60,717 nt of DNA from Alphaproteobacteria bacterium. Lineage in GTDB: Bacteria; Pseudomonadota; Alphaproteobacteria; Rhizobiales; Aestuariivirgaceae. A program made the position numbers and the translations under genes. Location of the stretch: NCBI GenBank assembly GCA_028868695.1, contig JAGWTZ010000015.1, positions 1 to 60,717 on the forward strand, read 5' to 3'. Positions 1 to 60,717 of the stretch are shown here, piece after piece; position 1 is the stretch's first letter, and each line of letters begins with the position of its first letter. The notes below the pieces were generated by a model that searched no databases, was not told the DNA's origin, and saw nothing but the letters and a program-made list of their open reading frames with translations.

Positions 1-435
1 GCATTGGAGCGGACCATGCGCGTCAATCTGCACGGCCAAGCCAGCTTCATGGCGCTGGAGACGCTGGTCTTCGGCCGGGAAGCCATGGGCGAGACCGTGC
101 AGGCGGTGAAAGTTCAAGACAGTTGGGACATCTACCGTGATGGCACATTGATCCACGCCGAGCGGCTGGCGCTGGGGCCCAGCCTGCCGCAGGGCAATGC
201 CACGCTGGGTGCGGCCAAGGCGCTGGCCACGTTCCTGATGATTGCACCGGAGGTTGAGAAACTTGGCGCGGCCATTGCTGAAGCCGCTGGCGAATATGGC
301 GCCGTCTCTTGCTGGAATGGCAAGCTAGTTGCTAGGCTTTTGGCGAGTGATGGCTTCAACCTGCGAAAAGCGGCATTGCGCGTGATTGCTGCCGCTTTGA
401 CGGGCGAAGCCGTGCCCAAAACGTGGACAATGTGA
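1..435 (+). CDS. ureD: Urease accessory protein UreD, C-terminal part
   Basis: The reading frame is open from the first base, so the gene is cut by the window start and only about 144 C-terminal residues remain (the family is usually about 270-290). The part seen carries the UreD-like segment ALETLVFGREAMGE. UreD acts with UreF and UreG in a complex that loads nickel into the urease apoenzyme. It ends ten bases before ureA and heads the ureDABCEFG order. The identification rests on this motif and on position. A TTG at 4 could be read as a start, but homology continues upstream of it. Confidence 0.9.
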   Translation, partial: ALERTMRVNLHGQASFMALETLVFGREAMGETVQAVKVQDSWDIYRDGTLIHAERLALGPSLPQGNATLGAAKALATFLMIAPEVEKLGAAIAEAAGEYGAVSCWNGKLVARLLASDGFNLRKAALRVIAAALTGEAVPKTWTM

Positions 436-444
436 GGAATATTC

Positions 445-747
445 GTGCAACTGACACCGCGTGAAAAAGACAAGCTGCTGGTGGCCATGGCCGCCCTGGT
501 GGCGCGTGCGCGCAAGGAGCGCGGCGTGAAGCTCAATCACCCCGAGGCGATCGCGCTAATCACTGAATATGTGGTGGAAGGCGCGCGCGACGGCCGCAGC
601 GTGGCTGATCTCATGGAACAGGCCGCCCATGTGGTGAAGCGCGGTGATTGCATGGATGGCGTGGCCGACATGATCCATGACGTGCAGGTGGAGGCAACCT
701 TTCCAGATGGCACCAAGCTCGTAACCGTTCATCACCCAATACGCTAA
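445..747 (+). CDS. ureA: Urease gamma subunit
   Basis: This 100-residue protein has the full normal length of a separate UreA. It shows the family landmarks [10 protein letters not shown] near the N-terminus and [10 protein letters not shown] near residue 30. It is one of the three structural subunits (gamma, beta, alpha) of cytoplasmic urease, which hydrolyses urea to ammonia and carbamate. The start is GTG at 445, preceded by a TGAGGAAT ribosome-binding sequence overlapping the ureD stop. Separate ureA and ureB genes are the usual bacterial arrangement, unlike the fused form of Helicobacter. Confidence 0.97.
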
Positions 748-756
748 AGGCACACC

Positions 757-1061
757 ATGATTCCCGGCGAAGTCATCACCAAGTCTGGCGACATTGAGCT
801 CAACGCAGGCGCCAAGAGCATCACCCTCGAAGTGGCCAACACAGGTGACAGGCCCATTCAGGTGGGCAGCCACTATCATTTCTTTGAAACCAACGAGTCG
901 CTGAAATTTGAACGTGCGAAGGCAAGGGGCATGCGCCTCGACATTGCGGCGGGAACGGCGGTGCGCTTTGAGCCCGGCCAGCGCCGCGAAGTGACGCTTG
1001 TGCCATTGGGTGGGGCGCGCAAAGTCTTCGGCTTTCAACAGAAGATCATGGGGGCGCTGTG

Positions 1062-1062
<1 letters not shown>
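757..1062 (+). CDS. ureB: Urease beta subunit
   Basis: This 101-residue protein starts MIPGEVI and has the conserved [10 protein letters not shown] segment near residue 42, both typical of UreB. It is the small beta subunit that packs against UreC in the (UreABC)3 trimer and has no catalytic residues of its own. It lies nine bases after ureA, and its TGA stop shares one base with the ATG of ureC, which suggests translational coupling. Confidence 0.97.
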
Positions 1063-2767
<1,705 letters not shown>

Positions 2768-2768
<1 letters not shown>

Positions 2769-3226
2769 TGGCCCTGCGCGCAATCAAGCATATCTCCCAT
2801 TTTGACGCGGCAGTGGCGGCCTTTGACCGGCTTGTGCTCGACGCGCAGGACCGCCACATGCGCCGCAAGCTGATGACCACGGAGAAGGGCCTCGAGATCC
2901 TGGTGGATCTGCCGCGCCCGGTCTTTTGCACGGAGGGCGAACAGCTCGAACTGGAAGACGGCCGCCGTGTCGCGGTGGCAGCGGCTGAAGAAGACCTCTA
3001 TGAGGTGCGCGGCGCTGGCCCCGCACAGGTTGTATCGCTCGCCTGGCAGTTGGGAAACCGCCACTTGCCCGCCCAGCTGGAGTGGGACAGGATACTCATC
3101 AAACGCGACCCCGTGATCAAGGACATGCTCTTGAAACTCAAAGCCACCGTGACCGATATCCGGTCTCCCTTCAACCCGGCACAAGGCGCCTATGCGGCAC
3201 ATGGACCTTTCGGCCATGACCACTAG
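2768..3226 (+). CDS. ureE: Urease accessory protein UreE (nickel chaperone)
   Basis: A 152-residue protein beginning MALRAIKHI at the ATG that overlaps the ureC stop (TGATG). UreE is a metallochaperone that delivers nickel to the UreDFG-urease complex. An internal WQLGNRHLPAQ segment matches the region of the family that carries the interface histidine. The C-terminus ends GPFGHDH, a short histidine tail compared with the long His-rich tails of some relatives. The frame is open further upstream inside ureC, but the overlapping ATG fits the operon pattern and family length. Confidence 0.93.
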
Positions 3227-3863
3227 CACCCCGGCGCAATTGCTGATGATGCTGAACTGGATGTCGCCGACATTTCCCATCGGCAGCTTTGCTTATTCCA
3301 ATGGGCTGGAACAGGCGATCAGCGCGGGCAAATTGCGCTCACCCGCCGATGTGGAAGGCTGGATCAAGGACATGCTGGAAATGGGCTCAGCCTGGAATGA
3401 CGCCGTGCTCTTTGCCCGCTGCTGGCAAGACAACGCGGCGCAACTGAATGAGCTGGCGCAGGCGATGGCGGGCAGCGCCGAGCGCTATCAGGAAACCATG
3501 CAGCTGGGCCGGAACTTCTGGGATGCGGCGCGCGTCTGGTTCGACAACCTCATGCCCACGGGCAACATGGCTTACCCTGTGGCGGCGGGCTCGGCCTGCG
3601 CGGCGGCTGGCTTGGTTGCCCAGGAAGCACTGCTGGCCTTCCTGCAGAATTTCGTGGCCACGCAAGTCTCGGTGGCTGTCCGGCTTGGCTCTCTCGGCCA
3701 GACCAAGGGGCTTGAGATCATGAAAAACCTTGCGCCGGTGATTGAGCGGGTGGCGGAGCGCGCCTCGAAAGCCACCCTCAAGGATTTGGGCTCTTCCACA
3801 ATTGGCGGGGACATGGCCTCCATGCTGCACGAAAACATGTATTCGCGGATTTTCCGCACATGA
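3216..3863 (+). CDS. ureF: Urease accessory protein UreF
   Basis: About 215 residues. The family hallmark [16 protein letters not shown] follows shortly after the chosen start, and the C-terminal tyrosine-rich end MYSRIFRT is also typical. UreF bridges UreD and UreG and is thought to gate GTPase activity during nickel insertion. ATG 3216 was chosen because conservation begins just after it and it overlaps ureE by only 11 bases; ATG 3192 and ATG 3201 in the same frame are alternatives adding 8 or 5 residues. None of the three has a clear ribosome binding site, as expected for a translationally coupled gene. Confidence 0.92.
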
Positions 3864-4477
3864 GCCGCAACGGGCCCTTGCGCGTGGGCATTGGCGGGCC
3901 GGTGGGCTCCGGCAAGACGACGCTGACCGAAAAACTCTGCAAGGCCATGCGCGAGAAATACTCAGTGGCCGCCATCACCAATGACATCTACACGAAGGAA
4001 GATGCGCTGATCCTCAACCGGCTGCAGGCCTTGCCGGAAGAGCGCATCATGGGTGTCGAGACTGGCGGCTGCCCGCATACGGCCATCCGGGAAGACGCCT
4101 CGATCAATCTTGCGGCCATTGATGAAATGACGTCCCGCATCCCCGATCTTGATGTGGTGTTCATTGAATCGGGCGGCGACAATCTTTCCGCTACCTTTTC
4201 ACCTGAGCTGGCGGACATCACGCTTTATGTCATTTCGGTCTGCCAGGGTGAGAAGATCCCGCGCAAGGGCGGGCCGGCGATCACCCGCTCAGACCTGCTG
4301 ATCATCAACAAGGCTGATCTGGCGCCGCATGTGATGGCGGACCTTGCGGTGATGGAACATGACGCCAAGGCGCAACGGGGGTCACGGCCATTTGTGTTCA
4401 CCGACCTGTTGCGGCTCAAAGGTGTGGATGACATCGTGGCCTTCCTTGAAAAGCAAGGGGGCCTTCAGGCTGCTTGA
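3860..4477 (+). CDS. ureG: Urease accessory GTPase UreG
   Basis: A 205-residue SIMIBI-class GTPase. Visible motifs are the P-loop GPVGSGKTT (from about residue 13), the metal-binding [10 protein letters not shown] with its Cys-Pro-His, the ESGGDNL switch segment, and NKADL for guanine specificity. GTP hydrolysis by UreG drives nickel delivery into urease. It overlaps ureF by four bases (ATGA) and is the last gene of the operon. Its 3' end faces the convergent tRNA-Cys gene 12 bases away. Confidence 0.97.
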
Positions 4478-4488
4478 AGAAGGGGGAA

Positions 4489-4561
4489 TGGAGGCCTTGC
4501 CTGGGATTGAACCAGGATATGCGAGTTTGCACCCCGCCGCGTAAGCTTCCGCCACAAGGCC
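4489..4561 (-). tRNA. tRNA-Cys (anticodon GCA)
   Basis: Reading the minus strand gives a 73-base cloverleaf with encoded CCA: acceptor GGCCTTG/CAAGGCC, anticodon stem GCGGG/CTCGC with loop GTGCAAA (anticodon GCA), and T arm CCTGG-TTCAATC-CCAGG. The D arm is short (GCG/CGC with loop GAAGCTTA) and lacks the usual GG doublet. The 5' end is at 4561. No promoter was identified. Confidence 0.9.
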
Positions 4562-4657
4562 GTGTGGCCACTGTAACATCACTTGGCGATTGCAAGCTTT
4601 CCAAAAGCCATGCATGTGGTGGGACTTCGAATCCTCCTTAATGAACAGTTAACGGCC

Positions 4658-5548
4658 ATGGTCTCTTCCCAAAATCTGCGCGGCGTGGGCTATATGATGC
4701 TCAGCGGGCTGGTTTTCGTGTTCAATGACGTTTTGCTGAAGCTGGCGATGGGCGGCCTGCCGCCCTATGAAGTTCTCGCCCTGCGCGGCATTTCGGGGGC
4801 TTTCTTTGCGCTGGTTTTCATCTGGCGCAGCGGCGGGGCAAGGATTGCGCCTTCCCAGATGGGCCGCCCCGTGTTCCTGCGGGCCGGTTTTGAGTGCCTG
4901 GCCATTCTCACCTACATCATCGCGCTGGCCCATGCGCCCATTGGCGATGTGACCGCCATTTTCCAGACCACGCCGCTGTTGGTGTTTCTCGGCATGGTTG
5001 TCATTCACCGCGAGAAAACCAGCCTGGCCCGGCTGGGGCTGGTTGTGCTGGGCTTTGCTGGCGCGTTGCTGGTGGCACAGCCGGGGCAAGGCACGGTGTC
5101 GCCCCTGGTTCTGCTGGCCTTCATCACCACTGTTTTTGCTGCTTTGCGCGATTTGGCGGCACGGCAGATTCCAGCCTCGGTGCCAGCGCTTGTTTCGACG
5201 CTGGTGCTCATACTCACCGTGCTTTCCGGCGCCCTGGCCTGCGGGTTGCTGTTTGAGAAATGGGAAGTGCCGCCGCTGAAGATCGCTGGCCTGGCCTTTG
5301 CCGCAGGGCTTTTCATGATGCTGGGCCACCATTACACCCTGCTCGCCTACCGCACGGCGGCGGCGCAGATCATAGCGCCATTTTACTACAGCTTCATGGT
5401 GTTTGCGGTGGGCTTTGGCTACGTGGTGTTTGGCGATGTGCCCAACTGGCTCGGCGTGGGTGGCATGGTGCTGATCGTGGTGAGCGGGCTTCTCATCCTG
5501 ACGCTGGACCGGCGCACGGCAACCTCCGAGCCCGAGCCTTCTGCCTGA
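4658..5548 (+). CDS. EamA/DMT-family membrane transporter
   Basis: About 296 residues with roughly ten hydrophobic segments in two halves, the architecture of EamA (drug/metabolite transporter superfamily) carriers. Each half contains EamA-like stretches, for example FNDVLLKLAMGG near the N-terminus and HHYTLLAYRTAAAQIIAPF in the second half. It should sit in the inner membrane and export small metabolites; the substrate cannot be read from sequence. ATG 4658 was chosen because the first transmembrane segment follows directly; an in-frame start at 4583 would run close to the tRNA-Cys gene and add a non-conserved leader. Confidence 0.85.
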   Translation: MVSSQNLRGVGYMMLSGLVFVFNDVLLKLAMGGLPPYEVLALRGISGAFFALVFIWRSGGARIAPSQMGRPVFLRAGFECLAILTYIIALAHAPIGDVTAIFQTTPLLVFLGMVVIHREKTSLARLGLVVLGFAGALLVAQPGQGTVSPLVLLAFITTVFAALRDLAARQIPASVPALVSTLVLILTVLSGALACGLLFEKWEVPPLKIAGLAFAAGLFMMLGHHYTLLAYRTAAAQIIAPFYYSFMVFAVGFGYVVFGDVPNWLGVGGMVLIVVSGLLILTLDRRTATSEPEPSA

Positions 5549-5693
5549 GCCTCCCACGCGGAATTTGCATGAGGTGCGTGCGTCAATGCGATTCATGTCG
5601 CAATCGGGATGGGCTATGACGATCATGGCCATTCCGCCGGGGTGAAGCTGCGGCCAAGTGTGCAGGCTTTTCCATTTCTCTGAAAGTTCCTCC

Positions 5694-8666
5694 ATGTCCA
5701 GCACTGCCCAACTCCTCGAGCAATACCAGGCAACCCTTGCGCTCACCCGCGAAGGCCCGCCAGCCCGCACCAGCAACCAGTTCTTCGGCGTGGGCCCGAT
5801 CACCGACGGTGTGGCCGACGAAGCCGAGGCGCGGGCGCTGCGCTTCGAATTTGAGCATTGGCTGGAGCAGAACTACCGCAAGCTGGACGACAAGGGCCGT
5901 GACCTCGGGCCATTCACCGTGGCCGAGATGGGCCGCTCGATGCACCGTGGCTATCCCGCCGACAAGGTGATCCTCGACATGATGCGCGAGATTCACCGCT
6001 ATTTCGGCTTCCCCAAGGAAAACCGCATGGCGGTGGGCCTGGGCGGCGGCCACTCGGGCTTCACGGTTTGCGCGCTGCACTTGATCAGCCCGTCAGACTC
6101 CAGCCAGCAGATTTATGTCGATACCCCTGCGCCGGAATCCACGGCTGGCAAATCCGGCGGCTTCTTCCGCCAGAGCTGGGGCGCGCAGATCACCGAAATG
6201 ATGCGGCTGGGCCGCGGTGGCGACGAAAGCCGCCTGCATTTTGCCGGCGAGGAAGGCCATATCCCCGAAGCCGCCACACTCAAGGCCATGGGTGTGAAGC
6301 TCGTGTTTGGCGTGGGCCATGAAACCACGGGGGCCACAACCTATTCAGACTCTGACATCAAGAACCTCTTGGCGTGGATTGACCTTGATCCGGCGCAGCA
6401 TCATGCAGTGCTGGACGCAACCTCCCTGCTGGGCGGCATGCCCTGGGACGAGGGCGTGGTGAAGCAGGTGATGGCGAAGTGCTGTTTCTTCATGCCGTTC
6501 CAGAAGGCGATCGGCGGCATCTCCGGCTATTATGTGGCAAGTTTCACGCCGCAGGCGCTGGCACTGGTTGAGGCCAACCAGAAGAAGCCCGGCTTTGCCA
6601 TTCCGCGCCAGCTGAAGCTGGCCGCCCCGGTTGATCCGAAGCTGCCGCTTTCGGGCGAACGCACGGTGAATATCGGCCCGTTCTATGATGCCGCGCAAGG
6701 CAAGATGCTGGGTGGTGTCATCAACACCTTCTCCATTCTGGCCTTTGCGGAAACCACATTCGGCCTGTTGCGCATGGAAAAGCGGGTGGGCGATGTGATG
6801 AACCTCAACCGCCGCTCCACCGCCAACCGCACCGCCGCCAACGAATGGATTGCCAAGAGCGACATTCTCGAACTGGGAGTTACCGACGCCACCCGCCGTG
6901 GCGCTGCCGTCACCCTGCTCAAGGTGAAGGACAAGGACATCAGCGATCCCGCCGTGCATGCCCGCATCATCCAGAAATCCAAGCAGCTCTTGGCCTATGA
7001 CGGCAACACCCATGTGGATGGGCGCCATGAAGGCGGGCTTGACGTGGCCCGCTACATCAACGCCTTCCCCGGAACGCCGGGGGATTACCGCGCCTGGATT
7101 GGCGGCATCCGCCCGGTTGCTGATGTGGCGGCGCTGTTTGGCAATATCCGCTATGCTTATCTGCGCGCGAAGCTTGCCGTGCTGGAAGAAGAGCTGCAGA
7201 AGCTGGGGCACAATTTCGAGCCAGCCGAGGCGGCAGGTGGCGATGCGCTGCGGCGCATGGATGACCCTGCCCGCGCCTACAAGGTTCTGGTGTGTGATCT
7301 CGTTGGCCTCAAGTTCGGCACCGATGGCAAGCCCGATGCTTCCGAAGTGAAGGCCCATGTGGAGGCCAAGGGTGGCGTGTTCCATCTTGGTGACCAAGCC
7401 GGCCATGGCGCCTTGGCCAAGGGCAAGATCCACTTCTTCTACATGCCCGACATTTCCACAGAAGCAGAGATCCTGCCCCTCACCGACAAGGGCCAGTATG
7501 ATGCAGTAATCGCGGCCGCCACCTTCCTGCCGAAGGGCAGCCAGTTTGCACTGGGGGGCGTGCGCATCGGGGCGGGCACCGGCAACATGGGCTCTGCCTC
7601 CTGGGGCGGCGGCAATGGGGCGGGCGGCGCTGCGCCCTTGATGAACACGCCCAGCTTCAATAGCCGCGCCACAGCGCAGATGACCATGAAGGCGCTGCTG
7701 CGGGTGCTGCCAGACCTGCCCACGCAGAAGCTGCACATGATGAGCGTTTCCGGCACGTTCGACACCGGCAAGAATCTCAAGGACTTCCCCACCGAAAGGC
7801 TGGAAGGCAAGACCATGGCAGTGATCGGCTATGGCAACATCGGCCGCGAAGTGGCGCATCTGGCGCTGGCTTTCTGCATGAAGGTGAAAATCCACGCCCG
7901 CCCGCGCTACAAGGCCTGGATTGAATCCGAAGGCTTCGTTTATGCACCCAGCGTTGAGGAAGCAGCAACAGGTGCTGACGTCATCAGCATTCACACCGGG
8001 CTGGGGCCCAAGGATGCGGCCACCGGGCGGTTTGCCAATGAAGGCCTGATCAACGCCGCCATTCTGGAAAAGCTGAACCCTGGCGCTGTGTTGCTCAACT
8101 ATGATCGCGGCGAATGTGTGGACGTCAAGGCGCTGGACGCGGCGCTGGCTTCGCGCCAGCTGCGGGCAGCGGCCATTGATGCTGATGTGTTCAAGGCTGC
8201 CGATGGCTCTCTCACAGGCCCGCTGGCGCCTTACCTGCCACTGGCCGCCAGATATGGCGACAGGCTGGAGCTGCTGCCCCATGCCGCCGCTGACACAGAT
8301 CATCCTTCGCGCGTGGCCGGGGCCAAGCAGGCCGTGGACCAGATCTTTGATTGCATCCAATTCAAGCGGGTGAGCAACCTCAAGGGTGATTTGCCGGAGG
8401 GCTACAGCAATGCCGGCTCCACCACCGTGCCCGGCGTCGGCAAGGTGACGGCGCAGGTGCTGGCTTCCGCAGTTGGCGACAAGGACACGCTTGCTGGCTT
8501 GCGCCGCGAAGCTGAAAACATGGCGGCCCTGTGGGCAGCCCTGGACACGGCTGCGCCGGGGCAAGTGGCCGAGCAGATCAGGCGCCATGGAGCGGAATTG
8601 ACGGCGGCGATCAACCGCTATCAGGCTTTGACGCGGCGCCTTGGGCTTTGGGGCCCCTTCGAATAA
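5694..8666 (+). CDS. Fused phosphoserine aminotransferase-like / phosphoglycerate dehydrogenase-like protein
   Basis: A 990-residue protein with two enzyme domains. Residues 1 to about 390 resemble class-V PLP aminotransferases of the SerC type, with HETTGATT, the PLP-contacting Asp in VLDATS and the Schiff-base Lys271 in FQKAIGG. From about residue 530 a D-2-hydroxyacid dehydrogenase (SerA-like) domain follows: substrate half with MNTPSFNSRATAQ, NAD-binding GYGNIG at 712-717, catalytic Arg805 in NYDRGE and His863 in LLPHAAADT. The usual DVFxxEP acid is not in its canonical place. If both halves are active the protein would carry out the first two serine-biosynthesis steps. ATG 5694 lies just before the conserved region. 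It is monocistronic, with a terminator 25 bases downstream. Substrates are inferred. Confidence 0.8.
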   Translation: MSSTAQLLEQYQATLALTREGPPARTSNQFFGVGPITDGVADEAEARALRFEFEHWLEQNYRKLDDKGRDLGPFTVAEMGRSMHRGYPADKVILDMMREIHRYFGFPKENRMAVGLGGGHSGFTVCALHLISPSDSSQQIYVDTPAPESTAGKSGGFFRQSWGAQITEMMRLGRGGDESRLHFAGEEGHIPEAATLKAMGVKLVFGVGHETTGATTYSDSDIKNLLAWIDLDPAQHHAVLDATSLLGGMPWDEGVVKQVMAKCCFFMPFQKAIGGISGYYVASFTPQALALVEANQKKPGFAIPRQLKLAAPVDPKLPLSGERTVNIGPFYDAAQGKMLGGVINTFSILAFAETTFGLLRMEKRVGDVMNLNRRSTANRTAANEWIAKSDILELGVTDATRRGAAVTLLKVKDKDISDPAVHARIIQKSKQLLAYDGNTHVDGRHEGGLDVARYINAFPGTPGDYRAWIGGIRPVADVAALFGNIRYAYLRAKLAVLEEELQKLGHNFEPAEAAGGDALRRMDDPARAYKVLVCDLVGLKFGTDGKPDASEVKAHVEAKGGVFHLGDQAGHGALAKGKIHFFYMPDISTEAEILPLTDKGQYDAVIAAATFLPKGSQFALGGVRIGAGTGNMGSASWGGGNGAGGAAPLMNTPSFNSRATAQMTMKALLRVLPDLPTQKLHMMSVSGTFDTGKNLKDFPTERLEGKTMAVIGYGNIGREVAHLALAFCMKVKIHARPRYKAWIESEGFVYAPSVEEAATGADVISIHTGLGPKDAATGRFANEGLINAAILEKLNPGAVLLNYDRGECVDVKALDAALASRQLRAAAIDADVFKAADGSLTGPLAPYLPLAARYGDRLELLPHAAADTDHPSRVAGAKQAVDQIFDCIQFKRVSNLKGDLPEGYSNAGSTTVPGVGKVTAQVLASAVGDKDTLAGLRREAENMAALWAALDTAAPGQVAEQIRRHGAELTAAINRYQALTRRLGLWGPFE

Positions 8667-8691
8667 GTATCGCAGCAACCCAAAAAAGAAA

Positions 8692-8720
8692 CGCCGCAGA
8701 GCCACCTCTGCGGCGTTTTT
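8692..8720. terminator. Bidirectional rho-independent terminator
   Basis: A perfect 10-bp stem (CGCCGCAGAG/CTCTGCGGCG) with loop CCAC is flanked by T5 on the plus strand and an A-rich run (8682-8690) that reads as T-rich on the minus strand. It lies between two convergent genes, the SerC-SerA fusion and mbfA, and should stop transcription from both sides. Confidence 0.9.
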
Positions 8721-8732
8721 CGTTGGCTCGGG

Positions 8733-9689
8733 CTAGGCGTTTCCGATCAGGATGCCGGTGAGGAACACCAGGATGCCACCCACGGCGATTTGCAGGGCAG
8801 CCTTGAAAATCGGCGTATCCATATACTTGTTGCGGATCCAGGTGATGGCCGCGAGTTCGATCAGCACAATCACAATGGCCAGCGCCAAGGCCGTGTGGAA
8901 TTGCGGAATGAGGAAGGGGATGGTGTGGCCGAGGCCGCCCACCGCAGTCATCACGCCGGCCGCAAGGCCGCGGATCAGCGGGTGGCCACGGCCTGTCAGC
9001 TTGCCATCATCCGAGAGGCCTTCGGCCAGGCCCATGGAAATGCCAGCGCCCACCGAGGCGGCAACGCCCACAAGGAAAGTTTGCCAGGTGTTGTTGGTGG
9101 CGAAAGCGGCGGCAAAAATGGGCGCCAGCGTTGACACAGAACCGTCCATCAATCCCACCAGGCCTGGCTGCACCACTTGCAGCAGGAACAGGCGGCGCTC
9201 AGCCTCCTGCTCATGGGCCGCGGCATCCGGCGTCACGTGGGTGAGGCCCAGCTTGTCGGCAAGGGATTCATGGCCCTTTTCGGCAGCTGCCAGGTCCTGC
9301 AACAGTTTTCGGATGGCAGGGTCTTTGGTCTGTTCCGCGGCCTGGGTGTAGAAGCGGTGATTCTCGGCCTCAACCACTTCCGCACGCTTGCGCATGGTGT
9401 CGATGCCCAGCTTGGTGATCATGTAGATCGGCCTGTGCTTCACAAAGCCATGCACATCGGCGCGGCGGATGAGCGGCACGAAATCACCGAACTTGGCGCG
9501 GTAAGCCTTGGTCAGGCGGTCGCGGTGTTCAAATTCCTCGGCCGACATTTCCATGAAAACCTTGGCGGAGGCGGGATAGGTTTGCATCAGCTCATTGGCA
9601 AACATGCCGTAAGCGCGCGCGTCATCCTCTTCCGAGGAGATGGCAAGGGCGAGGATTTCCTGTTCGGTGAGGTCTGAAAAGCTTTTCAT
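8733..9689 (-). CDS. mbfA: MbfA, membrane-bound ferritin-like iron exporter (erythrin-VIT1 fusion)
   Basis: A 318-residue protein with an N-terminal ferritin-like (erythrin) domain and a C-terminal VIT1/CCC1-type membrane domain. Ferroxidase-type ligands are visible: Glu20 in ISSEEDDARAY, EEFEHRD around 51-57, Glu107 in VVEAENHRF, and AEKGHES near 136. The VIT1 part has the MDGSVSTLAP motif and several transmembrane segments. In Bradyrhizobium and Agrobacterium MbfA exports ferrous iron and is repressed by Irr. Here a perfect ICE palindrome lies 12-28 bases upstream of the start, which strongly supports the same regulation. It is transcribed toward a shared terminator. Confidence 0.93.
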   Translation of the reverse strand: MKSFSDLTEQEILALAISSEEDDARAYGMFANELMQTYPASAKVFMEMSAEEFEHRDRLTKAYRAKFGDFVPLIRRADVHGFVKHRPIYMITKLGIDTMRKRAEVVEAENHRFYTQAAEQTKDPAIRKLLQDLAAAEKGHESLADKLGLTHVTPDAAAHEQEAERRLFLLQVVQPGLVGLMDGSVSTLAPIFAAAFATNNTWQTFLVGVAASVGAGISMGLAEGLSDDGKLTGRGHPLIRGLAAGVMTAVGGLGHTIPFLIPQFHTALALAIVIVLIELAAITWIRNKYMDTPIFKAALQIAVGGILVFLTGILIGNA

Positions 9690-9700
9690 GATGCCACCTT

Positions 9701-9717
9701 TTTAGAATAATTCTAAA
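9701..9717. promoter_or_regulatory. ICE box (Irr-binding site) upstream of mbfA
   Basis: TTTAGAATAATTCTAAA is a perfect inverted repeat (TTTAGAA-TAA-TTCTAAA) and matches the iron control element bound by the haem-responsive regulator Irr in rhizobia. It lies 11 bases upstream of the mbfA start codon, a position suited to repression. The function is inferred from the motif and from known mbfA control in relatives. Confidence 0.88.
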
Positions 9718-9744
9718 CGAAGTCCAGCGCCCAGTCTGCCCTGC

Positions 9745-10293
9745 TCAGGGCGTGATGCCGCAGCTTTTCAGGAATTCGGTGAACTTAGGCGTGTCTGGCA
9801 AATCAACAGGCGTGCCGCCCGTGCCAATCAGCATGACAGCCTTGCCCGGCTCCGCGTCACGCATGGCTTTCCAGAGATCACCGCCCACATCCAGGGTGAT
9901 CTCAAACTGCTGGTGATAGTGCGACTTTGGGTCCTTGACTGGCTTAACCGCCACGGCCTTGTTCAGCGTCTTGCCATTGGCCTTGAAATCCGCGGTGTAG
10001 CCGGAGCCGCTCTTCTTCAAGGTGGATTTCGGCCCATCCATGCTGAAGGTCATGTCATTGTCCTCCGCCCCCAGAGGCAAAAGGACGCGTAAAGTTCTCG
10101 AGCCATCGGTGCAGGTGACATGGGTGAGCATATATTCTTCAGAAACCAGCGTGCCGTCCACGCCCATCTTGAAGTCATAGACTGAGGCGCCTTTCACCCG
10201 GGCAAAGCTTTCGGCCACATCTTCCTTTTCCTGAGCCAAGGCGGGAATCGAAAGGGCCAGTGCGGATGCGAGAATGGCGGGGATGAGTTTCAT
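9745..10293 (-). CDS. Secreted protein of unknown function
   Basis: A 182-residue protein with a clear signal peptide (MKLIPAILASALALSIPALA, cleavage probably before QEKED). The rest is hydrophilic, with two cysteines (in VTCTDGS and SCGITP) that could form a disulfide. I recognise no catalytic motif. It is transcribed in the same direction as lepA upstream (32-base gap) and mbfA downstream (55-base gap), but the mbfA gap contains its own Irr box, so it need not be co-transcribed with mbfA. Confidence 0.75.
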   Translation of the reverse strand: MKLIPAILASALALSIPALAQEKEDVAESFARVKGASVYDFKMGVDGTLVSEEYMLTHVTCTDGSRTLRVLLPLGAEDNDMTFSMDGPKSTLKKSGSGYTADFKANGKTLNKAVAVKPVKDPKSHYHQQFEITLDVGGDLWKAMRDAEPGKAVMLIGTGGTPVDLPDTPKFTEFLKSCGITP

Positions 10294-10324
10294 GAAATGC
10301 TCCTGCTCACGGCAGGAGCATCAC

Positions 10325-12130
10325 TCAATTCTCGTCCATCTTCAAGGCGGCGATGAAAGCTTCCTGCGGGATTTCGACCTTGCCGAATTGCCGCATCTTC
10401 TTCTTGCCTTCCTTCTGCTTGTCGAGAAGCTTGCGCTTGCGGCTGATGTCGCCGCCATAGCATTTGGCGGTCACGTCCTTGCGCAAGGCAGAAATGGTCT
10501 CGCGCGCCACGATCTTGCCGCCGATTGCCGCCTGGATCGGAATGTTGAACATGTGCTTGGGGATCAAGTCCTTGAGCTTCTCGCACATGCCGCGCCCGCG
10601 CTGTTCGGCGCGGCTGCGGTGCACGATCATCGACAGTGCGTCCACTGGCTCGGCATTCACCAGCACGCTCATCTTCACCAGATCAGCCTCTTCATAGCCG
10701 ATCATCTTGTAGTCGAAGCTGGCATAGCCGGAGGAGACGGATTTCAGCCGGTCATAGAAATCGAACACCACTTCATTGAGCGGCAGGTCATAGATCACCA
10801 TGGCGCGGCTGCCGGCATAGGTCAGCTGTTTCTGGCGGCCGCGCCGGTCTTCGCACAGCTTGAGAACCGAGCCCAGATATTCATCTGGCACCAGGATCTG
10901 CGCCTCAATCCAGGGCTCTTCCATGCTTTCAATCAGCGTCACATCCGGCATGTCGGCCGGATTGTGCATCATGATCTGCGTGCCATCGCGCATGTTGAGC
11001 TTGTAGATGACGCTCGGCGCGGTGGTGATGAGATCAATGTTGAACTCGCGCTCCAGCCGCTCGCGGATGATCTCGAGGTGGAGCAGGCCAAGGAAGCCGC
11101 AGCGGAAGCCAAAGCCCAGGGCGGCCGAGGTTTCCATTTCAAAGGAGAAGCTGGCGTCATTGAGCCGAAGCTTGGCCATGGCGTCGCGCAGGTCTTCAAA
11201 GTCGGCCGCATCGACGGGGAAGAAGCCAGCAAACACCACACTTTGCGCCTCGCGGAAACCGGGCAGCGGGGCATCGGCGGGGTTCTTTTCGTCGGTGATC
11301 GTGTCACCCACGCGCGTGTCCGCCACCTGCTTGATCTGCGCCGTGAAGAAGCCGATTTCGCCGGGGCCCAGGCTTTCGACGATTTCCTTCTTGGGGCGGG
11401 AGACGCCAACACGGTCCAGCACATATTGGCCGCCGGTGCCCATCAGCTTCACCTTCTGGCCCTTGCGCAGCTCGCCATCAATGACGCGGGCGAGAACGAC
11501 CACGCCGAGATAGGGGTCATACCAGGAGTCCACCAGCAGCGCCTTCAGCGGCTTGTTGATGTCGCCCTTCGGCGCGGGCAGCTGCGTGACGATGGCTTCC
11601 AGCACATCGGGCACGCCCACGCCTGTCTTGGCGGAAATGGGAATGGCGCCGGAGGCATCAATGCCGATCACATCCTCAATCTGCTGGCGGATGCGTTCCG
11701 GCTCAGCAGCGGGAAGATCGACCTTGTTGAGGACCGGCACGATTTCAAGGTTGTTGTTGATGGCCTGGTAGACGTTGGCCAGCGTCTGGGCTTCCACGCC
11801 CTGGCTTGCGTCCACCACCAGCAGCGCGCCTTCGCAGGCGGCGAGAGAGCGCGAGACTTCATAGGCAAAGTCCACATGCCCGGGCGTGTCGATCAGGTTC
11901 AGCACATAGGTTTTGCCGTCCTTGGCCTTGTAGTCGAGACGAACGGTGTTGGCCTTGATGGTGATGCCGCGTTCACGCTCCAGATCCATCGAGTCGAGGA
12001 TCTGGTCCTGCATCTCGCGATCTGACACCGCACCGGTGAGCTGGATGATGCGGTCCGCCAGCGTGGATTTGCCGTGGTCAATATGCGCAATGATCGAGAA
12101 ATTGCGGATGAGGGAGATGTCTGTAGCCAT
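10325..12130 (-). CDS. lepA: Elongation factor 4 (LepA), ribosomal back-translocase
   Basis: A 601-residue translational GTPase of the normal LepA length. The G domain has [18 protein letters not shown] and NKVDLP, followed by EF-G-like domains and the LepA-specific C-terminal domain ending in [10 protein letters not shown]. LepA acts on ribosomes and affects elongation and initiation under stress. The start ATG at 12130 gives the conserved [20 protein letters not shown] beginning. Confidence 0.97.
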
Positions 12131-12200
12131 TTGGGCGGTGTTTGGCAGGGCGGGGGGGCGAGGTCAAGTTTTACGCGTTGCAGCCAATGCCATTGAATCC

Positions 12201-12255
12201 TATCCTCCCCCCCTTTGCGGGGGAGGTGGCGCGGAACGCGCCGGAGGGGGGATGG
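12201..12255 (+). repeat. Left inverted repeat of the DUF559 cassette
   Basis: The element begins TATCCTCCCCC, contains GCGGGGGAGGTGG, a GGCGCG/CGCGCC hairpin core, and ends CCGGAGGGGGG. Its end abuts the ATG of the DUF559 gene, so the purine-rich GGAGGGGGG segment acts as a strong Shine-Dalgarno sequence. Confidence 0.75.
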
Positions 12256-12587
12256 AATTAAGAGCCAAAGCGCGCCAGCTACGCAAATCCATGACCCATG
12301 AAGAGGTCAAGCTATGGCTGCAGCTCAAATTCCTGAACAAGCGCGGTGCACACTTTAGGCGCCAAGTGCCATTAGATGGATACATCCTCGACTTCGCCGA
12401 TTTCAAATTTCGGATCATTATCGAGGTTGACGGCTCACAGCATTCTGAACCCGAAGCAGAGCAACGAGATCGCTACCGAGATCGCCATTTTGAGGCGGCG
12501 GGCTTTCGAATTCTGCGTTTTTGGAATTTTCAGATCAATCGAGAAATGGACGGCGTGATTGGCGCAATCGAGAACGCGTTAAAGTAG
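12252..12587 (+). CDS. DUF559 family endonuclease-like protein
   Basis: A 111-residue protein of the DUF559 family, which has a Vsr-like/PD-(D/E)XK endonuclease fold. Typical segments are RKSMTHEEVKLW, FRRQVPLDGYILDF (the Asp being a likely catalytic residue), IIEVDGSQH and the C-terminal RFWNFQI. The biological role of these small proteins is not established. The start ATG 12252 lies directly on the end of the left inverted repeat. The gene is on the plus strand within a minus-strand gene neighbourhood, consistent with insertion. Confidence 0.85.
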   Translation: MELRAKARQLRKSMTHEEVKLWLQLKFLNKRGAHFRRQVPLDGYILDFADFKFRIIIEVDGSQHSEPEAEQRDRYRDRHFEAAGFRILRFWNFQINREMDGVIGAIENALK

Positions 12588-12636
12588 TCCCCCTCCGTCA
12601 GCTTCGCTGACACCTCCCCCGTAAAGGGGGAGGATA
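12588..12636 (-). repeat. Right inverted repeat of the DUF559 cassette
   Basis: Read on the minus strand it gives TATCCTCCCCC, then an ACGGGGGAGGTG segment, a TCAGC/GCTGA hairpin core, and CGGAGGGGG, matching the left repeat in order and spacing while the hairpin core sequence differs. It starts immediately after the DUF559 stop codon. Confidence 0.75.
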
Positions 12637-12642
12637 ATTGAG

Positions 12643-14247
12643 TTATCGCAATGCCTTCAAATGCTGGAGCAGGCCGATCGTCGAGCCATCCAGCCCTTCC
12701 ACCTTCTTGCCTTCCACGGCGGGCTGCAACCCCGTGGCCAGTTCCTTGCCGAGTTCCACGCCCCATTGGTCAAAACTGTTGATGCCCCAGATCACGCCTT
12801 CCACGAACACGCGGTGTTCATAAAGCGCGATCAGGCGGCCCAAGGTAAAAGGGTCCAGCTTCTTGTAGGCCAGGGTGAGGGACGGGCGGTTGCCGGTGAA
12901 CACCCGGTGCGGCGCCAGCGCTGCGGCTTCCTTCCTGCTCTTGCCGGCGGCCAGCAGCTGCGCCTCAGCTTCTTTCAAGGTGCGGCCCTTCATCAAGGCC
13001 TGGCCCTGCGCCAACACATTGGCGACGAGCAGCGTGTGATGCACCGGAATGCCAATTTCATGCGGCTCGGCGGCGATCAGGAATTCAACCGGCACAACAT
13101 CGGTGCCCTGATGCAGAAGCTGGAAGAAGGCGTGCTGGCCATTGGTGCCGGGCTCGCCCCAGACCACGGGCCCGGAATGGGCTTTCAGCGCCTTGCCATC
13201 CTTGGACACGCGCTTGCCGTTTGACTCCATGTCCAGCTGCTGCAGATAGGCGGCAAAGCGCGACAGGCGCTGGTCATAGGGAATGATGGCGCGGCTGCCG
13301 AAATTGCACACATTGCGGTGCCAGATGCCCAGGAGGCCCAGCAGCAGCGGCAGGTTCTTCTCGGCGGGTGCGGAGGCAAAATGCTGGTCCATGGCATGGC
13401 CGCCGCGCAGGAAATCCATGAAGTTGCGCGGGCCCACGGCAATCATCACTGGCAAGCCGATGGCTGACCAGATGGAATAACGCCCGCCCACCCAATCCCA
13501 GAAGCCGAAGGTGCGCTTCTCGGAAATGCCGAAGGCCTTCACCTTGTCCAACGCCGTGGAAACCGCGCAGAAGTGATCGCCCACCGCGGCCTCGCCGAGC
13601 TTTTCCACCAGCCAGCCGCGGGCGGTCCTGGCGTTGGTCATGGTCTCGATGGTGGTGAAAGTTTTGGAGGCGACGATGAACAGCGTGGTCTCGGCCTTGA
13701 GGTCCTTCAGCGTGTCGGCGATATGCGCGCCATCAACGTTGGAAACATAATGAAGGCGCGGGCCATCATGATAGGGCGCCAGCGCCAGCGTGGCCATGGC
13801 GGGCCCAAGGTCTGAGCCGCCAATGCCGATATTGACGACATCGGTGATCTTGCTCTTGCGGATTTCCTCGGCAAAGGCCGCCATGGATTCAAGAACATCA
13901 TGCACATCATGCACCACGTTGTGGCCATTGACGAAAACGATCTCGGATTTCGGGCGGCGCAGCGCGGTGTGCAGAACGGCGCGGTGCTCGGTGGTGTTGA
14001 TGATGTCGCCGCGCATCATGTGGTCGCGCGCCGCTTCCACCTTGGCCGTCTTGGCCAGGGCCTGCAGCAACTGCATGGTCTTGGCCGAAACGCCGCATTT
14101 GGAATAATCCAGCAGCAGATCGTCGGCCCGCGCCGAGAATTTCTCGAAGCGCTGCGCATCCTTGGCGAAGACCTTGCGCATGTCGAGGCGTTGCGCCTTG
14201 TGGTGGGCCTTGAGGTTTTTGAGTGCCGTCGCCGTTGCTGGATTCAT
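12643..14247 (-). CDS. pgi: Glucose-6-phosphate isomerase
   Basis: A 534-residue protein of normal Pgi length. Signatures are [11 protein letters not shown], the [10 protein letters not shown] phosphate-binding segment, and [13 protein letters not shown] near the C-terminus with its conserved lysine. It interconverts glucose-6-phosphate and fructose-6-phosphate in the cytoplasm. It lies just downstream of pheT on the same strand (three bases between pheT stop and pgi start), so it may be read from the phe operon. Confidence 0.97.
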
Positions 14248-14250
14248 GGC

Positions 14251-16626
14251 CTATCCCCTGAGTGTTGCACCAACCGCCTTGTTTGCCGCCGCCACGATCT
14301 TAGCAGAGATCGCGGCGATGTCTTCCTCGGTGAAGGTTTTGTCCTTCGGCTGCAGCGTGACTTCCACAGCTAGCGATTTTTTGCCGCCTTCGAGTTGATA
14401 CACGTCAAAGACCTGCGCATCGGCAATCACAACCTTGTCCACGCCCTTGACGGCCTTGACCAGCTCGGCCGCCTGCACCTTGGCTTCGACGACGAAGGCA
14501 AAATCGCGCGACACGGGCAGCAGGTCTGAAATCACAAGGGCCGCGCGGCTGGCCGACTTCTGCTTGGAAGCCGGCAAGGCGTTGAGGATCACCTCAAACG
14601 CCACCAGCGGCCCCTTCACATCCATGGCTTGCAGGATGCGAGGATGAATCTCACCAAACATGGCAATCTTGTTTTGCGGGCCCAGCTGAATGGTGCCCGA
14701 GCGGCCGGGATGATACCAGGCGGCAGCGCCTTGGACGACTTGCATCGAAGAAGCGGCAAGGCCGCAGGCCTCGATCACCGCCAAGGCATCGGCCTTGGCG
14801 TCGAAGGCATCAACATTGCGCGCGCCACCATTCACGTTGCGGGCCAAGAAGGCCCCGCGCCGCACACCGCCCGCACGCAGGGTTTCATCCTGCAGCCGGT
14901 CTCCCACATAGGCATGGCCCACTTCGGAAAGCTGCACGTCACCAAAGCCGCGCGCGGCGTTGCGGCCGGCGGCAGCAATCAGGTTGGGCAAGAGCGAGGG
15001 CCGCATGTCCGACAGTTCGGATGAAATCGGGTTGCCGAGCTTCAGCTCCGGCTGGCCACCGCCAAACAGCTTGGCCTGCGCCTCGGGCAGGAAGGCCCAA
15101 GTGACGCATTCATTGAAACCACGCGATGCCAGCGCCCGGCGCGACGCCAGCATGCGCTTTTGCAAGGCGTTGAGAATGGGCCGGGCGATGTCATGCGGGC
15201 GGCTCATGGCGGCGGACGGCACATTGTCCAGCCCATGGATGCGGCAGACTTCTTCCACCAGATCTGCTTCGCCATGCACATCTGGCCGCCAGCTTGGCAC
15301 CTGTGCCACGCCATCGTCAGAGGTGGCAAAGCCGAGATCACGCAGAATGCGCAGTTGCTCCGCCCACGGAATATCAACGCCACCGAGGGACTTCACCCGC
15401 GTCTTGCGCAAGGTGAAGCTGCGGGCGGTATCGGGAACCTGTCCGGCGATAACCAGTTCGGAAGCCTCACCGCCGCAGAGATCAAGGATCATGCGCGTGG
15501 CGATTTCAGCGCCAACTTGCGTGAAGGCCGGGTCCACCCCGCGCTCGAAGCGATAACGCGCGTCGGAGTGAACGGCGAGCTTTCGGCCGGTGGCCGCCGT
15601 GGCGCGCGGTTCAAACCACGCGGATTCGAGGAACACATTGGTGGTGGCATCCGAGCAGCCGCTCTCTTCGCCGCCCATGATGCCGGCGATCGCTTCAGGC
15701 TTGGCGTCATCGGCAATCACTGTCATGCCGCTGGCCAGCGCATAGGTCTTGCCATCCAGCGCCAATATGCTTTCGCCATCTTTCGCGCTGCGGGCGGTGA
15801 TGTTGCCATGGGTCTTGCCGGCATCAAACACATGCAGCGGACGCGCATAGGTGAAGGTCATGTAGTTGGTGATGTCCACCAGCTTGGAAATGGGGCGCAG
15901 GCCAATGGCGCGGAGCTGGTCCTGCAGCCACTTGGGTGAGGGCCCATTCTTCACGCCCTTGAAATAGCGGCCCACGAACAGCTTGCAGCTGTTGCCATCA
16001 CCCGCAATGGACACGGAAATGGGAGACGTGAAAGTGCCCTTCACGGGTTCGGCCTTCAACGGCTTCAACTTGCCAAGACCCTTGGCGGCAAGATCCCGCG
16101 CAAGGCCATAGACGCCAAGCGCGTCTGGCCGGTTGGCGGTGACCTTGATGTAGATCATCGGGTCATTGAGGCCCAACGCCACGGCGGCTGGCGTGCCCAC
16201 CGGGAAATCGCCCTGCACTTCAATGATGCCGTTGTGTTCGTCGGAGAGCAGCAGCTCGCGCTCCGAACACATCATGGCCTGGGATTCAACGCCACGGATG
16301 GTGGCTGGCGCGAAGACCGATTGGTTCACAGGAATGACGGCGCCGGGCAGCGCGATGATCGCCTTGATGCCGGCGCGCGCGTTGGGCGCACCGCAGACCA
16401 CCTGCTTGATGCCCTGATCGGTTTCCACCTTGCAGAGGCGCAGCTTGTCAGCATTCGGATGCTTCTCGGCTTCCTGCACATGGGCCACCTTGAAGGCGGC
16501 AAGGTCCTTGCCACGGTCCGAAACCTCTTCAACTTCAAGGCCAACGCCGATGAGGCCCTCAAGGATTTCATCAAGCGAGGCCGTGGTGTCGAGATGCTCT
16601 TTGAGCCAGGAGAGGGTGAATTTCAT
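14251..16626 (-). CDS. pheT: Phenylalanyl-tRNA synthetase beta subunit
   Basis: A 791-residue PheT of normal length. The order of domains fits: an N-terminal tRNA-binding EMAP-like domain (about residues 40-150, with HPNADKLRLCKVE), B3/B4 domain, B5, catalytic-like domain and C-terminal FDX-ACB anticodon-binding domain (from about residue 700). It forms the alpha2-beta2 enzyme with PheS. Here it is separated from pheS by a small membrane protein gene. Confidence 0.97.
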   Translation of the reverse strand: MKFTLSWLKEHLDTTASLDEILEGLIGVGLEVEEVSDRGKDLAAFKVAHVQEAEKHPNADKLRLCKVETDQGIKQVVCGAPNARAGIKAIIALPGAVIPVNQSVFAPATIRGVESQAMMCSERELLLSDEHNGIIEVQGDFPVGTPAAVALGLNDPMIYIKVTANRPDALGVYGLARDLAAKGLGKLKPLKAEPVKGTFTSPISVSIAGDGNSCKLFVGRYFKGVKNGPSPKWLQDQLRAIGLRPISKLVDITNYMTFTYARPLHVFDAGKTHGNITARSAKDGESILALDGKTYALASGMTVIADDAKPEAIAGIMGGEESGCSDATTNVFLESAWFEPRATAATGRKLAVHSDARYRFERGVDPAFTQVGAEIATRMILDLCGGEASELVIAGQVPDTARSFTLRKTRVKSLGGVDIPWAEQLRILRDLGFATSDDGVAQVPSWRPDVHGEADLVEEVCRIHGLDNVPSAAMSRPHDIARPILNALQKRMLASRRALASRGFNECVTWAFLPEAQAKLFGGGQPELKLGNPISSELSDMRPSLLPNLIAAAGRNAARGFGDVQLSEVGHAYVGDRLQDETLRAGGVRRGAFLARNVNGGARNVDAFDAKADALAVIEACGLAASSMQVVQGAAAWYHPGRSGTIQLGPQNKIAMFGEIHPRILQAMDVKGPLVAFEVILNALPASKQKSASRAALVISDLLPVSRDFAFVVEAKVQAAELVKAVKGVDKVVIADAQVFDVYQLEGGKKSLAVEVTLQPKDKTFTEEDIAAISAKIVAAANKAVGATLRG

Positions 16627-16651
16627 ATTTTGGAATCCAGGAGATCAACTT

Positions 16652-17056
16652 TCAGGGTGTGCGTTCTGATGGCGAGGCAGCCACGGTGAAACAGGCGAGG
16701 ACCTGCAGGATAGAGACAGGAAGCCAAGTGATGCGTTCGATGCCACTTGAGGTGAGCATGTTCCCAAGCACGCTCCACAACCCGATTGCGAGGGGCGCCA
16801 AAAGTGCCCAGCGCGGAAACCTGAATGCCCTGGCAAACCCCAGTTCCGCCTGTGCTGCCACAATAGCCGTCAGAAATGCTAAAACGAAAATGGCCATTGC
16901 CGACGCCAAGCGCATCGCGGGTGGCAACTGGCCGGGATAGGCGCCGCCCCAGGCGGCTGCGCCCCAAGGTGCGCCCAATGCCAAGGCGAGTTGAAACAGG
17001 CACACCACCGCATTCAGCGCGAGATAGATCTTGGCCGCAAGCTTTGCCGCTTTCAT
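16652..17056 (-). CDS. Small multi-pass membrane protein between pheS and pheT
   Basis: A 134-residue protein with about four hydrophobic segments (roughly 7-30, 48-70, 80-98 and 108-128) and few charged residues. I do not recognise the family. It is on the same strand as pheS and pheT, 15 bases after the pheS stop and 25 before the pheT start, so it should be co-transcribed. The start ATG 17056 has a GAAGGACACC ribosome-binding region just upstream. Confidence 0.75.
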   Translation of the reverse strand: MKAAKLAAKIYLALNAVVCLFQLALALGAPWGAAAWGGAYPGQLPPAMRLASAMAIFVLAFLTAIVAAQAELGFARAFRFPRWALLAPLAIGLWSVLGNMLTSSGIERITWLPVSILQVLACFTVAASPSERTP

Positions 17057-17071
17057 GGTGTCCTTCCTGCC

Positions 17072-18145
17072 TCACGAACTGAGGCCTCCGGCCAGAGTAG
17101 GAACCTGCAAAGCACGGAAGCCATAGTGCCTCAGCCAGCGCAGGTCGGATTCGAAGAAGGCGCGCAGGTCGGGGATGCCATATTTCAGCATGGCCAAACG
17201 GTCGAGGCCCATGCCGAAGGCAAAGCCCTGCACCTTGTCCGGGTCCAGCCCGCCAGCCTTGATGACATTGGGATGCACCATGCCGCTGCCCAGAATTTCC
17301 AGCCACTTGTCGCCGGTGCCGATCTTCAGCTGGCCGCCTTCGCGCGCATATTGAATGTCCACCTCCATCGAAGGCTCGGTGAAGGGGAAGTGCGAGGCGC
17401 GGAAGCGCATCTTCACTTCATCCACCTCAAAGAAGGCCTTGCAGAATTCGGCGAGGATCCATTTCAGGTTTCCAAGATGCGTCACGTCATCCAGCACCAG
17501 GCCTTCCACCTGGTTGAACATGGGCGTGTGCGTCATGTCCGAGTCTGAGCGGAAGGTGCGGCCGGGCGCGATGATGCGGATGGGCGGCTTCTGGCTCAGC
17601 ATGGTGCGGATCTGCACGGGCGAGGTGTGCGTGCGCAACACATTGCGCGTGCCATCAGGCTTTTCGTTGAAATAGAAGGTGTCATGCTCCTGCCGCGCGG
17701 GGTGGTCGGGCGGCATGTTGAGCGCATCGAAATTGTGGAAGTCGTCTTCAATATGCGGGCCCTCGGCCACGCTGAAACCGAGATCGCCGAAAATCTGCAC
17801 CACCTCTTCCCAGACCTGGCTCACCGGGTGGATGGTGCCCGCGGCTTGCGGGCGCACCGGCAAGGTCATGTCCAGCGTTTCGGTGGCAAGGCGGGCTTCG
17901 AGAGCGGCCTCGGCGAGAACCGACTTGCGCGCGGCCAGCGCCTCGCTCACTTTGTCCTTGAGAACATTCAGGGCTGCACCGGCGGATTTGCGCTCTTCCG
18001 GCGCCATCTTGCCAAGGCCCGCCATGCGTTCGGAAATCGCCCCCTTCTTGCCAAGGGCAGAAACGCGCACGGCCTCTATGGCTGCCTCATCAGAAGCGGC
18101 GGCCACTTGGGCGAGAATGTCTTGTTCAAGAGCATCAAGGCTCAT
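17072..18145 (-). CDS. pheS: Phenylalanyl-tRNA synthetase alpha subunit
   Basis: A 357-residue class-II synthetase subunit. The N-terminal coiled-coil region (to about residue 90) is followed by the catalytic core with motif 2 ([18 protein letters not shown]) and motif 3 ([17 protein letters not shown]). With PheT it charges tRNA-Phe. The start at ATG 18145 has a GAGGAA Shine-Dalgarno sequence. A terminator-like hairpin sits between rplT and this start. Confidence 0.97.
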
Positions 18146-18156
18146 CAGCGATTCCT

Positions 18157-18205
18157 CAAAATAAAACCGGGCTCAATGGCGTTTAGTGCGCCAGTGAAGC
18201 CCGGT
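18157..18205 (-). terminator. Terminator or attenuator hairpin upstream of pheS
   Basis: On the minus strand ACCGGGCT pairs with AGCCCGGT around an inner stem TGGCG/CGCCA, followed by TTTTATTTT. It lies 26 bases beyond the rplT stop and 12 before the pheS start. It could end the rpmI-rplT transcript or attenuate pheS. No leader peptide rich in Phe codons was found in the short upstream gap, so simple termination is more likely. Confidence 0.75.
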
Positions 18206-18230
18206 CAAAGCTCAGAGTGATTGTGAAGGC

Positions 18231-18590
18231 TTAAGCTGCTTGCGCAGCCTTGGCCTTGTCAACGAGAACGGCGAAAGCCGCCTTGTCGTGAATGGCGATG
18301 TCCGCGAGAACCTTGCGGTCAACCACAATCCCGGCCTTGTCCAGGCCGTAGATAAATCGGCCATATGTGAGGCCGAGTTCGCGGGTGGCAGCGTTGATGC
18401 GCTGGATCCACAGGGCGCGGAAATTGCGCTTCTTGCGGCGGCGGTCACGGTAGGCATATTGGCCGGCCTTTTCCACGGCCTGAACGGCGACGCGGAAAAT
18501 GTTCTTGCGGCGGTTGAAATAGCCTTTGGCGGCCTTGATGGTTTTCTTGTGGGAACGGCGGGCGACAACGCCGCCTTTTGCGCGTGGCAT
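18231..18590 (-). CDS. rplT: 50S ribosomal protein L20
   Basis: A 119-residue, strongly basic protein of the normal L20 length, beginning [16 protein letters not shown] and containing GYFNRRKN and [17 protein letters not shown]20 is an early assembly protein of the 50S subunit and a translational repressor of its own operon in several bacteria. It lies 15 bases after rpmI. Confidence 0.98.
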
Positions 18591-18605
18591 GGTGCGTGTC
18601 TCCTC

Positions 18606-18809
18606 TTACTTGGCCAGATAGGGCATGTGGATCTTGACCAGGCGTTCATCGCCTGCGGCCAGAACCATAGTGCCGCGCTGATTGCGGATCTGCTTGTTGG
18701 TGCGCTTGATCATGCCGTGACGCTTGCCGGCGGCGCCAGCTTTGACACGGCCAGAGGCCGTCACCTTGAACCGCTTTTTGGCAGCGGACTTGGTTTTCAT
18801 TTTGGGCAT
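18606..18809 (-). CDS. rpmI: 50S ribosomal protein L35
   Basis: A 67-residue basic protein starting [15 protein letters not shown], with the typical [19 protein letters not shown] segment. It is the first gene of an rpmI-rplT pair. In many bacteria infC precedes these genes; here infC lies about 6 kb away on the same strand. Confidence 0.97.
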
Positions 18810-19012
18810 TTTGCTTTTCCTTTAGAGCATTAAAATTCGCCGCCATGGCATGCCCTTACACAGGCCAGGCGACTTGAAACCCCACAATTTAAGTGAAGTG
18901 GCCGGGGATAAAGCAGAAAACCTGCGGGCTGGCAAGTGCGGCAGCTCCACCCCTGCCCGCCATTCACGATTTCCTAACCAGCCAGTGCAATCAGCCGTTG
19001 CCTCGCGGGCGC

Positions 19013-19063
19013 GTTAACTTTTGTGAAACAACCATTACAGCATATTCATGACACAAATGTAAT
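19013..19063 (+). promoter_or_regulatory. Conserved upstream element of Flp pilin gene 1
   Basis: Blocks GTTAACTTTTGTG (from 19013), TCATGACA (19046-19053) and TGTAAT (19058-19063) recur with identical spacing upstream of the second pilin gene. This is likely the promoter and activator region. The GTTAAC part resembles a CtrA half-site, which is an inference. Confidence 0.55.
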
Positions 19064-19092
19064 AAACCACTTGGACAGCAACGGAGGTCAGC

Positions 19093-19254
19093 ATGAAGCG
19101 GTTTTTGAAGGATGAATCTGGTGCAACGGCCATCGAATACGGCCTGATTGCCGCGGCGATGGGCGTGGCGCTGGTGGCCGTGGCCCCCAAGCTGGCCAGC
19201 CAGATGACGGTACAGTTCTCCAACCTGGGCAGCCATATCGCCTCGGGCAAGTGA
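19093..19254 (+). CDS. Flp family type IVb pilin (copy 1)
   Basis: A 53-residue Flp/Fap prepilin. A short basic leader (MKRFLKDESG) is followed by the processing motif G-ATAIEY, with glutamate +5 and tyrosine +6, and then a hydrophobic helix (GLIAAAMGVALVAVAPKLAS). It should be cleaved by the CpaA peptidase and assembled by the Cpa machine encoded at 42-50 kb. GGAGG lies upstream at a good distance. It is nearly identical to copy 2. A GC-rich hairpin follows the stop. Confidence 0.95.
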   Translation: MKRFLKDESGATAIEYGLIAAAMGVALVAVAPKLASQMTVQFSNLGSHIASGK

Positions 19255-19269
19255 CCCTTTCCGTGGTGT

Positions 19270-19292
19270 GCGGCAGCTTTGGTGGCTGCCGC
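19270..19292 (+). terminator. GC-rich hairpin after pilin 1
   Basis: GCGGCAGC and GCTGCCGC pair perfectly around a 7-base loop 15 bases after the stop codon. There is no clear T-run, so it may stabilise the mRNA or only partly terminate. Confidence 0.5.
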
Positions 19293-19381
19293 TTCCGCGC
19301 AAAAGGCATTTCTTCAATTCCGCCAGGTGCGTTGAGGGAAAAGTAACTACAACTCTCAGTAGGTGTTGCCGGGTTTTGCCT

Positions 19382-19432
19382 GTTAACTTTCGTGCAAGCT
19401 ACATTGCTTCATAGTCATGACATTCCTGTAAT
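19382..19432 (+). promoter_or_regulatory. Conserved upstream element of Flp pilin gene 2
   Basis: GTTAACTTTCGTG (from 19382), TCATGACA (19415-19422) and TGTAAT (19427-19432) keep the same phasing (33 and 12 bases) as upstream of copy 1. The sequences between the blocks differ, which marks the blocks as the conserved functional part. Confidence 0.55.
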
Positions 19433-19469
19433 GGAACTTTTCGCGATTTGGGCAAGCTGGGAGTTTGAT

Positions 19470-19631
19470 ATGAAGCGTTTTTTGAAAGATGAGTCTGGTG
19501 CAACTGCCATTGAATATGGCCTGATTGCCGCAGCCATGGGTGTTGCCCTGGTTGCCGTGGCGCCGAAGCTGGCGAGCCAGATCACCGTTCAATTCTCGAG
19601 CCTTGGCAGCCACATAGCCACCGGCAAGTAA
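19470..19631 (+). CDS. Flp family type IVb pilin (copy 2)
   Basis: A 53-residue prepilin differing from copy 1 at only a few positions near the C-terminus (ITVQFSSLGSHIATGK). It has the same leader and G-ATAIEY cleavage motif. ATG 19470 is preceded by GGGAG. The 377-base distance to copy 1 and the shared upstream blocks point to a tandem duplication of gene plus promoter. It would be a substrate of the cpa-encoded secretion machine. Confidence 0.95.
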   Translation: MKRFLKDESGATAIEYGLIAAAMGVALVAVAPKLASQITVQFSSLGSHIATGK

Positions 19632-19656
19632 ACACGCTTCCGGCGTTTTGATGATG

Positions 19657-19683
19657 CGGCGGCAACCTCAGATATTGCCGCCG
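19657..19683 (+). terminator. Terminator-like hairpin after pilin 2
   Basis: CGGCGGCAA pairs with TTGCCGCCG (9 bp, loop CCTCAGATA), followed by a T-rich stretch (TTTACATTTGTTTT). A rho-independent terminator is likely. Confidence 0.7.
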
Positions 19684-19823
19684 TTTACATTTGTTTTACC
19701 ATGCATGCGCTGCTGGATGAGAAGCAGTTCATAAAGGCCTAACAGCGGCAATTTGAGGGAAGCTGGAAAGGTTTTGGCGAGTTTTGGGGTGCTTTTTGGG
19801 CGTCAGAAAGCGAGACCAAAACC

Positions 19824-19988
19824 ATGATCAAGAAATTCCTGAACAACGAATCCGGGGCCACTGCCATCGAATACGGGCTCATTGCGGCCGCCATGGGCGT
19901 GGCGCTGGTGGCCATCATGCCGGTTCTTGCGAGCCAGATCACCGTGCAATTTTCAAGCCTGGGCAGCCACATCGCCTCGGGCAAATGA
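19824..19988 (+). CDS. Flp family type IVb pilin (copy 3, divergent)
   Basis: A 54-residue prepilin starting MIKKFLNNESG with the same G-ATAIEY site. It differs from copies 1 and 2 in the leader and in the helix (VALVAIMPVLAS) while sharing the C-terminal SLGSHIASGK. The upstream region lacks the conserved blocks of the other two, so it may be expressed differently. The ribosome binding site is weak. Confidence 0.93.
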   Translation: MIKKFLNNESGATAIEYGLIAAAMGVALVAIMPVLASQITVQFSSLGSHIASGK

Positions 19989-19995
19989 CCTATCG

Positions 19996-20024
19996 GGGCG
20001 GCCGGCCTTGTGGCTTGGCCGCCC
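19996..20024 (+). terminator. GC-rich hairpin after pilin 3
   Basis: GGGCGGCC pairs with GGCCGCCC around a 13-base loop 8 bases after the stop. No T-run follows. It is the third pilin gene with a strong hairpin just after the stop codon. Confidence 0.45.
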
Positions 20025-20046
20025 ATTCCTGCCATCCGCGCGCTGG

Positions 20047-20352
20047 CTAGACAGGCAGCAGGCCGCGAGGGGTCACCCTTCCAGTGGCGCGGCGGACGGC
20101 GGGCCTCAATTCCCCTGCACCAGTAACGGAAAGCTCGAGGCCCTGGTGCTCCAGTGCCCAGGCGAGGTTGCTGCCGGACGGCTGGCAAAGCACCAGCGCT
20201 GCCTGAGCGCGCTCATGGAGGCTTGAGCTTGAGGCAGTTATGAACTGGCGCAGGGCGCGCCTGAGCTTGCGGTTGGCGTTCCAGCGAAGCAGAGAACCCC
20301 AAAGCCGGCCGGCATCACGCATCGCCGCTTCATGCATCGCATAATCACGCAT
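20047..20352 (-). CDS. Small hypothetical protein divergent from the MocR regulator
   Basis: A possible 101-residue protein with a basic, helix-forming N-terminal third (RLWGSLLRWNANRKLRRALRQF) that faintly recalls DUF1127 proteins. The rest has no recognisable motif. ATG 20352 is preceded by AGGTG at good spacing. It is divergent from the MocR gene, with 102 bases between the starts that contain repeat elements. MocR regulators often control a divergent neighbour, which supports the gene being real, but coding evidence is modest. Confidence 0.5.
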   Translation of the reverse strand: MRDYAMHEAAMRDAGRLWGSLLRWNANRKLRRALRQFITASSSSLHERAQAALVLCQPSGSNLAWALEHQGLELSVTGAGELRPAVRRATGRVTPRGLLPV

Positions 20353-20360
20353 CTTGCACC

Positions 20361-20451
20361 TATTGTATCTATTGTATCGCCATATTCTGGCTTGATAATT
20401 GCGAATTTCTTGATACATTGCTTGGGAACCTCAAACAATTGAAACATTGTT
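20361..20451. promoter_or_regulatory. Candidate MocR operator region
   Basis: Between the divergent starts lie a perfect 9-base tandem repeat TATTGTATC (20361-20378), a partly inverted GATACATTG (20412-20420), a CTTGATA repeat, and an inverted repeat AACAAT-N6-ATTGTT (20434-20451) that ends three bases before the MocR ATG. Such clustered repeats fit autoregulation by the MocR protein. No experimental support. Confidence 0.5.
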
Positions 20452-20454
20452 CCC

Positions 20455-21846
20455 ATGACAATTTGGATCCCAACACTCGACCGTTCCAAGCCGCTTTACC
20501 TGGCCATAGCCGATGCGATGGCGCGGGATGTCGAGACCGGCCTTTTGGCGCGGGGCGACAGGTTGCCACCGCAGCGGGATTTGGCCTGGAAGCTGGGGGT
20601 GACACTTGGCACGGTCACCCGCGCCTATCGTGAGGCTGAATTGCGCGGGCTGCTTTCGGGCGAAGTGGGGCGCGGCAGCTTCGTGCGGCTGGAAAGCCCG
20701 GTTCCCCCGCTTTCAGGCCTGCCGGCTGACCAGTTTGAACAGATTGACCTCAGCCATGCCATTCCGCCGCCGGTGATCACGCCCCAGGAATTTGACCAGG
20801 CGCTGGTTTCGGTGATGCGGGACCCCAAGAAGCTTGGCCTGCTCGACTATTCCCCGCCCGAGGGTTTTGCCCAACACCGGGCAATGGCAGTGCAATGGCT
20901 GAAGCGTTCCGGGATCGACGTTGATGAGCGCGATGTGTTCATCACGGCCGGGGCGCAGCTGGGTTTGCTGTTGGCCCTGCAGGCCAATGCGGCACCGGGC
21001 GAGAGGGTGATGGCGGAGACCATCAACTATGCGCTGCTGCGCTCCACCTTCAAGGCGGCCAATGTTGAGCCCTTGTGCCTGGGCCAGGATCAGGAGGGGC
21101 TGCTGCCGGACGCTCTTGAAAAGGCGGCGGCCAACGGCCAATCCCGGCTGCTTTATCTTGTGCCAACGCTGCAGAACCCCACCACCCACACCATGAGCCG
21201 GCAAAGGCGCGATGAAATTGTCGCCATTGCCCGCAAGCATGATGTCATAATCATTGAGGATGACATTTTCCGCCTGCTGGATGACCGTGTGCAGCCGCCG
21301 ACCTTCTATTCCCTGGCGCCGGAGCGCACGGTGCATGTCACTGGCCTCTCCAAGACCATGGCGCCAGGCCTGCGGCTGGGGCTTGTGGCGACGCCGCGGG
21401 GCCATGACAGGCTGCTGCGCAGCCACCTGCGCTCGATGAGCCCGCGCAGCGTGGGGCTGGCCGGCGAAATGGCGCGGCATTGGATTTCATCCGGCAAGGC
21501 CGATGACATTCTGGCGCGGATCCGGCTGGAACTGGCGCGGCGGCGGGCCGCCTTCCTTGAGGTATTCAAGGATTTCAACTTGCACTGCGCGCCGGGGGCG
21601 CCCTTTGCGTGGCTGGAACTGCCGCCGGACTGGAACGGCAGCCGGTTTGCCGCGGCCCTGCGCGTGCGGCGCATCCTGGTGACGCCGGGTTCGGCCTTTG
21701 ACCTTTCGGGCAAGCAACAGGGCAACCAATTTGTGCGCATTTGCTTTGGCAGCCCACAAACGCATTGGCGGCCGCTACAAAGTTTCGAAACGATACTTTC
21801 TATCCTTCATGCTGGCGATGATGAGAATTTTGCGCCAGTTGCCTGA
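20455..21846 (+). CDS. MocR-type (GntR/aminotransferase) transcriptional regulator
   Basis: A 463-residue fusion of an N-terminal GntR winged-helix domain (about 1-80; LPPQRDLAWKLGVTLGTVTR is the recognition-helix region) and a fold-type I aminotransferase domain. The PLP lysine is visible in TGLSKTMAPGLRLG, with EDDIFRLL as a further conserved segment. MocR proteins use PLP or an aldimine as effector to control vitamin B6, GABA, taurine or other amine pathways; the target here is unknown. No Shine-Dalgarno sequence is visible and an inverted repeat abuts the start. Confidence 0.9.
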   Translation: MTIWIPTLDRSKPLYLAIADAMARDVETGLLARGDRLPPQRDLAWKLGVTLGTVTRAYREAELRGLLSGEVGRGSFVRLESPVPPLSGLPADQFEQIDLSHAIPPPVITPQEFDQALVSVMRDPKKLGLLDYSPPEGFAQHRAMAVQWLKRSGIDVDERDVFITAGAQLGLLLALQANAAPGERVMAETINYALLRSTFKAANVEPLCLGQDQEGLLPDALEKAAANGQSRLLYLVPTLQNPTTHTMSRQRRDEIVAIARKHDVIIIEDDIFRLLDDRVQPPTFYSLAPERTVHVTGLSKTMAPGLRLGLVATPRGHDRLLRSHLRSMSPRSVGLAGEMARHWISSGKADDILARIRLELARRRAAFLEVFKDFNLHCAPGAPFAWLELPPDWNGSRFAAALRVRRILVTPGSAFDLSGKQQGNQFVRICFGSPQTHWRPLQSFETILSILHAGDDENFAPVA

Positions 21847-21873
21847 TCTGGGCGCCCAAGCCTGCAGTGGATT

Positions 21874-22320
21874 TTAGGCATTACTCGATACCAATATTTC
21901 CAGCATTTGGCGAAGATCTTCGAATTTCTCCTCGCCGACGAGTGCGGCCAGATCAGCTTCAACGGCGAGGATTTGCTGCTGGGCGGTCTTTTGCGCCAAA
22001 GCGCCACGCGCGGTGACGCCAACCAGCTTGTCGCGCCGGCTGCCCGGTAAAGCGCGAACCTCGACAACACCGAGCGTCACCAGCCGCTGCACCGAGGCCT
22101 GCACGGTTTGGCGGCTCACGCCCAGTTCACGCGCAACTTCCGAAATTGACATCTCTGACCGCGCCGCCGTGACAAATACCCGGATGTCGGACGGGCGCAC
22201 CTTCTCATAGGGGGTGCCCTTGCGGCGCTCGGCGATCTTGCGGTCCATGATCTCGCCGAGAAAGTAGACAAGGCTGCGGAGGTTGTTGCGCGCTGGTCCG
22301 GCCGAAGGAATGTCAGTCAT
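21874..22320 (-). CDS. MarR-family transcriptional regulator
   Basis: A 148-residue protein with a winged helix-turn-helix: MSISEVARELGVSRQTVQASVQRL (read in two parts, residues about 57-80) is the HTH, followed by a wing around RALPGSRRDKLVGVT. N- and C-terminal helices would form the dimer interface, as in MarR proteins. The ligand is unknown. A 20-base inverted repeat lies about 52 bases upstream and may be its operator. Confidence 0.85.
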   Translation of the reverse strand: MTDIPSAGPARNNLRSLVYFLGEIMDRKIAERRKGTPYEKVRPSDIRVFVTAARSEMSISEVARELGVSRQTVQASVQRLVTLGVVEVRALPGSRRDKLVGVTARGALAQKTAQQQILAVEADLAALVGEEKFEDLRQMLEILVSSNA

Positions 22321-22371
22321 GACTTACAATACCGTCTCATGCAGAAATTGCAATGGCCGATGCCTGCTCTT

Positions 22372-22391
22372 TTGTCAGTCTTAATTGACAA
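22372..22391. promoter_or_regulatory. Inverted repeat upstream of marR-like gene
   Basis: TTGTCA-N8-TGACAA is a perfect inverted repeat in the 277-base non-coding stretch (22321-22597) before the MarR gene. It overlaps a TTGACA -35-like element on the plus strand. A candidate autoregulatory operator. Apart from this and a hairpin at 22545-22574, I see nothing else in that stretch. Confidence 0.45.
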
Positions 22392-22544
22392 TATGCTGCA
22401 CTGCAACTAGATCGGCCCCGTCAATGCAAATTGACCCATCAGGAAAGCGACGCTCCCCAGCACGGTGGATTGGCAGAGATGCCGCCCATCGAACGCTTTC
22501 ATTTTGGAGCTGCCCCTCTGACACCGGGGGCCAGAAGGGTGGCA

Positions 22545-22574
22545 GGGTTGACGGTATGCCCATTCCGTCAACCC
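22545..22574 (-). terminator. Hairpin downstream of SGNH hydrolase gene
   Basis: GGGTTGACGG pairs perfectly with CCGTCAACCC around a 10-base loop, 24 bases past the hydrolase stop on the minus strand. No T-run follows, so it may be a weak terminator or a 3' stabilising hairpin. Confidence 0.5.
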
Positions 22575-22597
22575 ACTCTTCCCCTTTTCAGGCCGCG

Positions 22598-24586
22598 CTA
22601 TTCGGCGCCAAAGGCCTTGGCCACTTCCGGGCGCAAATCCATCAGCATGGCATCTGCCAGTGAAGCATGGCCCTCGGCGCTGGGGTGCATGGCCCCGGTG
22701 GTTTCGGTGAAATCGCGGGCAGAAGACACCTCATCAATCGCGCCATAGCGGTCAATCACCTTCTGGTTCATCACCATGAAAGCATCATTGATGGTGCGCA
22801 CCCAGCGCTGGCGCAGGGCATAGGGATAATTCTGCGTCGCGGGATCATAGGGGCGCCAGCCCGTGCCTTGGCCGAAAATGCCGGATTGGCAGGATTGCGT
22901 CGGGCGCGAGGCCTTGCCCCAGCACGGCACCATCAAAACCTCGGCAGGGTCATCCAGCCTGTCCTGGCGCTGGGCGCAGAAGCCATGGCCGCGGAAGGGC
23001 TTGTCGGCATAGGCCCGTGTCGCAAAGGTCCAACCATTGGCCTCAGCCAGCTGCTTCATCTTGTCATGCAGCACCGAAAGCTGCGCATGCGCTGCCTCCA
23101 GCTTGTCCTGCCGCACGACAAGCCAGTTGCTGAACCTGTCCAGCGACTGGTTGGCGGGGAAGGCATCCTCAGGCTCGCCGCCATTGCCGGAGGCGCGGCA
23201 GGTCCCGCCATTCTCATCGGCCAGAATGTCGGGATAGGCGGTGAGCACCACGCGGGACGAGTCATACTCAAAGCCTTCGGTCTTCAGTGGCACGGCCTTT
23301 TCCAGCTGACGCGCAAGGCGTTCATAGGCCTGCGGCAGGATCGAATCCATGTTGGCCGCAAACTGGCCAGGGGAAACGGTGGCCCCAAGCCAGCCTGCCA
23401 GGCGCGTGACCGGCCCATTGCGCAAGGTGGCCCAGCTCACCAGATTGGCAAAGCCAATGTCATTGCCGCCGATGGACAGGAACACGAAATCGACATTGCG
23501 CTTGAACTGCTGGCCCGGACAGGTCCACAGCCCGCCTTGCCATTGCGGCTGAACCTTGCAGAGCTCTCGCAGCAGCCAGGAGAATTCGGAATCGTTGCGG
23601 CCGCCAGAAAGCGCCTGCACATCAGGGTTCTGGGCGCTGGCATCGCTGCTTTTGTATTCAACATAGGTTTGCGGGCCGATCAGGCCTTTTTCCACTGCAG
23701 CACCTGAACAGGCATAGCCAAGATAGGTCACGGCGCCATGCGGGTTCTCTATGGCCATCTGCAGGGCGGCGCGCAATTGATACGAATAGAGCGAGCGGTG
23801 GCACAGCTTGTCGAGCCAGCGGGCAGAGCCTGCGGCGCTGTCATTGAGCCGGGCGGGATAGAGGTTTTGCACGCGCCTGCTCTCATCAAGCTGCACGGGC
23901 ACATCGGGGTTGCCTTCACCGGAGGCAAAACTGTCGCCGAGGCCCACCACCAGCAAATCCTTCACGTGGATGTCGGTGCTTATCGGCCTTTCACCCTCCA
24001 CATTGACGGAAACCGTCGCACCGTCGGGATAAGGAATGGTGGTGCGGATCGGCTCATCGCAAGGCGCTTGTTGCTCGGCATCGTCGCCCACATGCCAATG
24101 GCAGATGAATTCAGACACCAGCTTGCCGCCCTGCAGCGGCTTCAGTGCGATTTCCACCTCATGGCCGGTTGGGTTGATATAGGCGTCAACACCGCCACAG
24201 GCCGCATGGGTGCGCGACTTGCTGTCATAACAGGTGCCATCCACCGCCCTTGCGGCCCAGCCCTGCCAGTTGAACTTGCTGCGCAGGAAGTTGGTGAAGG
24301 GAATGCGCCGGTCATTCAGCACATGCTCAATGCCCAGAACCGAGCTGTTGTAATAGAACATGGCATTGTCTTCGGTGGAGGCATTGCGCGTTGAGACATG
24401 CTGGCCATATTGGCGCCAGGCCTGCTCCTGCTGCTGGAACAGCGCCTCATCCTTGAAGAAGCGAAAGCGGTTGGCCACCTTCCAGACAATCTGGACATTG
24501 CTGGTCGTGAGGGTTTCAGCCCGCGCGGCGTGAAGCCCCAGCAGGGTGAACATGAACAAAAAGCAAATCAGGCGCCGCATCATCAT
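22598..24586 (-). CDS. Secreted SGNH/GDSL-type hydrolase
   Basis: A 662-residue protein with a signal peptide (MMMRRLICFLFMFTLLGLHA, cleavage near ARAET). The SGNH blocks are visible: GLGDSFASGEGNP (nucleophile serine, about residue 215), SIGGNDIGFA with its Gly/Asn, and GAMHPSAEGH with the catalytic histidine near the C-terminus. The N-terminal 200 residues are an additional domain without recognisable motif. Many cysteines suggest disulfides, consistent with export. It is a likely esterase or lipase; substrate unknown. ATG 24586 was chosen because it starts the signal peptide and has AAGGGCAGG upstream. Confidence 0.85.
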   Translation of the reverse strand: MMMRRLICFLFMFTLLGLHAARAETLTTSNVQIVWKVANRFRFFKDEALFQQQEQAWRQYGQHVSTRNASTEDNAMFYYNSSVLGIEHVLNDRRIPFTNFLRSKFNWQGWAARAVDGTCYDSKSRTHAACGGVDAYINPTGHEVEIALKPLQGGKLVSEFICHWHVGDDAEQQAPCDEPIRTTIPYPDGATVSVNVEGERPISTDIHVKDLLVVGLGDSFASGEGNPDVPVQLDESRRVQNLYPARLNDSAAGSARWLDKLCHRSLYSYQLRAALQMAIENPHGAVTYLGYACSGAAVEKGLIGPQTYVEYKSSDASAQNPDVQALSGGRNDSEFSWLLRELCKVQPQWQGGLWTCPGQQFKRNVDFVFLSIGGNDIGFANLVSWATLRNGPVTRLAGWLGATVSPGQFAANMDSILPQAYERLARQLEKAVPLKTEGFEYDSSRVVLTAYPDILADENGGTCRASGNGGEPEDAFPANQSLDRFSNWLVVRQDKLEAAHAQLSVLHDKMKQLAEANGWTFATRAYADKPFRGHGFCAQRQDRLDDPAEVLMVPCWGKASRPTQSCQSGIFGQGTGWRPYDPATQNYPYALRQRWVRTINDAFMVMNQKVIDRYGAIDEVSSARDFTETTGAMHPSAEGHASLADAMLMDLRPEVAKAFGAE

Positions 24587-24654
24587 GGCCTGCCCTTTGG
24601 CAAGCCGGGATGGTGTGATTATGGCAAAGGCGGCGCGCAAACACCGGCGCTGGT

Positions 24655-25227
24655 TTATTTGGTGGATTTCGGGGCCAGGATCATGATGATCTGGCGGCCT
24701 TCGAAGCGCGGCTCAAGCTCCACCTTGGCGATGTCGACCGTGTCGGCCTTCACCTTGCCCAACAACTTGTGGCCCAGTTCCTGGTGATCCATTTCACGGC
24801 CGCGGAAACGCAGCGTCACCTTGACCTTATCGCCCTCTTCAAAGAAGCGCTTGGCGGCTTTCAGCTTCACGTCATAGTCATGATCATCGATCATGGGACG
24901 CAGCTTGATTTCCTTGATTTCAACAACGCGCTGCTTCTTGCGCGCTTCGGCCAGACGCTTCTGCTCCTGGAACTTGAACTTGCCATAGTCGAGAATCTTG
25001 GCCACCGGCGGCTTGGCATCGGGAGAAATCTCAACCAGATCGAGGCCCGCCTCTTCGGCCATGATGAGGGCTTGCCGTGTCGGCACCACGCCGACATTGT
25101 TGCCGGTGGCATCAATCAGGCGCACATCGCGCGAGTCAATGCGGTGGTTGATCTTGTGGGCCTCTTCCTTTTGGGCGGGTTGGTTGGCCTGACGCAGCGG
25201 GGCGGGTTTTCTGGGCGGAATGCTCAA
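24655..25227 (-). CDS. infC: Translation initiation factor IF-3
   Basis: A 190-residue IF3 of normal length, with [16 protein letters not shown] in the N-domain, the lysine-rich linker ([13 protein letters not shown]), and C-domain [16 protein letters not shown] and RFRGREM. IF3 binds the 30S subunit and checks the start codon. The start is TTG at 25227: the first in-frame Met is over 50 residues downstream, inside the fold, and GGAGA lies 10 bases before the TTG. A rare start codon on infC is a known basis of autoregulation, so this is probably functional rather than an annotation gap. Confidence 0.95.
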
Positions 25228-25363
25228 GTAGTTCTGTTCTCCAAATTCAGGGGCCCGGCTTGTGGTTGCGAATCCGGCCGCCCCTTGTTAGCGAGGGGGT
25301 TAGACCGCGAAACCGGGGCTTTCGTCAAGCCGCCGCCTGCAAAAATCGGAGTTGGTTGAAACC

Positions 25364-26161
25364 ATGGCACAGGTGCTGAAAGACAGGGCTTTGGCCGGGA
25401 TTGAGCTGGCTTATCAGGTGGATGGCAGCGCTGACGCCTATGGCCCCTGTGGCTTTCTTTTTTTGGGCGGTTTCAAATCCGACATGACCGGCAAGAAAGC
25501 CGAGGCCCTGGCCGAGCTGGCGCGCAGCACCAGGCGGCGGGCCTTGCGCTTTGATTATTCCGGCCATGGCCAATCTGGCGGGGCCTTCACCGATGGCACG
25601 ATCAGCGCCTGGCTGGAGCAATGCCTTCACATGTTCATCGCCCACACCCACAGCAAGGTTGTGGTGGTGGGCTCTTCCATGGGCGGCTGGCTGGCGCAGC
25701 TTCTGGCCCGCAAGCTGCGGCTTGAAGACCCGCAGGCCTTCAAGCGGCTGGCCGGGCTGGTGCTGCTTGCCCCGGCCACGGACATGACACAGGAGCTGAT
25801 GTGGAACAGCTTCGATGAAAGGGCGCGGGCCGCCTTGCGGGCTGAAGGCGTGTTCCGCGTGCCGTCCGGCTATGGTGAACCTTATGAGATCACCGCGCGC
25901 CTGCTGGCCGACGGGCTGGGCCACCAGCTGCTGCGCGACGGGTTGCAACTGCCCTTCCCGGTCCGCATCCTGCAAGGCACCGAAGACCCGGACGTGCCCA
26001 TGGCCCATGCGTTCAAGACCTTCGAGGCCCTGCAGGGGCCAGACATCACGCTCACGCTGATCAAGGGGGGCGATCACCGGCTTTCCAGCCCCAGCCAGTT
26101 GCGGCTGATCTGCGATGCCGCGCTTAACCTTGCCGAACGTGCAGATGGGGTGAATTTCTGA
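25364..26161 (+). CDS. Alpha/beta hydrolase
   Basis: A 265-residue cytoplasmic protein with the alpha/beta-hydrolase triad: nucleophile Ser in VGSSMGGW (about residue 110), Asp in GTEDPDVP, and His in KGGDHRLS near residue 243. LRFDYSGHGQSGG supplies the oxyanion-hole region. The family includes esterases and acyl-peptide hydrolases; the substrate is unknown. ATG 25364 was preferred to an upstream TTG. Its 3' end overlaps the convergent SDR gene by 38 bases. Confidence 0.87.
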   Translation: MAQVLKDRALAGIELAYQVDGSADAYGPCGFLFLGGFKSDMTGKKAEALAELARSTRRRALRFDYSGHGQSGGAFTDGTISAWLEQCLHMFIAHTHSKVVVVGSSMGGWLAQLLARKLRLEDPQAFKRLAGLVLLAPATDMTQELMWNSFDERARAALRAEGVFRVPSGYGEPYEITARLLADGLGHQLLRDGLQLPFPVRILQGTEDPDVPMAHAFKTFEALQGPDITLTLIKGGDHRLSSPSQLRLICDAALNLAERADGVNF

Positions 26162-26972
26162 AGATCGCTGCCAGCCCTTCGCGGTAGGTGGGGTATTTCA
26201 GCTGGTAGCCCAGCTCCTGCTTGATGCGTCGGTTCGAGACCCGCTTTGATTCATCATAGAAGCTCAGGGCCATGGGCGAGAGATTGGCTTCCGCAATCGG
26301 AACTTCCGGTGGCGGGGCGATGCCCAGCAAGCTTGCCGCGAAGGCGACCACATCCTGCGGCGGGCAAGGCTCATCATCGGCGACATTGTATATGCGGCCT
26401 GGATTGGACTTGGCCATGGAGGCCGCCAGAACACCGGCGATGTCTTCAACATGGATGCGGCAGAAAACCTGTCCGGGCTTGACCACCCGCCTTGCGCTGC
26501 CCTCCAGAAGCGCTTCAAGCTGGCTGCGGCCCGGCCCGTAGATGCCGGGCAGGCGGAACACTTGCGCGCCCAGCGCCAGCCATTGCGCCTCGGCCAATGC
26601 GCGCGCCCTGGCGCGGGACGATGACGGGTTCAGCGGCGTTTCCTCATCCACCCAGCCGCCGCCGTGGTCACCATAAACGCCGGTTGTGGACAGATAGGCC
26701 AGCCAGGTGAAAGGGCGCGCCAAGCTGCCAGCAAATTTGGCAACAGCCGCATCTCCCTTTAGCCCCGGTGGAATGGAACAGAGCAAGTGGGTGACACTGG
26801 CGGGAATTCCGGCCAGCTCATCAAACAGCAAGCCTTCATAACCTTGCGCCGCGATGGCGGCGGCGCCTTCCTGCGTGCGGCTGGTGCCTGAGATGCGCCA
26901 CTGCGCCTTGTCGAGGGTGGCGGCCAGGGTGGCGGCGGTGAAGCCGAAGCCGAGGCAGAAAAGGTGGTTCAT
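26124..26972 (-). CDS. NAD(P)-dependent epimerase/dehydratase-like SDR protein
   Basis: A 282-residue extended-SDR-like protein. The N-terminal MNHLFCLGFGFTAATLA is a GxGxxx-type nucleotide-binding turn. The middle has YLSTTGVYGDHGG and later RLPGIYGPGR, both typical of epimerase-like SDRs (YeeZ-type), and VEDIAGVL is the conserved region near the C-terminal substrate domain. The canonical YxxxK pair is not clear (segment SSSRARARALAE instead), so catalysis is uncertain. ATG 26972 overlaps the queG stop by four bases, indicating the operon GST-queG-SDR. Confidence 0.85.
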   Translation of the reverse strand: MNHLFCLGFGFTAATLAATLDKAQWRISGTSRTQEGAAAIAAQGYEGLLFDELAGIPASVTHLLCSIPPGLKGDAAVAKFAGSLARPFTWLAYLSTTGVYGDHGGGWVDEETPLNPSSSRARARALAEAQWLALGAQVFRLPGIYGPGRSQLEALLEGSARRVVKPGQVFCRIHVEDIAGVLAASMAKSNPGRIYNVADDEPCPPQDVVAFAASLLGIAPPPEVPIAEANLSPMALSFYDESKRVSNRRIKQELGYQLKYPTYREGLAAIFRNSPHLHVRQG

Positions 26973-28012
26973 GCCGCAAGCTCCTGCAGCGCCCAAGCCG
27001 CAGCTTCGCGCAAGACGGGCGAAGCTTCGCTCAAATGGCTTTCCACTGCGGGGCGCAAGCTGATGTCGCCGCTGTTGCCGGCGGCGATCAGGCAGTTCCT
27101 GATGAAGCTTTCGCGGCCAATGCGCTTGACGGGTGAGCCTGAAAACAAAGAACGGAAGGCAGCATCATCCAGCGCCAGCAAATCACGCAAGGGAGGGGCC
27201 AGCAAATCGGCACGCGCGGCGAATTTCACTTCCTCCGCTGCTTGCGCAAACTTGTTCCATGGGCAAATGCCCAAACAATCATCGCAGCCATAGATGCGGT
27301 TGCCCATGGGCCTTCGCAGTTCAATAGGAATTGCCCCCTTGTGCTCAATGGTGAGATAGGAAATGCAGCGGCGGGCATCAATCTGGTGCGGGGCGGTGAA
27401 GGCCTGTGTCGGGCACACATCAAGACAGGCACGGCATGTGCCGCAATGGTCCTGCTCCGGCGCATCCGGGGCAAGCGCGGCATCCGTGAGGATCACGGCC
27501 AGGAAGAACCAAGACCCCAACTGGCGTGACACGAGATTGGTGTGCTTGCCTTGCCAGCCCAGCCCCGCCAGCGCCGCCAAGGGCTTTTCCATAACAGGTG
27601 CAGTATCCACGAAAACCTTCACGTCCGCGCCCGCTGCCTTGGCGAACCAGCCAGCAAGGCGCTTCAGCCTTGGCTTGATCACGTCGTGATAGTCGCGGTT
27701 CAGCGCATAGGTTGAAATGACGCCGGTGGATTTTTCCCCAAGGCGCGCGAAGACATCAATGCCCTGCCCATAAGGCATGGCCAGAACGAGGGCGGATTTT
27801 GCCTCCGGCCACATCGCATCGGGTCTGGCGCGGCGGGTCTTGGTTTCCTGCATCCACGCCATGGTGCCGTGATGGCCAGCCTCAAGAAAGGCCTCCAGAT
27901 TGGCGCCAATTTCAGGCGGAAGGGTGGCTGGCGCAATGGCAAGTGCGGCAAAGCCTTCCGCATGGGCGCGGGCGCGCAGCTCGCTAACCAGATCAGAAGT
28001 CGAGATCGGCAT
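26969..28012 (-). CDS. queG: Epoxyqueuosine reductase QueG
   Basis: A 347-residue iron-sulfur, cobalamin-dependent enzyme that reduces epoxyqueuosine to queuosine in tRNA, the last step of queuosine synthesis. Two 4Fe-4S clusters are evident: CGTCRACLDVCPTQAF (about residues 189-204) and CDDCLGICPWNKF. The catalytic aspartate region VFVDTAPVMEK is present. A HEAT-like C-terminus (RESFIRNCLIAAGN) is also typical. ATG 28012 lies within the 3' end of the GST gene (20-base overlap). Confidence 0.96.
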   Translation of the reverse strand: MPISTSDLVSELRARAHAEGFAALAIAPATLPPEIGANLEAFLEAGHHGTMAWMQETKTRRARPDAMWPEAKSALVLAMPYGQGIDVFARLGEKSTGVISTYALNRDYHDVIKPRLKRLAGWFAKAAGADVKVFVDTAPVMEKPLAALAGLGWQGKHTNLVSRQLGSWFFLAVILTDAALAPDAPEQDHCGTCRACLDVCPTQAFTAPHQIDARRCISYLTIEHKGAIPIELRRPMGNRIYGCDDCLGICPWNKFAQAAEEVKFAARADLLAPPLRDLLALDDAAFRSLFSGSPVKRIGRESFIRNCLIAAGNSGDISLRPAVESHLSEASPVLREAAAWALQELAA

Positions 28013-28664
28013 AGCTGGCCGACGGCGCCATGCCGGGCACTGAATCTCCCAGCAGAGCCCGGAAGGCGGGGCGGGATTTGATGCGCTGATACCAGCTTTT
28101 GGCCACCAGGTTTTCGGACCAATTGACATCGCCCAGATAATCCAGCGCCGAGATGTGGGCGGCAGCGGCAAGGTCGGCCAAAGACAGCTCTTCCCCCGCC
28201 AGCCAGGAACGCTGCTCCGCCAGCCAGGCCACATAGTCCAGATGCGGCTTCAGGCGCTGCAAGCTGGCGCGCACGCGGGCCATGTCAGGTGCGGCAGAAC
28301 CGGGCATGAAGCGCTTGACCACCTTCTCAGTGAGCAGGGGTTCAGACACTTCAGTATAGAATTTCACATCAAACCAGGCGACGAGGCGGCGGATCTCGGC
28401 CCGCGCGATGGCATTGCCTGGCAACAGCGGCCGGCCTTCGCCCTGCTCTTCCAGATATTCGCCCAAGGCTTCCACACCGCAAATGGCCGCGCCGGACTCT
28501 TCCAGCAGGACCGGCAAGAGGCCCGAGGGGTTGTGATCCAGCAGAACGCGGCTGGGGGCCCAGGGGCGTTCATCCACCAGCGCCACGGGCTGACCCTTCT
28601 CAGCGAGGCTGAGGCGGATGCGGCGGCTGTAGGGATCAAGGACGAAATGGTGCAGTTTGGCCAT
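27993..28664 (-). CDS. Glutathione S-transferase family protein
   Basis: A 223-residue protein with an N-terminal thioredoxin-like GST domain (LDPYSRRIRLSLAEKG, then NPSGLLPVLLEESG with the cis-Pro, then ICGVEALGEYLEE) and an all-helical C-terminal domain with LSLADLAAAAHISALDYLG. It probably conjugates or reduces small molecules with glutathione; substrate unknown. It is the first gene of the GST-queG-SDR operon, with overlapping ends. ATG 28664 was chosen as the start of the conserved beta strand. Confidence 0.9.
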   Translation of the reverse strand: MAKLHHFVLDPYSRRIRLSLAEKGQPVALVDERPWAPSRVLLDHNPSGLLPVLLEESGAAICGVEALGEYLEEQGEGRPLLPGNAIARAEIRRLVAWFDVKFYTEVSEPLLTEKVVKRFMPGSAAPDMARVRASLQRLKPHLDYVAWLAEQRSWLAGEELSLADLAAAAHISALDYLGDVNWSENLVAKSWYQRIKSRPAFRALLGDSVPGMAPSASYADLDF

Positions 28665-28794
28665 AGGCGAGGTTGTTTGTATCACGAAATATTAATGGTT
28701 GGGCCGCCATTCAGGACAGAATTTTGCGGATATAAGGCCTCGGCCGCGGCGCAGCAAGCGATTCCGGCCCAGACCACTCAGGATTGGAACCGGC

Positions 28795-29616
28795 ATGTCA
28801 CTCTTGCAAATCATTGTTCTGGCTCTCATTCAGGGCATCACCGAATACCTGCCCATTTCCTCTTCCGGCCATTCGATCCTGGTGCCCGCCCTCACCGGCT
28901 GGCCCGACCAGGGCGTGCTGACTGACGCCATCACCAACCTGGGCACACTGTTTGCCACCACCATCTATTTCTGGCGCGACGTGCTGACCATGCTGCGGGG
29001 CCTGTTGGACGTTGTGATGCGCCAATCCACGGCTGCCTCCCGTCTGGTCATCAATGTCATCATCGCCACCATTCCGGTGATTGTGCTGGGGCTGTTTTTC
29101 CACTTCACCAAACTGGATGACCATTTGCGCTATGCCGGCGTGGTGGCCTTCAATGCCGTGTTCTTCGGCATCCTGCTTTACACCGCCGATGCCTACGGGC
29201 TGAGCAGCAACAAGGTCTCCGACATCAACCCGCGATCGGCGCTGCTGTTTGGCCTGGCGCAAATGCTGGCGCTCAACCCCGGCACCAGCCGGTCCGGCGT
29301 GACCATGACGGCCGGGCGCTTCCTGGGTTTTGCCCGCTCGGATGCGGCGCGCTTTTCATTCCTGATGTCAATCCCGGCCAATGCGGCGGGTTCTGTGGTG
29401 AAAATCGGCAGCGCGCTCAAGGCCCACGAGCATATCGGCTTGGACATGATCCTGTGCGGCGTTCTCACCTTCTTCATCGGGCTTGGCACCATCCACTTCC
29501 TGATGGGCTTCATCCGCAGCCACTCATTCCTGCCCTTCGCCATCTACCGGGTGATCCTGGGCAGCGCGCTGCTCGGCCTGATCTATGCGGGCGTGCAGTT
29601 TGGCGCCGTGAACTGA
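28795..29616 (+). CDS. uppP: Undecaprenyl-diphosphatase UppP (BacA)
   Basis: A 273-residue integral membrane protein with the two family motifs: GITEYLPISSSGHS near residue 14 with its catalytic Glu and Ser, and NPGTSRSGVTM near residue 160 with the conserved Arg. It dephosphorylates undecaprenyl diphosphate, recycling the lipid carrier for peptidoglycan and polysaccharide synthesis, and can give bacitracin tolerance. About seven to eight membrane segments are visible. The ATG was chosen from the conserved N-terminus. Confidence 0.97.
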   Translation: MSLLQIIVLALIQGITEYLPISSSGHSILVPALTGWPDQGVLTDAITNLGTLFATTIYFWRDVLTMLRGLLDVVMRQSTAASRLVINVIIATIPVIVLGLFFHFTKLDDHLRYAGVVAFNAVFFGILLYTADAYGLSSNKVSDINPRSALLFGLAQMLALNPGTSRSGVTMTAGRFLGFARSDAARFSFLMSIPANAAGSVVKIGSALKAHEHIGLDMILCGVLTFFIGLGTIHFLMGFIRSHSFLPFAIYRVILGSALLGLIYAGVQFGAVN

Positions 29617-29651
29617 TCACGGCTCCATGCCCGTTCAAGCGGGCGGGTGCG

Positions 29652-30629
29652 TCAGGTCTGGGCGTTGGGCGCGGTGAACTGGCCGGCCTTGCGGTAGCGG
29701 TAGAGATAGCTGGGCACCACGGCCTCATAGCTGCGCGGCGCGATGCCGAAAGCCTGAAGCGTGCGGCCTTCGGCTTGCGCCTTGGCTGAGACCACATTGT
29801 CTGACTTCAGCACTTCTACCTGATCGGCGGTGATCGGCGCTTTGGGCAGCACGCCCAGCACGGTGGCCAGAAGCTTGGCCGCGCCAAACGGAATGGGCAG
29901 CAGCAGGCGCTTGCGGCAGGTGGTGGCCAGAACGAATTGCAGGATTTCACGGAAGGTCTTCACTTCCGGGCCGCCCAGTTCATAGGTTTTGCCATCCGCC
30001 ACGCCACGGTCCACCAGCGTGGCCGCGGCTTCGGCAACATCGCCCACGAACACGGGCTGGAAGCGGGTGTCGCCGCCAATCAGCGGCAGTGCGGGCGAGA
30101 ACCGGGCCATGGCGGCAAACCTGTTGAAGAAATCATCCTCAGGCCCAAAGATCACCGAAGGCTGCAGCACGCTGGCGCCCGGGAAGGCAGCGCGGGCCTT
30201 GGCCTCGCCTTCGGCGCGGGAAGCCACATAGGCGCTGGCGCTATCCGGCACATCCGCGCCAAGGCCGGACATGTGGATGAACACTTGCGCCTTGGCGGCC
30301 TTTGCGGCCTTGGCAACGGCTTCGGCGCCAAAGACATTGACGCCCTGATAGCTTTGGGCAGACCCTTTCTGGAAAGTGGCGGTGAGATTGATCACCGCAT
30401 AGGCGCCTTCACAAGCCGCAGCGACGGAGGCGGGATAGCGCACATTGGCCTGCACCAGGGCAATCTGGCCCGGAACGCCGAAAGGCAGCACATGGCCCGC
30501 AAGGTCAGGCCGGCGGCAGGCGACGCGCACGCGGTAACCGCGCTTGGCCAGGCTTCGCACCACATGGCGGCCCACAAAGCCGGAGCCGCCGATCACTGTG
30601 ATGAGTTTTTCGGAATTGGAAGATTGCAC
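29652..30629 (-). CDS. NAD(P)H-binding protein, complex I NDUFA9-subunit-like
   Basis: A 325-residue atypical SDR protein. The Rossmann motif VIGGSGFVGRHVVR is at the N-terminus, followed by FIHMSGLGAD and QPSVIFGPEDDFFNRF, which are characteristic of the NDUFA9/39-kDa subunit-like group found next to uppP in Hyphomicrobiales. In mitochondria and some alphaproteobacteria this protein associates with respiratory complex I; function here is inferred from family. The start is GTG 30629, with GAGGG upstream; the frame remains open further, but without conserved sequence. Confidence 0.85.
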   Translation of the reverse strand: MQSSNSEKLITVIGGSGFVGRHVVRSLAKRGYRVRVACRRPDLAGHVLPFGVPGQIALVQANVRYPASVAAACEGAYAVINLTATFQKGSAQSYQGVNVFGAEAVAKAAKAAKAQVFIHMSGLGADVPDSASAYVASRAEGEAKARAAFPGASVLQPSVIFGPEDDFFNRFAAMARFSPALPLIGGDTRFQPVFVGDVAEAAATLVDRGVADGKTYELGGPEVKTFREILQFVLATTCRKRLLLPIPFGAAKLLATVLGVLPKAPITADQVEVLKSDNVVSAKAQAEGRTLQAFGIAPRSYEAVVPSYLYRYRKAGQFTAPNAQT

Positions 30630-30840
30630 GGGGAAACCCTCAAGAGACTGCCTTTGGCTGCGCCTTTTAATGCGCCGCGCCCAAAATGCAAACCCCGGCT
30701 TCGCCTGAAGCTGCGGCTTGGCAGGATAAATTCGGCGCAATGCGCAAGGGAATCGCGGGATGGACATAAATGCGTCATTTTCCAGCGCTTTACGCGGCAG
30801 GTCTGGCACTGCGTCAATTGCCGCGCTAGACAGCTGCCGC

Positions 30841-30858
30841 GCTGGCCCGCGGGCCAGC
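30841..30858. repeat. Perfect 18-base palindrome upstream of two-repeat secreted protein
   Basis: GCTGGCCCGCGGGCCAGC is a perfect palindrome 31 bases before the start codon. It may form a hairpin in the mRNA leader or be a protein-binding site. The surrounding 260-base gap (30630-30889) contains no other feature I can support. Confidence 0.5.
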
Positions 30859-30889
30859 ACAAACACAGTTTAAAAAGGGACATTTGACC

Positions 30890-31276
30890 ATGAAAAAGAT
30901 TGTTATTGCCGCTGGCTTGTTTGCCGCTCTTTCCGTTCCGGCCTTTTCAGCCGCTGCAGCCGGCTTTTACGTGGCGCAGGACGCCAAGACCCATGCTTGC
31001 GCGGTGACTGACAAGAAGCCCGATGGCAAGGCCGCCATGGACGTGGGCACCAAGGTTTATGATTCCGAAGAAAACGCCAAGAAGGCCCTGGCCAATCTGA
31101 AGGCCTGCGCCGCCGCCCCGGCCGGTTTCTATGTCGCCCAGGACGCCAAGAGCCACAAGTGCGCCGTGGTGGACAAGGCCCCGGATGGCAAGGCCGCCAT
31201 GGATGTGGGCACCAAGGTTTATGATTCCGAAGAAAACGCCAAGAAGGCCTTGGCCAATCTGAAGGTCTGCAACTAA
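30890..31276 (+). CDS. Secreted protein with two tandem 49-residue repeats
   Basis: A 128-residue protein with a signal peptide (MKKIVIAAGLFAALSVPAFS, cleavage near AAAA) and two 49-residue repeats, residues 25-73 and 79-127. Each begins GFYVAQDAK, has a mid-repeat CAV cysteine and ends in a conserved cysteine, so each can form one disulfide. The repeats resemble small single-domain periplasmic proteins common in Hyphomicrobiales, whose function is unknown. AAAAAGGGA precedes the ATG at 30890. The two repeats are nearly identical at DNA level over 87 bases. Confidence 0.85.
   Translation: MKKIVIAAGLFAALSVPAFSAAAAGFYVAQDAKTHACAVTDKKPDGKAAMDVGTKVYDSEENAKKALANLKACAAAPAGFYVAQDAKSHKCAVVDKAPDGKAAMDVGTKVYDSEENAKKALANLKVCN
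30962..31108 (+). repeat. Internal coding repeat, copy 1
   Basis: A 147-base unit encoding one GFYVAQDAK...LKAC domain. Its last 87 bases (31022-31108) differ from copy 2 at only three positions. Confidence 0.9.
31124..31270 (+). repeat. Internal coding repeat, copy 2
   Basis: The second 147-base unit, ending LKVC. The near-identical part is 31184-31270. The first 60 bases have diverged more, suggesting gene conversion or partial recent duplication of the 3' part. Confidence 0.9.
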
Positions 31277-31433
31277 GCCAGCTGGCGGGCTTGCCTGCCG
31301 CGGGGCGGAGGGCCTTGCGCCTTCCGCCCTTTTTCATGCGGTTTTTCAAGCCCAAGCAAAAGTTTTGGCTTCCCTGCAGGCATTGGTTGACAATGGGCGG
31401 GGCGGGCGCTTAGAAGCCCCCCAATCCTGAGAT

Positions 31434-31518
<85 letters not shown>

Positions 31519-31619
31519 TCTTTTCCCCTCCGGGCCAAGAGCGATTGCCGGCATGCCGCCCTTCCTGCGGCGCACTTGCCGATTGGCCCCTGCTCTAGTA
31601 AGCCACGGCCAGAGGCCCA

Positions 31620-32240
31620 ATGACCATGACCATCAAACTTTCCCGCGGCGATTTGCCTGCGGATTTTGCGCCCGGCGGCGCCATTGCGATCGACACCGAA
31701 ACGCTGGGCCTGAAGCCCGCGCGCGACAAGCTTTGCCTGGTGCAGATTTCCACCGGCGACGGCAATGCCCATCTCGTGCAGATGGACCGCACCAGCTATC
31801 AGGCACCGCGCCTCAAGGCCCTGCTGGAGGATGCCGGCGTCACCAAGATCTTCCACTATGCGCGCTTTGATGTGGCGGTGCTGAAGCATTATCTCGGCGC
31901 CGAAACCAGGAACATCTATTGCACCAAGATCGCCTCGCGGCTGGTGCGCACCTATACCGACCGGCATGGGCTGAAGGATCTGGTGCGCGAGCTCTTGGGC
32001 ATTGAGCTCGACAAGCAGCAGCAAAGCTCAGACTGGGGTGCGCATGTGCTGACCGAGCAGCAGAAAAAATATGCGGCAACAGACGTGCTCTATCTGCATG
32101 AACTGAAATCGCGGCTGGACCAGATGCTGGCGCGCGAAGGCCGCAGCGCGCTGGCCAAGGCGTGCTTTGATTTTCTGCCGGCGAGGGCCGAGCTGGACCT
32201 GATGGGCTGGCCGGAAGAAGATGTCTTCGCCCACTCCTGA
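31620..32240 (+). CDS. rnd: Ribonuclease D-like 3'-5' exonuclease
   Basis: A 206-residue DEDDy exonuclease. Exo I is AIDTETLGL (Asp and Glu), Exo II is FHYARFDVAVL (Asp), and Exo III is YAATDVLYL (Tyr and Asp). It has no HRDC domain, like the short RNase D proteins of Hyphomicrobiales. It likely trims the 3' ends of structured RNAs. It overlaps lptC by 20 bases and heads the lptCAB-rpoN block. Confidence 0.9.
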   Translation: MTMTIKLSRGDLPADFAPGGAIAIDTETLGLKPARDKLCLVQISTGDGNAHLVQMDRTSYQAPRLKALLEDAGVTKIFHYARFDVAVLKHYLGAETRNIYCTKIASRLVRTYTDRHGLKDLVRELLGIELDKQQQSSDWGAHVLTEQQKKYAATDVLYLHELKSRLDQMLAREGRSALAKACFDFLPARAELDLMGWPEEDVFAHS

Positions 32241-32847
32241 AAACATTGGCCGCAAAGCCGAGCTGGCGCGCAACCGCGCGGCGCGTTCGCGCTTTTTCAT
32301 GCGCGCCGCCGCGGTGATTGGCGTGGCGGTTGTCGTTGCCTTTCTCAGCGAAAGCCTGTTCTTCAGCGGCGGGCCGCAGAAGCCGCCGGAGCCCCCGCCG
32401 GTTCAGGCCGCCCATGTTTCCGGCGGGCTTTCCAGCTTTTCCGGCATTGATGACAATGCCAAGCCTTTCTCGGTGAAGGCACAAGAGGGCGTGCAGGACC
32501 CCAGCATTGAAACGCTCATGCACCTCAAGAATGTTTCCGGCACATTTGTGCGTAAGCTGGGCGGCGACGTGGCGGTGACGGCCGATGCGGCGGAATATGA
32601 AGTCAAGAAGAAGGATCTCAGGGTTTCCGGCAATGTGCGCTTTGAGGAGCCGGGGCGCTATGTGGCGCGGCTTTCTTCGGCAGAAGTGAACCTCGACCGG
32701 CAGAAGATCGTCACAAAAGAGCCCGTGCAAGTGGAAACAGCCGGTGCTACGGTTTCGGCGGACAGCATGGAAACATCGGAAGATGGCAAGGTGGTGATCC
32801 TGCGCGGCCATGTGAAGGCGCATTTTTCCACCGATGTTGGTGACTGA
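32221..32847 (+). CDS. lptC: LPS export protein LptC
   Basis: A 208-residue bitopic protein with an N-terminal membrane anchor (about residues 26-48, FMRAAAVIGVAVVVAFLSE) and a periplasmic beta-jellyroll region. LptC links the inner-membrane LptBFG transporter to LptA in the trans-envelope bridge. It is placed between rnd and lptA, as in other Hyphomicrobiales. Sequence motifs are weak in this family; context gives most of the support. Confidence 0.87.
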   Translation: MSSPTPENIGRKAELARNRAARSRFFMRAAAVIGVAVVVAFLSESLFFSGGPQKPPEPPPVQAAHVSGGLSSFSGIDDNAKPFSVKAQEGVQDPSIETLMHLKNVSGTFVRKLGGDVAVTADAAEYEVKKKDLRVSGNVRFEEPGRYVARLSSAEVNLDRQKIVTKEPVQVETAGATVSADSMETSEDGKVVILRGHVKAHFSTDVGD

Positions 32848-32861
32848 AGGGGAGGAAGACG

Positions 32862-33344
32862 ATGGGTTTGGCCAAAACATTTTCGGCGGTGGCAATTGCC
32901 GGGCTGCTTGCCCTGCCGCTGATGCGCCATGCCGCGCATGCCGCGAGCAATGTCGATGTGGAGGCTGACTCGATGGAGATCATTGACGCCGACCACAAGA
33001 CCATCTTCCGCGGCAATGTGGTGGCCAAGCGGCCGAGCGACACCATCCAGGCCGATGAGATGGTGGTTTCCTCCTCCGAGCAGAAGCAGGCCGATGGCTC
33101 CTCAAAATCCGTCACCGACTTTGTCGACGCCAAGGGCAATGTCACCATCAACACGCGCGATGCGGTGATCACCGGTGATTGGTGCAAGTTCGACGTGCTG
33201 CATGATCAATTGGTGGTGGGCGGCAATGTGAAGCTCACGCAGGGCGAATCCGTCGTGCGCGGCCAGAAGCTGAATGTCGATCTCAAGACCTTCCACCTTC
33301 AGATGTCGGGCGGGCGGGTGAGCGGCAGCTTCCTGCCGAAGTGA
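32862..33344 (+). CDS. lptA: LPS transport periplasmic protein LptA
   Basis: A 160-residue protein with a signal peptide (MGLAKTFSAVAIAGLLALPL, cleavage near AHAAS) and an OstA-like beta-jellyroll: VDVEADSMEIIDADHKTIF, then GNVVAKRPSDTIQADEMV and later VVGGNVKLTQGESVVRG. It carries LPS across the periplasm from LptC to the outer-membrane LptD. GGGGAGGAAG precedes the start. Confidence 0.92.
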   Translation: MGLAKTFSAVAIAGLLALPLMRHAAHAASNVDVEADSMEIIDADHKTIFRGNVVAKRPSDTIQADEMVVSSSEQKQADGSSKSVTDFVDAKGNVTINTRDAVITGDWCKFDVLHDQLVVGGNVKLTQGESVVRGQKLNVDLKTFHLQMSGGRVSGSFLPK

Positions 33345-33406
33345 TTTTGCCGCTCCATGGTTTCTGGCGGCCAGGTTTCATCGAATTTTAATCAAAACAG
33401 ACGTTA

Positions 33407-34225
33407 ATGGGCATGCTGAACGAAAACCGAATTTTCCGTCCCGCGCCCATGGCGCCCCGCGGCCTTGGCCACGGCGCAACCAGGGCCAGGCAGAAGCCGG
33501 TGGACGAGGGGCTCGTCGCTTCGTCGCTTGAGAAAAGCTACAAGCAGCGGCCGGTCGTGCGGGGGATTTCCCTCGCCGTGCGGCGCGGCGAAGCCGTTGG
33601 CCTGCTTGGGCCCAATGGTGCGGGCAAGACCACCCTGTTCTACATGATCACAGGGCTGATTGCCGCGGACCGGGGAACCATCAGCCTTGACGGCGCCGAC
33701 ATCACAAGCTTGCCCATGTATCAGCGGGCGCGCTTGGGGATTGGATATCTGCCCCAGGAAAGCAGCGTTTTCCGGGGAATGACGGTGGAAGAAAACCTGC
33801 GCGCGGTCCTCGAGCTTCATGAGCCCGACAAGGCCAAGCGCAACAGTAAGTTGCGTGAGTTGTATGATGAGTTCTCAATTGCCCATATCAGGCATTCGCC
33901 GTCTGTGGCGCTTTCTGGCGGTGAGCGTCGCCGCGTGGAAATCGCCCGAGCCCTCGCCGCAGATCCCGACTTCATCCTCCTCGACGAACCCTTCGCCGGG
34001 ATTGATCCCATTGCGATCGGTGATATTCGCAAGCTGGTGCGTCAGCTCACCACTCGGGGCCTCGGGGTGCTTATTACGGATCACAACGTACGAGAAACCC
34101 TCGAAATCATTGACCGTGCGCTCATCGTCCATGAGGGCCATGTCCTGACCGAGGGCACGCCGCAGGATATTGTGACCAACGCCGACGTGCGCCGCTACTA
34201 TCTGGGCGAGAACTTCCATTTCTGA
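33407..34225 (+). CDS. lptB: LPS export ABC transporter ATPase LptB
   Basis: A 272-residue ABC ATPase. Walker A is GPNGAGKTT (from about residue 68), the Q-loop is YLPQESSVF, the signature is LSGGERRRVEIARAL, Walker B is FILLDEPFAGIDP, and the switch histidine is in ITDHNVRETL. It powers LPS extraction by LptFG, which are not in this window. The N-terminus is about 30 residues longer than the E. coli protein; an internal start is possible but the upstream ATG 33407 keeps the typical alphaproteobacterial length. Confidence 0.95.
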   Translation: MGMLNENRIFRPAPMAPRGLGHGATRARQKPVDEGLVASSLEKSYKQRPVVRGISLAVRRGEAVGLLGPNGAGKTTLFYMITGLIAADRGTISLDGADITSLPMYQRARLGIGYLPQESSVFRGMTVEENLRAVLELHEPDKAKRNSKLRELYDEFSIAHIRHSPSVALSGGERRRVEIARALAADPDFILLDEPFAGIDPIAIGDIRKLVRQLTTRGLGVLITDHNVRETLEIIDRALIVHEGHVLTEGTPQDIVTNADVRRYYLGENFHF

Positions 34226-34325
34226 AGGCGCTGCCTTGCGCCCTGCTAACCAAGCCTCAACCATGTGGCGCGAAGCCCTGCACCGGTAATGCGGCGGTGA
34301 GGCGTTTGGTATAAAACTTGCCGTC

Positions 34326-35819
34326 ATGGCCCTGATGCAAAAACTCGCCCTGAAACAGGGGCAATCGCTGGTGATGACGCCGCAATTGCAGCAGGCCATC
34401 AAGCTGCTGGCGATGAGCAATGCCGAACTGGCGGAATTCGTTGATGTGGAGCTGGAGCGCAACCCGCTTCTGGAGCGCGCCGATGCGCCGCAGGAAAGTG
34501 CGGCCAAGGCTGAGGCAAGCGAAGACACTCCGGACGCGCCCTTTTCAGCCGCCGATGCGCGCGGCGATGAAGGCGATGGCGCCTTGTCTCCCTCGGACGG
34601 GGCGGGCGATGCGCCCAGCACCCACACGCCTGCCCCAGGGCCAGACCCTGGCTGGCAATCGCTGCGCGGCAGCGGCGCCGTTTCGCTGGATGGCGAAGCG
34701 CATGATTTTGCCGCAACGATCACCCGCGATGAAACGCTGGGCGAACATCTCACCGGCCAGCTCAACCTGCATTTCCGCGAGCCGCGCGAGCTTCTGATCG
34801 GCCAGCACATCATCGGCATGGTCAATGAACAAGGCTATCTCACCGCGGATGTGGCGGCGATGGCGGCAAGCCTGGGCGCTTCTGAAGACGAGGTGCGCCG
34901 CGTGCTGCAGGTGATGAAAGGGTTTGACCCGGCCGGCGTGTTCGCGGCCGACTTGCAGGAATGCCTGGCGCTGCAACTCAAGGAGCAGGACCGCTTCGAC
35001 CCCGCCATGGAAAAGCTCATCGCCAACCTGCCGCTGGTGGCCAAGCGGGATTTCGCGGCGCTGAAAACCCTGTGCGGCGTTGGCCTTGATGATCTTCGCG
35101 ACATGATTGCCGAGCTGCGCCAGCTCAACCCGAAGCCGGGCCATGCCTTCGGCGCCGAGCCCGTGGTGCCCGTGGTGCCGGATGTGATTGTGCGCGCCGC
35201 ACAGGATGGCTCTTGGCTGGTTGAGCTCAACAGCGAGACGCTGCCGCGCGTGCTGGTGAACAACCAATATGCGGCGCGGGTTTCCGGCACCGCCGCAAAG
35301 GTGCAGGACAAGCAATTCCTTTCAGAATGCCATGCGCAGGCTTCCTGGCTCGTCAAAAGCCTCGACCAGCGGGCACGCACCATCCTGAAGGTGGCGCAGG
35401 AAATCGTGAAGCAGCAGGATGCCTTCCTGGTGTTGGGCGTTGCGCATTTGCGGCCCATCACCTTGCGCATGGTGGCAGATGCAATTGAGATGCATGAATC
35501 AACGGTGAGCCGCGTCACCTCCAACAAATACATGGCGACGCCGCGCGGCACCTTTGAACTGAAATATTTCTTCACCAATGCCATCGCCTCGGCGGATGCT
35601 TCGGCGGAGCAGCATTCTTCCGAATCCGTGCGGCACCGCATCAAGGAAATGATTGCGGCGGAATCGCCCGAGAACATTCTTTCCGATGACGATGTTGTGG
35701 ACAGGCTCAAGTCCGAGGGCGTGGAAATTGCCCGGCGCACGGTTGCCAAATACCGGGAATCCCTCAATATTCTGTCGTCCGTTCAACGCCGGAGAGAGGC
35801 CCGGGCGCGGCGCGCCTAG
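34326..35819 (+). CDS. rpoN: RNA polymerase sigma-54 factor
   Basis: A 497-residue sigma-54. Region I is glutamine- and leucine-rich (LALKQGQSLVMTPQLQQAIK), region II is acidic (about 60-110), the core-binding region follows, then the HTH around MHESTVSRVTSNKYM and the RpoN box ARRTVAKYRE near residue 475. It directs transcription from -24/-12 promoters with enhancer-binding proteins, for example for nitrogen assimilation, which may include urease genes. It lies in the conserved lptB-rpoN-hpf-ptsN order. Confidence 0.97.
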   Translation: MALMQKLALKQGQSLVMTPQLQQAIKLLAMSNAELAEFVDVELERNPLLERADAPQESAAKAEASEDTPDAPFSAADARGDEGDGALSPSDGAGDAPSTHTPAPGPDPGWQSLRGSGAVSLDGEAHDFAATITRDETLGEHLTGQLNLHFREPRELLIGQHIIGMVNEQGYLTADVAAMAASLGASEDEVRRVLQVMKGFDPAGVFAADLQECLALQLKEQDRFDPAMEKLIANLPLVAKRDFAALKTLCGVGLDDLRDMIAELRQLNPKPGHAFGAEPVVPVVPDVIVRAAQDGSWLVELNSETLPRVLVNNQYAARVSGTAAKVQDKQFLSECHAQASWLVKSLDQRARTILKVAQEIVKQQDAFLVLGVAHLRPITLRMVADAIEMHESTVSRVTSNKYMATPRGTFELKYFFTNAIASADASAEQHSSESVRHRIKEMIAAESPENILSDDDVVDRLKSEGVEIARRTVAKYRESLNILSSVQRRREARARRA

Positions 35820-35995
35820 AGGGTTGACTTGAGGGCCTGCCCCACCTAAGTGTCCGCCGCAATTGAGAACAGGCTGGTGGAGGAACCGGCCAAGTTTGTC
35901 ATCTTTGTGGCTGCAAAAATATTGTGCGTGGCTGTTGACGAAGCAGTGGCGCGGGACCATTTTTGAAGTCTCCGGATGTCAGCAAGGAACAGCCC

Positions 35996-36574
35996 ATGCA
36001 GATCAAGATCACCGGCAAGCACATCGAAGTTGGCGATGGATTGCGCCAGCATATCGAAGAACGGTTGAAGAGTTTCCGCGAGAGATTTTTTGAAGGTTCG
36101 GTTCACGGCAACGTCACGCTGGAAAAGCAGCGGGGCCGCTTCCTCAGTGATTGCACGCTGCATCTGGCCACTGGCCTGCACCTGCAAGCCCATGCCGAAA
36201 ACCCCGACCCGATGGCCTGCGTGGATGCAGCACTCACCCATCTTGAAAAGCAGCTGAAGAAATACAAGCAGCGCCTGAAGGACCATCACCGCGCGCCGCG
36301 CGAGGCGCGTGAACCACGCGAAGCTGTGTCCTATGTCATTCAATATGAAGAGCACCAGGAGCAAGAGCCTGACAGCCTGCATGCGCCAGTGATCGCCGAG
36401 ACGGCGGCCACCATCCCCCAGCTTTCGGTGGGCGAGGCGGTGATGCAGCTTGATATTTCAACCACGCCTTTCGTGCTGTTCCACAACACCAAGGAAGGGC
36501 GGCTGAATGTGGTATACCGGCGCCCCGATGGCAACATCGGCTGGCTGGACCCGCGCCACCCGGCCCGCGCCTGA
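35996..36574 (+). CDS. hpf: Ribosome hibernation promoting factor, long form
   Basis: A 192-residue protein of the long HPF type. The N-terminal domain (about 1-100; MQIKITGKHIEVGDGLRQHI) binds the 30S subunit and the C-terminal domain (about 130-190; PFVLFHNTKEGRLNVVYRR) promotes 100S dimers. It silences ribosomes in stationary phase. AAGGAAC precedes ATG 35996. It is followed by ptsN with a 12-base gap. Confidence 0.95.
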   Translation: MQIKITGKHIEVGDGLRQHIEERLKSFRERFFEGSVHGNVTLEKQRGRFLSDCTLHLATGLHLQAHAENPDPMACVDAALTHLEKQLKKYKQRLKDHHRAPREAREPREAVSYVIQYEEHQEQEPDSLHAPVIAETAATIPQLSVGEAVMQLDISTTPFVLFHNTKEGRLNVVYRRPDGNIGWLDPRHPARA

Positions 36575-36586
36575 AGGACAGCCGCA

Positions 36587-37060
36587 ATGAAAATCACGGA
36601 CATCATTGATGCGCGCGCGGTGATGCCGCAGCTCAAGGCGCTCAACAAGAAGCAGGTGCTGCAGGACATTGCCCAGCAGCTGGCCAGCCTGATCGCCATT
36701 GACCAGCGCATCATTTTCGAAACGCTGCTGACGCGCGAGAAGCTGGGCTCCACCGGCCTGGGCCAGGGCATTGCCATTCCGCATGGCCGCATTCCCGGCC
36801 TTTCGCGTGTGACAGGGCTGTTCGCCAAGCTGACGCCGGCCATTGACTATGACGCGGTGGATGGCAAGCCGGTTGACTTGGTGTTTGCGCTGCTCTCGCC
36901 TGACCATGCGGGGGCTGACCATTTGACGGCGCTGGCCAAGATCTCGCGCATCATGCGGACCCCTGCCGCCCTGGCCAAGCTGCGCGCCAGCAACACCGCC
37001 GAAGCGCTCTATGCAGTGCTGACGGAACCCGTGAACACGGCCCCCGCCAGCGCGGCGTGA
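36587..37060 (+). CDS. ptsN: PTS IIA-like nitrogen regulatory protein PtsN
   Basis: A 157-residue EIIA-Ntr protein. The phosphorylated histidine is in GIAIPHGRIPG (about residue 66), and ELVxxLLxPxxxG-like VDLVFALLSPDHAGADHL follows. It is the terminal phosphate acceptor of the PTS-Ntr system (PtsP-PtsO-PtsN) that links nitrogen and carbon status with potassium and other pathways. It is the last gene of the rpoN cluster. Confidence 0.96.
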   Translation: MKITDIIDARAVMPQLKALNKKQVLQDIAQQLASLIAIDQRIIFETLLTREKLGSTGLGQGIAIPHGRIPGLSRVTGLFAKLTPAIDYDAVDGKPVDLVFALLSPDHAGADHLTALAKISRIMRTPAALAKLRASNTAEALYAVLTEPVNTAPASAA

Positions 37061-37094
37061 GGCCTTCTCACTCTTGAGGAATGCGGCTTGGCGA

Positions 37095-37730
37095 TTACTG
37101 GCTCGCCCAGATGATCCTGGCCATCCAGTCGACTTCCTTCATGTCCAGCGTCTTGGTGTCGTGGTCCTTGTTGAAGGAGGCGAGCTCGAGGGTGCGGGCG
37201 GTCTGGCGCTGCATGATCTTGGCCATCACCTGACCATCAGAAGTGCGCACCACCACGCGGTCTCCCTTGCGGATGGTGGCGGAAGGCGAGACGACGATGA
37301 TGTCGCCCTCACGGTAAACCGGCTGCATCGAATCGCCGGTGATCTCGAGGGCATAGGCGGCCGCATCGGTGACGCCGGGCACTTCGATCTCCTCCCATCC
37401 ATTGCCGGCGGGGAAACCTGAATCATCAAAGAAACCGCCCTTGCCGGCCTTGGCGAGGCCCAGCAGCGGGATCTGCTTCAGGCGCGGGGCAGCGCCCTTG
37501 CGGCTGGTGAGCAGGTCCAGAAACTCTTCAATGGAAGCGCCCGAGGCATCAAGCACGCGGTTCACCGACTCCATGGTGGGCCAGCGCGGGCGGCCATCGG
37601 GGCCCAGGCGCTTGGAAGGGTTGAACGAGGTGGGATCAAGCCCCGCCTTCTTGGCAAGGCCGGAAGCGGAAAAGCCGTAACGGTCGGCAATCGTATCAAT
37701 TGCGCCCCACACCTGCTTGTGTGTAAACAT
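37095..37730 (-). CDS. HTH regulator with S24 (LexA/CI-like) peptidase domain
   Basis: A 211-residue protein. The N-terminal HTH covers about residues 8-45 (GFSASGLAKKAGLDPTSFN), and the C-terminal S24 domain has the nucleophile serine in ITGDSMQPVYREGD and the general-base lysine in VMAKIMQR. Both residues of the Ser-Lys dyad are intact, so self-cleavage is possible; a candidate Ala-Gly bond lies in LAKAGKGG. It is convergent with ptsN. The target genes are unknown. ATG 37730 was chosen from the HTH start. Confidence 0.87.
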   Translation of the reverse strand: MFTHKQVWGAIDTIADRYGFSASGLAKKAGLDPTSFNPSKRLGPDGRPRWPTMESVNRVLDASGASIEEFLDLLTSRKGAAPRLKQIPLLGLAKAGKGGFFDDSGFPAGNGWEEIEVPGVTDAAAYALEITGDSMQPVYREGDIIVVSPSATIRKGDRVVVRTSDGQVMAKIMQRQTARTLELASFNKDHDTKTLDMKEVDWMARIIWASQ

Positions 37731-37841
37731 CGGAAAACCCCGCGAAAATAGCAAAATTGGCTTGTGTTAGGAAGTTTTACCTTGGTTTTTCGCGGCTGAC
37801 AAGGCGATTCTGCGGGTTATCCGCTGTTTCATCGAGGAGTT

Positions 37842-38189
37842 GTGGTGCCGAATATTTTCAAGATTGTCGATTCCGAGGTTTTGGCCGAGGCCCGGGAGGC
37901 CGGGCATTTCAGCGGCGCCGGCATTGACCTTCAGGATGGCTACATTCATTTCTCCACCGCCGCGCAAGTGAGGGAAACGGCGCGCCTGCATTTCGCGGGC
38001 CGGGACGGGCTGGTGATTTTCGCGGTGCCCTCAGAACGGCTGGGAGATGCACTCAAGTGGGAAGCCTCGCGCGGCGGGCAATTGTTTCCCCATCTCTATG
38101 ACGTGTTGCAGCTTGCCGACATCGCTTGGGACAAGCCGCTGCCCTGGAACGGCGTGGCGCATGATTTCCCGCCGGAGGTTTTCGCATGA
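37842..38189 (+). CDS. DUF952 family protein
   Basis: A 115-residue protein of the DUF952 family, with the characteristic DGYIHFSTAAQVRETA and FPHLYDVLQL segments. The family is thought to have a glyoxalase- or ADP-ribosyl-like small fold, but its function is not established. The start is one of two adjacent GTG codons (37842 or 37845) preceded by GAGGAG. It overlaps pyrD by four bases (ATGA), a pairing common in Hyphomicrobiales. Confidence 0.88.
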   Translation: MVPNIFKIVDSEVLAEAREAGHFSGAGIDLQDGYIHFSTAAQVRETARLHFAGRDGLVIFAVPSERLGDALKWEASRGGQLFPHLYDVLQLADIAWDKPLPWNGVAHDFPPEVFA

Positions 38190-39190
38190 GCCTTGCCTTT
38201 GACCTGGCCCGTCCGCTGCTGCACGCCCTTGAGGCCGAACAGGCGCACCGCCTGACCATCAAGGCGCTGAAACATGGGCCGCGCCTTGGCCCGGGGCCCA
38301 TCACCTCGCCCGCCTTGCAGCGCAAGGTTTTCGGCCTTGAGTTTCCCAATCCGCTGGGCCTCGCTCCCGGCTTTGACAAGAACGCCGAAGTGCCGGACGC
38401 GATGCTGGCACAAGGCTTCGGCTTTGTGGAAATCGGCACGGTGACGCCACTGCCGCAAGCCGGCAATGCGCGGCCACGGCTGTTCCGGCTGGTGGAAGAT
38501 GAAGCGGTGATCAACCGCATGGGCTTCAACAATGAGGGCCACGCCGCCGTGCTGCAAAGGCTGGTGGCGCGGCAGGCGCGCGGCGGCATTGTGGGCGTGA
38601 ACATCGGCGCCAACAAGGATTCGGCCGACAGGGCGGGAGACTATGTCAAAGGGCTGGAAGTGTTCAGCGAGGTGGCGAGCTATCTCACCATCAACATTTC
38701 CTCGCCCAACACGCCGGGCTTGCGCAACCTGCAGGGCAAGGCGGATTTGCAAGTGTTGCTGGACCGGCTGAACAAGGCGCGCAAGACGCGCGTTCCCATG
38801 CTGCTGAAGATCGCGCCAGACATGCCGCTGGCCGACCTGCAGGACATTGCCGATGTCTGCCTCACAGGTGCTGTGGATGGTGTGATCATTTCCAACACCA
38901 CCATCACCAGGCCTGCGCTGCATTCCGCGCATGGCCAGGAACTGGGCGGGCTTTCCGGCAAGCCGCTGTTTGAGCTTTCGACACTGCGGCTTTCACAATT
39001 TCACGCCATGACGGGCGGACGCATTCCGCTGATCGGGGTGGGCGGCATTTCCGATGCCGCCACCGCGCTGGAAAAATTCCGCGCCGGGGCCAGCCTGGTG
39101 CAGCTCTATTCAGCGCTGGTCTATCAGGGGCCGCGGCTCATCGGCGAGATTTGCGCCGGGCTTGATGAAGCGTTTTCAAAACGGGCTTGA
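38186..39190 (+). CDS. pyrD: Dihydroorotate dehydrogenase (quinone), class 2
   Basis: A 334-residue class-2 DHODH. It has the N-terminal membrane-associating helices (residues 1-40), GLAPGFDKNAEVPDA, GVNIGANKDS, and NISSPNTPGLRNLQ with the catalytic serine of class 2. It oxidises dihydroorotate to orotate in pyrimidine synthesis with ubiquinone as acceptor. Its last 15 bases overlap the convergent binding-protein gene. Confidence 0.97.
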   Translation: MSLAFDLARPLLHALEAEQAHRLTIKALKHGPRLGPGPITSPALQRKVFGLEFPNPLGLAPGFDKNAEVPDAMLAQGFGFVEIGTVTPLPQAGNARPRLFRLVEDEAVINRMGFNNEGHAAVLQRLVARQARGGIVGVNIGANKDSADRAGDYVKGLEVFSEVASYLTINISSPNTPGLRNLQGKADLQVLLDRLNKARKTRVPMLLKIAPDMPLADLQDIADVCLTGAVDGVIISNTTITRPALHSAHGQELGGLSGKPLFELSTLRLSQFHAMTGGRIPLIGVGGISDAATALEKFRAGASLVQLYSALVYQGPRLIGEICAGLDEAFSKRA

Positions 39191-40015
39191 GGGCAGATAG
39201 GTGCTGAGGATTTTGGCGGTGACGCCCTTTTCCTGCAGCCTGTCCAACGCCAGATCCAACGCCTGGCGCAAGGGGCCATCCTCCTTGCGCGTCATCATCA
39301 CCAGCGCGTGGGTGAAGCCGCCCTTGTCGGCGAAAGGCGCGCCATAGGGCGCACAGCAGCCGCGCGCCGCATTGCCCTTGATCCAGAAGGCCACGTGCAG
39401 CGAGTCGGCGAAGGCGAGATCAAGCCCGCCGGTGCGCAGCGCCTCAAACATCGCTTCCTCGGTGGTGAAGGGAATGAGGGTGGCGCGGTCATAGTATTTC
39501 TTGAGGAACAGTTCCTGCGCCGTGGCCTTCACATAACCCAGCCGCCGCCCGGCCAGGGCCTTGGCTTCCACGCCGCTGAAATTGCCGCCATTGCGCACCA
39601 CAAACTGCGAGTAGGAATAGTAATAGGGCCGGGTGCTTTGGATGGTGCCGGCCGCCTTGTCCGAAGCCTGCGGCCCGCCCAGCACCACATCGCCCTGCTT
39701 CTGCTCAAGGGCCTGCAACAGCGCGCCATAGGCCACGGTCTTGACCGTGCACTGGATTTTCAGCTCCACACAGGCCGCCAGACCGAGCTGAACCGAAATG
39801 CCCACGGGCCGGCCATCCAGCCCTTTGAAACTGAAGGGCGCAAAATCCTCATCGGCCAAAAGGGTGAGGTTTTGCGGCAGCTGGGCCTGGGGCGGGATTG
39901 CGGCCTTGTCGACATGCCGGAAATGGGGAAACTGCAAAACATCGGTCGCACGTGCATCAGTGGCACAAATTGCAACTATTGCGAGAACAACAACCCTGAA
40001 ATACAGCTTCAACAT
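39176..40015 (-). CDS. Periplasmic solute-binding protein (SBP family 3-like)
   Basis: A 279-residue protein with a signal peptide (about 24 residues, MLKLYFRVVVLAIVAICATD) and the bilobal binding-protein fold: NLTLLADEDFAPFSF, KQGDVVLGGPQASDKA and a GRRLGYVKAT hinge segment. It resembles amino-acid-type substrate-binding proteins. No permease or ATPase is adjacent, so it may work with a remote transporter or act as a sensor domain protein. A CCAPYG pair of cysteines could be structural. Confidence 0.82.
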   Translation of the reverse strand: MLKLYFRVVVLAIVAICATDARATDVLQFPHFRHVDKAAIPPQAQLPQNLTLLADEDFAPFSFKGLDGRPVGISVQLGLAACVELKIQCTVKTVAYGALLQALEQKQGDVVLGGPQASDKAAGTIQSTRPYYYSYSQFVVRNGGNFSGVEAKALAGRRLGYVKATAQELFLKKYYDRATLIPFTTEEAMFEALRTGGLDLAFADSLHVAFWIKGNAARGCCAPYGAPFADKGGFTHALVMMTRKEDGPLRQALDLALDRLQEKGVTAKILSTYLPSSPF

Positions 40016-40088
40016 TCTGGCAACCTATATGCGTGTTGCGCTTAGCTGACTGTCCCGGGGGCACGGTGACGGGAACCGTGGTGGGCCA

Positions 40089-41837
40089 ATGAGTATTCAA
40101 AACCAATCCTTCGCGAGGGGCGAAGTCTTGGAAAGTGATGCGCGGGGCGGAGATATAACGGCTCAAGCAGCAGTTGTCTTGCCTGAAGTGCCGCCGCCTT
40201 TGCTCAAGCGGGTGTTGCGGCACATGTCGGCCGAGGAGCGCGCGCTGGCGCTGCGCCAGCGGCTGGTGCCCATCACCTGGCTGCCGCATGTGACACTCTA
40301 TGCCGACGCTGCGCCAAGCCCGGATTGGCGGGCGCAAGACACCCCAGCGCCGGTTGTCGCCCGGATTTCAAGCGCACACTTCCTGGAGGCGGCCCGCAAA
40401 TTCCTGAAACAGGAACTGCTGGCCGAGGCAGCCAACGGCCTGCGCAGCCGCGCCCCGGTTTTTTCGGCCTTCCGCCGCATCAGCAGTGCTGAAAGCCAGG
40501 CGGGCCTTGTGTTGCTGGGGGTTGCGGTGCTGCTGGCGCTGATGTTGCCCTTCGATGTGTTTTACATCGCCTGCTGCGTGCCGCTGACGCTGCTGTTTCT
40601 GAGCATGGTCTGGCTGCGGCTCATGGCCCTGCTGGAGCCCAAACCCTTGCGGCGCATTGCCCCGGAAATGGATGACCGGCTGCTGCCAGTCTATTCGGTA
40701 CTGGTTCCGGTTTTCAGGGAAACGCGGGTTCTGCCGCAACTGCTGGGGGCGCTGATGGCGATGAACTATCCGGCCGCCAAGCTGGACATCAAGCTGATCC
40801 TTGAGGAAATAGACACCGCCATGCAGCGGGCCGTGGCGCGGCTGCAGCTTCCGGCGCATTTTGAAGTGCTGATCGTGCCCGCCGGCAAGCCGCAGACCAA
40901 GCCACGCGCCTTGAACTATGCGCTGCAATTTGCGCGCGGCCACCTGCTCACCATTTATGACGCCGAAGACATCCCCGAGCCGATGCAGTTGCGCTGTGCG
41001 GCGCGCATGTTTGCGCAACAGCCGCAAGACGTGGCCTGCCTGCAGGCCGAGCTTGCCTTCTACAACCCGAATGAAAACTGGCTGACCCGGCAATTCACGC
41101 TGGAATATGCAACGCTGTTCAAGCTCATGTTGCCGATGCTGGCGGCGCAGCGCCTGCCTCTGCCCTTGTCCGGCACCTCAAACCATTTCCGTGTTTCAGC
41201 ATTGGCCGCCGCCGATGGCTGGGACCCCTATAACGTCACCGAAGATGCCGATCTCGGCTTCCGCCTGGCGCGGCTGGGGTATCGCACCGCCGTGCTGCCC
41301 AGCATCACCTATGAAGAGGCCAACAGCCGTCTCGGCAACTGGATGCATCAGCGCAGCCGCTGGCTGAAGGGCTTCCTGCAGACCTGGCTGGTGCATATGC
41401 GCAGCCCGCGGGCGCTGGTCAGCGAGATTGGCCTTGCGGGCTTCGTGGTATTGCAAGCGACCGTGCTGGGCGTGTTTGCCGCAGCCACGCTGCACCCGCT
41501 GTTCCTGTTGGCCACCGCCTACACGCTCTATGGCGACATTTGGCATGGCGCTGAACAAAGCGAGGGCGCGCTGGCCTGGCACAGCCTGTTCATCGGCCTC
41601 CTGCTTGCCGGCATGGCTGTCAGCATGTTCAGCGGGGCGCGGGCGGCACAGATCAAGGGCCTGCGGGGCTTTGGCTTCACGGTGGCCACCATGCCATTCT
41701 ACTGGCTGCTGGCCAGCCTTGCGGGGTGGCAGGCGGTTTGGCAATTCCTGCACAAGCCCTACCACTGGAACAAGACCCAGCACGGGCTTTCGCGGTTCCA
41801 GCAAACGGCTGGCAAGGCCAGTGGCCAACGCAGCTGA
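40089..41837 (+). CDS. GT2-family glycosyltransferase, membrane-bound
   Basis: A 582-residue processive-type GT2 enzyme. After an N-terminal cytoplasmic region of about 140 residues come two membrane segments (about 140-180), then the GT domain with SVLVPVFRET, YDAED (290-294, DxD-type), TEDADLGFRL and the QxxRW motif QRSRW (421-425), and then several C-terminal membrane segments. This is the architecture of cellulose- or glucan-synthase-like enzymes, but product and donor are unknown. It is divergent from the binding-protein gene and convergent with tadC. Confidence 0.87.
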   Translation: MSIQNQSFARGEVLESDARGGDITAQAAVVLPEVPPPLLKRVLRHMSAEERALALRQRLVPITWLPHVTLYADAAPSPDWRAQDTPAPVVARISSAHFLEAARKFLKQELLAEAANGLRSRAPVFSAFRRISSAESQAGLVLLGVAVLLALMLPFDVFYIACCVPLTLLFLSMVWLRLMALLEPKPLRRIAPEMDDRLLPVYSVLVPVFRETRVLPQLLGALMAMNYPAAKLDIKLILEEIDTAMQRAVARLQLPAHFEVLIVPAGKPQTKPRALNYALQFARGHLLTIYDAEDIPEPMQLRCAARMFAQQPQDVACLQAELAFYNPNENWLTRQFTLEYATLFKLMLPMLAAQRLPLPLSGTSNHFRVSALAAADGWDPYNVTEDADLGFRLARLGYRTAVLPSITYEEANSRLGNWMHQRSRWLKGFLQTWLVHMRSPRALVSEIGLAGFVVLQATVLGVFAAATLHPLFLLATAYTLYGDIWHGAEQSEGALAWHSLFIGLLLAGMAVSMFSGARAAQIKGLRGFGFTVATMPFYWLLASLAGWQAVWQFLHKPYHWNKTQHGLSRFQQTAGKASGQRS

Positions 41838-41855
41838 TGCCGCGCCGGCGCTGGT

Positions 41856-42830
41856 TTACTTGGCGTGCATGACCAGCATGATCGACGGGCCGAGAATGAC
41901 GACAAAGATCACCGGCAGGAAGAACAGGATCATCGGCACGGTGAGCTTGGGCGGCAGGGCGGCGGCCTTCTTCTCAGCTTCCGACAGGCGTTCCTTGCGG
42001 TTTTCCTCAGCCAGCACGCGCAAGGCAGAACCCAGCGGCGTGCCGTAACGTTCAGCCTGGATCATGGCGGTGACGACGGACTTCACGGTTTCAAGGGCCG
42101 TGCGCTTGGCGAGGTTTTCCAGCGCCTTGCGGCGGTCTGGCAGATAGGCGAGTTCGGCCACGGTCAATTGCAGCTCTTCGGCCAGCGGCACGGATTGGCT
42201 GCCGATTTCCTTGGCCACGCGCTGCATGGCAGGCTCCAGCGCCATGCCGGATTCCACGCAGATGAGCAGCAGGTCAAGGCCATCCGACCACGCGGACTTC
42301 AGGGACTTCTGGCGCTTGGTGGCCATGTTCTTGACGACGACGCCGGGAATATACGAGCCCACAACCAGGCCCACCATGGCCATGGCGACGCGCATGCCAG
42401 CGCTGCTGAAGGTGGTGGCAAAAGTGGTGGAGCAATAGATGAATACGATGGTGGCGACGACCAGCGGGGCAATGACGCGCATGGCCAGGAACATGGTGAG
42501 GTGGCGCTCGCTGCGCAGGCCGGCGCTGCGCAACATCTCGCGCGAGGATTCTGCCTCGAAGACCTTCTTCAGGTTCAGAGATTCCACCAGCTGGGCATAG
42601 AGGCCTGTCGATTTCTTTTCGCGCAAGCGCACAGGGCCTGCCTCAAGGGCGGCCTTTTGCTGGGCCTTCAGGCGGTCACGCTCGTTGGCCACCAGCTTGG
42701 TGCGGGCCGCGAGCTTGTCATTCTCGAAATAGGGCGAAGCCAGGGTGACAATCGTACCGAAGGCGGCCGCGGCCGTGAACAGGACGATCAGGTTTTCAAC
42801 CTGCATGACCGTGGTGAGGAGTTGAAGCAT
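41856..42830 (-). CDS. tadC: Tad pilus inner-membrane protein TadC
   Basis: A 324-residue type II secretion F-family protein. An N-terminal membrane segment, a T2SSF domain (about 180-300, with DLLLICVESGMALEPAMQRV) and C-terminal membrane segments are visible. TadC pairs with TadB to form the inner-membrane platform of the Flp pilus. It is the last gene of the minus-strand cpa operon, 19 bases after tadB. Confidence 0.93.
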   Translation of the reverse strand: MLQLLTTVMQVENLIVLFTAAAAFGTIVTLASPYFENDKLAARTKLVANERDRLKAQQKAALEAGPVRLREKKSTGLYAQLVESLNLKKVFEAESSREMLRSAGLRSERHLTMFLAMRVIAPLVVATIVFIYCSTTFATTFSSAGMRVAMAMVGLVVGSYIPGVVVKNMATKRQKSLKSAWSDGLDLLLICVESGMALEPAMQRVAKEIGSQSVPLAEELQLTVAELAYLPDRRKALENLAKRTALETVKSVVTAMIQAERYGTPLGSALRVLAEENRKERLSEAEKKAAALPPKLTVPMILFFLPVIFVVILGPSIMLVMHAK

Positions 42831-42849
42831 TGGAGAAGCGCCCCTGCGA

Positions 42850-43851
42850 TCACATGTTGAAGTTGATCATCTTGCGCATGACCAGCACACCGGTGCTCAT
42901 CCACATGCCGCAACCGATCAGCAGCATGTGGCCGGTCTGGGTCTCAAACAGCGGGCGAAGATATTTGGGATTGAAGAAGCTCATCAGCAGCACGATGATG
43001 AAGGGCAGCGAGCCGATGATGGCGGCGGAGGATTTGGCTTCCTGCGACACGGCCTGCACCTTGGCCTTCATCTTCTTGCGGTCGCGCAGCACTTTCGACA
43101 GGTTGGCCAAGGCTTCGGAGAGGTTGCCGCCGGTCTTGGACTGGATGGTCATCACGATGGCGAGGAAGTTCACTTCCGGCAGGGGCACGCGTTCCACCAT
43201 ACGCTCGATGCCCTGGTCAATGGGGATGCCGATGCGCTGGCCTTCCACCACTTCAAGGAATTCCGGGCCCACGGGCTCGCCCTGCTCGGTCGAGATGATC
43301 TTCATGGCTTCCGACACCGGCAAGCCGGATTTCAGGCCGCGCACCAGAACGTCGATGGCGTCGGCAAAATCATTGAGGAACTTGTTTTGGCGGCGCTTGC
43401 GCAAATAGCCCAGCACCCAGCGCGGCAGGCCGAGGCCGCCGACAAACAGGCCAAGGCCGGCAACGATGGGGTTACCGATGAAGACAAGCGCCAAGGCGCC
43501 AAACAACACGCCGGCCACGGCGGAGGCCATGTAGAAGGCGCGCGGCGTGACGTCGAGACCCGCCTGCTCAAGGCGCACACGCAAGGAAAGCTTCTTTTTC
43601 TTTTTTTCCTTTTCGTTGATCTCGTTCAGCGTGTCCTGCAGCTGTTTGCGGCGCGTGTCCTTCTGGTCTTCCTGGAAGCGGGCGCGGAACGAGCTCATGC
43701 CATCGCGCTTGTTGCCGGCAATGGCCTTGACGCGGCTGGCGCTGGCCTGGCCGGAGAGCAGCGGGAAGATGATGGCGAAGATCAGGCCACCGGCGGCAAG
43801 CGCCACCATGACCACAAAGGCTGTTCCGGCGAGATCGTCTCCAAAAAACAT
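42850..43851 (-). CDS. tadB: Tad pilus inner-membrane protein TadB
   Basis: A 333-residue T2SSF-family protein with an N-terminal membrane segment, a lysine-rich cytoplasmic stretch (NEKEKKKKKLSLRVRLEQAG, about 90-110), and the F domain with DFADAIDVLVRGLKSGLPV and GGNLSEALANLSKVLRDR. With TadC it forms the platform on which the CpaF ATPase acts. It lies between cpaF and tadC with short gaps, in one operon. Confidence 0.94.
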   Translation of the reverse strand: MFFGDDLAGTAFVVMVALAAGGLIFAIIFPLLSGQASASRVKAIAGNKRDGMSSFRARFQEDQKDTRRKQLQDTLNEINEKEKKKKKLSLRVRLEQAGLDVTPRAFYMASAVAGVLFGALALVFIGNPIVAGLGLFVGGLGLPRWVLGYLRKRRQNKFLNDFADAIDVLVRGLKSGLPVSEAMKIISTEQGEPVGPEFLEVVEGQRIGIPIDQGIERMVERVPLPEVNFLAIVMTIQSKTGGNLSEALANLSKVLRDRKKMKAKVQAVSQEAKSSAAIIGSLPFIIVLLMSFFNPKYLRPLFETQTGHMLLIGCGMWMSTGVLVMRKMINFNM

Positions 43852-43869
43852 GCCTCAATCCTTCTCTCT

Positions 43870-45348
43870 TCAGTTCGCGGCCTTGATGTTGCGCTGTTCG
43901 GCCTTTTCGAGGGCGTCAGCGAGGCGGCGCTCTTCGTTGTAGTAACGCGCGCGGTCCCAGAAATGGGGGCGGGCAATGCCGGTGGCGCGGTGTTCGCCGA
44001 TGATCTTGCCATTGGCGTCTTCACCGACCACGTCATAGATGAACAGGTCCTGGGTGATGATCACGTCGCCTTCCATGCCGACCACTTCGGTGACATGGGT
44101 GATCTTGCGTGAACCATCACGCAGGCGGGTGGCCTGCACGATCACGTCGATCGAGCCGACGATCATTTCCTTGATGGTTTTCGAAGGCAGCGAGAAGCCG
44201 CCCATGGTGATCATGGACTCGAGACGCGAAATGGCTTCGCGCGGGCTGTTGGCGTGGAGCGTGCCCATCGAGCCGTCATGGCCCGTGTTCATGGCTTGCA
44301 GCAAGTCAAAGGCCTCGGGTCCGCGGACTTCGCCGACGATGATGCGTTCAGGGCGCATACGCAGGCAGTTCTTGACCAGGTCGCGCATGGTGATGGCGCC
44401 TTCGCCTTCAAGGTTCGGCGGGCGGGTTTCAAGGCGCACGACGTGGGGCTGCTGCAGCTGAAGTTCGGCTGCGTCTTCGCAGGTGATGATGCGCTCATCA
44501 TGGTCGATGCAGCCGGTGAGGCAGTTGAGCAAGGTGGTCTTGCCCGAGCCGGTGCCGCCCGAGATCAGCACGTTGCAGCGCACGCGGCCGATGATTTCGA
44601 GAATGGTGGCGCCTTCCGGGGTGATCGACTTGAACTTGGTCAGGTCAGCCAGCTTGAGGCGGTCCTTCTTGAATTTACGGATGGTGAGGGCGCAGCCGTC
44701 AATGGCCAGCGGCGGGGCGATGACGTTGACACGCGAACCGTCTGGCAAGCGGGCGTCGCAGATCGGCGAGGCTTCGTCCACGCGGCGGCCAACCTGGGAC
44801 ACGATGCGCTGGCAGATGTTGAGAAGCTGGGCGTTGTCGCGGAAGCGCACGCCCGTCTTCTGCATCTTGCCGTTGACTTCGATGAACACGGTGTTGGCGC
44901 CATTCACCATGATGTCGGCGATGTCGTCGCGCGCCAGCAGCGGCTCGAGCGGGCCATAGCCCAGCACGTCGTTGCAGATGTCTTCGAGCAGTTCTTCCTG
45001 CTCGGCAATCGACATCACCACGTCTTTGAGCGAGATGATTTCGTTGACGATGTCACGGATTTCGTCGCGCGCCGCCTCGCGGTCAAGCTGGCCCAGCTGG
45101 GTCAGGTCAATGGCGTCGATGAGCGCGTTGAAGATCGTGCTCTTGATGTCATAGTAGGAGTCAGACTTGTGGCGCGCCTCGGGCGGAGCCTTGGGCGGCT
45201 CGGGCGGCGGGGCCACCTTGGCCTGGCCAAGCTTGAGGTCCGGCACGGCGGCGCCGGCGACAGGAACGTGATGCGGCGCGGCGGCGGCCGGCTGTTGCGG
45301 CAGCACAATGCCTGGGGAATGGCCAGTATCGCTTTTTTTGCCGAACAT
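43870..45348 (-). CDS. cpaF: Flp pilus assembly ATPase CpaF (TadA)
   Basis: A 492-residue secretion ATPase. The N-terminal 60 residues are proline/alanine rich; the ATPase core has Walker [12 protein letters not shown] (about 262-272), the Asp box [10 protein letters not shown], Walker [13 protein letters not shown] and the His box [13 protein letters not shown]. It energises Flp pilus assembly from the cytoplasm. It sits three bases after cpaE in the operon cpaB-cpaC-cpaD-cpaE-cpaF-tadB-tadC. Confidence 0.97.
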
Positions 45349-45351
45349 TTC

Positions 45352-46629
45352 TTATCCTTCTTTTTTCTTCAGCAGGGGCAGCTTTTGCATGATGCCCGCA
45401 AGGTCGAATTTCTGGGCTTTGGGGGCGTGCTTGACCACGCCGACCAACTGCTCGGAGAGGCCCAGCAACAGTTCCGCCGCCTTGGATTTCGGCGCCACTT
45501 CGAAGATCATCTGGCCATTGCCCTGGGCCAGGCCAAAGCTCTGCGGATCATGCGGGATGATGGCCGAGGGTTCGAGCCCCAGCGCCTTGGCAAAATCCGC
45601 CGGCGGAATTTCCGGGCGCTTGGGAACACCCACCTGGTTGAGAACCAGGCGCGGCTGGCGGTCATTCGGGCGGCCAACCTTGAGCAGGTCAATGAGGTTC
45701 TTGGCGTTGCGCAAGCTGGGCAGTTCCGGCGTTGCCGTGATCACGATTTCATCGGCATTCATCAGGGTGTATTTCACCCATGGCGCCCACATGTTGGGAA
45801 CATCGACGATAATCATTGGCGCGGCCTGCCGCACCACGTTGAGCACTGTTTCGACCGAATGGGCCTCAATGTTCATTTCGCGGTCCACGGAGCCGGGGCC
45901 ATTTAGCAGGCTCAGCTTGTTGCCGAGCTTGGACATCAGGCGGTCCAGCAGCGTGGCGTCCACGCGGTCCGGGGCCATCAGAGCTTCATAGAAAGTGCCG
46001 CCGCCATCCTGGTTGAAGTTCAGCGCCGCTGTGCCGAATGAAAGATCGAGATCGGTGAGGATGGTTTCAACATCAAGCTTCTGCGAGGTGGCAAAGGCGA
46101 CGTTGTGGGCAATGGTGGAAGACCCCACGCCACCCTTGGCGCCGACAAAAGCCATGACGCGGCCAAGGGGGGCCGCCTTCGGATCATTGTAGATCGAGGC
46201 CACCGATTCAATGATCTGCATCGAGGTGAAGGGCGCGACAATGTAGTCGCTGACATGGTTCTTCATCAGCTCGCGGTAGAGCAGGATGTCGTTGACATGG
46301 CCCACCACAATGACCTTGGTGTTTGGCCCGCAGACTTCAGCGAACTGGCCAAGTTCGGCCATCACCTTGGCGCGGTCGCCGTGCGATTCGACAACCACCA
46401 CATGCGGCGTCGGCTCCTGCCCGTAATATTGGGTGGCGCCGGGAATGCCGCCCATCTGCACATTGACATGGGCCTTGGCCATGCGCCTGTCGGCAGAGGC
46501 CGCCTGCATCACCTGTGCGGATTGCGGGTTGTCGCAAAAAATGCCGATGTTGATGCGCGGCACAAGCGCCACGGGGAATTGCTCGGCCGGGGCGGTGGAG
46601 GCGGTGTCAAGTGCGGGTGCAGTCGTCAT
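45352..46629 (-). CDS. cpaE: Pilus localisation ATPase-like protein CpaE (TadZ)
   Basis: A 425-residue protein with an N-terminal receiver-like domain (about 1-150) and a MinD/ParA-like domain. The P-loop is deviant: AKGGVGSSTIAHN lacks the second lysine of the standard KGGxGKT, as in other CpaE/TadZ proteins. LTDLDLSFGTAAL and VDVPNMWAPWVK are the further nucleotide-binding segments. It positions the pilus machine at the pole in relatives. Confidence 0.94.
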   Translation of the reverse strand: MTTAPALDTASTAPAEQFPVALVPRINIGIFCDNPQSAQVMQAASADRRMAKAHVNVQMGGIPGATQYYGQEPTPHVVVVESHGDRAKVMAELGQFAEVCGPNTKVIVVGHVNDILLYRELMKNHVSDYIVAPFTSMQIIESVASIYNDPKAAPLGRVMAFVGAKGGVGSSTIAHNVAFATSQKLDVETILTDLDLSFGTAALNFNQDGGGTFYEALMAPDRVDATLLDRLMSKLGNKLSLLNGPGSVDREMNIEAHSVETVLNVVRQAAPMIIVDVPNMWAPWVKYTLMNADEIVITATPELPSLRNAKNLIDLLKVGRPNDRQPRLVLNQVGVPKRPEIPPADFAKALGLEPSAIIPHDPQSFGLAQGNGQMIFEVAPKSKAAELLLGLSEQLVGVVKHAPKAQKFDLAGIMQKLPLLKKKEG

Positions 46630-46649
46630 GGGTCTCGGTCCAGCAGGAA

Positions 46650-47333
46650 TTAGGGCGCAGAGGTGTATTTGTAGTTGGTGGGCAGCGTCACGGCATTGAC
46701 CGAGGCGGCTTCGTTGGTGATGGCGAGAACCGTGGATGGCGCCGGCTTCAAATCTTCCGGCAGCGGCACGACCAGCGTTTCAGGATTAGCGATTTCAGCG
46801 GCGATGTTGGCCTGAACCGCGCAGCCAAGGTTGGGATAGGATGAGTTGCTGTACGTCGCCGTCAGGTCTTCCGACCAATCACCACAGGGCTTGGTCTGGG
46901 CATAGACTGAAACAAAAGAAATGCGCACCGGGCCGGAGGCGGGGCCGGGATAAGACGTGAAGATCACGCGGTTGCGCGGCACGCCCTGCGACAGCATCAC
47001 CGAGGCGATTTCGCTGGCGACGCGGGCCGAGGCGCCACCACCGCTGGGGCGAGACACTGTCATCGGCGTTACGCCGGCCTGTGCAGCCTGGTGCACAAAG
47101 CCTTTGACGGCGTTGGCCTGCTCATCCGACAGGTGGCCCTGGCTTGAGGCAATTTCGATGGTCTGCGGACCCTTGGCCAAGGTGATCGGATATTTGTCCG
47201 AAGCATGGGTGGGAATGTGGTCGGCGTCACCTTCGAAGAAGGCATCCGAAACACAGCCCGAGAGGGCCAAGGCGCTGGCGAGGAGGAGCGCACTGCCCGC
47301 CGCCTGAGTGAAGTTTGCGATTTTAAGAGACAT
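46650..47333 (-). CDS. cpaD: CpaD family pilus assembly lipoprotein
   Basis: A 227-residue lipoprotein: an N-terminal signal with the lipobox ALSGC (Cys near residue 26), then a periplasmic domain with DYPITLAKGPQTIEI-like sequence (KYPITLAKGPQTIEI) and NLGCAVQANIAAEIANPETL, which are typical of CpaD. It probably helps the CpaC secretin. ATG 47333 has GGAG at good spacing; a GTG at 47351 overlapping the cpaC stop is an alternative. Confidence 0.93.
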   Translation of the reverse strand: MSLKIANFTQAAGSALLLASALALSGCVSDAFFEGDADHIPTHASDKYPITLAKGPQTIEIASSQGHLSDEQANAVKGFVHQAAQAGVTPMTVSRPSGGGASARVASEIASVMLSQGVPRNRVIFTSYPGPASGPVRISFVSVYAQTKPCGDWSEDLTATYSNSSYPNLGCAVQANIAAEIANPETLVVPLPEDLKPAPSTVLAITNEAASVNAVTLPTNYKYTSAP

Positions 47334-47347
47334 GATTTTCACTCCAC

Positions 47348-48802
47348 TCACTCAACAATGTAGCCAACATTGCCGCCGTAGTTGCCGTTTGGCGCGCGGT
47401 CCTTGTTGCCATAAATCTTGTTCAGGCGGCCCATCAGAAGCGTCTGGCCATCGGTTGCGATGTTCAGGTTCTTGTCCGGCACCTCAAGCTGCTTCTGGGC
47501 GACACTGCGCACAATGTGAGGTGTGACGAGCACCACAAGCTCGGTCTGGTTCGAGATGAACTCACGGCTGCGGAAGAGGGCGCCAAGCACCGGGATCTTC
47601 TTCAGGCCAGGCGTGCCATTGATGGTCTGACGGGTGCTTTCGCGGATCAGGCCGGCCAGCATCATCGAGCCGCCATCCGGCATTTCGAGAACGGTGTCAG
47701 CCGCACGCACATTCACACTCGGCGTGCCGCCGGCATTGTCCATCGAACCGGTCTGGATGTTGGTCAGTTCGCTCACTGCGGTGTGGACCTTGAGGTTGAT
47801 GCGGCCCGCCGTCAGCACTGTCGGCGTGAAATCAAGGCCAACGCCATATTCCTTGAACTGGATGGTGCACTGGCGCTGGGTGGCCGAGATCTGGCAGTTC
47901 TGATAGGGGAACTCGCCGCCCGCCTTGAAGGAAGCCGCCTGGCCGGAAACCGCCGTCAGGTTGGGCTCGGCCAGGGTGTGCAGCATGCCATCGCTTTCCA
48001 TGGCGCGCAGGATGCTGGTGATGCTGCTGCCGCTGCCATCCGCGAAGGAGGCACCATAGCCCTGGAAGGGCGACATTTGCGTGTTGAAGAACGGGTTGAC
48101 GTTGGACAGGTTGAAGGCGAAGTTGCCGGCATTGACCACGGCGCCGAAGTTGACGCCCCATTGCTTCAGCACATCGCGCTGGATTTCAACCATCTTCACT
48201 TGCAGCATCACCTGGTCTTCACCGGCGATCTTGATGGTGTTGACGATCTTGCCACCGGCCGTGAAGAAGGTGCCGGCCGCGATGTATTCGTCGGCCAGGT
48301 CTTGGGCCGTCTTGGCTTCGACGGCATTCATGGCCACGCCGCCCAGCACCACGTTGGAGCCAAGCACATCAACCGTGATGTGCGTGCCCGGGAGGGTGCG
48401 GCGGATCAGGTTCTGCAGCGGCAGCGTATCAAGGGCCACTTCGAGATCCAGCGAGCTGATCTGCTGGCCGTTGGCGTCAAAGAAGAAGATGTTGGTCGAG
48501 CCGGTCTTGCGCGCGAAGAGATAGGCGGTGCTCTTGTTGCGGATCACCACATCGACAATTTCGTTGTTGCCGACCACCACGTCCTTGGCATCGCCCGGCA
48601 GCGTGACCACCGCCGACTTGTTGAGGAACAGGCGGAAGAACTTGCCGCTTTGCGCCTGGGAGGCCGGGGCCATGTCGGTGGCCACGGCGGTCTTCGGCAA
48701 GAGCGGCGCGAACACCAGAAGTGAGGTCAGCAGCAGGGCAACCCAGCCAGGCACGCTACGCGCCACTGCGGCCTTGGATGTATGGAGAGCGGTTTTTTTC
48801 AT
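47348..48802 (-). CDS. cpaC: Flp pilus secretin CpaC (RcpA)
   Basis: A 484-residue secretin with a signal sequence (cleavage near TAVATD), an N-terminal pilus-assembly domain (KDVVVGNNEIVDVVI), a BON-like segment, and the secretin core with VMLQVKMVEIQRDVLKQWG, ILRAMESDGMLHTLAEP and VLEMPDGGSMMLAGL. It forms the outer-membrane channel for the Flp pilus. ATG 48802 begins the signal peptide; ATG 48829 in frame would overlap cpaB by 17 bases. Confidence 0.94.
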   Translation of the reverse strand: MKKTALHTSKAAVARSVPGWVALLLTSLLVFAPLLPKTAVATDMAPASQAQSGKFFRLFLNKSAVVTLPGDAKDVVVGNNEIVDVVIRNKSTAYLFARKTGSTNIFFFDANGQQISSLDLEVALDTLPLQNLIRRTLPGTHITVDVLGSNVVLGGVAMNAVEAKTAQDLADEYIAAGTFFTAGGKIVNTIKIAGEDQVMLQVKMVEIQRDVLKQWGVNFGAVVNAGNFAFNLSNVNPFFNTQMSPFQGYGASFADGSGSSITSILRAMESDGMLHTLAEPNLTAVSGQAASFKAGGEFPYQNCQISATQRQCTIQFKEYGVGLDFTPTVLTAGRINLKVHTAVSELTNIQTGSMDNAGGTPSVNVRAADTVLEMPDGGSMMLAGLIRESTRQTINGTPGLKKIPVLGALFRSREFISNQTELVVLVTPHIVRSVAQKQLEVPDKNLNIATDGQTLLMGRLNKIYGNKDRAPNGNYGGNVGYIVE

Positions 48803-48812
48803 GACTGACAAC

Positions 48813-49646
48813 TCACTGGGAAGATGCATAGGATTCAACGCCGGCACGCACAAAGAGGGGATCACCGGCAACGCGCTTCGCCCGGTCCTGATACTTGTCG
48901 GCCAGCACAGGCACATTTTCATCAGCACTCTTGCCATCGTTTTCGGCGATGGAGCGCAGGGCCAGCGAAAGCTCGCCCGAGGATTCCACCTGAGCCAGGA
49001 TTTCAGATTGCTTGGGCGTCAGCTCGAGAGTGGCGGTTTCACCCTTCTCGACGGTGACAGGATCAGTTTCATTGGTGGCCTGGCGGTAAACCTGGTTGAC
49101 GGCCAGCACGCGCACATTTCCAATCACGGTTTCAGAGCGCACAATCGGCGTTGAGGATTTGCCGTCGGTGCCCTTCTTGGTGAGAATCACGTCCACGCGG
49201 TCATTGGGGAGAATGAAGCCGCCTGCGGAGGAGCGCGAGGAAATGGCAACCGAAATGGCGCGCATGCCCTTGGGCAGAATGGCACTCATGAAGCCGCCGG
49301 CGCCGGGCATGATGAACTTCTTGTCCATCACCGGCTCATCCTTGTAGATCGGCAGGCGCACCCGCGCCTGGGCAAATTCCTTCATTGCCTCGGGCTTGGC
49401 ATCGCGCGTGATCATGATGGGAAGGACATTGTCCTTGGGCCAGGATTTCCAGCCCAGCGTGCCATCGCCAAGCTTGTCGCCCATCAGCAGGTCCTTGGTC
49501 GCGACCAGCACGTCCACGGTCTGCACCGTATTGACGATTTCCTGCTTCACTTCCTGTTTGCGGTTCAGCACGTTCTTGGCCATCATTCCTGCGACCACCG
49601 CACAAACCACGGCACCTGCCAGCGCCACCGTACGCATTTTACTCAT
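48813..49646 (-). CDS. cpaB: Flp pilus assembly protein CpaB (RcpC)
   Basis: A 277-residue protein with an N-terminal membrane anchor (VALAGAVVCAVVAGMMA), a SAF-like domain (VDVLVATKDLLMGDKLG, about 45-110) and the RcpC/CpaB domain with FILPNDRVDVILTKKG. It is a periplasmic component associated with the secretin. It is the first gene of the operon after the 90-base promoter gap at 49647-49736. Confidence 0.93.
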   Translation of the reverse strand: MSKMRTVALAGAVVCAVVAGMMAKNVLNRKQEVKQEIVNTVQTVDVLVATKDLLMGDKLGDGTLGWKSWPKDNVLPIMITRDAKPEAMKEFAQARVRLPIYKDEPVMDKKFIMPGAGGFMSAILPKGMRAISVAISSRSSAGGFILPNDRVDVILTKKGTDGKSSTPIVRSETVIGNVRVLAVNQVYRQATNETDPVTVEKGETATLELTPKQSEILAQVESSGELSLALRSIAENDGKSADENVPVLADKYQDRAKRVAGDPLFVRAGVESYASSQ

Positions 49647-49681
49647 TTCATTTCCTCACGAGGCGCCCGGGGCGCCCACCC

Positions 49682-49716
49682 TTGGTTAACTTGACGGGCA
49701 AACGTCAAATTAAGGT
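49682..49716. promoter_or_regulatory. Candidate regulatory region of the cpaB-tadC operon
   Basis: The 90-base gap holds an inverted repeat TTGACG-N6-CGTCAA (49691-49708) flanked by GTTAAC (49685-49690) and TTAAGGTTAA. On the minus strand TTAA-N7-TTGA is one base off the CtrA consensus TTAA-N7-TTAA. Control by CtrA, as for Caulobacter pili, is possible but inferred from the motif alone. Confidence 0.4.
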
Positions 49717-49736
49717 TAATGAAAATCACGCCCGCC

Positions 49737-50252
49737 TCACGATAAACCATTTGTCCACCAGGTGCCCTTGAAGGCGATGATGCCGCCAAGGGCAAAGGCA
49801 AAGCCGTATGGCACGCTGACATTGAGCCGCCGCAGCTTGGCGCCCAGGCCCGGCAGCGGCGCGGAATCCCCTTCAATCTCCCAGGAAATCATCAGCGCCG
49901 ACCAAAGGCCCACTGCAATTGCCAAGGCCCCGCCAGCCAGCACCGTCAGGAACAGGAACGGCAAAACCTGCGCGGTGCCAAACCACAAGCCGGCCGCAGC
50001 CATCAGCTTTGCATCGCCGCCGCCGAAAATGCCGACCTGGAAAAACACGAAGCCCACCACAAACAGAATGGCCCCCGCCAGAAGATGCATGGCAAACTCG
50101 TGCATGGGCATGTGGGTGGCCAGCGCCATCGGGAAAAACAGGATGGCGGTGAGCAGGGTCAGCCAGTTGGGGATGCGGAACGACATCACGTCACTGGCGG
50201 CCGCGACAATCAACAGGGCGGGCAACATATAGAGAGAAAGATCTTGCAGCAT
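49737..50252 (-). CDS. cpaA: Prepilin peptidase CpaA (TadV-like)
   Basis: A 171-residue, multi-pass A24-family aspartic peptidase. The two catalytic aspartates are visible in AAASDVMSFRIPN and FGGGDAKLMAA. It cleaves the leader of Flp prepilins and TadE/F pseudopilins. About five membrane segments are present. ATG 50252 was chosen as the start of the first helix. It lies upstream of cpaB on the same strand but is separated by a 90-base gap with its own regulatory sequence. GGTTAACC at 50311-50318 lies in its upstream region. Confidence 0.92.
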   Translation of the reverse strand: MLQDLSLYMLPALLIVAAASDVMSFRIPNWLTLLTAILFFPMALATHMPMHEFAMHLLAGAILFVVGFVFFQVGIFGGGDAKLMAAAGLWFGTAQVLPFLFLTVLAGGALAIAVGLWSALMISWEIEGDSAPLPGLGAKLRRLNVSVPYGFAFALGGIIAFKGTWWTNGLS

Positions 50253-50438
50253 CAGGGAACCCAAAGTCAGGACAGTTGGCCAAAGCTTCCCATGCCGCAC
50301 GTAAAGGAGGGGTTAACCTTGAAAAAACTCTTGCCAGCATCCGGGCCTGGAGCGGCGGTAACCTAAGATTCATCATTATCGGGCAAGTCTTCATTTACGA
50401 AGTTCGGCCCGCCCGCGGCCCGGTGTAGGAGTTGAGTG

Positions 50439-50966
50439 ATGAAAGCAAAGATGTCTCGCGCAGTTGCGCTCGCAGTCCTTTCGGCGGGGCTGTCACTCTC
50501 CGCAGCGCAAGCGGGAACGCCCATGACGGTAAACGTCGACCAGAGCACGCCCATGATGCTGACGGCCGACCCAGGCAGCATCATCGTCGGCAACCCCTCG
50601 ATCGCCGATGTTTCCCTCAACGGCCGCCAGCTGATCATCCATGGCCACACTTATGGTGAGACGAACCTGATCGTGTTCGATGGCACCGGCAACAAGCTGG
50701 TGGATTTTGACCTGACCGTGGTTCACAACACTTCCAACCAGCTCACCATGTTCGTGGGCAACGCCACCAGCGGCACGCACCGCTACAGCTATTCCTGCGC
50801 GCCCAATTCAAGCTGTGAAGTCAACATGATGGTGGGCGATGATTCCGGCTGGATGGAAAAGGTGATCGGCGACAACCGCGCCAAGAACGACTATGCCACC
50901 GGCGTGAAGACCTCGGACCTTCAATCCAAGACGACGAGCGTGACGCTCTCCGCCTCGCCGCAGTGA
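50439..50966 (+). CDS. Stand-alone secretin N-terminal-like pilus assembly protein
   Basis: A 175-residue exported protein (signal ARAVALAVLSAG-type, read as MSRAVALAVLSAGLSLSAAQ; cleavage near AQAGT). Residues about 30-105 match the N-terminal pilus-assembly domain of CpaC in layout: DPGSIIVGNPSIADVSL and GETNLIVFDGTGNKLVDFD against KDVVVGNNEIVDVV and GSTNIFFFDANGQQ. The C-terminal part contains a YSCAPNSSCEVN cysteine pair and is not part of a secretin core. It may assist or modulate the CpaC channel. It is divergent from cpaA, with TAGGAG before ATG 50439. Confidence 0.85.
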   Translation: MKAKMSRAVALAVLSAGLSLSAAQAGTPMTVNVDQSTPMMLTADPGSIIVGNPSIADVSLNGRQLIIHGHTYGETNLIVFDGTGNKLVDFDLTVVHNTSNQLTMFVGNATSGTHRYSYSCAPNSSCEVNMMVGDDSGWMEKVIGDNRAKNDYATGVKTSDLQSKTTSVTLSASPQ

Positions 50967-50987
50967 ACCAGGCATCACCCCATGAAC

Positions 50988-51014
50988 AAGGCGGCCGTTT
51001 TGGCCGCCTTTTTT
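50988..51014 (+). terminator. Rho-independent terminator
   Basis: AAGGCGGCC pairs with GGCCGCCTT (loop GTTTT), followed by TTTTTGTTT. It ends the single-gene transcript of the secretin-N-like protein. Confidence 0.88.
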
Positions 51015-51125
51015 GTTTCCCTGCAAGTTACCTAAAATTTTACTCTCTTTGTTCAGCCTGCCTCAATATGCGGCTGCTAGTAGCAGACAGGCAAAGTTGC
51101 AATTTTCTTTGAGTTGGAGGCAACC

Positions 51126-51707
51126 ATGTGGAACCGTTTGGTCAAGCGCTGGCGCGAAAGGCTGCGCCGCTTTGATGCATCCGAGCGCGGCGCCGCCGCC
51201 GTGGAATTTGCCCTGCTGGCCCCTCCCTTCCTGCTGATTCTCGGCGTGATCATGGAGACCGGCTTGATGATGTTCACGGAATACACCCTGCAATCGGCCG
51301 TGCAGGATTCCTCGCGCCTGGTGCGCACCGGCCAGGCCCAGAGCACGCCGCTTTCAGCCGCACAGTTCAAGACCAAGATTTGCGGCACGGCCGGCGTGAT
51401 CATCGACTGCTCCAACAAGGTGACAGTCTATGTGCGCTCCGACGCCAATTTCGCCACGCTGAAAACCAACCTGCCCAACTTCCTGACGATTGGCGGCGCG
51501 GTTGGCACTACGCCCGCAGGCCCCAATTGCTACAATCCTGGCCAGCCCTCGCAGCCGGCCGCCGTTGTCGCGACCTATGACTGGTATTTCAACATGTGGG
51601 GCATGAGCTTCCTGGGCAACATTGCGGGCAACACCGCGCGCAGGCTCGTGGGCTTCGCGATCTTCCAGAATGAACCCTATCCGTCCGCCGGCGCCACCGC
51701 CTGCTAA
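51126..51707 (+). CDS. TadE-like pseudopilin/pilus assembly protein
   Basis: A 193-residue protein with a TadE-type prepilin-like N-terminus: RGAAAVEFALLAPPFLLIL, where Glu follows the Gly-Ala cleavage area, then a hydrophobic helix and a periplasmic part with cysteines. TadE/TadF pseudopilins are cleaved by CpaA and needed for Flp pili. TGGAGGCAACC precedes ATG 51126. The downstream TadE-like gene starts 17 bases after its stop. Confidence 0.9.
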   Translation: MWNRLVKRWRERLRRFDASERGAAAVEFALLAPPFLLILGVIMETGLMMFTEYTLQSAVQDSSRLVRTGQAQSTPLSAAQFKTKICGTAGVIIDCSNKVTVYVRSDANFATLKTNLPNFLTIGGAVGTTPAGPNCYNPGQPSQPAAVVATYDWYFNMWGMSFLGNIAGNTARRLVGFAIFQNEPYPSAGATAC

Positions 51708-51723
51708 TCCTGGTGCAGACCCC

Positions 51724-52293
51724 ATGAAAAAATCCTTCTTCAAATCAGACAAGGGCGCCGCCGCGATTGAGGCCGCCTTCATCATGCCCTTCCTTTTCCT
51801 GCTCTATTTCAGCCTGCAGGACTTGACGGCGCTGATCACCTTCAACCGCCGCGTCACCGCCACGGCGGCCACTGTGGGCGACACTGTCTCGCAATATTCA
51901 ACCACCGTTCCGAAATCGACAGTGGACGACATCTTCAACTCCGTCGCCATGATCATGTCCCCCACGCCGTCAACCGATGTGCATGTGGATGTCTATGGCT
52001 ATTACATGAATGGCGCCACGGTGACCAAGAAGTGGAAGGCCAGCAATGGCGGCAGCCCCACCTGCACCGCGCCAGACACCACGAACTATGCCAACCTGAT
52101 GTCTGCCGGCAATGATCTTGTCGTTTCAGTGGCCTGCATGAACTATTCGCCCTTCATTGCGCAGTTCATGGGCACCAATGTGCTGGGCAAGACCAGCTTC
52201 CTGCTGAACCAGACGATCACCTCGCGGCCGCGCGCCTCGCTGTCATTGAATTGCGTGACAGTGGCGGGCGGCAGCACCTCCTGTAACTATTGA
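51724..52293 (+). CDS. TadE/TadF-like pilus assembly protein
   Basis: A 189-residue relative of the gene before it: KGAAAIEAAFIMPFLFLLYF is the pseudopilin N-terminus with Glu in the processing region, followed by a periplasmic domain with SPTCTAPDTTN and paired cysteines near the C-terminus (LNCVTVAGGSTSC). It forms a two-gene unit with the TadE gene upstream. ATG 51724 was chosen because the prepilin motif begins there. Confidence 0.88.
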   Translation: MKKSFFKSDKGAAAIEAAFIMPFLFLLYFSLQDLTALITFNRRVTATAATVGDTVSQYSTTVPKSTVDDIFNSVAMIMSPTPSTDVHVDVYGYYMNGATVTKKWKASNGGSPTCTAPDTTNYANLMSAGNDLVVSVACMNYSPFIAQFMGTNVLGKTSFLLNQTITSRPRASLSLNCVTVAGGSTSCNY

Positions 52294-52350
52294 GACGGCG
52301 GCAGGGGCTTCATCCGGGCTGGTGCCACACAGGGCGCCGGCCCGTTTGAT

Positions 52351-52917
52351 TCATTTATCCCTGATGGGCCGGAACTTCTGGCACAGCCGGCCAATGTCCC
52401 TCGCCTCAAGGCGCAAGGCAAAGCCAGCGCAGGCGGGCTGATCGCCGCGCAGGAACAGGCTGCATCCCTCACACACGCCGAAGACCGGCATGTCCTGGCG
52501 GGCAATCTCGCCCTCCAGCAGCGACGACACTGCCTTGTGGAAGCGCTTGGCGGTCTTGTCCCCCAGCTCGTCCAACGCGCCAGCGAGCGCGTTGAGCGGA
52601 TCCTTTTCCAGCATGGCCACGCCCGCCTCGGTCAGTTCAAGCGCGACAGAGCGTGCATCGTCGGCGCGTCCGAGGCTGCGGAGCAGGCCCTTGCGCTGCA
52701 GCGCCTGGATGGTTTGGGAGATCGTACCCTTGGTGGCGCCAAGGTAATGGGCGGCGGCGCGTGGCGAATTCGAAAAGCGGTTGGCCCGGGCCAGATAGCG
52801 CAATACATCCCACTGCGCCGGAACCAGGCCCTCGGCATTGCCTGCGCCGCGGATCAGGCGGGCAAGGCGTTCAAGACGCTCGCGGGTTTGGCCTGGTTTA
52901 TCTGACTGCGATGACAT
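52351..52917 (-). CDS. MarR-family regulator with C-terminal cysteine cluster
   Basis: A 188-residue protein with a MarR winged helix (YLGATKGTISQTIQALQRKG, about 60-80; wing at RADDARSVALELT) and a C-terminal extension containing four cysteines, C-x2-C in FGVCEGCSLF and two more in PACAGFA and RLCQKF. Such an arrangement could bind zinc or an Fe-S cluster or sense redox state; this is inference. ATG 52917 has AAGGCG upstream; ATG 52935 would add six residues. Confidence 0.85.
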   Translation of the reverse strand: MSSQSDKPGQTRERLERLARLIRGAGNAEGLVPAQWDVLRYLARANRFSNSPRAAAHYLGATKGTISQTIQALQRKGLLRSLGRADDARSVALELTEAGVAMLEKDPLNALAGALDELGDKTAKRFHKAVSSLLEGEIARQDMPVFGVCEGCSLFLRGDQPACAGFALRLEARDIGRLCQKFRPIRDK

Positions 52918-53126
52918 CTGCTTGCGCCTTGGCATTGGTTATCGGCTGCGGCTGGCCCTTCAGGGGAACAGGCCCTGTTCTGGCCGCAGGCACGATATGG
53001 CCAAGGGCAGGCCAGCGCAACTCCCCCAAGCCCGGCTGGCCTTCGGGGCCGCCGCCGCAAAGTTTTCCGCTTGTGTCACAAAAGCTTGAACGCGGCCCGA
53101 CAATCGGCTAGGGCAAGCCCCGGTGC

Positions 53127-53216
53127 GGAAGGATGGCCGAGTGGTTTAAGGCGCACGCCTGGAACGCGTGTATACGTGAAAGCGTATCGAGGGTTCGAAT
53201 CCCTCTTCTTCCGCCA
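53127..53216 (+). tRNA. tRNA-Ser (anticodon GGA)
   Basis: A 90-base class-II tRNA with encoded CCA. Acceptor GGAAGGA/TTCTTCC with one G-U pair, anticodon stem CACGC/GCGTG with loop CTGGAAC (anticodon GGA), long variable arm ATACGTGAAAGCGTAT, and T loop TTCGAAT. Confidence 0.97.
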
Positions 53217-53377
53217 TTTTCCTGCCGCGTTTGCCTGACAAATCCGGCGCTGGAATTCAGGTTTCATTTACCGCAATTTGCGTTGGCCGGGAGCAAAAAG
53301 CCGGTGGGAGATCATTTTCCTGCAAATTGTGCTATCGGTGTTCCGGTTTGGGTTGCTTTGGCTAACTGGGGAACAAG

Positions 53378-54739
53378 ATGAAGATCAACGTCACCTATGA
53401 TACGGCTTCGGTCAACATTCCGGCCGCGTTCAAGGCTGCGGTGGATACCGCGGTTTCATTACTGGATTCGCTTTTCATGGCGAATGTGACGCTGAACATC
53501 CAGGTAGGCTGGGGCACTGTCGCCGGGCAAGCGCTGGGCGCGGGTGCGCTTGGTGAAAGCTCCACGTCCCTGATCGGTTCGACCTTTGCCGCAACCAAGG
53601 CCGCGCTGCTGGCCGTGGACAGCGCATGGCATTCGGACAACCCATCGCTCATTCCCCAGCTTCCGGCAAGTTTCATTCCGGGCGCCACCATCGGCATTCC
53701 CACCGCCGAGGCCAAGGCGCTGGGTCTTTCAACATCGACAGGGCTTGATGGCTCCATTGGTGTCAGCAATACAGTCAATTGGGCTTTCAACGAAAACGGA
53801 ACCATCTCAGCTGGCCAGTATGATCTGGTCTCGGTGCTGCTCCATGAGTTCACTGAAGTTATGGGCCGCATTTCGGATTTGAATGTGGATGGCTTCTACA
53901 CGCCAATGGACCTGTTCCGTTACTCCGCCCCCGGCGTGCTGAGCACGGCGACTGGCGGCACAGGCAGCACCGCCTATTTCTCAACTGATGGCGGCGTCAC
54001 AAAGCTTGCCACCTGGAACAACAACCCCGCCAATGGCGACACAGGCGATTGGTATCCCGGCAACGGAAATGACCCGTTTAACGATTATGGCACAACTGGC
54101 CAATTCGAGAGGCTAACGGCGGCTGATCTGACTAACATGGACGTGCTGGGGTACAATACGCTCAAGTACAACGTGACAGTTCAAGACAAAGCTACCAGTG
54201 GGTACCTCAGCATCCCAGTAACTCTATACAACGGCCCAGTGGCAGGGTTGAATTTCCAATATATCTATACCGGAACGTCCAGTTACCGAGTGTACGCCAA
54301 TGCCGACAACCAGTTCATCCACACTGGCTCAGGGGATGACCGGATCGATTTCAGTGCCGTCCACGGCAACAACGTGCTGGACGGCGGAACTGGCTCAAAT
54401 TTCCTCGTGGGCTCCGCAGACCTGAACAGCCACGATACATTTTTCGTTGATGACAGGAACCTCACTGCGAATGTGTGGTCTACAGCCGTAAATTTCCACA
54501 AAGGGGACGCTGTCACGGTCTGGGGCGTCACCCCCACCTCAGCGGCAATCAGTTGGGTGGATGGCCAAGGTGCAACTGGCTATCAGGGCCTGACGCTCCA
54601 TGTGCTGACGCCCGGCATGCCCGCCGCCTATCTCACCCTTGCGGGATTTACCACCGCGGATCTTACAAACGGACATCTGACATTAACGTACGGCACCTCA
54701 AATGGAACACCGTATCTCTATATTGTCGACAACTATTAG
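53378..54739 (+). CDS. Metalloprotease-like protein with RTX-like C-terminus
   Basis: A 453-residue protein without a signal peptide. Residues 1 to about 265 form a metallopeptidase-like domain with VLLHEFTEVMGRIS; His156 and Glu157 match the HExx start, while the fifth position is Glu160 rather than His, as I recall for the NF038122-type metalloproteases. The C-terminal part has glycine/aspartate-rich RTX-like sequence (HTGSGDDRIDFS, LDGGTGSNFLVGS). Lack of a signal peptide and an RTX-like tail suggest type I secretion, but no T1SS genes are nearby. The second half is less GC-rich than the first. Confidence 0.8.
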   Translation: MKINVTYDTASVNIPAAFKAAVDTAVSLLDSLFMANVTLNIQVGWGTVAGQALGAGALGESSTSLIGSTFAATKAALLAVDSAWHSDNPSLIPQLPASFIPGATIGIPTAEAKALGLSTSTGLDGSIGVSNTVNWAFNENGTISAGQYDLVSVLLHEFTEVMGRISDLNVDGFYTPMDLFRYSAPGVLSTATGGTGSTAYFSTDGGVTKLATWNNNPANGDTGDWYPGNGNDPFNDYGTTGQFERLTAADLTNMDVLGYNTLKYNVTVQDKATSGYLSIPVTLYNGPVAGLNFQYIYTGTSSYRVYANADNQFIHTGSGDDRIDFSAVHGNNVLDGGTGSNFLVGSADLNSHDTFFVDDRNLTANVWSTAVNFHKGDAVTVWGVTPTSAAISWVDGQGATGYQGLTLHVLTPGMPAAYLTLAGFTTADLTNGHLTLTYGTSNGTPYLYIVDNY

Positions 54740-54967
54740 ATTCTAGGTGGCTACGCGGCTATCAATGCGCAGCCCCTTTTGTTTCCACGACAATAACCTG
54801 CGTTCTCAGGAGTGATTTCGAATTCCAAATGCTGTTAACCAGAAGTGGTTCTGACCTGCGCGCTTGGCCACATCACTAGACCTCTAATCAGACTAAAGCA
54901 CATGTTCGACTAAAAGTGCCTCATGACGGCCATGCCATAGAAAATTCGATCCGCAAAATCACTGTGC

Positions 54968-55981
54968 CTATGCAATTGCCTTGCACGCCTTCTTCCAACT
55001 ATCAATAATTTCCGCACGGCTCTTGGCCACTGACATATGAACATAGAATTCAATTTCATTTGTCTTTGGAGGTATCAAGGCGTCGCATTTGAAATTGAGC
55101 AAACCAACTTCAGCCAACTCCAAAAACAGTCGCGCAAATGAGTGAATTGTAAAAAACCAGCAATGTGCGTCCTGATAGACGCCAGTTTTCAATGTCGTGC
55201 GCGCCAGTTTCAACGCATATTCAACTGTAAACTTCCTCTGTAGCGATTCCGGTTTCAAAGCACCACGCCAAGCTTCGTTCTCGTCAACTATCCTCGCCCA
55301 GTAACAAAACTCAAGCACTTGTCTGCTCGTTGGCATCCGACTCTTGCGAAGATAAGCATCCAAGACTTGAGCCAAGTCCGTCTCGTGCGCGAGAAAATCG
55401 AAGGTGTAGCGCCTGTCAGGTGCTGCCAACCGCAATGTTCCACCGCCCCTCAAAACAGCGCTGATTTCTTTCAGCCAACTGACTAGGTCTGGCACATGCT
55501 CGACAACATGCGATGCAACCACGTAGTCAAACTTGCGCCGGCCAACACATTGCCCAAGAGTCATTTCCCCCCAAACCGCGTCCACATCCACAATATTTGC
55601 CGTGCTTATTGTCGTGACCTTTGCGTACTCACGCTTAAGTGCACTGGTTTTCGCGCGGTCAACATAGAAAATATTACCTTCTTTTCGTGTTACCGCAGGA
55701 CGGTCAAGAGCACCAATTTCAAGGCCTGATGAAAGCGACAAATCAACACCTGCAAGCATGCGACTGCGACGGTGATATCCCAACGGGTCAGTCATCAGCA
55801 AAGCAACTGAGGGCGGCGCAGGACGCAACCCAGGCGCTATGAAGCGATCTTCCTTAAAACCAAACGCAACAAAATGCTCGTGGCCAGATGCAAATTGCCC
55901 GGCCTTCACCGCCCCGGCAACATCAGGGTTGGCTTCCAAATAGAAACGCTCCTCGAAACCTGGTGTGACACTGTTATTCAT
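54968..55981 (-). CDS. Class I SAM-dependent methyltransferase with N-terminal surface-GT motif
   Basis: A 337-residue protein. Residues about 9-46 carry a motif of the type FYLEANPDVAGA...FGFKEDR that also occurs in the divergent glycosyltransferase. A Rossmann methyltransferase domain follows: motif I LEIGALDRPA (about 97-106), then DYVVASHVVEHVPDLVSWL and RLAAPDRRYTFD. It probably modifies a surface polysaccharide or its lipid-linked precursor; the acceptor is unknown. The gene is clearly less GC-rich than its neighbours. ATG 55981 is only 36 bases from the divergent start. The 228 bases before the gene end (54740-54967) contain nothing I recognise. Confidence 0.8.
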   Translation of the reverse strand: MNNSVTPGFEERFYLEANPDVAGAVKAGQFASGHEHFVAFGFKEDRFIAPGLRPAPPSVALLMTDPLGYHRRSRMLAGVDLSLSSGLEIGALDRPAVTRKEGNIFYVDRAKTSALKREYAKVTTISTANIVDVDAVWGEMTLGQCVGRRKFDYVVASHVVEHVPDLVSWLKEISAVLRGGGTLRLAAPDRRYTFDFLAHETDLAQVLDAYLRKSRMPTSRQVLEFCYWARIVDENEAWRGALKPESLQRKFTVEYALKLARTTLKTGVYQDAHCWFFTIHSFARLFLELAEVGLLNFKCDALIPPKTNEIEFYVHMSVAKSRAEIIDSWKKACKAIA

Positions 55982-56017
55982 GATTTTGCAAATTTGCGAA
56001 CTCGCGCGTAAGGCTTT

Positions 56018-58282
56018 ATGAATCAATTCAATAAATCTACGCATCAGGGGAAGGCATTGACAAGTCCAAGCAGGCAAAGAACTGCCCGTAAAACAGAAAA
56101 GAAAATGAATGCATCACTCTTGTCAGGCCAGAAAATGCCTCCAACTGAGCGGAACATTCAAGAGCGCGAAATTTCTGCGGCAGACAACTCCAGTGATGCA
56201 ATATTTCATATTTTTGCCAAGTCTCTTATTGCCGCTGAGCGCAACCGCCCATTGCACACAAAGCTCGGTGACATACTACTAAAACTATTCCGTCCACGGC
56301 TTGCCGCAGCAAAAATATTGCGGCGCTCTCCGTTCTTTGACGAAATTTACTATCTTTCTGCTTATGCCGACGTTGCGGCGGCTGGCGCAGACCCAGCCTT
56401 GCACTATTATCTACACGGTGCATCTGAAGGCCGCAACCCCGGGCCGCATTTCAATACAGAGGCTATGCGTGGCCGCATCCTTGGCGAGACTGACCGAAAG
56501 ACCAACCCGCTGCTTGAGTATCACCGCCGGCTGCGGCGCGGACTTTCGCTGCTGCCGCCGCGCCCAATCAACAAGATGACCGCCAAGACCGATGCTGACC
56601 GCAAGGCCATCAAACTCCACATCGGTGCATTCCGGCTCAAGGCAAAGATTGCCGTGGTCATGCCTGTTTACAACACGGAACCTGACTATCTGCGCGAAGC
56701 CATCCGGTCGGTGCAGCGGCAAGTCTACAGCAATTGGGAACTGTGCATCGCGAATGACGCATCGACCAACAGCGAAATCAAACCCATCCTCGACAAATTC
56801 GCGGCTGAAGATTCCCGGATAAAGGTGATCCACCGCGCAACAAATGGACACATCTCCGAAGCCACCAACACTGCCCTTGAACACGTCAGCGCAGAATTCA
56901 CGGCGTTCATGGATCACGATGACCTCATCGACGACTTGGCGCTCTATGAAATTGCGGCGGCGGTGGAAGCCAATCCCAAGGCCGAGCTGATCTATTCGGA
57001 TCTTGACCGCATCAAGGATGACGGCACGCAATTCAACCCTTTTTTCAAGCCAGACTTCAGCCCCGACTTGCTGCTGGGGCAGAACATGATCAGCCACTTG
57101 ACGGTTTACCGCACGGACCTATTGCGCAAGCTGGGCTGCCTGCGCAAAGGTTTCGAGGGCAGCCAGGATTATGACCTTGCGCTGCGCGCCACCGAGAACA
57201 TGGCGCGCGAAAACATCGTTCACATTCCGGCCATCCTCTATCACTGGCGGGCGGGCGGCAGAACCAAATCATTTTCCGAGGCGCAACTTGAGAGATGCGT
57301 GCGTGCGGCACGCAAGGCCATCACCGAACACCTTGTGCGGAAGGAAATTGCCGCCGACGTTCTTCCGGTGGACCGCATGCCGCACTACAACCGGATCAAG
57401 CGGCACCTGCCGGTGCCGGCGCCCATGGTCAGCATCATCATTCCCACGCGCAACCAGGGCCGCGTGCTCAAGCTTTGCCTTGATGGCATTCTTGGCAAGA
57501 CCGACTATCCCAATTTTGAGGTGGTGGTTGTTGACCATGAGTCCACCGAAAAGGACGCACTCGACGTCATGAAGAATGCCGCGCCTGACCCGCGCGTGCG
57601 TATCATTCCTTTTGCGGGCCAGTTCAACTATTCCAAGATCAACAACATGGCCGTGGCACAGGCGCGCGGCAGCATCCTCGCCCTGCTCAACAATGATGTT
57701 GAAGTCATGCATGCGGATTGGCTTTCAGAAATGGTGTCGCATGCGGTTCGACCAGAGGTCGGCGCGGTTGGGGCCAAGCTCTATTATCCCGATGGCAGGT
57801 TGCAGCATGCTGGCGTGGTCGTTGGCCTTGGCGGAACAGCCGGCCATTCTTTCTTGCGCGCCGCGGGAAGCTGCGACGGCTACGTTGCCAACTGCCTGCT
57901 GACGCGAAATGTCTCGGCCGTCACCGCAGCCTGCCTCTTGGTGGCGAAGGAAAAATTCTTGCAGGTCGGCGGCTTCAATGAAGAGAAGTTGCCCGTGGCT
58001 TTCAATGATGTGGATCTTTGTCTCAAGCTGGCAGACGCTGGCTATCTCAACGTCTGGACGCCCTTTGCCGAACTGATCCATCATGAATCGCTGACGCGGG
58101 GGCCCGAAGACACGATCGAGAAACAGCTGCGTTCGCGGCGCGAGGTGGAATATCTCAACCACACTTGGGCGAAATATGTGGCCAATGATCCGTTCTACAA
58201 CCCAAACCTTTCACTCAAACACGCCGACTTCCAGTTTGAGCAACAATCCCGCCGGGTGAAACCGTGGGCGAAGTATCTGTGA
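56018..58282 (+). CDS. Bifunctional GT2 glycosyltransferase (two GT-A domains)
   Basis: A 754-residue protein. A low-GC N-terminal region (to about 200) includes the motif FFDEIYYLSAYADVAAAG...HGASEGRNPG (about 105-141). Two GT2 domains follow: the first from about 210 (KIAVVMPVYNTEPDYL, then FMDHDDLIDD as DxD), the second from about 469 (MVSIIIPTRNQGRVLKL, then LALLNNDVEVMHADWL). It resembles rhamnan or O-antigen glycosyltransferases. Neighbouring rfb genes make dTDP sugars, so dTDP-rhamnose is a possible donor. ATG 56018 has AAGGC upstream; ATG 56105 is an alternative. Confidence 0.85.
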   Translation: MNQFNKSTHQGKALTSPSRQRTARKTEKKMNASLLSGQKMPPTERNIQEREISAADNSSDAIFHIFAKSLIAAERNRPLHTKLGDILLKLFRPRLAAAKILRRSPFFDEIYYLSAYADVAAAGADPALHYYLHGASEGRNPGPHFNTEAMRGRILGETDRKTNPLLEYHRRLRRGLSLLPPRPINKMTAKTDADRKAIKLHIGAFRLKAKIAVVMPVYNTEPDYLREAIRSVQRQVYSNWELCIANDASTNSEIKPILDKFAAEDSRIKVIHRATNGHISEATNTALEHVSAEFTAFMDHDDLIDDLALYEIAAAVEANPKAELIYSDLDRIKDDGTQFNPFFKPDFSPDLLLGQNMISHLTVYRTDLLRKLGCLRKGFEGSQDYDLALRATENMARENIVHIPAILYHWRAGGRTKSFSEAQLERCVRAARKAITEHLVRKEIAADVLPVDRMPHYNRIKRHLPVPAPMVSIIIPTRNQGRVLKLCLDGILGKTDYPNFEVVVVDHESTEKDALDVMKNAAPDPRVRIIPFAGQFNYSKINNMAVAQARGSILALLNNDVEVMHADWLSEMVSHAVRPEVGAVGAKLYYPDGRLQHAGVVVGLGGTAGHSFLRAAGSCDGYVANCLLTRNVSAVTAACLLVAKEKFLQVGGFNEEKLPVAFNDVDLCLKLADAGYLNVWTPFAELIHHESLTRGPEDTIEKQLRSRREVEYLNHTWAKYVANDPFYNPNLSLKHADFQFEQQSRRVKPWAKYL

Positions 58283-58305
58283 GAGGGCGGGCCTAGGGCC
58301 CTGTC

Positions 58306-59322
58306 TTATTGCCCCGTCTGGGCGCCGTTTGCCATGTACCAGTCAATGGTGGCGGAAAGGCCGTGCTCGAAATCATGGCGCGGAGACCAACCGAGTTCGC
58401 GGCTCAGGCGCGTGCAGTCAACAGCGTAGCGCCGGTCATGGCCGCGCCGGTCTTGAACAAAGGTGATGAGATCGAGATGGCTGCCGCCATCGTTGCGCGG
58501 GCGCTTGCGGTCCAACAGCGTGCAGACCGCACGCGCCACATCGATGTTGGCGCGCTCGGCGCCGCCGCCTACATTGTAGCCGCGGCCGTCTTGGCCCTTT
58601 TCAAAGATCAACGCGAGGGCGCGGGCGTGATCCTCGACATGCAGCCAGTCCCGCACGTTCTTGCCGTCGCCATAGATCGGCAGCGGCTTGCCAGACAAGG
58701 CGTTGGCAATCAGCAGCGGGATGAGCTTTTCGGGATATTGGCGCGGCCCGTAGTTGTTGCTGCAATTGGATAGGACAACGGGCAGCCCATAGGTGTGATG
58801 CCAGGCTTGCACGAGGAAATCCGATGACGCCTTGCTGGCCGAATAGGGCGAGGAGGGATCATAGGGCGTTTCCTCGGTGAACTTGCTGCCGTCGAATGGA
58901 AGGTCGCCATAGACCTCGTCAGTTGAAACATGGTGGAAGCGGAAGGCCTGCCGCCGCTCCGCGGAGAGGGCGCTGCAATAATCGCGCGCCGCTTCCAGCA
59001 GATGGAATGTGCCCAGGATGTTCGTGCGCATGAATTCGGCCGGGCCGGAAATGGAACGGTCCACATGGCTTTCAGCGGCGAGGTGGATAACGCCATCAAC
59101 CTCATTCGCCTGCATCAGTTCGAGCATTTTTCCTTGCTCACAGATGTCGAATTGATGGAAGGAGTACAGGGGGTTTGCGGCAATCTCTGCGAGGTTGGAC
59201 AGGCGCCCGGCATAGGTCAGCTTGTCCACGTTCAGCACCCGGTGGCCAAGGTCACGGACGAGATGGATGCAAAGCGCGGAACCGATGAAGCCCGCGCCAC
59301 CCGTCACCATGATGCGCTTCAT
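58306..59322 (-). CDS. rfbB: dTDP-glucose 4,6-dehydratase
   Basis: A 338-residue extended SDR enzyme. The NAD-binding GGAGFIGSA is at the N-terminus, catalytic TDEVYGDLP and YSASKASSD (YxxxK) follow, and NYGPRQYPEKLIP is typical of RmlB. It converts dTDP-glucose to dTDP-4-keto-6-deoxyglucose. It overlaps rfbC by four bases (ATGA), in the order rfbA-rfbC-rfbB. Confidence 0.96.
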   Translation of the reverse strand: MKRIMVTGGAGFIGSALCIHLVRDLGHRVLNVDKLTYAGRLSNLAEIAANPLYSFHQFDICEQGKMLELMQANEVDGVIHLAAESHVDRSISGPAEFMRTNILGTFHLLEAARDYCSALSAERRQAFRFHHVSTDEVYGDLPFDGSKFTEETPYDPSSPYSASKASSDFLVQAWHHTYGLPVVLSNCSNNYGPRQYPEKLIPLLIANALSGKPLPIYGDGKNVRDWLHVEDHARALALIFEKGQDGRGYNVGGGAERANIDVARAVCTLLDRKRPRNDGGSHLDLITFVQDRRGHDRRYAVDCTRLSRELGWSPRHDFEHGLSATIDWYMANGAQTGQ

Positions 59323-59888
59323 GCAAAGGCCTCCAGCCCGCTGCGCAAGGTGGCGAGGCTTGGCGCGGCCTCATCCTTTTCAGAGAGAACCGGTTTTTGG
59401 CCGGGCGGCAAGGGCCAGGCAATGCTCACCGCCGGATCGGCCCAGTGGAGGCTCCGGTCATGCGGTTTGGAATAGAGGCTGGAGACCTTGTAGGCCACGA
59501 GGCATTGCGGCTCCAGCGTGAGAAAGCCATGGGCAAAGCCAACAGGAACATAGAGCTGGTTCGCCTTTTCCGCGGTGAGTTCAACGCCCAGCCATTTGCC
59601 AAAGCTTGGCGAAGCGGAGCGGAGGTCAACCACGCAATCAAAGATGCGGCCGCGCAGAACCCGGACGATCTTGGCCTGGCCAAAGGGTGGCAGCTGGAAA
59701 TGCATGCCACGCAGCGTGAAGGCATTCACGGAAAGCGACTGGTTGTCCTGCGGCCAGGAAGTTTCCAAAACCCCATGGGCCTGCAGGCGCGGCTGGTTGA
59801 AGGTCTCGGTGAAATAACCGCGCGCATCCTCAAACCTGTCTGGCACAAGTTCAAGCGGCCCGGCGATGGCGAAGGCATTAGCCTGCAA
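59319..59888 (-). CDS. rfbC: dTDP-4-dehydrorhamnose 3,5-epimerase
   Basis: A 189-residue RmlC. The cupin core has [18 protein letters not shown] with the catalytic histidine, [17 protein letters not shown] and [14 protein letters not shown]. It epimerises dTDP-4-keto-6-deoxyglucose at C3 and C5 toward dTDP-rhamnose. It overlaps rfbA by 11 bases. rfbD (reductase) is not in this window. Confidence 0.96.
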
Positions 59889-60717
59889 GCCCGGCCTCCC
59901 TCGCCCGCTTCAGCACATAGGCGGCATATTCATTCTTGCCCATGATGCTAGCCGCCTGTCCGGCCTGTTCGGGAGAAATGAAGCCATGGGCCAAGGCAAT
60001 TTCCTCGAGGCAGGCAATCTTGATGCCCTGCCGCAATTCCATGGTGCGCACAAAGGACGCTGCCTCATGCAGGCTGTCGAAGGTGCCCGTGTCGAGCCAG
60101 GTGAAGCCCTGGCCCAGGCGTTCGACGTTCAATCTGCCGGCCTCGAGATACATGCGGTTGAGATCGGTGATCTCCAGCTCACCCCGGGCTGAAGGGCGCA
60201 CCTGCCGGGCCAATTGGCAAACGTCGCCGCCATAAACATAAAGGCCAGTGACCGCCCAATTGGATTTGGGCTCCGCCGGCTTTTCTTCGATCGTCACGGC
60301 CTTGCCGGCCTGGTCGAAGCTGACCACGCCATAGCGCTGCGGGTCGGAGACCTGATAGGCGAAAACCGTGGCCCCCTTGCCGTGGCGCACATTTTCCATC
60401 GCCTTGCCACAAGCAGACATCAGGCCTTCACCGTAGAAAATGTTATCACCCAAAATCAGGGCGACGGGGCTGCCGGCGGCAAACTCCTCACCAATGATGA
60501 AAGCTTCAGCCAGGCCATTGGGCTGGGGCTGTGCCGCATATTGCAGGCGCATGCCAAAGCGCGAACCATCACCCAAAACCTTTTCAAAAAGAGGCGCTTC
60601 CTCCGGCTTGGTGATGATCAGCACATCCCTGATGCCAACCTGCAAGAGCACACTCAGCGGATAATAGATCATCGGCTTGTCATAGACAGGCAGAAGCTGT
60701 TTCGAGACCGGAATGGT
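59878..60717 (-). CDS. rfbA: Glucose-1-phosphate thymidylyltransferase, N-terminus cut
   Basis: At least 279 residues; the frame runs through the window end, so the N-terminal GGxGTRL-type nucleotide motif is missing. The visible part starts [20 protein letters not shown], with [10 protein letters not shown] and [20 protein letters not shown] following, typical of RmlA. It makes dTDP-glucose from dTTP and glucose-1-phosphate. It is upstream of rfbC and overlaps it. The rest of the gene lies outside. Confidence 0.95.

Follow-up and report, generated by a model that had tools for sequence, protein, structure and literature searches.

Fusion proteins combining PGDH and PSAT have been described in oomycetes, brown algae and Thecamonas, according to the available excerpts of two reports (PMC2705460, PMC5715807). 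The window analyzed here, a 60,717-nucleotide stretch of alphaproteobacterial DNA, encodes a protein that the initial annotation, made from the letters of the sequence, took for a SerC-like aminotransferase joined to a D-2-hydroxyacid dehydrogenase, with the aminotransferase first. Our analysis confirms this architecture, including the retention of most catalytic residues of both halves (Table 1), and suggests a conserved, uncharacterized, predicted two-step enzyme of alphaproteobacteria.

Reality and conservation of the fusion gene

The open reading frame of the fusion is genuine and far beyond chance expectation. An in-frame GTG is also present at 5658, upstream of the ATG at 5694, and the aligned orthologs start at or near this ATG. 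Fifteen relatives, 62–82% identical to the fusion, align over nearly its entire length, and an assembly or frameshift artifact is excluded by intact copies across many assemblies, complete records included. In two close pairs, dN is 0.09–0.17 against a (partly saturated) dS of 1.0–2.7 in both halves. Identical sequences were merged ahead of tree construction and residue counts, leaving 51 for the latter (35 fusions and 16 stand-alone dehydrogenases); the residues that bind PLP and the carboxylate, like the Arg and His of the dehydrogenase, are identical in all 35 distinct full-length or near-full-length fusions. Lys271, Asp241 of the VLDATS motif, GYGNIG, Arg805 and His863 all lie where the initial annotation had placed them. 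The structure model of the whole protein, built from a shallow alignment of 13 rows, has a pLDDT of 72 and a pTM of 0.51.

Table 1. Features of the fusion gene and its upstream neighbor (positions in the window)
Feature	Coordinates	Strand	Basis
Permease gene, judged by eye to be of DMT/EamA look, 146 bases upstream of the fusion	4583..5548	+	gene calls
Complete fusion gene (990 aa and stop codon)	5694..8666	+	open frame; aligned orthologs
SerC-like fold-type-I PLP aminotransferase half, residues 1–510	5694..7223	+	profile comparison; nearest folds of model
His84-Arg85, aligned with the PSAT HR pair that binds substrate phosphate	5943..5948	+	invariant 35/35
Trp162, matched by eye (motif) to the PLP-stacking Trp of PSAT	6177..6179	+	invariant 35/35
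Asp241, PLP ring nitrogen partner	6414..6416	+	invariant 35/35
Lys271, PLP Schiff-base lysine, preceded by Gln270	6504..6506	+	invariant 35/35
Asn344-Thr345, PLP phosphate contact contributed by the other subunit of the dimer	6723..6728	+	invariant 35/35
FPGTPGD, residues 458–464, altered gate loop without PSAT basic residues	7065..7085	+	alignment
Arg466, substrate carboxylate arginine	7089..7091	+	invariant 35/35
D-2-hydroxyacid dehydrogenase module, residues 515–912, also occurs alone	7236..8429	+	PF02826 E 3.5e-25; stand-alone copies
Arg624, aligned with the arginine of the SerA GRAGIG loop	7563..7565	+	invariant 35/35 fusions, 16/16 stand-alone
GYGNIG dinucleotide-binding motif, residues 712–717	7827..7844	+	translation; SerA comparison
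Arg736, at the position of the NAD-selecting Asp of SerA	7899..7901	+	invariant 51/51
Arg805, catalytic arginine	8106..8108	+	invariant 51/51
His863, catalytic histidine	8280..8282	+	invariant 51/51
Helical C-terminal tail, residues 913–990	8430..8663	+	variably present in stand-alone dehydrogenases; absent from one fusion (G420)

The aminotransferase half

The first half is a PLP aminotransferase of SerC-like type, although a highly divergent one. Comparison with a profile of 12 SerC_2 proteins yields a probability of 98.3 (local) or 99.5 (global), and the structures closest to its model (pLDDT 76, pTM 0.79, from a shallow alignment of 16 rows) are the PSATs 3vom and 2fyf, with serine:pyruvate and alanine:glyoxylate aminotransferases also among the nearest folds. 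The score of this half is far below the cut-offs of the phosphoserine aminotransferase models (32.7 bits vs 448 for TIGR01365; 46.7 vs 477 for PRK03080), and a search of PDB sequences with a profile of this half gave no match up to E 0.001 and chance-level matches up to E 10. The SerC comparison drew on 12 loci, selected from 25 by a match to a chosen start motif, a set that lacks the genome's own SerC; an earlier comparison with two SerC rows had given much the same residue mapping.

The phosphate grip of PSAT is half retained, in that the His-Arg pair is present and the basic gate-loop residues that hold phosphoserine are replaced by Pro-Gly, both in 35/35 fusions. The pair, together with the proximity to PSAT by both profile and fold, speaks for the reading of the initial annotation, namely, that the chain carries the phosphorylated serine pathway (3-phosphoglycerate to phosphohydroxypyruvate to phosphoserine, in either direction), here as a second or reversed copy; the altered gate loop speaks against it.

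The dehydrogenase half

The second half belongs to the PF02826 NAD-binding family (88.8 bits, gathering score 25.1). Its scores fall far short of the cut-offs for SerA (TIGR01327, 75.4 bits vs 454) and for the hydroxypyruvate/glyoxylate reductase models (PRK15409, 34.5 vs 492; PRK15469, 31.3 vs 403), and no regulatory domain was matched by Pfam in the fusion. For SerA, residues were compared with 24 rows chosen by a loose pattern, some of which are perhaps not SerA, the displayed row being the genome's own SerA. Because an invariant Arg stands in for the NAD-type Asp, the dehydrogenase half is predicted to use NADP(H). This substitution, seen in 35/35 fusions, also argues against the phosphorylated pathway, whereas Arg624, aligned with the GRAGIG arginine of SerA, argues for it.

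The description of this half as a complete dehydrogenase was too strong: the catalytic Arg and His are invariant, but the catalytic Glu of the family is not conserved. In the poorly aligned loop concerned, Glu occupies the aligned column in 2/35 fusions and 2/16 stand-alone dehydrogenases, and the following column in 12/35 and 3/16, respectively. Thus, one half might be catalytically dead and serve as a structural or sensing domain, the more so as the halves are also found apart; this seems very improbable given that the remaining checked catalytic residues of both halves are invariant (35/35) and that a SERA subtype that lacks the same Glu is nevertheless active, according to the part of the report available (PMC6303947).

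Distribution and genomic context

The search for the two-domain architecture in related genomes that the initial annotation had proposed identified the fusion, full-length or nearly so, in 22 of 37 genomes of the same genus, as well as on plasmids of Rhizobium and Sinorhizobium; across the class, it is present in 3 of 385 genomes. The dehydrogenase module is also encoded alone, and the fused and stand-alone forms occur together in some genomes (G400, G405, partial, and G502). In a quick tree, with no bootstrapping and very long branches leading to the outgroup, gain and loss of the fusion are hard to tell apart. Among phage records, there were nine weak matches, and the five listed all concern the dehydrogenase part.

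The neighborhoods are diverse. In two near-identical plasmid operons, a stand-alone dehydrogenase directly precedes a glycerate-kinase-type gene, and the same operon contains a weak match to a sulfolactate dehydrogenase model (258 bits vs a cut-off of 500). At two other loci, the stand-alone dehydrogenase directly follows a DAO (amino-acid-oxidase-type) gene; most of the remaining loci have neither kind of partner, and the stand-alone copies L050–L057 are surrounded by housekeeping or sugar-uptake genes. Two fusions (L097, L115) lie near betaine/N-methyl- or hydroxyproline-type genes; the breakdown of such compounds can end in glycine and serine. The fusion in the window is flanked by urease genes and a permease, and at three loci (L062, L052, L056) a similar-looking permease gene lies upstream of a fusion or a stand-alone dehydrogenase. 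No general operon partner was seen in the loci compared, the permease being lineage-local and the other neighbors housekeeping; the gene calls used for this comparison favored length and took some antisense frames, including in the permease region upstream of the fusion. A search for regulatory RNAs near the fusion in 13 loci yielded only two tRNAs at the gathering score.

Separate serA and serC genes were also looked for elsewhere in the genome, as the initial annotation had suggested, and both were found: contig C39 has a serC gene with a strong score of 654 bits (vs a cut-off of 448) and, after it, a serA gene that also scores strongly (680 bits vs 454). On account of these canonical genes, the idea that the cell has no SerA or SerC other than the fusion is rejected, and because of this strong pair, the fusion is not the only serine-synthesis enzyme of the genome, nor is a housekeeping serine role for it necessary; probably, it is not the main serine-making machinery. 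The proposal that the fusion provides the cell's serC and serA functions, for which it scores only 33 and 75 bits, is not borne out. Although PGDH-PSAT fusions are known in eukaryotes (PMC2705460, PMC5715807, as far as the excerpts go), the phosphorylated pathway in one chain is, in our view, rather unlikely, given the separate serC-serA pair, the low scores against both families, and the glycerate kinase beside two stand-alone copies, which suggests an unphosphorylated product.

Synthesis of vitamin B6 offers another two-step scheme, in which one chain would perform the PdxB and SerC steps (4-phosphoerythronate to 2-oxo-3-hydroxy-4-phosphobutanoate to 4-phosphohydroxythreonine). A dehydrogenase step and then an aminotransferase step are consecutive in this pathway, as stated in the available portion of a report (PMC9997740), and the genome encodes pdxA (331 bits), with no PdxB recognized among its matches. 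However, the fusion scores 62.7 bits against a cut-off of 434 with the PdxB (4-phosphoerythronate dehydrogenase) model, the pathway is common and the fusion rare in the class, and in Sinorhizobium, PdxB is replaced by PdxR (PMC9997740, same portion), so this role appears quite improbable.

Predicted function

We propose that the fusion is a bifunctional enzyme that converts an L-amino acid via the 2-oxo acid to a D-2-hydroxy acid, a reading to which, with the substrates left unspecified, we assign a probability of roughly three in four. The N-terminal PLP aminotransferase would convert the amino acid to its 2-oxo acid, and the attached dehydrogenase would reduce the latter with NADPH, although either step could run in reverse; cofactor, direction and substrates are those that we infer. 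The initial annotation noted that the domain order is the reverse of the order of reactions in serine synthesis; in the scheme proposed here, the two orders agree because transamination precedes reduction.

As a first guess, the route would lead from serine through hydroxypyruvate to D-glycerate and supply a glycerate 2-kinase, so that a single polypeptide would perform two reactions from the middle of the serine cycle. This choice of substrates is plausible, at somewhat under even odds. In its favor are the genome's own serC-serA pair, which leaves no need for a housekeeping serine role; the invariant catalytic residues of both halves, Arg736 included (35/35); the stand-alone dehydrogenase next to the glycerate-kinase-type gene and, elsewhere, the DAO gene; the betaine/hydroxyproline-type neighbors of L097 and L115; the MOFRL-type glycerate kinase encoded in the genome; and the serine:pyruvate and alanine:glyoxylate aminotransferases among the nearest folds. 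Against it, the two glycerate-kinase operons amount to one case and lack the aminotransferase half, most loci have no such partner, His84-Arg85 and PSAT as the best fold favor a phosphorylated substrate, and the catalytic Glu is not conserved. Moreover, glycerate kinase is found in 55 of 61 genomes and, thus, its co-occurrence does not discriminate. A GlxK-type kinase was looked for in the genome and not found; a serine-glyoxylate aminotransferase was sought among 16 Aminotran_5 matches, and the four inspected of the five strongest are all cysteine-desulfurase-like.

The same two-step logic might serve different substrates, for example, a hydroxy-amino acid that is longer or carries a sulfonate or phosphonate group, given that both halves are distant from every characterized family tested and that stand-alone copies occur in catabolic clusters of mixed kind. 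We consider this unlikely: none of the loci read shows a marker gene of such a pathway immediately adjacent to the fusion, and the single weak sulfolactate dehydrogenase match is in the glycerate kinase operon. Recruitment to a different keto- or amino-acid pathway, the alternative offered by the initial annotation, fits better than a serC plus serA role, with phosphorylated substrates retaining the support of the His-Arg pair (35/35). In its fullest form, our proposal is a single-chain module that would convert serine or a close analog to an internally handed-over 2-oxo acid and then, with NADPH, to a D-2-hydroxy acid through an undescribed dehydrogenase subfamily, forming a compact serine-to-glycerate route in some alphaproteobacteria; this combination is possible but, on balance, doubtful.

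Among the annotated full-length plasmid copies listed, the only name is 'NAD(P)-dependent oxidoreductase', a label that conceals an entire aminotransferase. If the proposal is correct, a conserved, often plasmid-borne enzyme of rhizobia and their relatives connects amino-acid breakdown with hydroxy-acid metabolism. Furthermore, the fused and stand-alone forms, at times in one genome, provide a natural comparison for whether fusion brings channeling.

Comparison with known systems

The first half can be aligned with SerC_2 (TIGR01365) along its whole length and shares the PLP- and carboxylate-binding residues, but has the altered gate loop and exceeds the compared SerC proteins in length by about 110 residues. 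With SerA (TIGR01327), the second half shares the Rossmann core, the Arg and the His, and differs in the Arg that replaces the NAD Asp, the lack of a conserved Glu and of a Pfam regulatory-domain match. The reaction pair proposed for the fusion is that of serine-glyoxylate aminotransferase and hydroxypyruvate reductase in the serine cycle; there, the two enzymes are separate proteins, with the aminotransferase coming from a different class V branch.

Like the bacterial protein, the eukaryotic PGDH-PSAT fusions join an aminotransferase related to SerC_2 and a D-2-hydroxyacid dehydrogenase within a single polypeptide. Going by the excerpts of the two reports (PMC2705460, PMC5715807), they differ in that the dehydrogenase comes first and clusters with animal PGDH, whereas the bacterial halves, with the aminotransferase first, are far from SerA and SerC; furthermore, P. 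infestans at least has no other PSAT gene, in contrast to the bacterial genome with its separate serC and serA. No published account of a bacterial aminotransferase-first fusion was found in the literature searched, and the fusion is a new architecture of known enzyme classes.

Domain Architecture of the Fusion Protein

The 990-residue frame of the fusion is uninterrupted, and all elements named in the initial annotation (Lys271, Asp241, GYGNIG, Arg805, and His863) were located in it. An alternative in-frame GTG would lengthen the product by 12 residues; the starts of the orthologs in the aligned set lie at or near the ATG.

For the aminotransferase half, no Pfam match was obtained up to an E-value of 10, and the NCBIfam matches to phosphoserine transaminases were weak (46.7 bits, cut-off 477; 32.7 bits, cut-off 448; and serC_3 at 16.5 bits). 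Profile comparison with 12 SerC_2 proteins yielded a local probability of 98.3 (E 1.7e-14) and a global probability of 99.5 (E 1.6e-21). When modeled on its own (pLDDT 76, pTM 0.79), the aminotransferase half was nearest to mycobacterial PSAT structures, followed by a mouse aminotransferase, serine:pyruvate and alanine:glyoxylate aminotransferases, and other PSATs. The residues of Arabidopsis PSAT that contact PLP and the substrate carboxylate, as given in the available portion of the source (PMC6043687), have unvarying counterparts in all 35 distinct full-length or near-full-length fusions. Of the two pairs that bind the phosphate of phosphoserine in PSAT, H84-R85 is retained and the gate-loop pair is replaced by Pro-Gly, both in 35/35 fusions. 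The case for phosphorylated substrates of the fusion, which we consider unlikely, draws chiefly on the retained H84-R85 and on the resemblance of the fold to PSAT.

In the dehydrogenase half, Pfam detected the D-2-hydroxyacid dehydrogenase NAD-binding domain (E 3.5e-25), with three further matches under their cut-offs, and the NCBIfam models for PGDH, 2-hydroxyacid dehydrogenases, PdxB, and glyoxylate reductase were approximately equidistant, all well under cut-off. The whole-protein model (pLDDT 72) best matched CtBP, SerA, and D-lactate dehydrogenase. The initial description of this half as complete holds for R805 and H863, which align with the catalytic Arg and His of SerA-type proteins (profile comparison, probability 99.4), but less clearly for the catalytic Glu, which has no conserved counterpart in this poorly aligning loop: Glu occupies the aligned column in 2/35 fusions and, among the 16 distinct stand-alone dehydrogenases, in 2; for the following column the counts are 12 and 3, respectively. 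According to the available text of PMC6303947, a conserved Asp in SERA selects NAD; because Arg occupies this position in 51/51 sequences (35 fusions and 16 stand-alone copies), the cofactor is predicted from sequence to be NADP(H).

Coordinates of the fusion and associated features
Feature	Location	Positions	Strand	Remark
Fusion gene	window	5694-8666	+	990 residues
Alternative GTG	window	5658
Ferritin-like/VIT-type gene (by eye)	window	8733-9689	-	convergent with fusion
tRNA gene	window (= L001 299-368)	~4492-4561	-	between urease genes and permease, upstream of fusion
Aminotransferase-only gene	G388, contig C3 (L058)	2909-4741	-	610 aa
Adjoining fusion, in tandem	G388, contig C3 (L058)	4792-7767	-
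Catabolic operon	Paracoccus versutus pTAV1 (L093)	810-11682
Catabolic operon	Aminobacter sp. NyZ550 pMET1 (L094)	810-11682

Distribution and Modularity

Among the 37 genomes of the genus, including the window's own, 22 (counted by hand) carry a full-length or near-full-length fusion, that of genome G420 without the C-terminal tail; six have a partial match only (at least two begin at a contig end, and that of G401 has a stop within the stretch), seven a stand-alone dehydrogenase only, and two no strong match. One fusion-bearing genome (G400) and one with a partial match (G405) additionally carry a stand-alone dehydrogenase. The full fusion was found in 3 of 385 genomes of the class sample, own included; matches at E <= 1e-40 occur in 8/398 genomes of the phylum sample, comprising four fusions (own included) and five stand-alone dehydrogenases, with both in genome G502. 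Furthermore, 31 plasmid records cover 80% or more of the protein at a single site, chiefly from Rhizobium and Sinorhizobium, with one Shinella, Paracoccus aminovorans, and one Roseateles record in the count. The annotated copies among the plasmid matches listed are named 'NAD(P)-dependent oxidoreductase'; shorter matches carry other names ('hypothetical protein', 'phosphoglycerate dehydrogenase').

The two halves also occur apart. Among stand-alone dehydrogenases, the C-terminal tail is present at loci L093 and L095 and absent at L050-L055 and L057. The aminotransferase-only paralog of G388 shares 58% identity with the first half of the window's fusion over 1-505; its C-terminal region looks similar by eye to the tail of the fusion, as if the intervening dehydrogenase had been lost. 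An Ensifer plasmid copy ends early within the dehydrogenase half. In a rapidly built 54-row tree with a poorly fixed root, the 51 dehydrogenases form one group apart from three other dehydrogenases of the window's genome, at least three changes between fused and stand-alone states are required, and the genus's eight stand-alone copies form a single group (SH-aLRT 99).

Gene Neighborhoods and Predicted Function

A reading of the fusion as the cell's sole SerC and SerA does not hold: in the window's genome (completeness 99.67%), contig C39 encodes a canonical serC (654 bits) directly followed by a canonical serA (680 bits), both above cut-off, and serC exceeds its cut-off in 58/61 genomes (own and relatives). 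Vitamin B6 synthesis, with the PdxB and SerC steps in one chain, is a candidate role because the genome has pdxA, albeit an improbable one.

The window neighbors, named by eye, are urease genes, a DMT-like permease directly upstream, and the ferritin-like/VIT-type gene downstream, whose family recurs in 11 of the compared loci, beside stand-alone dehydrogenases too. Elsewhere the neighbors of fusions vary. Two fusions lie near betaine/N-methyl- or hydroxyproline-type genes, one preceded by a DAO+GCV_T protein (L097) and the other by genes for an AraC regulator, a 4-hydroxyproline epimerase-type protein, a betaine-type ABC transporter, DAO, and ALDH (L115). At two Sinorhizobium plasmid loci (L029, L031), the gene immediately upstream of the fusion bears the annotation class A beta-lactamase and is probably unrelated.

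Two of the 16 stand-alone copies belong to the near-identical catabolic plasmid operons of L093 and L094, which encode RraA-like, Ldh2, Fe-ADH, ALDH, TRAP transporter, class II aldolase, dehydrogenase, and glycerate kinase, the last named from annotation (glycerate 2-kinase model 241 bits, cut-off 550). Two others directly follow a DAO-family gene, in G690 and in Rhizobium ACO-34A, where ALDH, GMC oxidoreductase, and HpaI-type aldolase genes lie upstream. Those of G502 and G484 adjoin MFS-type and aromatic-amino-acid-lyase-type genes, with class III aminotransferase and ALDH genes farther off; those at L050-L057 neighbor housekeeping or sugar-uptake genes, or the permease; and the neighborhoods of L112 and L113 were viewed briefly.

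The amine-removing enzyme beside the dehydrogenase at some loci, the predicted use of NADPH, and the single type of glycerate kinase operon together point to a pathway in which the aminotransferase half would convert an amino acid to a 2-oxo acid and the dehydrogenase half would reduce it to a D-2-hydroxy acid. As a first guess, the substrates may be serine, hydroxypyruvate, and D-glycerate; all substrate statements are inferred. In this direction, the apparent reversal of domain order relative to the reactions, raised in the initial annotation, would cease to be a puzzle.

Comparison with Known Systems

PMC6303947 describes 22 dehydrogenase subfamilies; its available text does not mention 'aminotransferase' or 'fused', and no placement of the fusion's dehydrogenase clade among its subfamilies X1-X13 was achieved from that text. 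In searches of an open-access library, we recognized no description of a bacterial aminotransferase-dehydrogenase fusion, which is weak evidence of absence because it was judged from listings and passages. According to the available parts of PMC2705460 and PMC5715807, PGDH-PSAT fusions are known in oomycetes, brown algae, and Thecamonas; in these proteins the dehydrogenase comes first, whereas in the window's fusion the aminotransferase does.
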